A DNA stretch of 35,060 bases, taken from positions 1 to 35,060 of the forward strand of contig JAIOIU010000040.1 of assembly GCA_019912425.1 (NCBI GenBank), in the 5' to 3' direction. The position numbers were made by a program, and so were the translations under genes. Shown piece by piece: positions 1 to 35,060 of the stretch. Source of the stretch: Candidatus Methylomirabilis tolerans. Its GTDB lineage: Bacteria > Methylomirabilota > Methylomirabilia > Methylomirabilales > Methylomirabilaceae. The number at the start of each line of letters is the position of its first letter. The stretch's first letter is position 1. The notes beneath the pieces are model-generated. The model saw only the letters and a list, made by a program, of their open reading frames with translations. It was not told where the DNA came from and made no database searches.

Positions 1-56
1 TGCGCCGTTGCCACTGATCGAGCTCAGCGTGGGGCCGGTCCGGCTGAAGGCTGGGA

Positions 57-674
57 TTACTCCTGGAGGGTGTGCAACTGTTCGAGGGACGCGTTGTCTT
101 CGCCGTCGAGATTCAGGGCCGCCATGAATTCCCCGATGGCCAAGTCGCGAATTCCCGACCGCTTGTAGGCAAGTCCAAGGTGAAAGTGAGAGGAGGCATC
201 GTCCGGATTCTCGGACACCACCTGTGAGAATTCCCGGATCGCGTCGTGCCACATCCGTTTCCGCTCATAGATGATGCCGAGGTGGTAATGTACGATCATA
301 TGGGTGGGGTCCGCGTCCAGCACCTTCCCGAAGCTCTGTATGGCCAGGTCCAGCTTACCCAGATGGAAGTAGCACCTCGCTATCCGATAGTGGGCCCAAG
401 GATTAGTGGAATCCAGGGCTAAGACTTTTTTGGCGGCGTCAATAGCGGCGTGGAACATGCACCGCCCGTAATACCAGAGGCTGAGTTGAAAGTGGGCATC
501 GAGGCGCTTGGGATCCAGAATGATCACCCGTTGCATCTCACCAATCGCTTCCTTCACCCGCCTTGCCTGATGATACTCCAGCGCAAGCTGATACCGGGCC
601 TCGAGGTTCTCAGGATCCTGCTCGATGGCTTTGCGATATGCCTCAAGGACTGTTGGGACTATTTCGTCTTGCAT
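57..674 (-). CDS. Tetratricopeptide-repeat protein
   Basis: A protein of about 205 residues made almost entirely of 34-residue TPR units, with repeated patterns such as A-x-Y-x-L-A-x-x-Y and A-I-x-x-F-x-x-V-L-x-x-D-P. Five to six helix-turn-helix units can be counted from about residue 8 to 190. There is no signal peptide, membrane segment or catalytic domain, so it is probably a cytoplasmic protein-protein interaction scaffold; its partner cannot be told from sequence. The start at 674 is chosen over an upstream ATG at 704 because GAAGGAAG lies six bases before it. It lies downstream of the mscS gene on the same strand, with about 118 bases between them. TPR identity is secure; the specific role is unknown. 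Confidence 0.85.
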   Translation of the reverse strand: MQDEIVPTVLEAYRKAIEQDPENLEARYQLALEYHQARRVKEAIGEMQRVIILDPKRLDAHFQLSLWYYGRCMFHAAIDAAKKVLALDSTNPWAHYRIARCYFHLGKLDLAIQSFGKVLDADPTHMIVHYHLGIIYERKRMWHDAIREFSQVVSENPDDASSHFHLGLAYKRSGIRDLAIGEFMAALNLDGEDNASLEQLHTLQE

Positions 675-757
675 ATCAGTCTTCCTTCTCGTCAGTACAG
701 CCACACAGCTATTTTACGTCCGGTCTTCACGGCGGTCAAGGTGTCTCAAAGAAGTTT

Positions 758-791
758 GTCAGTAGTCAGCCTGTCAGCCGATAGCCGGCAG
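758..791. repeat. Degenerate heptamer run (GTCAGYN type)
   Basis: The gap between the TPR and mscS genes holds imperfect seven-base units of the type GTCAGTA/GTCAGCC/GATAGCC. Similar runs of GNCTGAN-like heptamers occur at 20454-20576, 33212-33250 and 33375-33407, so this is probably one dispersed family of intergenic heptamer microsatellites. Confidence 0.4.
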
Positions 792-792
792 T

Positions 793-1665
793 TCATAACT
801 GCTCTTTTGGAGGGAGGCTCTCGATTCGTGTCAGGTGCACCTGTGTAGGATAGGGGACCTCGATCCCTTCCTTCTCAAAGGTCGCTTTAACCCGCCCTCT
901 AAACTCCCGCGCTACCTCCCATTGTCTCTGAGGCAGGGTCTTCACTAGTACCTTGATAATAACCTGGGACTCGCCGAATGACTCAATGCCGAGGACTTCC
1001 GGCGGTTCCAGGATCAGCGGACCTATCCGCTCATTCTCAGCCAGCTCCTGCCCGATCCGCTGCAGCACCCCGATCACCCGATCGATGTCCTCGTGGTAGG
1101 CCACACCGATGTCCAGGGCCACCCGCGACCACTCCTTTGTCAGGTTCGAGACGACCTTAAGCTCGCTGTTCGGGATGAAGTGCACCGCACCACTGTTGAA
1201 ATCCCGCAAGCTCGTCACGCGCAGGTCGAGGCGCTCTACGTGGCCACTGATGTCGCCCGCCTTGATTACGTCGCCCACCGCAAACTGTCCTTCAAGGATG
1301 ATGAAAAATCCGGCGATGACATCCTTGATCAGGCTCTGAGCGCCGAAGCCGACGGCCAGCCCCACCACGCCCGCGCCGGCGATGATGGGCGTGATGTCCA
1401 GCCCGATCTCCTGAAGTCCCATCATCGTGGCGATCATCACGACCACCGTTGTCCCGACGGTCTTGACGATACCGGCCAGCGTCAGGGCGCGCTTTTCCCG
1501 CTCACTGGCCTGGCCAGCCCCTTCCACCGCTACGGCTCGGGCAACCCGATCCGAGGCCAGCCTGAGGAGGCGAACCAGCGCCAAGCTCCCCGCTACAATA
1601 ATCGCCAGGCGTACTCCACCGGTCCGCAGCCATTGGAGGAGCTCTTCAAGCACCCTTGCGTTCAT
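793..1665 (-). CDS. Small-conductance mechanosensitive channel, MscS family
   Basis: About 290 residues, close to E. coli MscS length. Three hydrophobic segments lie near residues 17-35, 60-85 and 95-130; the last is the glycine/alanine-rich pore helix (motif VGLAVGFGAQSLIKD). It is followed by the MscS beta domain with the typical GDVIKAGDISGHVERLDLR stretch and FIPNS. It should sit in the inner membrane as a homoheptamer and release osmolytes on hypo-osmotic shock. The start at 1665 overlaps the stop of the upstream GH57 gene by four bases (ATGA), implying translational coupling. Placement in a glycogen operon suggests turgor control linked to polyglucan metabolism, but that is inference. 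Confidence 0.9.
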   Translation of the reverse strand: MNARVLEELLQWLRTGGVRLAIIVAGSLALVRLLRLASDRVARAVAVEGAGQASEREKRALTLAGIVKTVGTTVVVMIATMMGLQEIGLDITPIIAGAGVVGLAVGFGAQSLIKDVIAGFFIILEGQFAVGDVIKAGDISGHVERLDLRVTSLRDFNSGAVHFIPNSELKVVSNLTKEWSRVALDIGVAYHEDIDRVIGVLQRIGQELAENERIGPLILEPPEVLGIESFGESQVIIKVLVKTLPQRQWEVAREFRGRVKATFEKEGIEVPYPTQVHLTRIESLPPKEQL

Positions 1666-3800
1666 TCTGACAGCGTCACCACCACCTTCCCTTCCCACTC
1701 CTGCCCGGGATCGAGATGGAGGTCCCAGGTCGGCATAGCCGCTACCCCCTGTACGGTTCGTTCGTACCCATCCTCCGATTGTGATACGGTTGCTACCAGG
1801 TGGCTGTACAGGATAGCGGGATGATCGAGTTCAATGCGAAGCTGTGGATCCGATCCTTGGATGGATACGGTGAAGCGTTCGACCTCGGCAGCGGAAGTCG
1901 GGGAGTCAAACAAGACGCACTGATCACCGACAGTGATGAGGGATTGGCCCAAAGCGAGACCAGGCAGGAAGAAGTTCAACTCCACTCCGAAGCGAATATC
2001 CAGACGATCACTTCCCGGATTCTGTACGCGGTAGAGAACAGCGAGACCCCGATTATCCGTGAAGGCATATTCCTTTCGTAGGAGGAGTGGATGGTTCAGC
2101 TCATGGTCGGTTCGAACCTGTCCCAATCGTTCAAGGACCACGCCACTGGATGTCGGCCTGAAGCCCCAGAGGGTCTCGATGAAATCGCCCCGCTCGTCCA
2201 GACGGCCTGAGGCCCAGGCGGAGAGAGGATGGGGCTCAGCAAAAAAGTGATCAAGGAATGCTGCGCGTTCCCATTGATCATAGCAGAGCGCGTTCACAAA
2301 ATCGGTCGGCGTCGCCCGCTGCAGGTCATGAATCCCGGGGATGCCCTCTTGCGTCTGCTGTGTGGGTTGTGCTGCTGCGCGCCTGATCGCATCATGATAG
2401 ACTTCCGGGCGGCGGGTGAGGGTATTAAGGAGGTTGACCTCTCCGGCGAAGTCTGTCCACTCTACCAGTCGACCGCCGCGATGCGGCTGAATTTGGGCCG
2501 AGGAGCGGCTGTTCGAGACCCAGACCTCTGGCGACCCATCGCAATCGAGATCGATCGCTTCCACCTTGAGTGCCTGGCGGCAGCGGATGTAGGCCTCAGC
2601 GCGCGCCAGATGTCGCCAAATTTCATGTCGCAAATGGGGCAGGTAGAGGCCGCCGAATACCCCGTGCCAGTAGCTATCGTTACACTGGGCTGCGAGAATC
2701 TCAAGCCCGGCCTGTTTGGCCTCATGCCCATCCGGAATCAGTCGGCCAAGCGCCAGACCCTTCTTGTGGGCCCGGTTCGCTTCGGGATACCGGACCAGGA
2801 AATGCTTCCAATGTCCTCCGCGCAGATGCGGCATGTACCGATCGGCATCAGGGCCAAGGTGATTCTTCAGCTCTTCAAGCCGATGTCCCCCGCCTGGGCC
2901 GAGGGACCATTCTTCCATTTCGACATAGGAACAGGTAGGCAGGTAACAGAGTCCGGCGGGGCGAATGCCATCCAGCGCCTCGCTCACCGTCTGTAATTCG
3001 AGCCAATCGCCTGTACCTTCAAGCAGGTCCAGGAATCCCTTCAGCCATCCGTCATTGTAAACCCACTTCGCCGTTCCAGGCCAGCCGCCGAACTTCTCGC
3101 CGTCGTCGGCAGCAATGGCCAGCCGCCCGCCCAACCGTGCGATCCAGCGCAGGTGCGCCTCGATCTCGGTGGGTGGGCGAAATGGGATCAGGTATCGAAG
3201 CCTCTTATCAATCGGAAAGACAGCCAGCGACTTACCCTCTGCTTCGGTAAGGTAGTAGTCATGCAGTCGCTCGGCCTCAAATCCTGACGTGAGAAAGGCT
3301 CGGTCATCCATTAAGACATAGGCGATTCCCGCATCTACCAGAGACGGAATAATCGCGCTGTCCCAGATCCGCTCAGTCAGCCACAGGCCGCGCGGCCGAA
3401 CACCGAAACGGGACCGAAGACGCTCGCTCATCAGCGTGATCTGGGCAATTCGGTCCTCGTGTGGGATGGCCGCCAGTATCGGCTCATATAACCCTCCTGA
3501 CAGGAGCTCCAGTTGACCGCGCTGGACCAATTCGCCGATAAGATCGAGGTAATCCGGATCTCGTTGCTCCAGCCACAGCAGAAGCGGACCGCTCATGTGC
3601 AGCGTAAACTTGAGCGCCGGTCTGGCGTGGATGGCCTCAAGGAGGGGTCGGTAGGCCCTGTCCGTCAGCGCCTGGATCACTTCATCAAAATTGCCTAGAG
3701 GCTGATGGTTGTGCAGGACAAACAGAAAACGGAGCTTATCCTGACCGGAGCCTGCCCTGAGCCGAGTCGAAGGGGACTGCCCAGCGGGTCGGTCTGTCAT
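1662..3800 (-). CDS. GH57 alpha-amylase / 4-alpha-glucanotransferase
   Basis: A 712-residue protein of glycoside hydrolase family 57. Conserved regions are visible in order: HNHQP (about 30-34), GGLYEP (about 102-107), WLTERIWD with the nucleophile Glu at about 143, and [12 protein letters not shown] with the acid/base Asp at about 232. A C-terminal all-beta domain of the DUF1925/DUF1926 type follows, as in archaeal 4-alpha-glucanotransferases. It should transfer or hydrolyse alpha-1,4-glucan in the cytoplasm. It overlaps glgB upstream and mscS downstream by four bases each. Residues about 8-21 read [13 protein letters not shown], the in-frame translation of a dispersed repeat (3749-3776) inserted between the start codon and the catalytic domain. 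Whether it is mainly a transferase or an amylase cannot be decided here. Confidence 0.9.
3749..3776. repeat. Short dispersed repeat inside the GH57 coding region
   Basis: The plus strand reads CCTGCCCTGAGCCGAGTCGA, then AGGGG. This is a form of the widespread CCTGAGC...GTCGAAGGG short repeat that often appears in translated proteins as PSTRLRAG. Related copies lie at 20402-20424 and 21917-21940 (minus strand CCTGTGG..AGCCCGGTCGAA). Confidence 0.6.
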
Positions 3801-6025
3801 AGCGCAACACCTGTGGCGGGCTTGAGGATCAACCCGGCTAATGGAGGAAGGGTGAGGAGCAGTGAGAACGGCCGTCCATGCTCGGGGATCGGTTCTGCCT
3901 CAACGCCGCCACCATTCCCGAGATTGCTGCCACCGTAGATTGTGGCGTCTGAGTTCAGTAACTCCACATAGTGGCCCCCGGTCGGCACACCGATGCGATA
4001 GCCGTGTCGGGGCACGGGGGTAAAGTTGCAGACCACGATCATGAAGTCGTCCAGGTCCTTCGCCCGGCGCAAAAAAGAGACGATGCTCTCCTGCCAGTCA
4101 TGGCAGTCGATCCACTCGAATCCGTGCGAATCGAAATCGACCTCGTGCAGAGCGGGCCGGCATCGGTAAAGCTGGTTCAGGTCCCGCACCAACCCCTGCA
4201 ATCCTTTGTGGTAAGGCCCTTCTGCGAGCAGGTGCCAGTCCAGGCTCCGATCGTGATCCCACTCGCGCCACTGGCCGAACTCTCCTCCCATGAACAGCAG
4301 CTTCTTCCCCGGATGCCCATACATGAAGACATAGAAGCAGCGAAGGTTCGCGAACTTCTGCCATTCATCGCCCGACATCTTTCCGAGCAGTGAGCCTTTC
4401 CCATGCACCATCTCATCGTGCGAAAGGGGCAGGACGAAGTTTTCGCTGAAGGCATAGAGCAGACCGAAGGTCAGGTTGTTATGCTGGTAGCTTCGATGAA
4501 TTGGATCGAGCGCCAGGTACCCGAGCATGTCATGCATCCACCCCATGTTCCACTTCAACCCGAAGCCAAGCCCGCCCACGTAGGTTGGGCGCGAGACCTG
4601 GGGCCAGGCCGTGGACTCTTCGGCAATGGTCATCACGCCGGGGTGGTGCTCGTAGACCAGCTCATTAAAGCGCCTGAGGAAGGCGACCACCTCCAGATTC
4701 TCGTTGCCGCCATAGATGTTAGGGATCCACTCTCCGGATTTCCGGGAATAGTCCAGGTAGAGCATCGAGGCGACCGCGTCCACCCGCAGCCCATCCAGGT
4801 GATACCGTTCAAGCCAGAAGAGCGCATTGCCCAGCAGGAAGTTGTCCACTTCCTTTCGGCCGTAATTGAAGGTGAGCGTACCCCACTCGCGATGTTCGCC
4901 CTTGCGGGGATCTTCATGCTCATAAAGGTAGGTCCCATCGAAGTAGGCTAACCCGTGCGGATCGCGGGGGAAATGGGATGGGACCCAGTCCAGGATCACG
5001 CCGATCCCGCGCTGGTGCAGGCAATCAACGAAGTACATAAAGTCTGTCGGTGTTCCATACCGGCAGGTGGGCGCGAAGTAGCCGATTGTCTGGTAGCCCC
5101 ACGAGCCGTAAAACGGGTGCTCTGTGATCGGGAGCAGTTCGACGTGAGTGTACCCCATCTCAGTCACGTAATCGGCAAGCTGGTGAGCCAGCTCCCGGTA
5201 CGTCAGAAAACGACTCCCTTCCTCAGGCGGCCGCATCCACGAGCCCAGATGCACCTCGTAGATCGCGACCGGTCGCTCAAGCCAGTTCTGGCGCGCTCGC
5301 GCGTCCATCCACGACGCATCCTCCCACTGGTAGGCATCAATGCTGAACACACGCGAGGCGGTTCGGGGTGGCGGCTCGAAGGCAAAGGCGAACGGGTCGG
5401 CTTTGAGGGCGAGCGGCTCGCCGGATTGTGACTTAATCTCGAATTTATACAGCGCATTCTCTGAGAGCCCAGGGATAAAGAGGTCCCATATGCCGTTGCC
5501 GGGATGGTTTCGCATCGGATGACACCGGCCATCCCAGCGATTGAAATCCCCGACGACGCTGACTCTTTTGGCGTTGGGGGCCCAGACCGCAAAGCAGACC
5601 CCTGGTACGCCGCCGAGGGTCATCAGGTGGGCTCCCAACTTTTCATAGTTTCTGAGATGGCTGCCCTCGCCCATCAGGTACAGGTCATAGTCACTCAAGG
5701 TTGAGGGAAAGCGGTACGGGTCTTCGATTTCATATCCCTGTCCCTGCTGATCTACGATGCGCAGTCGATAGGGAAAGAAGCCGTTCCGCGTCGGAATAAC
5801 GGCCTCGAAAAGGCCGTCCGGGTGTACCAACTCCATGGGCCGGTCCTTGATCTCGCCATCGGCATGGACGACCGTCGCCTCCCGGGCATCCGGGAGGAAG
5901 GCGCGCACGACGACGCATGGCTCTGCGGCGACGTACGCCTCATGCGGGCCCAGCACAGCGAACGGATCGCCATGCTTACCCTGGACGATCGCCTCGATCG
6001 CCTCAGCAGCAAGCGTGGAAGGCAT
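3797..6025 (-). CDS. glgB: 1,4-alpha-glucan branching enzyme
   Basis: A 742-residue GH13 branching enzyme that introduces alpha-1,6 branches into glycogen. It has an N-terminal GlgB-type module and a CBM48 domain ([20 protein letters not shown], around residue 145). The GH13_9 catalytic barrel follows with [28 protein letters not shown] (nucleophile Asp), [10 protein letters not shown] (acid/base Glu) and [12 protein letters not shown] (transition-state Asp). A C-terminal alpha-amylase beta domain closes the protein. The length is typical for the long bacterial form. AGGAGA lies eight bases before the start at 6025, and a sigma70-like promoter precedes it. It is the first gene of an overlapping operon with GH57 and mscS. 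Confidence 0.97.
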
Positions 6026-6064
6026 TTATGTAATCTCCTGTCATTTTGCGTAACCTGGTCCTAA

Positions 6065-6093
6065 AGATAACATCATCCTTGCCTTCATTTCAA
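6065..6093 (-). promoter_or_regulatory. Putative sigma70 promoter of the glgB operon
   Basis: On the minus strand TTGAAA (6093-6088) is followed after 17 bases by TTATCT (6070-6065), about 40 bases upstream of the glgB start. This is inferred from consensus similarity only. Confidence 0.45.
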
Positions 6094-6132
6094 TCGCTGA
6101 TCTTTTAGTGTGATAGGCAACCATCCAAAGAG

Positions 6133-6168
6133 AAAAGGCGGCTCGCGTAAAATGCGAGTCGCCTTTTT
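6133..6168 (-). terminator. Intrinsic terminator after the first small exported protein
   Basis: Nearly perfect 14-bp arms (6133-6146 and 6154-6167, one mismatch) enclose a seven-base loop. In the minus direction the stem runs into a T-rich tract. It lies 20 bases after the stop at 6188. The mirrored A/T flanks could also stop plus-strand transcription. Confidence 0.8.
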
Positions 6169-6187
6169 CCCGCCTGTTCGGGTCCGC

Positions 6188-6460
6188 TCAGCCCTTTGTG
6201 GCGGACTGGGCGGTAAGCTTCCCGTCGGCCTCGTAACTGACCACTACCTTGGTGGCTGACTGAAGGTCAGCTAGGACCATTGCAGCATCCTCTACCACGC
6301 TGAAAGTCACCTCCCGCCCCTGAGCATCTATAATCAGGATCCTCGTGGAGGGGTGTGCCATGATCACCTCGCCGGTGATCAAGTGCATCGCAAAGGCCAT
6401 TCCGGCCAAGGAGAAAACTACCATAATGGCGACAAGGGCGACAGTCGCTTTTCTCCGCAT
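6188..6460 (-). CDS. Small exported protein, paralogue of the next gene
   Basis: About 90 residues with a clear signal peptide: MRRK, a hydrophobic core, and a likely cleavage site after AFA near residue 25. The mature part starts with MHLITGEVI and consists of short beta-strand-like segments; it has no cysteines or recognised catalytic motif. It resembles the neighbouring 107-residue protein in the same order (MRRKA, AFA, H-x-x-TGEVI, VTFxxxxxAxxL). The start at 6460 is chosen because the signal peptide and the alignment to the paralogue begin there. It is probably periplasmic or outer-surface; function unknown. Confidence 0.7.
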   Translation of the reverse strand: MRRKATVALVAIMVVFSLAGMAFAMHLITGEVIMAHPSTRILIIDAQGREVTFSVVEDAAMVLADLQSATKVVVSYEADGKLTAQSATKG

Positions 6461-6533
6461 GGAAGAATCGTCGCCTTCTATCATCGGATAATGTCAGGCT
6501 GACCTTTTGATTTGATAGTCAACCATCACAAAG

Positions 6534-6569
6534 AAAAAAGGCGACTCTGTCGGCGAGAGCCGCCCTTTT
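6534..6569 (-). terminator. Intrinsic terminator after the second small exported protein
   Basis: A stem of about 14 bp (6534-6548 with 6556-6569, two mismatches) lies 19 bases after the stop at 6588 and is T-rich in the minus direction. Sequence and spacing match the terminator at 6133-6168, so it was duplicated with the gene. Confidence 0.75.
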
Positions 6570-6587
6570 CCGACCATTTGCGTCGGC

Positions 6588-6911
6588 TCAGTTGCTGCCG
6601 CGAAGCTTTGCGACGGAGTAAGCAGTAGCCTCCCAGTCGGCAGACTCTCTGTTGTAAGTGGAGAAATCAGCTGTGAAACTGTCCGTCTCTATTGTCACCA
6701 TGTCGCCTGGATTTACAGCATGCAGAGCCATTGCTACCCGGTCCTTAGCAGTAAAGGTAACTGGAAACCCCTCAACATTTATCGTTAGCTCGTTCCAGGA
6801 GGGGCTGACCGCGATCACCTCGCCAGTAAGCATATGGCTCGCAAAGGCCACTCCAGCACAGGAGAGGCCCACCAAGATTGCACCAATGGTGACGACCGCT
6901 TTGCGCCGCAT
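6588..6911 (-). CDS. Small exported protein, paralogue of the preceding gene
   Basis: A 107-residue protein with signal peptide MRRKAVV...AGVAFA|SH and a mature domain beginning HMLTGEVIAVSP. It contains alternating hydrophobic beta-like stretches (ELTINVEGFPVTF, GDMVTIETDSF). The start at 6911 is supported by a near-perfect AGGAGGTGA eight bases upstream; the frame stays open further upstream but without support. A good promoter lies at 6940-6968. It is a tandem duplicate of the gene at 6188-6460. The domain is not recognised; a small periplasmic beta-barrel fold is a guess. Confidence 0.75.
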   Translation of the reverse strand: MRRKAVVTIGAILVGLSCAGVAFASHMLTGEVIAVSPSWNELTINVEGFPVTFTAKDRVAMALHAVNPGDMVTIETDSFTADFSTYNRESADWEATAYSVAKLRGSN

Positions 6912-6939
6912 GACTGATTCACCTCCTTCCACATTGACA

Positions 6940-6968
6940 ACTTTATGTTGCAAATAAGGTCGCGTCAA
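6940..6968 (-). promoter_or_regulatory. Sigma70-like promoter for the small exported protein
   Basis: On the minus strand TTGACG (6968-6963), a 17-base spacer and TAAAGT (6945-6940) lie about 30 bases upstream of the start at 6911. Confidence 0.6.
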
Positions 6969-7110
6969 GAGAAGCGCAAAGAAAGGATGCGTATGCTGCC
7001 TAGATTGGATCAGTTGGATTATCTTGTTGTTAGGCAGTACCCGAGTCTTCGGAGTGACTCCGCCCCGTGGCCTTTGCCGTCACATCCTGGGCCTTCGGAC
7101 CCCTGGGGGC

Positions 7111-7139
7111 TTGACACGGGAGACAGTATTCAGTATATT
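7111..7139 (+). promoter_or_regulatory. Strong sigma70 promoter with possible operator
   Basis: A perfect TTGACA (7111-7116), a 17-base spacer and TATATT (7134-7139) precede the AbrB-type gene by about 60 bases. The -10 region lies in a directly repeated motif, ATTCAG-TAT-ATTCAG-GATAT, which could be an operator for the encoded regulator. The operator idea is inference. Confidence 0.7.
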
Positions 7140-7201
7140 CAGGATATGCTGATGATTAAGAAAGTACTGATACGGAATGACGATCCCAGGAGGTGAATGC
7201 A

Positions 7202-7468
7202 ATGGCGCGGAAGAGAACAGCAACGGAAGGTTCTGGCGGCAACTGCTGTCGAGTCGAGTCCCTCGTGAGTGTAGACGGGCGCGGTCAGATGGTGCTGCCG
7301 AAGGATATTCGCGAGAGGGCGGGGATCCGTCCGGGCGACAAACTTGCGCTTGCGACCTGGCAGGGGGAGGGAGGCGTCTGCTGCATCTTCCTCATGAAGA
7401 CAGAGATGCTGAGCGGGATGCTCCGCAGCGTGCTTGGGCCGGCCATGAAGGCACTGAGCGACGCCTGA
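7202..7468 (+). CDS. AbrB/SpoVT-type DNA-binding protein, HgcAB-associated (HgcC-like)
   Basis: An 88-residue protein. After a short N-terminus with a vicinal CC pair (GGNCCRVESL) comes a swapped-hairpin AbrB domain with VSVDGRGQMVLPKDIRERAGIRPGDKL, then VCCIFLMK with a second CC and a C-terminal helix. The paired CC motifs flanking an AbrB core resemble proteins annotated as HgcAB-associated protein (HgcC), found beside mercury-methylation genes and near some arsenic genes. Neither hgcA nor hgcB is in this window. AGGAGG eight bases upstream fixes the start. It is likely a transcriptional regulator sensing a thiophilic metal or metalloid through its cysteines; the DNA-binding fold is secure, the ligand is inference. 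Confidence 0.75.
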   Translation: MARKRTATEGSGGNCCRVESLVSVDGRGQMVLPKDIRERAGIRPGDKLALATWQGEGGVCCIFLMKTEMLSGMLRSVLGPAMKALSDA

Positions 7469-7607
7469 GGCGACCCCTGTGGCGTTGGATGGGGGGTGAT
7501 TATGTACACTACGCTAATTACGATACAGGGATATACATGCTTGCGCCTCGACCTGATTCTGCTCAACGAGGCACTCCAGGGAACGCCGGCAAACGATAAC
7601 GGTGGGA

Positions 7608-8390
7608 TCAGCTCTCCATGGCCAGCACGCGGAGCATTTCGTCATGGAGCAAGCCGTTGCTGGCCACAATCTGGGGGTTAGACAGGTGATGCGGCCCACC
7701 GCGAAGGTCGGTGACTCGGCCGCCTGCCTCGCTGACCATCAGCGAGCCGGCCGCCATGTCCCACGGGTACAGCTTCAGCTCCCAGAAGCCATCGAACCGA
7801 CCAGCGGCCACATAGCACAGGTCGAGCGCAGCAGAGCCGGGGCGGCGAACGCCCTGGGCGCGCTTCATGAACCTCACGAAATAATCCAGATTGTTCTGCG
7901 TGGCACCTGCGACGTCATTCGGAAAGCCGGTGGCCAGCAGGGCATCCGGCATCGTACCGATGGCCGAGACCTGTAATCGCTTGCCGTTCAGAAACGCCCC
8001 TCCACCTCGCTCCGCGATGAACAGCTCCTCCAGGTTCGGATCATAGACTAATCCGAAGACCAGTTCGCCGTCTTTCTCCACACCGATCGATACCGAGAAG
8101 CAGGGGTAGCCGTGGGCATAATTCGTGGTGCCATCCAGCGGATCCACGAGCCAGCGGTATCCGGAGTTACCATCAAGCCTGGTCCCCTCCTCACACACGA
8201 CGCCGTGATGAGGCAATTTGCGCCGAACCAAGTCGGCAATCGCCTCCTCTGAGCGGCGATCGATATTAGTAACGAGGTTCTTCACGCCCTTAAATTCGAT
8301 GGTTGGCCTCTGTTCCAGTCCTTGGCGAAGAATCGCGCCGGCCTCCTTCGCGGCCCGTAGTGCCACCTCGCGTATTGCGTCGATTTCCAT
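7608..8390 (-). CDS. suhB: Inositol-1-monophosphatase family protein (SuhB-like)
   Basis: A 260-residue Mg-dependent phosphatase. The metal-site motifs of the family are present: EEG (about residue 73), WLVDPLDGTTNYAHGYP (about 90-106) and the C-terminal WDMAAGSLMVSEAGG (about 212-226). It should dephosphorylate myo-inositol-1-phosphate or related sugar phosphates in the cytoplasm; SuhB homologues also act in rRNA antitermination. AGGAGG lies four bases before the start. It is divergent from the rubredoxin-like/cstA/hisN-like genes, which include a second member of the same superfamily. Family assignment is secure, the exact substrate is not. Confidence 0.9.
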   Translation of the reverse strand: MEIDAIREVALRAAKEAGAILRQGLEQRPTIEFKGVKNLVTNIDRRSEEAIADLVRRKLPHHGVVCEEGTRLDGNSGYRWLVDPLDGTTNYAHGYPCFSVSIGVEKDGELVFGLVYDPNLEELFIAERGGGAFLNGKRLQVSAIGTMPDALLATGFPNDVAGATQNNLDYFVRFMKRAQGVRRPGSAALDLCYVAAGRFDGFWELKLYPWDMAAGSLMVSEAGGRVTDLRGGPHHLSNPQIVASNGLLHDEMLRVLAMES

Positions 8391-8560
8391 CTGGCCTCCT
8401 TGTGAAAATTAGTGTTAGTTTACCACATTCGACGAGCAGTGTCGAAGCCTTCACGCCCCCGCCATCTCGCGTTGCTCCAGGCAAAGGGTAATGATAATAT
8501 GTGGGCGGCCTCTGGCATTCGGTATCACACGCGGCAGACGTATTCGCGGAGACCACGGTC

Positions 8561-8680
8561 ATGGCCATCGTCTGGAAGTGCCTCATCTGCGGCTACCACC
8601 AGCAGGGTGACCAGCCGCCAGACCACTGCCCGAGCTGTGGCGCGCCCAGGGAAGAGTTCGTCCTCGTAGAGGAAGACTGA
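8561..8680 (+). CDS. Rubredoxin-like single-domain protein
   Basis: A 39-residue reading frame, MAIVWKCLICGYHQQGDQPP followed by DHCPSCGAPREEFV. It has the two metal knuckles C-x2-C-G-Y and C-P-x-C-G-A of the rubredoxin-like domain otherwise found at the C-terminus of rubrerythrin. It should bind one iron (or zinc) through four cysteines and act in one-electron transfer or peroxide defence. No rubrerythrin partner is nearby. GCGGAG lies about ten bases upstream. The gene ends 47 bases before the CstA-family gene and may be co-transcribed with it. Confidence 0.8.
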   Translation: MAIVWKCLICGYHQQGDQPPDHCPSCGAPREEFVLVEED

Positions 8681-8727
8681 TCAGTGTTGAAGCCCTCTAA
8701 GAATCAGGTAAGGAGGAACGGCACCTT

Positions 8728-10422
8728 ATGAGCCTGCCGTCGCTGGCTCTCATCTTGTTGGTGGTAATCGGAGTCGGGTATCGGCTCTATGGCCGATTTG
8801 TGGCTAGGCAATACGGCCTGGACGACACACAGCTCACGCCGGCATGTGAGATCAATGACGGCGTTGATTATGCGCCTGCCAAACCCTTCTACCTGCTGGG
8901 CCAGCACTTGAGCGCCATCGCTGCTGCCGGTCCTATCGCCGGCCCGATTATGGCCGCCCAGATGTTCGGATGGCTCCCGTGCCTGCTTTGGATCGGCCTC
9001 GGGGCCGTTTTCATCGGGGCAGTCCATGACTTCTCCAGTTTAGTAGCATCGGTCAGGCACCGCGCCAGGTCGATTGCCGAGATCGTCCGTATCTACCTGG
9101 GTCAGCGGGGCTGGCTTGCTATTATGCTTTTCATCTGGCTGGCCTTGATCTACGTCATCGTGGCTTTCACCAACATTACGGCGAGCACCTTCGTGGGCCA
9201 GACGGAAGAGCTTGAAGGGGAGGTCTTCGCATTCAACCCCGGTGGGGCGGTAGCCGCCGCCAGCACAATGTACCTTCTCCTGGCCGTACTGATGGCATTG
9301 GTCCAGAGGCGGTTCAACCCGCCCCTGTGGCTCCAAACAATCATCTTCGTACCGGCAACCTTGGGCGTCGTATGGTTTGGCACGGAGGTCTCGACGCTCC
9401 TTATCCTGGATGTCAAAAGTTGGGGGGTCTTGATCCTGATTTACTGTTTTGCGGCTTCCCTCATGCCGATGTGGCTTCTCCTCCAACCAAGAGGATATCT
9501 TGGCGGATTTATCCTCTATTTGACCCTTTTCGTCGGCCTTATCGGAATCTTTTTCGGTGGATTTCAGGTCCAGCAAGAAACGTTCAAGACCTGGCAAGCG
9601 CCGGGAACAACCGGGGCCCTGTTCCCATTTCTCTTCGTAACTATTGCCTGCGGGGCCTGCTCCGGCTTCCACGGCTTGGTCTGCTCGGGAACGACGTCAA
9701 AGCAGATCGCGAAGGAGACTCACTGCCGGCCGGTGGGGTACGGCGCCATGTTGTTGGAAGGGTTCGTAGCCTTTATCGCGCTGGCGACCGTCATGATCGT
9801 TGCTCCAACTCAACTCCAGGGCGTGGCGCCTGGGAAGATCTATGGAGACGGCATCGGTCGGTTCCTCGCCATTCTCATCGGACAGGAGCACCTTCAGTTC
9901 GCGATAACCTTTGGGGCCATGGCCTTTTCCACCTTTGTCTTCGATACGCTGGATGTGGCCACCCGCCTTGGTCGCTACATCATTCAAGAGCTGTTTAACT
10001 GGTCCGGGAAGAAAGGCGCGGTGCTCGCGGCTGCGATCACCGTCGCGCTCCCATTTTTCCTCATCGTGACATCCGGCGAAGGGGCTTATAGAGTCTTTTG
10101 GATCCTCTTCGGAACGGCCAATCAACTTCTGGCGGCCCTGACCCTTCTGGGGATTACTGTCTGGTTAAAAAGGTTGGCTCGGCCGATCTGGTTCACCCTG
10201 CTCCCGATGCTCTTCGTCATGAGCATGACGGTCTGGTCGCTTGTGATCCAGACACGCGAGGCCTATGAAGTCGTCTTGCAAGAGGGTTTCGCCCTGCATC
10301 CGGCGATCTTGAATGGGGTCGTCAGCATAAGTCTCCTACTCCTCGCGGCTATTCTGATCATTGAGGCGTTGCGGAGCCTTCTCCAACCCGTGATGCCTGC
10401 CGTCAAGGCGCCCACAACGTAA
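8728..10422 (+). CDS. cstA: Carbon starvation protein CstA-family transporter
   Basis: A 564-residue polytopic membrane protein rich in hydrophobic helices, with CstA-family hallmarks: YGRFVARQYGLDD, VDYAPAKPFYLLGQHLSAIAAAGPIAGPI, a conserved VHDFSSL segment and SGFHGLVCSGTTSKQI. E. coli CstA is about 700 residues; this shorter form lacks part of the long C-terminus, as many homologues do. Known members take up peptides or pyruvate during carbon limitation. AGGAGG lies 12 bases upstream of the start. The hisN-like gene begins 15 bases after the stop, so both are likely in one operon. Substrate here is undetermined. Confidence 0.92.
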   Translation: MSLPSLALILLVVIGVGYRLYGRFVARQYGLDDTQLTPACEINDGVDYAPAKPFYLLGQHLSAIAAAGPIAGPIMAAQMFGWLPCLLWIGLGAVFIGAVHDFSSLVASVRHRARSIAEIVRIYLGQRGWLAIMLFIWLALIYVIVAFTNITASTFVGQTEELEGEVFAFNPGGAVAAASTMYLLLAVLMALVQRRFNPPLWLQTIIFVPATLGVVWFGTEVSTLLILDVKSWGVLILIYCFAASLMPMWLLLQPRGYLGGFILYLTLFVGLIGIFFGGFQVQQETFKTWQAPGTTGALFPFLFVTIACGACSGFHGLVCSGTTSKQIAKETHCRPVGYGAMLLEGFVAFIALATVMIVAPTQLQGVAPGKIYGDGIGRFLAILIGQEHLQFAITFGAMAFSTFVFDTLDVATRLGRYIIQELFNWSGKKGAVLAAAITVALPFFLIVTSGEGAYRVFWILFGTANQLLAALTLLGITVWLKRLARPIWFTLLPMLFVMSMTVWSLVIQTREAYEVVLQEGFALHPAILNGVVSISLLLLAAILIIEALRSLLQPVMPAVKAPTT

Positions 10423-10437
10423 GCGCAGGAAAAGCAA

Positions 10438-11247
10438 ATGATCGAAAAAGACCAACTCCAGCAGCTCCTGGATTTCGCGGTCGAGGCAGCCCGGGAGGCT
10501 GGAGAGATCGTTATGGAATATTTCCAGACCGCTCTTACACCGGAGCGGAAACCGGACCGTACCCTCGTGACAGCGGCCGACCGCAAAGCTGAGGAGAGGC
10601 TCCGGGCGCTGATCCGAGAGGCCTACCCGGACCACGGCATCCTTGGAGAGGAGTTCGGCGAGCAGCAGAGCGGCTCTGGCCGAACCTGGATCATCGACCC
10701 GCTTGACGGGACCGCCTCTTTCGTCCACGGTGTTCCGTTGTTCGGTGTCTTACTTGGGTTAGAGGTCGATGGAGAGATCGTCCTTGGGGTGGCGAATCTT
10801 CCCGCGCTGAACGAGTTGGTTTCTGCAGGCAGGGGACTGGGCTGCTTCTGGAACGGACGTCGCGCCACCGTCTCCGGTGTGGACGATCTGAAGGAGGCCC
10901 TGCTCCTGTACACGGACGGCGCCAACTTCGAGCCTCATGGGCGGGACGCGGCCTTCCGTCATCTGATCGCCGCCACCCGGATGCACCGAAGCTGGGGTGA
11001 CTGTTATGGGCACATTCTGGTCGCAACGGGACGAGCGGAGGTGATGCTCGATCCGGCAATGAATATCTGGGACTGCGCGGCACTGCTGCCGATCCTGCTG
11101 GAGGCGGGTGGGACCTTTACGGATTGGCAGGGACGGCCAACCGTCCGCGGGGGGAACGCCATCTCGACTAACACGCGGCTGTTCGACCAGGTGATGCAGG
11201 CGGTCAAGACGGCGAATTCAGGGCACGCGCCTGACCGTGTGTCCTAG
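10438..11247 (+). CDS. hisN: Inositol-monophosphatase-family phosphatase, probably histidinol-phosphatase
   Basis: A 269-residue member of the FIG/IMPase superfamily. Visible motifs are LVTAADRKAEE, GEEFGE, WIIDPLDGTASFVHGVPLFG and the C-terminal WDCAALLPILLEAGG. The segment RSWGDCYGHILVATGRAEVMLD is characteristic of the HisN-type histidinol-phosphatase subgroup, the penultimate step of histidine biosynthesis. No other his genes are in the window, so the alternative is a general sugar-phosphate phosphatase. It follows cstA by 15 bases with AGGAAA as a modest ribosome site. Confidence 0.75.
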   Translation: MIEKDQLQQLLDFAVEAAREAGEIVMEYFQTALTPERKPDRTLVTAADRKAEERLRALIREAYPDHGILGEEFGEQQSGSGRTWIIDPLDGTASFVHGVPLFGVLLGLEVDGEIVLGVANLPALNELVSAGRGLGCFWNGRRATVSGVDDLKEALLLYTDGANFEPHGRDAAFRHLIAATRMHRSWGDCYGHILVATGRAEVMLDPAMNIWDCAALLPILLEAGGTFTDWQGRPTVRGGNAISTNTRLFDQVMQAVKTANSGHAPDRVS

Positions 11248-11250
11248 CTC

Positions 11251-11291
11251 ATAAAGCAAAACGGGCGCCCCCCGAGCCAGGAACGCCCGTT
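11251..11291 (-). terminator. Terminator between the convergent hisN-like and YtxH genes
   Basis: The stem AACGGGCG (11260-11267) pairs with CGCCCGTT (11284-11291). In the minus direction it runs into TTTTGCTTT, a proper terminator for the ytxH/DUF948 pair. In the plus direction the T-run is poor. Confidence 0.65.
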
Positions 11292-11312
11292 ACGATACCC
11301 CAACGGACTATC

Positions 11313-11624
11313 TCATCTCTCCTGTATCTTACCTCGCTCTCTCTCCATCGCCTCTTTTCCGGCCTGGTAAGCGGCGGTAAGAATCGTCTTTTTCTCTTCG
11401 AAGATCTCTTTGCCTACTCCAAACACATCCTCGACTCGATCTTTGACGTCATCAACCAGATCGGTGCTTCGATCCTTGACGTCTGTCGCGAGACCTCTGA
11501 GCCGGGTGCGGGTCTGCCGGCCCCCCTCCGGAGCAAATAGCAGCGCCAAGCTCGCCCCAAGCGCACCCCCGACGAGAAATGCAAGGGCAACCGATGCGGG
11601 GGAACATCCCCGTTCTCCACTCAT
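11313..11624 (-). CDS. YtxH-domain general-stress-type protein
   Basis: About 103 residues. One N-terminal glycine-rich transmembrane helix (VALAFLVGGALGASLALLFA) is followed by PEGGRQTRTRLR and a charged amphipathic helix, the YtxH layout (Gly-rich TM, then P-x-x-G-x-x-T/R-R). It is anchored in the membrane with a cytoplasmic coiled tail. ATG at 11624 is preferred over GTG at 11633 because GGAAGGAGGTGA lies just upstream of the ATG. It follows the DUF948 gene directly, a pairing common in bacteria. The molecular role is unknown. Confidence 0.8.
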   Translation of the reverse strand: MSGERGCSPASVALAFLVGGALGASLALLFAPEGGRQTRTRLRGLATDVKDRSTDLVDDVKDRVEDVFGVGKEIFEEKKTILTAAYQAGKEAMERERGKIQER

Positions 11625-11629
11625 GTCCG

Positions 11630-12019
11630 TCACCTCCTTCCCGCGAGTCGCACGATGAGAGTCTTCAGGCCAACCCGAAGACCGGTCATAAAGGCAGCGC
11701 CAGTGATCAGCCTTGGAAAGACGATGTGCTGCGCCAGTTGATTCACGTCTCGCACTGTCTGCCCCACCTCAGCAATCGCCTCAAGCGTCCCGTCCATTTT
11801 TTTCAATCCACCAGCAACGTGGTCGGAGACACGATTGAGGCTCCCAACAACCTCCTTCAGCTCGATCAACGTAGGTCGTAGTTCAAGCTCAACCAGTCTG
11901 AGAAAATCCTCCGCTTGCTTGGCGGTCCGCCGAATTTGCACGAACGTGGGGATCATGGCGCACACCAAGACCAAGAATAGGACCACAATGGCCCATAAAG
12001 CGTACTCTGTCGTAAGCAT
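11630..12019 (-). CDS. DUF948-domain membrane protein
   Basis: A 129-residue protein with an N-terminal transmembrane helix (ALWAIVVLFLVLVCAMIPTFV). A long helical region with DUF948 character follows (LELRPTLIELKEVVGSLNRVSDHV), with heptad-like spacing, and the C-terminal half is again weakly hydrophobic. GGGGGAGA precedes the start at 12019. It forms a two-gene unit with the YtxH gene, whose ribosome site lies over its stop codon. Possibly a cell-envelope-associated coiled-coil protein; no enzymatic motif is seen. Confidence 0.8.
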   Translation of the reverse strand: MLTTEYALWAIVVLFLVLVCAMIPTFVQIRRTAKQAEDFLRLVELELRPTLIELKEVVGSLNRVSDHVAGGLKKMDGTLEAIAEVGQTVRDVNQLAQHIVFPRLITGAAFMTGLRVGLKTLIVRLAGRR

Positions 12020-12459
12020 CGCATCTCCCCCAGCAACAATCTAAAGGAATCTTTATAACATTACCAAAGCCACCAGATAAGGTCAAGGCATAAGATTCCC
12101 GTCGAGATATACTGCGACAGATTATGCCTCCGTGATGATTTTTCGATCCAACGGCGTGACGATCGCGTGAGAGCGAAGGCAACACGGAAGGCTTGATGAT
12201 GCATGGGCTTTCGCGCGTCGCGACTGCTTAGCGCCCTTTCATTGAACCTACCACTGGCGCGCAAGAATCGTCCTGCCCACAGTAGGGCGGGTGCGTCGAT
12301 CTTGGCGCCCGGTCCGTCGCAGTCCTAAGAGAATTCTGCCGACCGGTAGTTGTCGACCACGGCGGGGTCCGGTGAACCTTGACAAGTTCTCGAAAACCCG
12401 AGAGAATCGCCGCCATCGTGGGAAAGGGGAGAACCGGGATATACTAACTGGCATACCGA
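12020..12459. other. 440-base intergenic stretch without a recognisable gene
   Basis: Both strands contain only short frames without family resemblance. The only signal is a possible promoter near its right end (12379-12407). It may be decayed sequence at the edge of the imported MFS gene. Confidence 0.4.
12379..12407 (+). promoter_or_regulatory. Possible promoter of the MFS gene
   Basis: TTGACA (12379-12384) with a 17-base spacer to GAGAAT (12402-12407). The -10 is weak, and a small dyad TTCTCG...CGAGAG overlaps the spacer. Confidence 0.3.
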
Positions 12460-13743
12460 ATGAAAAAGTTACTGAATGAATATGAAAAACCCACCCGGTC
12501 ACACTATCAGATTCTTCTGATGAGTTGGGCGGGATGGGTGTTTGACTTTTATGATCTCATTCTTTACACGTTCTTACTTATTCCCATCGGCCAGGAACTC
12601 AACTTTTCCAGTATCGAACTTTCCTATGTTTTGGGCGGGTCGCTGGCAGCCACGGCGATTGGAGGCATTGCGTTTGGAATTTTATCTGATCGTTTTGGCA
12701 GAAGAAGCGTACTTCAGTGGACAATTCTTACCTATAGCATCGGAACGTTTCTATCCGGATTTGCCTCGAATTTTTCTCTTTTACTTTTTTTCCGCATCAT
12801 TACCGGATTGGGAGTAGGGGGTGAGTGGGCAACGGGACAAACCTACATAAGCGAAACCTTTCCAGCCAAGATGCGGGGACGGTATGGCGCATTTATGCAA
12901 ACCGGTGCGCCAATTGGTACCGCTTTGGCAGCTGTGATCGGCGGGTTTGTCGCTCCGGTAATTGGCTGGAGGGCCTGTTTTTTTATTTCTGTTCTACCCG
13001 CACTTCTTGTGGTGGTAATTCGAAAGGCGCTTCCTGAGTCGGATCTGTGGGCAGAAAGAAAAAGATTAATTGCAGAAGGCAGATACCAAGCTGGAACATT
13101 GGAAAGCGAAAAGAGTTATCAGAACTTTTTGAGGTTATTTTCAGCATCCTATCGCAAATTATTTATTCTCTCTCTGGTGTTGGCAATTTTTGATATGTCC
13201 GCGTATTGGTTTACCTATTCATGGTTGCCTGGTTATCTTCATCAGCAACGGCAATTTTCTATGGCTAAATCAGCGACCTGGATGTTGGTAACTCAAGTAG
13301 GCGGATTCTTAGGGTATTTCACGTTTGGTTTTGTTGCTGATAAGTTGGGAAGACGTCCTGCTTATTCGATTTATTCTTTTATTATGGCTCTTGGGCTTAT
13401 CATGATTACTATTATGTGGGAAGTGATTATTGTTTACCCACCGGTGATTTTAGGTTTTATGTTTCTAGTGGGATGTGGAACGGGCATGTTTGGTGGCTAT
13501 GGACCTCTTTTCGCGGAACTGTTTCCCACGGGTATTCGCAATACCGCTATGGGGTCCGCGTTTAATTTGGCCAGAGGCGTCCAGTTTTTCACTCCTGTCA
13601 TTATCGCTATGATGGCCCAAAAGTACGGTCTGGGTGGAGGCATTTTTCTGGCTGCGTTTTTTGCTTTACTTACAGGAGCCTGGATCTGGACTTTTCCTGA
13701 AACCAAAGGGAAAACACTTTCTACATTAGAGGCGGATGGATAA
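12460..13743 (+). CDS. Major facilitator superfamily transporter (metabolite:H+ symporter type)
   Basis: A 427-residue MFS protein with about 12 hydrophobic segments. The signature loop between TM2 and TM3 is GILSDRFGRRSV, and the GLGVGGEWATGQTYISETFP motif is typical of the sugar/organic-acid symporter group that includes lactate and sialic-acid carriers. The second half repeats the loop (FVADKLGRRPAYS). The C-terminus ends FPETKGKTL, another group hallmark. Base composition is clearly more AT-rich than its neighbours (many TTT, ATT, TTA codons), which suggests recent transfer. No Shine-Dalgarno is visible before 12460. Substrate cannot be predicted; a carboxylate is plausible. Confidence 0.85.
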   Translation: MKKLLNEYEKPTRSHYQILLMSWAGWVFDFYDLILYTFLLIPIGQELNFSSIELSYVLGGSLAATAIGGIAFGILSDRFGRRSVLQWTILTYSIGTFLSGFASNFSLLLFFRIITGLGVGGEWATGQTYISETFPAKMRGRYGAFMQTGAPIGTALAAVIGGFVAPVIGWRACFFISVLPALLVVVIRKALPESDLWAERKRLIAEGRYQAGTLESEKSYQNFLRLFSASYRKLFILSLVLAIFDMSAYWFTYSWLPGYLHQQRQFSMAKSATWMLVTQVGGFLGYFTFGFVADKLGRRPAYSIYSFIMALGLIMITIMWEVIIVYPPVILGFMFLVGCGTGMFGGYGPLFAELFPTGIRNTAMGSAFNLARGVQFFTPVIIAMMAQKYGLGGGIFLAAFFALLTGAWIWTFPETKGKTLSTLEADG

Positions 13744-13856
13744 TTTCCACAACAACCCAATGGGAAGGGAGCTTCCAGTGTTCATTGACGCCCTTGTATC
13801 TCGTGGGCGACAGGAAGCCAGTCCGATATGAACATGGCTGAGGAAAAGTTCTCGAC

Positions 13857-13997
13857 ATGAGGCTGGTGCGCCTGTTGCCGTTCGCTGCCGTGGTGGTCGG
13901 CTGGCTTTTGCCCACTACGTCGGCTTTGGCCTCCAGTCCGATTGAGATGGGCGCGATCGAGACCCGGCGCGAGAAAGAGGTGCCGGCTCATCTGTAA
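13857..13997 (+). pseudogene. Short exported-peptide frame, possible gene remnant
   Basis: A 46-residue frame with AGGAAAAG eight bases upstream and a convincing signal peptide (MRLVRLLPFAAVVVGWLLP, cleavage after ALA), then SSPIEMGAIETRREKEVPAHL and a TAA stop. The same frame continues after the TAA for 37 codons with a helical, charged sequence (SLVARQRHQDIRQSLEALRA) before the next stop. This looks like the start of a secreted protein truncated by a nonsense mutation, but a genuine small exported peptide is also possible. Confidence 0.4.
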
Positions 13998-14213
13998 AGC
14001 CTCGTTGCCCGGCAAAGGCATCAGGACATCCGGCAATCCCTGGAAGCATTGCGCGCGCTACCCCAATCAGGTAGTACACCCGGCTGGGCGCACAGATCAA
14101 TCTCTTCGATGTAGGCAATAGCCCGGAATCGACTTGAGATAAAGTATACTGCCCCCCTTGAGGAGTAGACAGCGACTATGGCACGCTGGGGCGACTCAAC
14201 AAGGAGGTGCCGA

Positions 14214-14673
14214 ATGGCAGAGTCGACCCTGGCACGGAATTGTTGGACCATCACCCGCAAGGCGACCGTAGTGCGGGAACGGCTGCGGGGCGGTGAGACC
14301 GCGGAAGTAGCCCCGGGGGCATCGGCTCAGCCAAGCCCAACTGTTTACCTGGCGAGTTTTGTCGGTCTGTTCCTTGAGATCCTTCTACTCCGAGGGAACT
14401 CCTCTGATCTCTGCATCTTCGCCGACCTGACCAACTTCGTCCTGATCGCCTGTTTCCTCGGATTCGGCTTTGGCGCCTACCTGTTACGCCGCCACGTTCG
14501 GCAGCAACCTCCTCAGCGCGGTTCTTGGTAGATTCTTAGAAGCGGTCTCCTTCATGGTCGGGATGCGCTTCCTGCTTCTGCTCGCGGCTGCCATCTACCT
14601 CCTCTCCGTCACTGCCCCCCTGCGCGCGCGGCGCGCGGCGCGACTGCTTGACACCTCTCTTCCCCTCAGCTAA
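14214..14673 (+). pseudogene. Collapsed remnant of a membrane spermidine-synthase-like gene
   Basis: AAGGAGG six bases before ATG 14214 starts a frame that reads into YLASFVGLFLEILLLRGNSS and LTNFVLIACFLGFGFGAYLLRR, the first membrane helices of large membrane-bound spermidine-synthase-like proteins. Near 14490-14500 that frame ends shortly afterwards (VRQQPPQRGSW, stop). A second frame takes over with FGSNLLSAVLGRFLEAVSFM and MRFLLLLAAAIYLLSV, which resembles the extreme C-terminus of the same family. The methyltransferase-like core and intervening helices, several hundred residues, are missing. The simplest reading is one internal deletion with an out-of-frame join. Family recognition is by eye. 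Confidence 0.6.
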
Positions 14674-14694
14674 GGTCAGATGAGAGGGGAGACA

Positions 14695-17600
14695 ATGACT
14701 GAGTCCCATGAAGGCGATAAAGAGGCGCTGCGGCGGCACACCAATAGGCTGATTCACGAGACCAGCCCCTACCTCCTGCAGCATGCCCATAACCCGGTGG
14801 ACTGGTACCCCTGGGGAGAGGAGGCGCTCCGCCGGGCCCGGGAAGAGAATCGTCCGATCCTGCTGAGCATCGGCTACTCCACCTGCCATTGGTGCCATGT
14901 GATGGCGCATGAGTCGTTCGAGAGCGAGCGGATCGCCGATCTGATGAACCAGCACTTCGTCTGCATCAAGGTCGATCGCGAGGAGCGGCCCGACCTCGAC
15001 CAGATCTACATGACGGCCACGCTGGCCCTGAATCAAGGGCAGGGCGGATGGCCGATGACCGTGTTTCTGACCCCTGACCTGCAGCCGTTCTTCGCGGGGA
15101 CCTACTTCCCGCCCAGGGATGGGTTGGGCCGCCCGGGATTTCCGACGATCCTGAAGCGGGTTGCGCAGGTCTGGCGCGAGCAGCCCGACGCTCTTCGGAT
15201 GCAATCGGACGAGATTACCGAACGCTTGCGCGAGGCGCATCGCCCGCCCGCGTCGCTGCCGGTCGGGAAGAGCGAAGTCGCTGCCGCCGTTGCCCACTTC
15301 GCGGCGACCTTCGATCCGACCTTCGGCGGATTCGGCGCCGCCCCCAAGTTCCCCGCGGCAACAGCATTGTCGCTCCTGCTGCGCCACCACCAACACACCG
15401 GCGATGCCCACGCCCTGCATATGGTGTGGACAACGCTCGACGCCATGGCGCGAGGGGGGATCTACGATCAGATCGGCAGCGGCTTTGCCCGGTACTCGAC
15501 CGACGAGCGCTGGCTGGTCCCTCACTTTGAGAAGATGCTGTACGACAATGCGCTGCTGGCCAGGACCTATCTGGAGGCCTTTCAGGTGACCGGCGACCCG
15601 TCCTATCGGCGAATTGCAACTGAGATTCTCGACTACATCTTGCGAGAGATGACCGCGCCGGAGGGAGGGTTTTACTCCGCCACCGATGCCGACTCGGAAG
15701 GGGTCGAGGGGAAGTTCTATGTCTGGACGCCGGCCGAGATCGAGACGATTCTGGGGCAGGAGGAGGCGCGCCGGTTCTGCGCCTATTACGACATCACGCC
15801 CACCGGCAACTGGGAGGGCAGGTCTATCCCAAACATCCGGCGCACGGCTGCGCAGGTGGCCACAAAGCTCGGGATCAGCGTCGAGGAGCTTGCCGACTCC
15901 GTCGATCGGGCGCAGCCCAAGGTCTATGAGGCGCGTCGAGAGCGGGTGCCACCCGGCCTGGATGACAAGATCCTCACCGCCTGGAACGGGATGATGATCA
16001 GCGCGATGGCCGAAGGGTACCGCGTCCTGGGCGAGCAGCGTTACCTTGACGCCGCCGTCCGTGCAGCCGACTTCCTGCTCTCCACGCTTCTCCAACCGGA
16101 CGGTCGGCTGCTCCGGACCTACCGGACCGGCAAGGCGCACCTGCACGCCTATCTTGAGGATTACGCCTATCTCTGCGAGGGACTGATCGACCTGTATGAG
16201 GCGGGGGGCGCGGACCGATATCTCTCTGAAGCCGCGAGAATGGCCGAGCGCCTCTTGGCCGATTTCACCGATGAGGAGAGCGGCGCCTTCTACACCACGT
16301 CGCGTGACCACGAAATGCTGATCCTGCGCCATCGGGAGGGGACGGATGGCGCCACCCCCAGCGGCAATGCCGTGGCGGCTTCGGCGCTGGCCCGCCTCTC
16401 ATTCCACTTGGACCGGGAGGAGTGGCGAAGGGCGGCCGAGCGGGCGATCAGCGCGTATGGGCAGCAGATCGCCGACTATCCGCACGCCTTCGCCAAGAGC
16501 CTTGCCGTCGTGGACCTTTTCCTGGAGGGGTCGGTGGAGCTGGCCTTGATCGGCGCGCCGAGGGAAGCGGAATATGAGGCCCTACGCCGGGAGGTTGGCC
16601 GTCACTACCTCCCGAACCGGATCATTGCGCATCACAATCCGACCGAAGGCGACCCACCAGACTTTCCTCTGCTGAGGGGGAAAAGATTGGTCGATGGGCG
16701 CGCGGCACTCTATGTCTGTCGGAATTTCGCCTGCCAGGCCCCGATTACCGACCCCGCGCAAGCAGCCGAACTCCTTGACGGTGCCGCGCGGCGTGGCCCA
16801 GGTGGTAAACGGTCAGCCGTCGGCAGCTTCCTGCATGGTAGCGCGACGGAGGCCGGCACTACTGCCTATGCAAAACGCTTCGCCCCATTGAACTACGGGC
16901 CGCTCGGGGCAACCGGCCTAACCACCAGCAAGCTGGGCTTCGGTGGCTACCGGATCGACGATGAGACGCCCGAACACACCGAAGCCCTCGAGCAGGCGCT
17001 GCGCCATGGCTGCAACCTGATCGACACCTCCACCAACTACATGGATGGCGGCAGCGAGCGGTGCGTCGGCGCTGTTCTCGGCAAGCTGACGCGCGCCGGA
17101 ACGCTCAGACGCGAGGAGGTCATTGTCGTCTCGAAGATCGGCTACGTCCAGGGACAGAACCTGGAGCTGGCCCAGAAGCGAGAGGCGGAGGACAGGCCGT
17201 TTCCAGAGATGGTCAAATACATGGACGGCTGCTGGCACTGCATCTATCCGGAGTTCCTGCGCGAGCAGCTCGAACTGTCGCTCACCCGGCTGCAAATCGA
17301 GACCCTCGATGTCTGCCTGCTGCACAATCCTGAGTACTTCCTCTCCGACGCCAAGGCGCGCAGGCGCGGCGACCCGGAGTCTGCTCGTGACGAGTTCTAC
17401 CGGCGGCTGCGAGTGGCGTTTACCTTCTTCGAAAACCAGGTGACAGTCGGCACGATCCGATGGTATGGCGTCTCGTCAAACACCGCCGTGTCGCCTGCGG
17501 CTGATCCGGAGGCGACGTCGCTGACCCGAATGCTTGCCGCCGCGCGAGAGGCTGGTGGGCCGGCCCACCACTTCCGAATCCTGCAACTCCCGATGAATCT

Positions 17601-18003
17601 GTTCGAGGCGGGCGCGCTTCTCACGCGGAACACCGGGCCGGACAATCGGCAGACAGCGCTGGAGACCGCATCCGGCGCGGCAATCGGTGTCCTGGTCAAC
17701 CGGCCGCTCAATGCCATCGTCGGCAACAGGATGGTCCGGCTGGCGGCGAGCCAGCACCGGCGCGTTCATGGCGCGATCTCAGCGGCCATCGACCCGTTCC
17801 TCCCAGAGGAACGACGAAGCGAGAGCTTGTCCCGGAAGGCGCTCTGGGCCCTGGCCAGCACCCCGGGCGTCAGTTGCGTCCTGAACGGCATGCGGACCCG
17901 CGACTATGTTCATGACTCGCTCGGCATCTTGCCGTGGCCTCCGCTCGCTGACGTCATCCCGATCTATCAGGCCGTGCAGGACCTCAAGCTTCACGGGGTC
18001 TAG
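14695..18003 (+). CDS. Fusion of a DUF255 thioredoxin-fold/YyaL protein with an aldo/keto reductase
   Basis: About 1102 residues in two complete modules. Residues 1-700 match the YyaL/SPATA20 family: [20 protein letters not shown], a thioredoxin-like domain with CHWC at 64-67, [13 protein letters not shown], then an (alpha/alpha)6-barrel domain ([29 protein letters not shown]) ending in [16 protein letters not shown]. Residues about 715-1102 are an aldo/keto reductase: [24 protein letters not shown] (Asp, Tyr), VVSKIG (Lys) and [10 protein letters not shown] (His), the usual tetrad. The linker (about 700-730) resembles the natural N-terminus of that reductase family, so two full-length proteins are joined. 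AGGGGAG before 14695 decides this start over ATG 14680. The function of the fusion is unknown; it could also come from a frameshift joining adjacent genes. Confidence 0.88.
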
Positions 18004-18078
18004 AGTGCGGCGAGCGCTTGACTTGAATCGGGTAAGCGGGTAGCCTGTGCGTCGGGACACGACAAAGGAGGCTTGTGG

Positions 18079-18882
18079 ATGACGCCTGAAACGCTGACAA
18101 GATGTGAGCATGCGCTGCCGGGGTATCTCCCGCCCCATAAACGGGATAAGCGACGAGCCGATAGCTACCTGAAGACGCTCGAAACTCGCGCAAGGGAAAA
18201 GGCTGCGCTCGAAGCCCAACTGGAGGCGAACCGGCTGAAGCGGGCGGAGTTCTGGAAGCAGAACGGCTACGGGTGGCTATTTCGGCTTGACCGTTACCCA
18301 ACCTGGAAGGAGAAACACTCGGCCTATCAGGCGCTCGCGGACGAGCGCGTGCAAATTGTTGAGAAGCTTCGGCAAAAGACTATTGATTTGAACCGCAGCC
18401 CTGAGGACAAAGACGGCGACGGCTTGGTCGATACCGATCAATACCCGGATAAGATCGGCCAGAAGAAGGCGAAGCCGGCCTGGATCGCGCTGGTCGATCC
18501 CGGCAACTGCTCCGGGTGTAGCGGACACAATGTGAAGCAGGGAGAATGGGTGACACCGTGTCAGTCGGTCTGCCCGGTCGATTGCATCTCGCACCTGACG
18601 CCAGAGCAAGTCACAATGCACGGATACGACCGCAGCGTCCATGACAATGTGCCGTCCGTCCAGATCCGGTTCGATGAATGTATCGGGTGCGACAAATGTT
18701 CGCAGGCGTGCTCGCGAGATGCATGGAACGCCATCACAATGGTAAGAACTGAGAAACTTGAGGAGTTTTTCGGGGTCAAGCTCACCAATAAATATCCAGG
18801 TCGCGCCTCGAACGACATCGACGTCAGCAGGCTTGACCAGCTCACCGACGAGGAGTTTGTCAGCCTGTACACATCCGTATAG
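18079..18882 (+). CDS. Iron-sulfur (4Fe-4S) protein with coiled-coil N-terminus and DxDxDG loop
   Basis: A 267-residue protein. Residues 28-105 are charged and helical (LETRAREKAALEAQLEANRL), probably a coiled coil. Residues 110-123 hold DKDGDGLVDTDQYPD, an EF-hand/thrombospondin-type calcium loop. Nine clustered cysteines follow: 144, 147 (CSGC), 161, 165, 169 (CQSVCPVDC) and 201, 204, 207, 211 (CIGCDKCSQAC), enough for two [4Fe-4S] clusters. Spacing in the first half is non-standard, with 13 residues between C147 and C161. No signal peptide or Tat motif is visible. AAAGGAGG seven bases before 18079 fixes the start. It lies 75 bases after the fusion gene and may be co-transcribed, possibly as an electron carrier. 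The family is not recognised. Confidence 0.8.
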   Translation: MTPETLTRCEHALPGYLPPHKRDKRRADSYLKTLETRAREKAALEAQLEANRLKRAEFWKQNGYGWLFRLDRYPTWKEKHSAYQALADERVQIVEKLRQKTIDLNRSPEDKDGDGLVDTDQYPDKIGQKKAKPAWIALVDPGNCSGCSGHNVKQGEWVTPCQSVCPVDCISHLTPEQVTMHGYDRSVHDNVPSVQIRFDECIGCDKCSQACSRDAWNAITMVRTEKLEEFFGVKLTNKYPGRASNDIDVSRLDQLTDEEFVSLYTSV

Positions 18883-18957
18883 CCCAGGAACCCCGGGTCG
18901 CGTATAGAGTCCAAGACCCCTGCACGCTTGGCCCAGCCGCCTGTGCTGTGCTATCGG

Positions 18958-19236
18958 CTAATGTCGTACCCCGAACCCGTGCTCGCCCTTTGGCTGCTCC
19001 CAGGTCACTTCAACAGCGTTGACGCGGGCCGCCGGTGGACCCATCCGACACCAGGCGATCATCGCTTCCACGGCCGACTTCTCGCCTTCAAACACCGCCT
19101 CCACCCGACCATCCGAGCTGTTCCGCACCCAACCAGCAACACCTGCGGCTGCCGCCTCATCTGATGTGCAGGCACGGAAACAGACCCCCTGGACCCGCCC
19201 CGAAACCCAGACATGCGCCCTGACGTTCTTTTCCAC
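18958..19236 (-). CDS. acyP: Acylphosphatase
   Basis: A 92-residue protein covering the entire acylphosphatase fold. The phosphate-binding loop [14 protein letters not shown] contains the catalytic Arg (VQGVxFR), and [16 protein letters not shown] contains the catalytic Asn. It hydrolyses carboxyl-phosphate bonds such as acetyl-phosphate and 1,3-bisphosphoglycerate in the cytosol. It is convergent with the iron-sulfur gene and lies on the same strand as squalene synthase, separated from it by a repeat-bearing gap. Confidence 0.95.
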
Positions 19237-19261
19237 TTGCTTAGAAAATCTCCTTTGCCAG

Positions 19262-19303
19262 ATCCCCCCGTTCCCCCCTTTGCGAAAGGGGGGTTGGGGG
19301 GTT
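19262..19303. repeat. C-rich/G-rich palindromic repeat (CCCCCCTTT-GCG-AAAGGGGGG)
   Basis: The inner arms CCCCCCTTT (19273-19281) and AAAGGGGGG (19285-19293) enclose GCG. Outer C6 (19264-19269) and G6 (19296-19301) runs extend the symmetry. This is the common ATCCCCCC...CCCCCCTTTGC...GGGGGG intergenic element seen across many genomes. It sits between squalene synthase and acylphosphatase. Confidence 0.7.
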
Positions 19304-19359
19304 CTCGCGCCGTGGTGCGGCAGTGCATCATGGTGTGTTGCTCTGCCATCATCGTCTCG

Positions 19360-20391
19360 CTATTCTGAAACCGCCACATTTTGCCACAGACGCCGATAGT
19401 ATCGGTTCAGCGTGGCGTCGGAGCCGATCATCGCCAGGGAGCGCGCCATCATTCTATAGACGGCCCCCCGTGGAATCTTGATGACAACGCCAGGATCAAG
19501 CAGATTGGGTGACCTCGCGAGCAGCGCCAACGTCTTGAGGCCAATGAACAGCGGCCAGACACAGGCCAGGCGCATTCGGATTTCTCGCCTCGGGATCTGG
19601 TGCGTATAGGCCCAGCCTTCCTGGTAGTGTTCGAGAGTGAGCGCGAGGAGGGAGTGTAGCAACGGTTTAACCTTGACCACGGCTGCGGGGTCGAGCAGGT
19701 CGGCCGGCTGAAGGCCCAGCGCGTCCAGTTCTTGTTGGGGGAGGTAACAGCGGCCTATTCGAAGGTCCTTCGGGAGGTCGCGCAGGACGTTCGTCATCTG
19801 GAGCCCCTTGCCGAACCGAACGCCGCGCTGCCTCATCGCCTCCCGATCCCATCCGGCGAGGGAAGAGCGATGCGCCATATGGATATCGGTCCAGAACTCT
19901 CCCGCGCACCCGGCGACATAGTAGGTATAACGGTCCAGATCGGCTCGCGTCTGCAGGGCGACGAGGCGGCCCTCATCCTCTCCTGGGAAGGTGCCAAGGT
20001 CCATAACCATCCCGTCAGTCAGGGTCAGGACTACGCCACGCACCAACGACTGATCGGATGAACTGAGAGATCGAAGGAGGGCGAACGCCTGCTGAAGGCG
20101 AGTCAGCAGCTCTCGCTCCGCCGCAATCTGCTGCGACCCCGCAAGCGCCTCGCTGATCGCTCGTAGCGGTCCGGCCTCTGATTCCCTCAGGGCCTCGCGA
20201 AAGAGCTCAAGATGCTTTAGGCGGTCGGCTCGGCCGATAAGGGCCGTGTCGGCAATGGTGTCTGCGGCCCTGGCGAGCAGATACGCAAGACCGATCGGCC
20301 GCCGCACATCGCTGGAAACCACGCGTAGGGTCAGGTAGAATGAGCGACTGACCCGCCGAAGGAGCGCGCCAAGCAGGTCGTCATCGTTCAT
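19360..20391 (-). CDS. Squalene/phytoene synthase family protein, probable squalene synthase
   Basis: About 343 residues. The motif SRSFYLTLRVV starts the fold. The first aspartate-rich region is LLARAADTIADT and the second is NVLRDLPKDLRIGRCYLP. In between lie MVMDLGTFP and YTYYVAGCAGEFWT, as in all head-to-head prenyl synthases. The sequence looks like one-gene squalene synthases (two farnesyl-PP to squalene) rather than the HpnC/HpnD pair; neither of those nor hpnE is nearby. The frame opens at a GTG at 20421, but those ten codons are made by a dispersed repeat, so ATG 20391 is preferred. No Shine-Dalgarno is seen at either start. Probably the first committed step to hopanoids or sterols. 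Confidence 0.85.
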   Translation of the reverse strand: MNDDDLLGALLRRVSRSFYLTLRVVSSDVRRPIGLAYLLARAADTIADTALIGRADRLKHLELFREALRESEAGPLRAISEALAGSQQIAAERELLTRLQQAFALLRSLSSSDQSLVRGVVLTLTDGMVMDLGTFPGEDEGRLVALQTRADLDRYTYYVAGCAGEFWTDIHMAHRSSLAGWDREAMRQRGVRFGKGLQMTNVLRDLPKDLRIGRCYLPQQELDALGLQPADLLDPAAVVKVKPLLHSLLALTLEHYQEGWAYTHQIPRREIRMRLACVWPLFIGLKTLALLARSPNLLDPGVVIKIPRGAVYRMMARSLAMIGSDATLNRYYRRLWQNVAVSE

Positions 20392-20401
20392 CGGGGCGGG
20401 T

Positions 20402-20424
20402 GGTTCGACCGGGCTTACCACAGG
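20402..20424. repeat. Short dispersed repeat at the 5' end of squalene synthase
   Basis: The minus strand reads CCTGTGGTAAGCCCGGTCGA, then ACC, nearly the same as the copy inside mtnB (21917-21940). Confidence 0.55.
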
Positions 20425-20453
20425 CGGGGGCTAATCCAGGTAACTATTCAGGT

Positions 20454-20576
20454 AGATAGACTGAAGACTGATGACTTTTAGGGGCTCATCATACGTGATC
20501 ATGCAAGACTCCGAAACGGTCCTGAAGGGCTCGATTCGTACTTCGTGAGATAATTAGAACCTTCAGTCTTCAGCCC
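20454..20576. repeat. Inverted heptamer repeats flanking about 90 bases
   Basis: CTGAAGACTGA (20461-20471) is exactly inverted as TCAGTCTTCAG (20563-20573). Each is part of a short run of GACTGAA/GACTGAT-like heptamers. The DNA between has no gene. Confidence 0.5.
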
Positions 20577-20600
20577 TCAGCCTAAACACCTGAGCAGCTA

Positions 20601-20912
20601 CTAATCCAGATCGATGTCCCGGGTGGGCCGGGTGACGGGTTCGTCTTTCGCCTTCTTGAGCAGCTCCTTGAACTTTCGCTCCAGGATCTTCCCTTTTTCC
20701 TTTTCCGCTTCCATCGACTCCTTGAAGCGCGCCTCCCGCCGACCCGCCTCGCCCTTCAACTCCTCAACCGCTGCCTTCAGGTCTGTGGAGTGCGTCTCCC
20801 TGGGCGGTAGCTCGTGATGCAGGACCGCGCCAAGCTCAGGGTCTACGGTAAGCTTCGCCTGGCAGCAGGGGCAGAGCACCTCAATGGTGAACTTTGCCTC
20901 TTCGCTCATCAT
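20601..20912 (-). CDS. Small Zn-ribbon/coiled-coil protein of unknown function
   Basis: A 103-residue protein. The N-terminus has FTIEVLCPCCQAKLTVDPELG, a C-x2-C half-ribbon (CPCC). A basic-acidic helical stretch of about 60 residues follows (AAVEELKGEAGRREARFKES), likely coiled coil, then a charged tail. Only one Cys pair is present, so metal binding would need a dimer. GGGAG precedes the doubled ATG. It lies about 100 bases after mtnD and could be the last gene of the mtn operon, although nothing links its sequence to that pathway. Confidence 0.7.
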   Translation of the reverse strand: MMSEEAKFTIEVLCPCCQAKLTVDPELGAVLHHELPPRETHSTDLKAAVEELKGEAGRREARFKESMEAEKEKGKILERKFKELLKKAKDEPVTRPTRDIDLD

Positions 20913-21014
20913 TCACTCCCAATCCGTCCTCGCACAAAAGACAGACTAGCACACCGCACATCCCTTTGCAAAACCGGGTCGGTATGGGTAGTCTTGGTGA
21001 GAGGGTCTCTCGGG

Positions 21015-21527
21015 TCAGTAAATGGCTGCCCACCCGGCGGGGTCCTGGAAGAGGCGAATGCACTTGATCCGCCGATCCTCGGCCAGGGTAAACCAGTGGC
21101 GGGTACCCGCAGGCACGGTGATCAGATCGCCCGGACCTACCATCACATCGAAGTAGGGGCCGCTCCGCTCACGAATCGTGAAGACGCCGTGGCCATCGAC
21201 TACGAACCGCACCTCGTCTTCGCTGTGATGATGTTCCCGGCTGAACTTGCCGAGCAGCACCTCCACATTGGGGGTCTTTTCCCAGAGCACGACAATGTCG
21301 GCTGACACATACCCTCCTTCAGCCTTGAGCTGTTCCAGCTCGCTGTCAAACGTCGCCAGAATCTCCGTCTTTTCAGCCTCGGTCAGGGCGTAGTTGTCCC
21401 GCAACTCTTCTCGCAGCTTCGACACATCCCAGTGGCGGTAGATGAGCCCCTCGCCCTCGAGAAAGCTCGCCATCTCTGCCGGTGCCTCGATGCGCCGGTT
21501 ATCGGAGTGCAGCCTGATTGCCGTCAT
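21015..21527 (-). CDS. mtnD: Acireductone dioxygenase
   Basis: A 170-residue cupin. The metal-binding set is visible as REHHHSEDEVRF (His, His, Glu) and the distal GTRHWF (His). It oxidises acireductone (1,2-dihydroxy-3-keto-5-methylthiopentene) to 4-methylthio-2-oxobutanoate and formate with Fe(II), or off-pathway with Ni(II). The start at 21527 has GGAGGTGA just upstream, which decides it even though it overlaps mtnB by 29 bases. It is the fourth gene of the operon, and mtnW, mtnX and mtnB supply its substrate. Confidence 0.95.
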   Translation of the reverse strand: MTAIRLHSDNRRIEAPAEMASFLEGEGLIYRHWDVSKLREELRDNYALTEAEKTEILATFDSELEQLKAEGGYVSADIVVLWEKTPNVEVLLGKFSREHHHSEDEVRFVVDGHGVFTIRERSGPYFDVMVGPGDLITVPAGTRHWFTLAEDRRIKCIRLFQDPAGWAAIY

Positions 21528-22176
21528 GCCTCACCTCCCATCGGAGCAGGTATTCAAACATGAACTCGAAGGCCTCAACGTGCCGCTTGGCCTGGAAGGG
21601 ATTCGCTCCCCAGGCATACAGTCCATGGCGCCGGACCAGGATCCCTGGCACCCTTTGGTCTGTGATCCGCTCCACTACGGCCTCTGCCAGGGCGGGCAGT
21701 TTAAACAGATTGTCCACAATAGGAACCCGGATCTCTGCCGCCTCCTCCCAGATGTCCAGCCCTTTGAGCATCTCCAGATCCCGGAGCACGACATCACCCT
21801 GGGAGGAGCAGCGTTCGGCAATCAGATTATTCCAAACCGTGTGTACGTGCAAGACGCAGCCACACCCCGTTGCCTGATAGATACGGGCGTGAACTACTGA
21901 CTCGGCTGAGGGGCATAGTTCGACCGGGCTCGCCACAGGTTGAAGTCCGGACTCCACTGGTTGCAGCGATTCGTCTACCAGGACGAAGTCGGCCGCCGTC
22001 ATCGCCTCTTTATCTCGACCGCTGGCGGAAACGACCAGCAAGAGCGGCTCGCCCGGGGCGTTGACTCGAGCCGAGAGATTGCCGCTGGTCGCTGGGAACC
22101 AGCCCCGCCTGGCGAAGCTCGCCGTAATCTCAACCAGCGTCGTCAGGGCCTGCTCGGTGGCTTGGTGCGTCATCAT
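21499..22176 (-). CDS. mtnB: Methylthioribulose-1-phosphate dehydratase
   Basis: A 225-residue class II aldolase/adducin-fold enzyme. Motifs are FPATSGNLSAR near the N-terminus, CVLHVHTVWNN (Zn-binding His-x-His), the LRDLEMLKGLD region, and VRRHGLYAWGANPFQAKRHVEAFEF. It converts 5-methylthioribulose-1-phosphate to 2,3-diketo-5-methylthiopentyl-1-phosphate. The start overlaps the mtnX stop by one base (TAATG). Residues about 77-88 (SGLQPVASPVEL) interrupt the usual short loop before the conserved PSAES and are encoded by a dispersed repeat, so this loop appears to have been lengthened by repeat insertion. Confidence 0.95.
   Translation of the reverse strand: MMTHQATEQALTTLVEITASFARRGWFPATSGNLSARVNAPGEPLLLVVSASGRDKEAMTAADFVLVDESLQPVESGLQPVASPVELCPSAESVVHARIYQATGCGCVLHVHTVWNNLIAERCSSQGDVVLRDLEMLKGLDIWEEAAEIRVPIVDNLFKLPALAEAVVERITDQRVPGILVRRHGLYAWGANPFQAKRHVEAFEFMFEYLLRWEVRHDGNQAALR
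21917..21940. repeat. Short dispersed repeat inside mtnB
   Basis: The minus strand reads CCTGTGGCGAGCCCGGTCGA, then ACT, in frame within mtnB. It differs by only a few bases from the copy at 20402-20424. Confidence 0.55.
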
Positions 22177-22844
22177 TATCGGTACGCTTCTGCCCCTATC
22201 CGATCAAGGACCGCCATGACATCGAAGAAGGTCTCAAACGGTTCGTAGGGAATCCCCGCCTCCCGGCACTTGACGACCAACAGATCTCGGGCGATGACCA
22301 GATCGGCCAGCTTGGCCGCGGGCAGGTCCGTGACGCCGTCTCCCACCACCACCCTACGATACTGCTCTGATGGAAATCGCCGCATGATGCCGGGCTTACA
22401 CATTCCGCAGTCGGCTTGGCAGTGCTCGTCACACGTATGGGGCCAGAGGATGCGTACTGTGGGACCGCTCACGTCACTCCCGTTACAGTAGATCTGATCC
22501 CGCGGCAGGGTTCCCTCCAGGATGGGGTAGATGAAGAAGTCAACCCCTCCGCTGGTCAGTAAGAACCGATAGTCATGGACCTGACAATACTCCAAAAACT
22601 CATGAAATCCGGATCGTAGCGTGGCAATCCGCCGAGCATACGCCACCATCTCCGGAACTCGGGACGACGGGATCTGGGCAAAGAGGCGGCCGACCCCATC
22701 CCGCACGCTTACCGTCCCGGCGATGATCGCGTCGCGCACCGCCTCCCATCCGGGCGGCCCAAACGCCCGAAAGAGCGCTACGATAACCTCCTGCTCGGCA
22801 GCGGTCCCGTCGAAGTCGCAGAAGATGATTGTCTGCCGACTCAT
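22176..22844 (-). CDS. mtnX: 2-hydroxy-3-keto-5-methylthiopentenyl-1-phosphate phosphatase
   Basis: A 222-residue HAD-superfamily phosphatase. Motif I is FCDFDGTAAEQE (nucleophile and acid/base Asp), motif II is LTSGG, and motif IV is VVVGDGVTDLPAAKLAD. A CDEHCQADCGMCKPGIM segment adds a cysteine cluster typical of MtnX. It dephosphorylates the MtnW product to acireductone. The start at 22844 overlaps the mtnW stop by four bases (ATGA), which supports it over an upstream in-frame start at 22889. Confidence 0.94.
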   Translation of the reverse strand: MSRQTIIFCDFDGTAAEQEVIVALFRAFGPPGWEAVRDAIIAGTVSVRDGVGRLFAQIPSSRVPEMVAYARRIATLRSGFHEFLEYCQVHDYRFLLTSGGVDFFIYPILEGTLPRDQIYCNGSDVSGPTVRILWPHTCDEHCQADCGMCKPGIMRRFPSEQYRRVVVGDGVTDLPAAKLADLVIARDLLVVKCREAGIPYEPFETFFDVMAVLDRIGAEAYR

Positions 22845-24070
22845 GCCACTGGAAATCCTTTGGGGATTCTGGCCTTGCCGCCGCCCCACTGGTCAAGGGC
22901 CGCCCGCAGATCGCTGCTTCCCGCGGCGGCCTGTTCCAGAGGAACGCCGGCCGCGCCGGCGGCGATCGCCGCGCGGAAGGCCCGCCCGCCCGCAGCCGCA
23001 CCGCCCGGATGACCATGGATACCGCCTCCCGCATTGATCACGACATCGAGGTCGAAGTCGTCCATAATGTGCGGCACCAGGCCCGGGTGGATCCCCGCTG
23101 ACGGGACCGGGAAACTTCGGCGGTGAGGTTGGTGGTCCGCGTCCGTCAGTCGACGGGCCAGATCAAGGGCCTGGGTCCGCTCCAAGGCCATCCCTCCATA
23201 GGGGGACGGGAACAGGACCAGGTCGGCTCCGGCCAACCGCATCAGCGTCCCCAACAACAGCGGCGCAGCGATACCATAGTCGTCGGAAGGGTAGAGCGCT
23301 CCGGCCAGCGCCGGGTGTGCTACGAGCGGTACGGTAATGTCCGGATCCTCGGCCAGCCGCGGCAGGAGGTCAAATCCGTAGGGTAGGACATTGATAAGCA
23401 GCGCATTCGCGCCAAGCCGCGCTGCTCGTCGAGCCTTTTCAGGAAGCCGATGCACCGGACCAGTCAGGTTGATCGCATACAGCACCGTCTGGCCCGTTTC
23501 TCGCCGCGCTCGCTCAGTCGCTTGCAGGCATGCCTCCAAGCGTTGCTCGAAGGGCGCGTCTGTGTCGTTAAAGAAGATCTCGTCATCCTTGATCAGATCC
23601 ACGCCGCCCAACGCCTGCTGGAAAAAGCCCTCAGCTAGCTCCTGGAGTGTAAGCCCAAGGCAGGACTTGAAGATACTCATGAGCAGCGGCCGGTTATAAA
23701 CCCCGAGCCGCTCGCGGACCTCCTCCACTCCCAGCTTCGGCCCGGGAAAGGCAGCAGCAAAGTGGGGCGGCAAGGCGAGATCGACCAAGCGGATCTTTCC
23801 ATCCATCGACAGCTTGCCGAAGGTGGCAGTTAACAGCGACGGCAGGTCAGGTGTGAGGTTTGCAAGCGGGTAGGCAATCCGAATCAGGCCCGCGTCCACC
23901 GACACGACGCGGCCGGCATGGCGCTGAAGGGCCGCCTGTCTCTCAACCGACAGGCCGGGCCAGCTACCGACCGTCATGCCCAGCGCGATCGTCTCTGCCT
24001 TCTTCGTCCAATCGCCTCCACCGCCAAGCCGATAGGTCGCAATGACATAATCGTTCCAGGTGTCGTCCAC
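22841..24070 (-). CDS. mtnW: RuBisCO-like protein, 2,3-diketo-5-methylthiopentyl-1-phosphate enolase
   Basis: A 409-residue form IV RuBisCO-like protein. The carbamylated-lysine/metal site is conserved as GGVDLIKDDEIFF (Lys161, Asp163, Glu164), and the barrel Lys follows LLMSIFKSCLGL. The loop-6 region reads FPSPYGGMAL and lacks the catalytic lysine of true RuBisCO, so it should not fix CO2. It enolises 2,3-diketo-5-methylthiopentyl-1-phosphate. The start at GTG 24070 is chosen because GGAGGAGA lies seven bases upstream; ATG 24097 has a weaker site. First gene of the mtnW-X-B-D unit with a good promoter at 24131-24159. Confidence 0.95.
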   Translation of the reverse strand: MDDTWNDYVIATYRLGGGGDWTKKAETIALGMTVGSWPGLSVERQAALQRHAGRVVSVDAGLIRIAYPLANLTPDLPSLLTATFGKLSMDGKIRLVDLALPPHFAAAFPGPKLGVEEVRERLGVYNRPLLMSIFKSCLGLTLQELAEGFFQQALGGVDLIKDDEIFFNDTDAPFEQRLEACLQATERARRETGQTVLYAINLTGPVHRLPEKARRAARLGANALLINVLPYGFDLLPRLAEDPDITVPLVAHPALAGALYPSDDYGIAAPLLLGTLMRLAGADLVLFPSPYGGMALERTQALDLARRLTDADHQPHRRSFPVPSAGIHPGLVPHIMDDFDLDVVINAGGGIHGHPGGAAAGGRAFRAAIAAGAAGVPLEQAAAGSSDLRAALDQWGGGKARIPKGFPVA

Positions 24071-24130
24071 GTCTGTGTCTCCTCCAAGGATCTCCATCCT
24101 AATAAGCAGAGACCTGTCTACATGCGAAGG

Positions 24131-24159
24131 AGGATAGCATACGAACCTTCCGGTTTCAA
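24131..24159 (-). promoter_or_regulatory. Promoter of the mtn operon
   Basis: On the minus strand TTGAAA (24159-24154), a 17-base spacer and TATCCT (24136-24131) with an extended TGC immediately before the -10. Transcription would begin near 24124, leaving a leader of about 54 bases before GTG 24070. Confidence 0.6.
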
Positions 24160-24300
24160 TTCACCGATGTTATCGCCGCGCTCTGACAATTCTGGATATT
24201 TTGGAGCCCTCAACCATCCCGTCACCCCTACAACAACTAGGGTGACAGTTCGGCGCGCTCTCCATCTCTTCTAGACTTTTTGCCCACTTACAGAGTGGCG

Positions 24301-24337
24301 GTAGGTCGGGTTAGCGCAGCGTAACCCGACAACTCGG
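24301..24337 (-). repeat. REP-type palindrome, copy 1 (GTCGGGTTA/TAACCCGAC)
   Basis: A palindromic stem GTCGGGTTA with TAACCCGAC around a GCGCAGCG-like loop, followed by AACTCGG. It is inverted relative to copies 2 and 3. Confidence 0.7.
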
Positions 24338-24438
24338 CTGAGTGCTGCTTTGCGCAGAACGTTCTTCCTGCGTTCATTGAACGTCTACCATCAGCCGCGG
24401 GGCGAACCACCGCGGGCTGGGTCGATGTAAATGGCACC

Positions 24439-25188
24439 TCATGCCTTTGACATGCGAATAATCTCAGCAAGCAGGACGTCTAAGTCGTTCGAAAAGTCCA
24501 CCCGTACTAGTGCTTGCTTGCAATAATACACGTTCCGTCATTCCCGCAGGCCTTAAGTGGGAATTCATTGATTTTCCTGGATACCGGCTTTCGCCGGTAT
24601 GACGATCAATGTGCAATGATTTTCGCAATGAGACACTAGGTTCGGGAGGACCTCACTCCGTCGCACCTGGGCGTGGAGGTGCTGGTCAGCAATCTTCCGC
24701 GCTGAATTGTCCAGATGTATCATCGACTCCTTGAACGACTTGCCGCCCGCATAGCTGTTCGCGACCTCCGGAAAAGTCTTGCAGCCGAACAATGGCGGTA
24801 CGTGGTCTATGACAGTGCGGACAAGGGCGACAAGGGCAAAGTAGCATCGGTTGCGGTCACAGACGCTGATCTCGTTCAGAAGCGCGGCGAGCTTGTGAAG
24901 ATCGAAGTTCGTGGGCTTGAGGGCTGAAAGCGCTTCGATACGATGGGGATGGACGTACGTGCCACCAGGTGTCGACAGCTTGACGGGTCCGGCGCTCGGA
25001 TTGATACCTGCTTCCATGTACTTCAAGTCTGCGATCGCCCGTTCCACCTGCGTCAACATAAGCCGCCACCGTGGCGTGATGGAGTAACTACTGATATTGG
25101 CGTGTAGCTGATTCAGGGGATAGACGAAGTTCAGGTAATACTCCTCCTTGAAATGAACAACCCCGCGGCAAGCCGCGGGGTTGTTCAT
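24439..25188 (-). pseudogene. Conserved hypothetical gene split by a MITE-like insertion
   Basis: The frame from 25188 encodes a helical protein (FVYPLNQLHANISSYS, WRLMLTQVERAIADLKYMEAG, HVPPLFGCKTFPEVANSYAG, HLDNSARKIADQHLHAQVRR). It then runs into repeat-derived VIPAKAGIQENQ and stops at 24565. Beyond a 124-base insertion, the last 24 or so codons (RVDFSNDLDVLLAEIIRMSK, ending at 24439) survive. Removing the insertion plus one copy of the 5-base duplication rejoins the frame exactly (EVLPNLVRVDFSNDL), giving a protein of about 206 residues. The original start is uncertain, since the ATG at 25188 lies in a hairpin repeat. The family is seen in accessory regions but the function is unknown. 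The truncated form may still be expressed. Confidence 0.65.
24511..24634. mobile_element. MITE-like 124-base non-autonomous element with 5-base target duplication
   Basis: Flanked by identical ACTAG (24506-24510 and 24635-24639). The ends are imperfect inverted repeats containing CGTCATtCC on one side and CGTCATaCC inverted on the other. Inside is an ATACCGGC...GCCGGTAT hairpin of the common CGTCATTCC...GGAATCCAG repeat class. No coding capacity, so a transposase elsewhere would be needed. Confidence 0.7.
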
Positions 25189-25190
25189 TT
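25151..25190. repeat. Perfect 19-bp hairpin at the 5' end of the split gene
   Basis: The arms 25151-25169 and 25172-25190 are exact inverted complements with a two-base loop (core ACCCCGCGGC). The T/A-rich edges would let it act as a bidirectional terminator. The ATG at 25188 lies inside the right arm, so the first 12 or so codons of that frame come from the hairpin. Confidence 0.75.
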
Positions 25191-25212
25191 TCTGATACGC
25201 CTTTTGCCCTGG

Positions 25213-25250
25213 CCGAATTGTCGGGTTACTCTGTGCTAACCCGACCTACG
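25213..25250 (+). repeat. REP-type palindrome, copy 2
   Basis: CCGAATTGTCGGGTTA...TAACCCGACCTACG, with GATACGCCTTTTGCC upstream, which is shared with copy 3. Confidence 0.7.
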
Positions 25251-25307
25251 GTCCGTTATCCAAAAGCACATCTCGTAGCCGATCTGACTGGACAACAGGG
25301 TTGGGCG

Positions 25308-25625
25308 TCACGCGGTCTTCTGCGGCACGAGGCGTACTTGAAGCTCACACCCTACAGCCTTCGCATATCGCTTGAGCGTGGCGAGCGACGGAGCGTGCTT
25401 TCCGGCCGATTCGAGCCTGGAGACCGCGCTCTTCGTCGTGCCCATCCGTTCTGCGACGGCGTCCTGCGTCAGACCTGCGCGGGATCGTGCTTTGAGCATT
25501 TGATTGGCCACCTGGTACTCAAGCGCAAGGGCGTCGTACGCTTCGACGAATCCCTTGCGGGTTGCCGCCCTGGCAAGGAATTCCTTATGACCATGGCGGA
25601 CGGGCTTAAATGTCAGTTCGGGCAT
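25308..25625 (-). CDS. XRE-family antitoxin (HigA-type)
   Basis: A 105-residue protein. The C-terminal half is a helix-turn-helix domain: AGLTQDAVAERMGTTKSAVS followed by RLESAGKHAPSLATLKRYAKAVGCEL. The N-terminal 35 residues are charged and helical and probably cover the toxin. It overlaps the toxin gene by 20 bases and lies downstream of it, the toxin-first order of higBA loci. Its likely operator is the palindrome at 25954-25969. Family assignment is secure, but the locus was not matched to a named system. Confidence 0.88.
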   Translation of the reverse strand: MPELTFKPVRHGHKEFLARAATRKGFVEAYDALALEYQVANQMLKARSRAGLTQDAVAERMGTTKSAVSRLESAGKHAPSLATLKRYAKAVGCELQVRLVPQKTA

Positions 25626-25944
25626 CTGATACCCCCTTCAGGCGCTTGCGCGCCAGCTTCAGTTCTCGATCGGGCGTGTGCTGTGACTTCTTGAGGAAGG
25701 CGTGCAGTACGACGACCCGTTTGCCAACGAGAAAGCAGTAGAACGCCCTCCCAACGCCGGAACGACCGCGAGGCCGAAGCTCGAACAAGCCATCACCAAA
25801 AGATCGAGAGTACGGAAGCCTGAGAGCTGGTCCGTACTCGGCCAGGAGTTCGACCAAGCGCGCGTAGTCCGCGAGGACGTCCACGGGCCACGACTCAATC
25901 TCGTGAAACACCCGCTCGTGGAAGTACTCGATCTCGAAGGGCAT
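25606..25944 (-). CDS. HigB/RelE-type toxin (phage Gp49-like)
   Basis: A 112-residue RelE/ParE-superfamily protein of the Gp49-like HigB type, with LLAEYGPALRLPYSRSFGDG, LFELRPRGRSGVGRAFYCF and VVVLHAFLKKSQHTPDRELK. The Leu-Phe-Glu-Leu-Arg and Phe-x-Lys-Lys-x-x-x-Thr-Pro motifs are those of ribosome-dependent mRNA interferases. It is followed by its antitoxin in an overlapping pair. There is no clear Shine-Dalgarno before 25944, and the presumed promoter/operator begins only ten bases upstream, so the transcript may be nearly leaderless. Confidence 0.88.
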   Translation of the reverse strand: MPFEIEYFHERVFHEIESWPVDVLADYARLVELLAEYGPALRLPYSRSFGDGLFELRPRGRSGVGRAFYCFLVGKRVVVLHAFLKKSQHTPDRELKLARKRLKGVSDARTDI

Positions 25945-25953
25945 AATGGCATG

Positions 25954-25969
25954 TTAGCATATATGCGAA
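25954..25969 (-). promoter_or_regulatory. Palindromic operator upstream of the HigBA-type pair
   Basis: The dyad TTAGCATATATGCGAA is symmetric at 14 of 16 positions around GCATATATGC. It lies ten bases upstream of the toxin start, where an XRE antitoxin would autorepress. Confidence 0.55.
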
Positions 25970-26073
25970 CCCAGAGCAACGCGCACTGCCCTGATGTTCA
26001 ACTGTCGGGTGAGCCGCTTTTGGAGTTCACGCAGGCCGTCAGCGTTCGGTTTCCGATACGCCTTTCGCCGTTG

Positions 26074-26111
26074 CCGAGTTGTCGGGTTACGCTGTGCTAA
26101 CCCGACCTACG
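26074..26111 (+). repeat. REP-type palindrome, copy 3
   Basis: CCGAGTTGTCGGGTTA...TAACCCGACCTACG in the same orientation as copy 2, with GATACGCCTTTCGCC upstream. Confidence 0.7.
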
Positions 26112-26237
26112 CCCCGATAAGACTCCATTGACGTAATAGACGCGACAGACGCTTTTCTGTGAAATTATCGGTCCAGGCGCCCTGCGAGATTACCATTGGG
26201 CTCTCCTGGGGAAGGCAGTTGACCTCTTATGCTTGAG

Positions 26238-26516
26238 CTAACCGGCCGCCCGCCTGCGGGGGGTCCGTGTTATACGAGGCGATTGAGGCTTTGCGTACGA
26301 GTCTACATAGGCATCAACAAGTCGGCGAATCATGCGCTGGTACTGCGTATTGTGTTTGGCCGCCTCGGATTTGAAGAAATCGACACTTTTCTTGCTGAGA
26401 GCAATCGTAACTTTCACTCCTTGTTCTCGGAACGCGAGATCCGAGGGGGGAGGCAGGAAGTCTCGAATGACTTTGGCCTCGAATGGTTCATTGGTGTATT
26501 TGATTTTCGTGTTCAT
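26238..26516 (-). CDS. brnA: BrnA-type antitoxin
   Basis: A 92-residue protein with KVTIALSKKSVDFFKSEAAK followed by YQRMIRRLVDAYV, the ribbon-helix-helix region of BrnA antitoxins. The N-terminus is acidic and binds the toxin in known homologues. The C-terminus ends in a basic tail (RITRTPRRRAAG). It overlaps brnT by 29 bases, the standard order of the brnTA locus. It should neutralise BrnT and, with it, repress the locus through the perfect dyad at 26807-26830. Confidence 0.85.
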   Translation of the reverse strand: MNTKIKYTNEPFEAKVIRDFLPPPSDLAFREQGVKVTIALSKKSVDFFKSEAAKHNTQYQRMIRRLVDAYVDSYAKPQSPRITRTPRRRAAG

Positions 26517-26778
26517 AAATAGCCTTGCCTTTCCGCCAGTAACCGGCGCCGAAGATACGAATCACACCTCCGCGATAGGTAAAGCGGACAGTCAGAATTC
26601 CGCCCTCGACCTTGCCGAAACAGAAATAGCGCTTCTCGTTCTTACTGTGAGCAAGGTCTTCCGCGATGACACGATGAGGGTCGGCGAAAGCGTATTGAGC
26701 CAGTGAGAACGGTACCCCATGCTCAAGCTGGTTTTCAGCATCTTTGTTGGGATCCCATTCAAACTGTACCTTTTTCAC
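26488..26778 (-). CDS. brnT: BrnT-family toxin
   Basis: A 96-residue BrnT family RNase toxin of RelE-like fold. Signatures are FEWDPNKDAENQLEHGVPF at the N-terminus, a central ADPHRVIAEDLAHSKNEKRY, and LTVRFTYRGGVIRIFGAGYW near the C-terminus (usually R-x-I-S-A-R). Here IFGAGYW replaces the more common ISARxA, a small departure. The start is a GTG at 26778 without an obvious Shine-Dalgarno. It forms a type II toxin-antitoxin unit with brnA. Confidence 0.87.
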   Translation of the reverse strand: MKKVQFEWDPNKDAENQLEHGVPFSLAQYAFADPHRVIAEDLAHSKNEKRYFCFGKVEGGILTVRFTYRGGVIRIFGAGYWRKGKAIYEHENQIHQ

Positions 26779-26806
26779 TGGGTAAGTTTAACACAGGATT
26801 CGGGAT

Positions 26807-26830
26807 TACGCCATACGAATATATGGCGTA
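26807..26830 (-). promoter_or_regulatory. Perfect operator palindrome upstream of brnTA
   Basis: TACGCCATA (26807-26815) and TATGGCGTA (26822-26830) are exact inverted arms with a six-base spacer, 29 bases before the brnT start. The minus-strand sequence between the arms holds TATATT, a plausible -10. Confidence 0.7.
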
Positions 26831-26878
26831 TGATATGGTTATCTACTGAGGGTTCATTCCAGGCGGCTTGCCGCGAGT

Positions 26879-27030
26879 TCGTCATACCGGCGGAGGCCGG
26901 TATCCAGAAGGATCCGACTGGATTCCCCCGTATCAAGTACGGGGCAGGCGTGTCACGCACCTGCCTGTGCGTGTCCGCGCCTGTCTGCGTCGCGAGCGCG
27001 ACAGGCAGGCGCAGACAGGCGGGATGACGA
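26879..27030. repeat. Composite repeat with nested hairpins (CGTCATACC ... GGGATGACG)
   Basis: The outer edges CGTCATACC and GGGATGACG resemble the ends of the element at 24511-24634. Inside lie ATACCGGC..GCCGGTAT, CCCCGTATCAAGTACGGGG and a second insert whose arms CGCCTGTCTGCG (26978-26989) and CGCAGACAGGCG (27010-27021) are exact inverted complements. It is non-coding and looks like one repeat inserted within another. Confidence 0.6.
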
Positions 27031-27108
27031 GCTAGAACAGCGGACGCTACCCCGCAGCCTGATGTGGATGCCGGCGCTAGGCGACAGACGAAAAGGGTCC
27101 GGCTTTTC

Positions 27109-28077
27109 TTACTGATAAAAGTTTCTGGGCCAGGCGTGGGATCGCAGGGCGGCCAGCGTCTCGGGTGCGAGCGGTTTGCCGTCGGAGACCGCGCTGTTGG
27201 CCTCCACATGCGCCGGGCGGCGCATCCCGGGGATCACGGTTGAGACCGCCGGGTGGCTCAGACAGAACTTGAGTGCAAGCTGCGCCACCGTTGTGATCTC
27301 CCCTCCCAGCAACGGCTTCAGTCGACCAACGTGCTCGCACGTCTCCCGCAGCCGATCCTCGCGAAAGTAAAACGCCTGTACGGACTTCGGGGGGAAGGTG
27401 GTGTCCGGCGTGAGGTTGCCAGTCAGACCCCCCTCGTCAAAGGGGACTCTGGCGATGACGCCGACGTCGTGCTTCTGGCACAGGGGGAACAGCTCTTCTT
27501 CCGGGGATTGGTCGAAGATGTTGTAGATCACCTGGACGGTATCGACCAGGCCGGACTTGACGAGTTCCAGCGCGCTGCCCGGCTGATGGTCCATGATGGA
27601 GACCCCGAAGAATCGGATCTTTCCCTGCTGTTTCAACCGACGCACCGCCTCTTGCCACTCGAGCTCACCAAGCCACTCGTCGCGCCAGATATGGAGCTGC
27701 TGCAGATCGAGGCGCTCCGCTTCAAGATTCCGGAGGCTCTGCTCTGTGTGCGTGATGATCCAATCGGCGGGAAACGCCTGCCGCGCAGCCGTCCCCTCCT
27801 TGGGTGGCCACTCGCGGCTCTTCGGTGGCACCTTGGTGGCGACAAAGACGCGGTGACGGACTTCCTTGAAGGTCTTGGCGATCAGTCGCTCGCTGTGCCC
27901 ATCGCCATAGGCATGCGCGGTATCGATAAAGGTCACGCCAAGCTCCAGCGCCCGTATCACCGCGCTGATCGAGAGCGTATCATCGGTTTGGCCCCACCAC
28001 CCTTTACCGATCCCCCAGGCCCCAAAACCGATCTCCGATACCTGAACGTCTGTGCGGCCAAACCTGCGATATTCCAT
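27109..28077 (-). CDS. Aldo/keto reductase
   Basis: A 322-residue (alpha/beta)8-barrel NADPH-dependent oxidoreductase. The tetrad is visible: FIDTAHAYGDGHSE (Asp, Tyr), VATKVPP (Lys) and LQQLHIW (His), followed by GKIRFFGVS and the C-terminal nucleotide-binding VSTVIPGMRRPAHVEAN. It looks cytosolic. It begins 15 bases after the CYTH gene with GGAG upstream and is the last gene of a three-gene unit. It is only distantly related to the reductase half of the fusion gene at 14695-18003. Substrate unknown. Confidence 0.92.
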   Translation of the reverse strand: MEYRRFGRTDVQVSEIGFGAWGIGKGWWGQTDDTLSISAVIRALELGVTFIDTAHAYGDGHSERLIAKTFKEVRHRVFVATKVPPKSREWPPKEGTAARQAFPADWIITHTEQSLRNLEAERLDLQQLHIWRDEWLGELEWQEAVRRLKQQGKIRFFGVSIMDHQPGSALELVKSGLVDTVQVIYNIFDQSPEEELFPLCQKHDVGVIARVPFDEGGLTGNLTPDTTFPPKSVQAFYFREDRLRETCEHVGRLKPLLGGEITTVAQLALKFCLSHPAVSTVIPGMRRPAHVEANSAVSDGKPLAPETLAALRSHAWPRNFYQ

Positions 28078-28092
28078 AACCCGTATCTCCGG

Positions 28093-28632
28093 TCAATTGG
28101 CGTAGTGACGCGCGCGCTCCGCCTCTACCGCAGCGGCCAGGGTCGCATACGACTCTCCAACAAGCGAGTGCGGATCGATTCCCAGCGCCTGCTGCACGCC
28201 TTGCACCTCATCGGCGACTATCGGCAGCTCTCCCGGTTCATCAATCGTCCCGTGAAGCTCAACAAAGCTGCCTAGCCCCTGCGTCTTATCAAGGTGGATC
28301 CGGATATTGTCGAGTACAAAGGTCTCGCGTCGCTTCGCAACCACGATGCTGACACCGAGCGCCTTGGCAAGCATCGCCTTGAGGCCCTCCGCATCCTCGA
28401 CGCGGTAGATCTCGCAGTGACTTTCCTGTACCCCGGCAACATCACCTCGAATATAGTAAATCAGCTCAGCGCCGGACTCCAGCCCCTCTCGAAGCTTCAG
28501 GCGGCCATGGTTCACGTTGAAATAGGTATCAACCTGCCGCTCCGGCTCCTGACCCTCTGCTCCAAGCGATTCGCACAGCTCTCGAAGCTTTCCAAGATCC
28601 TCACAGCGCGCTTTCAGCTCGATATTCAGCAT
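28093..28632 (-). CDS. CYTH-domain protein (class IV adenylate cyclase / triphosphatase-like)
   Basis: A 179-residue CYTH tunnel-fold protein. The start MLNIELKARC carries the E-x-K variant of the family's ExExK motif. Further conserved positions are QVDTYFNVNHGRLKLRE, VAKRRETFVLDNIRIHLDK and FVELHGTIDE. Members include CyaB adenylate cyclases and inorganic or thiamine triphosphatases; which activity applies here is open. It starts three bases after the stop of the small Cys-rich gene and precedes the reductase. Confidence 0.85.
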   Translation of the reverse strand: MLNIELKARCEDLGKLRELCESLGAEGQEPERQVDTYFNVNHGRLKLREGLESGAELIYYIRGDVAGVQESHCEIYRVEDAEGLKAMLAKALGVSIVVAKRRETFVLDNIRIHLDKTQGLGSFVELHGTIDEPGELPIVADEVQGVQQALGIDPHSLVGESYATLAAAVEAERARHYAN

Positions 28633-28635
28633 TAG

Positions 28636-28818
28636 TCAGTTCCTCATCGCGCGGACCTGCCCCTCGAACCGGGCGTCCGGTTCCACCCGGAACTCCTCCC
28701 CACACTTCGCGCACTTCCCCCGCCAGGAGCGATCGGGCTGTCTGGTCAGGGTGACGGCGCCGCAGATCATGTGGCCGGCGATCCGGTGAAGCGTGATGGC
28801 GACAAACTGCTCTTTCAC
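28636..28818 (-). CDS. Small Cys-motif protein of unknown function
   Basis: A 60-residue protein with GHMICGAVTLTR followed by GKCAKCGEEFRVEP, giving one C-x2-C pair and one further Cys. It could bind zinc, possibly as a dimer. The GTG start at 28818 has GGAGGGAG six bases upstream. It is directly followed by the CYTH gene. No family is recognised. Confidence 0.65.
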   Translation of the reverse strand: MKEQFVAITLHRIAGHMICGAVTLTRQPDRSWRGKCAKCGEEFRVEPDARFEGQVRAMRN

Positions 28819-28938
28819 TGTCTCCCTCCGGGCATCAAGCCATCCCGAGTTCTTTCCTTATCCCATGGGGAGGAAAAGACCACTCACTGATTGAAACGGG
28901 CGACCTCCCCCCTCAGTTGATCGCGCCTGAGCCCCCGG

Positions 28939-31296
28939 TTAGTGCCCGTCAGACGCTTCGCCGTCGATGGCGGCGCGGACCGAAGTGGCCAGGTCGGCCT
29001 GACAAAATGGTTTCCGGATATAATCGACTACCCCAGAGCTTTCCAGGCTGTGTTGAATTTCGTCCGGGGCATAACCGGTAGCAACCAGCACCTTAATGTC
29101 CGGGTTGAGAGCACGCAGGGCCGGGATCAGGTCTGTCGCACCCATCCGTGGCATAATGGCGTCAGTAAGAACCAGGGCGACATCGGCGTGAGCCCGGAAG
29201 GTTGCCAGCGCCTCGACGCCATCCTCAGCGCTCAGAACGGTGTATCCAAGGTCGCCCAGGAGGATCTCCCCCAACTCCCGGACCATCGGGTTGTCTTCTA
29301 CTAACAGGAGCGTCTCGGTTCCCCGCGGCATGGCCTCCGCGATCGAAGGGGCGGCTTTTACCGCAGCGGGAACCAAGGGAAGAAAGACGTGAAAGGCGCT
29401 CCCTTGGCCTTCGGCCGTCTCCACCTCGATCCAGCCCTCGTGCTGGTGAGCGATTCCGTAGACTGAGGCCAGACCCAAGCCTGTCCCATGGCCGGTTTCC
29501 TTAGTCGTAAAGAAGGGCTCAAAGAGGCGATCTCGGATAGCGGCCGGGATGCCGGTCCCGGTATCGGCCACAGTCAGGCAGGCGAAGGCGCCCACGCGGC
29601 GTTCTGGATGCCGACCCAGGCTCGCCTCGATCAGCGTGACCGGCGTCAGTCGAAGTGTCAGCGTACCTCCGTGGGGCATCGCGTCACGGGCGTTGGTGGC
29701 AAGGTTGAGGAGAATCTGTTGTACCTGAGCGCCATCGGCATTGACGACGAGAGGCTCTTGGGAGGGTTCTGACTTGATCGCGATCGTCTCGGGAAGCGTT
29801 CGCTGCAAGATGCTCGCGCTCTCTTGGAGCAGCGGGTTCAGGTCCAGCGGCTTCCGTTGCAGCGGAGCCTTCCGCGCAAAGCTCAACACCTGGCCTATAA
29901 GCTCTGCGGCTTGACGGCTCATCTCTGGTACTCGGCTAAGGTGACGGTGTCCCCTGCTATCCGGGGGCATCTCCCCCAAGGCCAGTTCTGTGAAGCCGAT
30001 AATCCCATTCAGAAGATTATTGAAGTCGTGCGCAATTCCCCCGGCCAGGAGGCCGATAGCCTCCAGCTTCTGCGCCTGGCGAAGTCGGTCTTCGAGGCGT
30101 TTGCGCTCGGTGATATCGTGTTTAATGGCGATGAAATAGGAAATGCCCCCACGTTCGTCCGGGACCGGGGTGATGGTTTGGTCCTCGGCATAGAGACTGC
30201 CGTCCTTGCGGCGATTGACGATCTCGCCTTGCCACACCCTCCCGGCAAGAATAGTCTCCCAAAGGTTCTGGTAGAAGGCCTGATCGTGGCTGCCCGACTT
30301 CAGGATGCGCGGGTTTCGGCCGATGGCCTCTTCGGCGCTGTAGCCGGTCAGTTGCGTATAGGCCGGATTGACCCAGAGGATGGTGCCTTCCCGGTCGGTG
30401 ATGACGATGCCGTTCGCAGCCGCTTCCAGCGCCGCCGCCTGAAGGCGGATTCGTCCCTCGGCCTGCTTGCGCCCCGTAGCATCCACCAAGATACCAACGA
30501 CGCCGTCAATGCCGCCCCCTTCATCACGCAATGGCGCCGTCCACAGGCTGATGTCGACCAGAGAGCCGTCTTTCTTCCGGCGAACAACCTCGATGCCGGC
30601 GAGCGTTTCCCCCTCCAACGCCAGGCCGAGAAGGGTGAGGTGCTCCTCTCGTCTGTTCGGGGGGACGATGGGCAGGGGGCGCCCAAGGACTTCTTCTTTC
30701 TGCCAGCCGAAAATCCGTTCCGCTGCTCGATTCCATGCCCTGACGTTCCCCTCGCGATCCAGGACGGTGATGCCCGTTGGCGAGGCATCAATCACCGTCA
30801 TAAGAAGATCGTGAGTTTTTTGTAGGGCCAGCTCCGCCCGCTTGCGCTCGGTGACATCGCGCAGGATCCCTTGAAAACCCACAACCCTGCCATTCTCCAG
30901 GATGGGAACCGGTTTGATCTCAACAAAGGCGCTCTCTCCGTTCGGGCGGACGATTTGAGTCTCTACGACCTCAGCAAGCTTCCCGGGCTCTAGATCGCGG
31001 GCAAACAACTCCTTCACCCGGTTCAACTCACCAGGGGTAATGAATTCCAAGAAGCTGCGGCCTGTGAGTTGTTCCGACCCTTTGACGCCATGAATCTTGG
31101 CCAGTGACCGATTTGCAAAGGTGATGACCCCCTGAGCGTTCATCACAAACAGCCCATCGCTCAACCCATTGACAAGGGTACGATATTTAGCCTCACTTTC
31201 CCGCAGGGCTTTCTCCGCCCATTGGCGTTCAGCGATTTCGGCTCGTAACGCTTGATTCAGTACCGTCAGTTCTTCGGTGGGCTCGTCGGATCGCAC
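28939..31296 (-). CDS. Soluble hybrid histidine kinase with three PAS domains and a receiver
   Basis: 785 residues. A short N-terminal coiled coil precedes PAS1 (about 35-155), PAS2 (165-280) and PAS3 (290-410), each ending in DVTERK/DATGRK/DITERK-like PAC motifs. HisKA has the phospho-acceptor in [13 protein letters not shown] (His423). HATPase_c has [19 protein letters not shown] and [11 protein letters not shown]-terminal receiver has the acceptor Asp712 ([12 protein letters not shown]) and KPF. No transmembrane segments, so it senses cytoplasmic signals such as redox state or small ligands. The frame stays open upstream to 31521 into pckG, but GTG 31296 with AGAAGGGGA six bases upstream is the likely start. 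No separate response regulator is adjacent. Confidence 0.92.
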
Positions 31297-31387
31297 CGGC
31301 AATCCCCTTCTGCATGTGAGGGACACATTCGATTCGGAATCGCTGGAGGGGTCGGCGACTACGGCACGCGTGGCGGCTCGGCGGCGT

Positions 31388-33148
31388 TCACGGGGTACTG
31401 ACGCGGCTGAGCCGCTGACGGAGCATATTATGCTCCTGCCGAATCTGCGCAGGCAGGCGCGGGGCAAGACGGTCGAAAAACAGGCCTTGTTCCGCCTGCT
31501 CCGCAGCCCAGGCATCGGCATCGATCTTTAACAGCTCATCCGCGGCGCCAGCCGGCAGTCTCAGCCCATCCAGATCCAACGCATCAGATGTGGGAATGAA
31601 CCCGATGGGAGTCTCGACGGCCTTGCCCTGGCCGTGAACTCGCTCCAGAATCCACCTCAGAACACGAATGTTCTCGCCGAAGCCGGGCCAGAGAAAGCGG
31701 CCGCTCTGATCGGTCCGAAACCAGTTGACGTGAAAGATCGCGGGAGGGTGAGCGATCCGCTGGCCCATGTCGAGCCAGTGGCTGAAATAGTCGGCCATGT
31801 GATAGCCGCAGAATGGGACCATCGCCATCGGATCGCGTCGGGTAACCCCGACGGCGCCCGACTGGGCGGCTGTCGTCTCTGAGGCCATGCCGGCCCCCAC
31901 GAAGACGCCATGCTGCCAACCGTATGACTGATAGACGAGTGGCGCCACTCGGGCGCGCCGCCCCCCAAAGATGATCGCCGAGATCGGGACGCCCTCCGGA
32001 TCCTCCCAGCGGGGGGAGATCGATGGGCACTGCCTGGCGGGAAGTGTGAAGCGTGAGTTGGGATGGGCCGCCGCCCCCTCACCGGACGTCCAAGCGTTGC
32101 CGTGCCAATCAACCAAGCCATCGGGCGGTGTCGCGTCTTTTCCCTCCCACCACGGTTCTCCCTCCGGAGTAACGGCCACGTTGGTGAAGATCGTATTCCG
32201 ACCGACCGCAGCCATGATGTTGGGGTTCGTCTTGACGCTGGTGCCTGGCGCGACACCGAAGAATCCGGCCTCGGGGTTGATGGCCCGTAGCCGTCCATCG
32301 GGCCCGATGTGCATCCAGGCGATGTCATCGCCAACAGTCCACACCTTGTAGCCCGAGAAATCCGAAGGGGGGACAAGCATCGCCAGGTTGGTCTTGCCGC
32401 AGGCGCTCGGAAAGGCGGCCGCCATATAGGTGACCTGCCCTGATGGATCTTCCACCCCGATGATCAGGGTATGCTCGGCCAACCAGCCCTCCTCTCGACC
32501 GATCCAACTGGCAATACGAAGGGAGTGGCATTTCTTTCCCAACAGGGCGTTACCCCCATACCCCGACCCGATACTCCAGATGAGCCGCTCCTCGGGGAAG
32601 TGGAGGATAAAGCGACGGTCCGGACTCAGGTCTCCGAGCGAATGTAGGCCGCGGACAAAGCCGCCAGACTCGCCGAGTCGTTCAAGCGCGACCTTCCCCA
32701 TGCGGGTCATGATCCGCATGTTGACGACGACGTAGGGGCTGTCGGTGATTTCCACGCCGACCCTACTGTAAGGGGAGCCGGCCGGACCCATCAGATACGG
32801 GACGACAAACATCGTCCGGCCCTTCATGCTGCCCTGGAACAGCTTCCCGACCTGCTCGCGCGCCTCGTTGGGCTCCATCCAGTTGTTCGTAGGGCCGGCA
32901 TCCTCCTGTCGAGACGTACAGATGAAGGTCAGGTGTTCGGTCCGTGCAACGTCAGACGGATGGCTCCGATGCAGGTAACACCCAGGGTGGCGTTGCTGGT
33001 TCAGGCTCATCAGGGTCCCGTCCCGGAGCATCCCCTCAACCAGAACCTGATGCTCCTCCTCTGATCCGTCGCACCAATGGATGCGGTCCGGACGAGTCGC
33101 CCGGGCGACCTGATCTACCCACTGTTCTAGCGCTCTATGTTGGGGCAT
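31388..33148 (-). CDS. pckG: Phosphoenolpyruvate carboxykinase (GTP)
   Basis: A 586-residue GTP-type PEPCK. The P-loop reads FPSACGKTNLAML with the hyper-reactive Cys, and the metal-binding kinase-2 loop reads VGDDIAWM. GSGYGGNALLGKKC, EPWWEGKD and FSHWLDMGQ are also present, as is the family-typical C-terminal WFRTDQSGRFLWPGFGENIR. It interconverts oxaloacetate plus GTP with PEP plus CO2, the entry to gluconeogenesis. The ATG at 33148 has GGAG upstream. The histidine kinase gene follows after about 90 bases. Confidence 0.97.
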   Translation of the reverse strand: MPQHRALEQWVDQVARATRPDRIHWCDGSEEEHQVLVEGMLRDGTLMSLNQQRHPGCYLHRSHPSDVARTEHLTFICTSRQEDAGPTNNWMEPNEAREQVGKLFQGSMKGRTMFVVPYLMGPAGSPYSRVGVEITDSPYVVVNMRIMTRMGKVALERLGESGGFVRGLHSLGDLSPDRRFILHFPEERLIWSIGSGYGGNALLGKKCHSLRIASWIGREEGWLAEHTLIIGVEDPSGQVTYMAAAFPSACGKTNLAMLVPPSDFSGYKVWTVGDDIAWMHIGPDGRLRAINPEAGFFGVAPGTSVKTNPNIMAAVGRNTIFTNVAVTPEGEPWWEGKDATPPDGLVDWHGNAWTSGEGAAAHPNSRFTLPARQCPSISPRWEDPEGVPISAIIFGGRRARVAPLVYQSYGWQHGVFVGAGMASETTAAQSGAVGVTRRDPMAMVPFCGYHMADYFSHWLDMGQRIAHPPAIFHVNWFRTDQSGRFLWPGFGENIRVLRWILERVHGQGKAVETPIGFIPTSDALDLDGLRLPAGAADELLKIDADAWAAEQAEQGLFFDRLAPRLPAQIRQEHNMLRQRLSRVSTP

Positions 33149-33211
33149 CTTGTCTCCACAGCCGGGCGGTTACCGCCACCAGCCGAACCGCACAATGATA
33201 GCAATCAGGAG

Positions 33212-33250
33212 TCTTCAACGTTGAACGCTGAACCTTGAACATTGAACTAG
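33212..33250. repeat. Degenerate heptamer run (TTGAACN/CTGAACN)
   Basis: Consecutive units of the type GTTGAAC-GCTGAAC-CTTGAAC-ATTGAAC immediately upstream of the pckG region and beside the tRNA 3' end. Confidence 0.6.
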
Positions 33251-33253
33251 AAA

Positions 33254-33328
33254 TGGCTCCCCGGGTAGGGCTCGAACCTACAACCTAGCGGTTAACAGCC
33301 GCTCGCTCCACCATTGAGCTACCGGGGA
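33254..33328 (-). tRNA. tRNA-Asn (GTT)
   Basis: A 75-base cloverleaf on the minus strand. The acceptor TCCCCGG pairs with CCGGGGA, the D stem is GCTC/GAGC, and the anticodon stem AGCGG/CCGCT encloses CTGTTAA (anticodon GTT). The T arm is GTAGG-TTCGAGC-CCTAC. The discriminator base G and CCA are encoded. Confidence 0.96.
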
Positions 33329-33374
33329 TCAAAAGCAGCGCAAAAACAGCCTTTGGCCGTCAGCAATCAGATCG

Positions 33375-33407
33375 AGGCTGAAAAGTGAAAGCTGATAGCT
33401 GATGACC
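33375..33407. repeat. Degenerate heptamer run (GCTGATA type)
   Basis: Units such as GGCTGAAAA, GTGAAA, GCTGATA and GCTGATG lie between the tRNA and recR. The family is the same as the other heptamer runs in this window. Confidence 0.45.
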
Positions 33408-33469
33408 GTGTTGTAATTTAGCGCACTCGATCGGCGCGAGCAACGACTTTTTGGCGCGCGCCAACCACC

Positions 33470-34069
33470 TCATACGTCCCGCCGCCCCTCCAACGACTTG
33501 GAAAGCGTCACCTCGTCGGCGTACTCCAGGTCGCTGCCCATCGGCAGGCCGCGAGCGATTCGCGTCACCCGAACGGCCAACGGTCTCAGTAGGCGCGAGA
33601 GGTACATCGCCGTCGCCTCGCCCTCAACGTTAGGGTTGGTGGCCAGAATGACCTCTTTGACCTCCCCTCCCTCCAGGCGCTGCAGAAGGGCCTTGGCCGT
33701 GAGCTGGTCGGGACCACGTCCCTCCAGCGGCGACAGCGACCCCCCCAGCACGTGATACCGTCCCTTGAAGCTCGCCGTCTTCTCGATGGCCCAGAGATCG
33801 TTGGCCTCTTCCACCACGCACAGCGCCGATCCGTCTCGAGTCGGGTCGGCGCAGATAGGGCATTGCTCGCCCTCAGCGATGTTGTAGCAGACCGCACAGC
33901 TCTGAATTCGATCCTTCAGCTCGATAATGGCCTGAGCCAACGCCACCGCCTCCTCCTTGGTGGCCTTGAGGAGGTGGAAGGTCAGGCGTTGGGCGGTCTT
34001 GGGGCCAATGCCGGGAAGGCGGACCAACTCACCGATCAGTCTGACCAGGGGAGGGGCATAGCGGGCCAC
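33470..34069 (-). CDS. recR: Recombination protein RecR
   Basis: A 199-residue protein: an N-terminal helix-hairpin-helix ([18 protein letters not shown]), a Cys4 zinc finger ([20 protein letters not shown]), a TOPRIM domain ([30 protein letters not shown]) and the C-terminal [20 protein letters not shown]. It acts in RecFOR loading of RecA at gaps. It starts at GTG 34069, seven bases after the ybaB stop. The dnaX-ybaB-recR order is the classical conserved cluster. Confidence 0.97.
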
Positions 34070-34076
34070 GATGTTC

Positions 34077-34391
34077 CTACATCAGCCCCGGGGGCAGTCC
34101 CAGCCCGCCGGTCAACCGACCCATCTCCTGGCTCATCAGCTCGCGAGACCTTCGGAGCGCCTCATTCGCCGCCGCCATCACGAGGTCTTGCAGCATCTCC
34201 AGCTCGTCCGGACCGGCCACCTCCGGATCGATCTTTACCGCAACGACTTCACCCTGACCGTTACAGACGACCGTCACCATTCCGCCACCCGCCGTCCCTT
34301 CAACCCGCTTCGTCGCAGCCTCCGCCTGAATCTTTTCCATCTCGGCTTTCATGCGTTGCGCCTGTTTCATCATATTTCCGAAGTTCTTCAT
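34077..34391 (-). CDS. ybaB: YbaB/EbfC family nucleoid-associated protein
   Basis: A 104-residue YbaB/EbfC DNA-binding protein. The helical N-terminus is [20 protein letters not shown], then a beta hairpin with [20 protein letters not shown], and the C-terminal helix is [19 protein letters not shown]. It is likely a dimeric nucleoid-associated protein. The gene lies 18 bases after dnaX and seven before recR. Confidence 0.96.
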
Positions 34392-34409
34392 CTCATTCTC
34401 CCGTCGGCC

Positions 34410-34982
34410 CTATTCGGGCTGTTTCGCCCTGACTCGAACGATTTGGCCGTCAAAGAGCTCTACGGCACGCTGCACCAGGGGATGACGTCGCAGCGCCTCC
34501 TGACCTGCCTGTGCGTCCCACACAGACGGGTCGGACGACGCGATCGACTGCTCCGAGACAGCTCTTTGCTGGAGATCGCGCGGCCTGTGACGAGCCCCGC
34601 CGGATTGCGGCGGCTGACGCAGCTCACCCTGGCCTGTGACGAGCCCCGCCGAACCGCCAGTAGTAAGTCCGGTCAAACTACTCACTGCAGGTGGATTGCT
34701 TGAATTGCCGAATCGATACTCAACCGTCAGGGGCCGCCCAAAGGCCTCGGCTGCGGCCCCTGCCACGAGGCGCCGATTTTCAAGGTCGTCCAGCGTTGAA
34801 CGGGAAAAGGCCGTCCCGTTTTCGAATATCACCATGAGCCTGTCCCCCTCAAGCGTCACCCCCTGTGCCTCGGCAAGCAATGCAGCCAGAGACCGCTTCT
34901 TCCGTTCCAGTAGTAGCCGCGTAACGCGGGCCCAGCCTTCCTGCGGATCCTTGGCGACGTTGGCCGGAGGGGTGGGCCCGCG
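34410..34982 (-). CDS. dnaX: DNA polymerase III tau/gamma subunit, C-terminal part
   Basis: The open frame gives about 190 residues that fit the variable tau C-terminus: RVTRLLLERKKRSLAALLAEA, then GVTLEGDRLMVIFENG, and a DDLENRRLVAGAAAEAFGRP segment, ending TAG at 34410. Its position upstream of ybaB-recR supports dnaX. The N-terminal AAA+ and clamp-loader domains are absent: a TAA in the fold-back arm (34983-34985) closes the frame upstream. The missing part should lie beyond the true continuation of the contig. The truncation is therefore most likely an assembly effect rather than biology. Confidence 0.75.
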   Translation of the reverse strand, partial: RGPTPPANVAKDPQEGWARVTRLLLERKKRSLAALLAEAQGVTLEGDRLMVIFENGTAFSRSTLDDLENRRLVAGAAAEAFGRPLTVEYRFGNSSNPPAVSSLTGLTTGGSAGLVTGQGELRQPPQSGGARHRPRDLQQRAVSEQSIASSDPSVWDAQAGQEALRRHPLVQRAVELFDGQIVRVRAKQPE

Positions 34983-35060
34983 TTACGCGGCTACTACTGG
35001 AACGGAAGAAGCGGTCTCTGGCTGCATTGCTTGCCGAGGCACAGGGGGTGACGCTTGAGG
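34847..35060. repeat. Perfect 88-bp inverted repeat (fold-back) at the window end
   Basis: Bases 34847-34934 and 34973-35060 are exact reverse complements separated by 38 bases. The right arm re-encodes the dnaX segment ARVTRLLLERKKRSLAALLA on the opposite strand. It ends exactly at the last base of the window. Confidence 0.9.

What the first reader, a model, noticed from the sequence alone, without database searches (positions are those of the whole stretch)
34847..35060. Perfect 88-bp fold-back truncating dnaX at the window end
Exact inverted arms with a 38-base loop end at the last base and duplicate dnaX coding sequence on the opposite strand. A GGGCCC palindrome-like hexamer sits at the inner ends of both arms. 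dnaX is essential and its N-terminal two-thirds is lost here, so an assembly or amplification fold-back at a contig end is more likely than a real hairpin.
Basis: partly seen in the sequence, partly recalled or inferred. Interest (0 to 1): 0.55.

Follow-up and report, generated by a model that had tools for sequence, protein, structure and literature searches.

The report
Assembly fold-back at contig end
A perfect 88-base mirror-image copy at the end of this DNA piece is most likely a sequencing or assembly artefact in the middle of an ordinary replication gene (dnaX), whose other part lies on another piece of the same genome.

Summary
In detail: arms 34847-34934 and 34973-35060 are exact reverse complements (88/88) with 38 nt between them, ending at the contig's last base. 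The window is one whole contig (C40) of a 167-contig draft, near-identical to a named Candidatus Methylomirabilis record. The rest of dnaX (405 codons) runs off the right end of another contig, C144, so the gene is split, not lost. The near-identical assembly (Ru_enrich_MO2, 99.7% over 6,560 bases) breaks dnaX at the same two bases: one contig ends exactly at window base 34972, the last base before the outer arm, and lacks that arm; the other ends where C144 ends. Seven aligned genus relatives carry dnaX straight through, with 34 nt of 74-85% GC in the gap, a length that keeps the frame. If real, the outer arm would put a stop codon into dnaX at 34985-34983. Among 211 readable contig ends, one other has a comparable terminal fold-back. 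Verdict: artefact beside an unassembled GC-rich gap in the dnaX linker. Reads could not be examined.

The parts
34847..34934 (+). inner arm of the fold-back: genuine dnaX coding sequence (minus strand)
   Evidence: exact 88/88 complement of 34973-35060; identical in the near-identical assembly L012
34935..34972 (+). 38 nt between the exact arms: genuine dnaX sequence upstream of the inner arm; base 34972 is the last base shared with the near-identical assembly
   Evidence: reads PPANVAKDPQEGW in the dnaX frame, like PPADSAQGPQEGW of L016; L012 starts exactly at 34972
34973..35060 (-). outer arm: probably spurious inverted copy of 34847-34934 at the contig end
   Evidence: no counterpart in G031 beyond 34972; puts a stop codon in the dnaX frame at 34985-34983
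34928..34933 (.). GGGCCC next to the inner end of the inner arm (mirror at 34974-34979); candidate short homology for the turn
   Evidence: its role is inferred
34410..34972 (-). dnaX (DNA polymerase III gamma/tau) C-terminal part, 5' end cut by the contig end
   Evidence: NCBIfam PRK14965 E 2.9e-06, 26.4 bits, far below its whole-protein cut-off of 670; Pfam DnaX_C 22.1 bits, below its gathering score 26.2; 59-76% identical to the C-terminal part of dnaX in genus relatives

Best explanation
The outer arm (34973-35060) is an artefact. The real chromosome carries one ordinary dnaX gene whose proline-rich linker holds a short, very GC-rich stretch (about 34 nt, judged from relatives) that the assembly did not cross, so C144 and C40 end on either side of it. 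At the C40 side the contig was extended by 88 bases along a fold-back: a strand or chimeric read that turned round beside base 34972 and copied its own complement. Shown: the exact fold-back, the split gene, the same break points in a second near-identical assembly that lacks the outer arm, an open dnaX frame across the site in relatives, the stop codon made by the outer arm. Inferred: that the turn happened during library preparation, amplification or assembly, and that short homology (GGGCCCA, or the imperfect inverted repeat 34936-34941/34966-34971) and the GC-rich gap favoured it.
For: The window is a whole contig of a 167-contig draft. dnaX N-terminal part, 405 codons in frame to the last base of C144; TIGR02397 433.9 bits, the only one of 8 matches over the cut-off. 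Near-identical named record NSJM01000014.1: 6,560 aligned bases, 99.7% identical; its contig end falls on window base 34972; its dnaX N-terminal contig ends at the same base as C144; sequence beyond 34972 and a separate outer arm are not found in it. In seven aligned genus relatives 34 occupied columns, GC 74-85%, lie between the C144 end and base 34972; 34 = 1 mod 3, as the frame demands. In a one-contig genus relative the two contig ends face each other, with 78 bases between the blastn-aligned stretches, which stop short of both contig ends. The outer arm stops dnaX at 34985-34983. Terminal inverted arms of 14 nt or more: 3 of 211 contig ends against 10 of 20,000 random internal cuts; of 25 nt or more: 2 of 211 against 4 of 20,000.
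Against: No reads were available, so coverage across 34973 is untested. The true bases after 34972 are not known, so short homology there is a guess; a strand ending at 34972 (34920-34972 folded alone) is not predicted to fold onto the inner arm, and 198 of 200 shuffles fold at least as well, so self-priming has no support from folding. Only 1 of 7 relatives has a formal G-quadruplex motif there, so the cause of the gap is open. The agreement of both break points in two assemblies could mean shared reads, or a real local structure. Linker length varies: three further genus relatives (L022-L024) were not in the alignment, so 34 nt is an estimate. Small contigs (under 3,000 bases) are not readable in G000 and may be missing from G031, so a fold-back or a dnaX piece on one would escape.
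Confidence: 0.95

Rival explanations
1. A real inverted duplication present in part of the population (template-switch inversion in vivo), taken into the contig by the assembler.
For: Perfect arms and a short loop are what a recent template switch would leave; the near-identical assembly ends exactly at the junction base, as it would at a branch in the assembly graph.
Against: It would break dnaX (stop at 34985-34983) and no second complete dnaX was found in the genome (with the limit that contigs under 3,000 bases read as N when fetched); the outer arm is not found in the second assembly.
Confidence: 0.03
2. A hairpin telomere: the end of a linear replicon read round its closed end.
For: A perfect inverted repeat ends a contig.
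Against: The exact arms stop 38 nt apart and 18 central nt stay unpaired even in the best fold, and these 38 nt read as dnaX coding sequence; the gene continues on C144; a genus relative of 2,752,854 bases is one contig with dnaX syntenic across the site.
Confidence: 0.005
3. A functional hairpin (terminator, attenuator or mobile-element end) inside dnaX.
For: Very stable fold, z -27.75.
Against: Only a tRNA reaches an Rfam gathering score in 33000-35060; no match in the plasmid collection at E 1e-5; the outer arm is not found in the near-identical assembly and the relatives' frames run through.
Confidence: 0.01

Closest known systems
Fold-back / inverted chimeric artefacts of sequencing libraries (PMC10908179, passages seen, parts of the abstract among them; PMC12870357, passages seen, parts of the abstract among them)
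   Same: one part of the sequence is the original strand, the other the inverted complement of the same place; in PMC10908179 short inverted repeats or palindromes lie at the turn
   Different: those passages concern reads of human samples; here the fold-back is fixed in the end of a draft contig, and the sequencing platform and library are unknown
Palindromic (inverted chimeric) reads of multiple displacement amplification (PMC13265396, start of abstract seen in the search listing)
   Same: inverted copy of the adjacent sequence
   Different: nothing here shows that this DNA was so amplified; one other comparable contig end among 211

Membership tests
fold-back assembly/library artefact | exact inverted copy of adjacent sequence, without divergence | tested here: met
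   88 of 88
fold-back assembly/library artefact | absent from another assembly of the same or a near-identical organism | tested here: met
   whether the two assemblies share reads is not known, and small contigs may be missing from that assembly
fold-back assembly/library artefact | true neighbouring sequence lies elsewhere | tested here: met
   dnaX N-terminal part at the C144 end; one continuous gene in relatives
fold-back assembly/library artefact | low or abnormal read support at the junction | not testable with these tools
   no reads held
hairpin telomere | perfect palindrome up to a tight turn | tested here: not met
   exact arms stop 38 nt apart; 18 central nt unpaired in the best fold
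dnaX (gamma/tau) | N-terminal AAA+ clamp-loader domain | tested here: met
   on C144, not in the window
dnaX (gamma/tau) | C-terminal tau domain (Pfam DnaX_C) | tested here: inconclusive
   window part scores 22.1 bits, gathering score 26.2; assigned by identity to genus relatives

The most novel reading that the evidence does not exclude
A real inverted duplication at a GC-rich hotspot in the dnaX linker that arises again and again in part of the Methylomirabilis population, which would explain why two assemblies stop at the same base.
Probability: 0.03. Interest if true: 0.35.

Novelty: not a real feature. Interest (0 to 1): 0.06.

Why it matters
Mainly as a caution: the last 88 bases of this contig should not be trusted, and dnaX should be counted as split between two contigs, not as truncated or lost. 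If real, it would be an inversion in a gene taken to be essential, for which there is no support here.

Tried and rejected
Hairpin telomere, plasmid or mobile-element end, and RNA element were considered and rejected. G-quadruplex as cause of the gap: 1 of 7 relatives (L016) has a formal motif in the gap plus or minus 60 nt (background 92 motifs in 1,302,150 bases), so this stays a guess. Self-priming of a strand ending at 34972: a short imperfect inverted repeat exists in the genuine sequence (34936-34941 with 34966-34971: five Watson-Crick pairs and one G-T), but the terminal base 34972 is mismatched and the stretch 34920-34972 folded alone does not take that shape; not supported. A direct overlap between C144 and C40: no shared 15-mer between C144's last 1,835 bases and the window from base 30,001. 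The near-identical isolate was sought in papers (terms NSJM01, NSJM00000000, Ru_enrich_MO2, Ru_enrich): 0 papers in that library. PMC6094997 was seen in passages only; its 2.75 Mb, one-contig M. oxyfera fits G006 by size, which is an inference.

Survey details: 130 of 167 contigs were looked at, the window's own included; 24 of them read N throughout (all under 3,000 bases) and were dropped; 211 of the 212 ends of the other 106 were tested (the right end of C126 was not fetched). An earlier count scored N stretches as fold-backs and is superseded. In the alignment the rows of C144 and C40 were fitted to the relatives' columns, which drops one extra codon that C40 has; three of the ten matched genus relatives (L022-L024) were not put in.

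Full report
Observation. The window ends in a perfect fold-back: 34847-34934 and 34973-35060 are exact complements over 88 nt with 38 nt between them (one search gives 98 nt at 97% when mismatches are allowed). It folds at -139.2 kcal/mol against a shuffle mean of -42.07 (z -27.75), far beyond chance. GGGCCC lies one base in from the inner end of each arm.

Setting. The window is the whole of contig C40 in a draft genome of 2,648,518 bases in 167 contigs. A named record, NSJM01000014.1 (MAG Candidatus Methylomirabilis sp. Ru_enrich_MO2), carries the region at 99.7% over 6,560 bases (20 mismatches, none in the first 857 bases). The right end of the window holds tRNA-Asn, recR, ybaB/EbfC and the C-terminal part of dnaX on the minus strand. 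That dnaX part scores weakly against family models (DnaX_C 22.1 bits, gathering score 26.2), but matches the C-terminal part of dnaX in genus relatives at 59-76% identity.

The missing part. The dnaX N-terminal domain is on contig C144: TIGR02397 at 433.9 bits, the only one of eight matches over the family cut-off. Its frame is open for 405 codons from an ATG to the last base of C144, behind a signal-recognition-particle RNA gene. So the gene is split between the ends of C144 and C40. No second complete dnaX was found; contigs under 3,000 bases read as N when fetched and may hide sequence.

The second assembly. The named near-identical genome (G031) breaks at the same two places. Its contig corresponding to C40 ends at window base 34972, the last base before the outer arm, and has no outer arm; its contig corresponding to C144 ends at the same base as C144. 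At this end C40 equals that contig's end plus 88 bases of inverted copy. Whether the assemblies share reads is not known, and very small contigs may be missing from G031.

Relatives. Of 31 genomes searched (own included), 27 matched the dnaX C-terminal part. Of the 13 other genomes of the genus, 10 matched and 3 did not; in 9 of these 10 the open frame through the match is 592-628 codons, in the tenth 328 on a 4,061-base contig, and no match had a stop inside. In an alignment of seven of the ten (L015-L021; L022-L024 were not put in and have other linker sequences and lengths) 34 columns separate the end of C144 from base 34972, all occupied in the seven relatives, at 74-85% GC. C144 ends on a codon boundary and base 34972 is the second position of a codon, so the missing length must be 1 modulo 3, which 34 is. 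In a one-contig genus relative of 2,752,854 bases the two contig ends face each other (blastn alignments end at 6450 and 6529 of L044).

Consequence if real. Read through the junction in the dnaX frame, the outer arm gives a stop codon at 34985-34983, so it cannot be part of a working dnaX frame.

Survey of contig ends. Of 211 readable ends from 106 contigs, 3 have an inverted arm of 14 nt or more reaching within 5 bases of the end: C40 right (88 nt, loop 38), C54 right (29 nt, loop 28) and C120 left (15 nt, loop 4); of 20,000 random internal cut points 10 do, and 4 have arms of 25 nt or more. C120 left looks like an ordinary short hairpin; C54 right resembles C40 right and has a G- and C-rich loop; the last 500 bases of C54 have no match in G031. 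Such arms are rare in this genome and more frequent at contig ends, on small numbers.

Mechanism. The best reading is a fold-back artefact beside an unassembled GC-rich gap. That library molecules can fold back at short inverted repeats is described in PMC10908179, and recurrent fold-back reads in long-read data in PMC12870357 (passages seen). Which step produced it here is inference. The genuine sequence holds a short imperfect inverted repeat beside the turn, but a strand ending at 34972 is not predicted to fold that way (198 of 200 shuffles fold at least as well), and the true bases after 34972 are unknown.

Verdict. Not a biological feature; low interest.

Noticed in passing
L098 (G000:C54) 7384-7469: A second terminal fold-back in the same genome: 29-nt exact arms, 28-nt G+C-rich loop, ending at the contig's last base; the last 500 bases of this contig have no match in the near-identical assembly G031. 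C54 also has longer-spaced inverted repeats inside (6226-6550).
   Followed up: partly
L184 (G000:C120) 1-34: The contig starts with a short hairpin (15-nt arms, 4-nt loop); it looks like a natural hairpin at which the assembly broke.
   Followed up: no
34582-34602 and 34631-34651: A 21-nt exact direct repeat inside dnaX, spaced 49 nt, so it is read in two frames; also in the near-identical record L012 but without an exact match in L015-L020.
   Followed up: partly
L011 258-522 (G000:C144:18757-19021): A bacterial large signal-recognition-particle RNA gene (RF01854, 201.5 bits) just upstream of the dnaX N-terminal part.
   Followed up: yes
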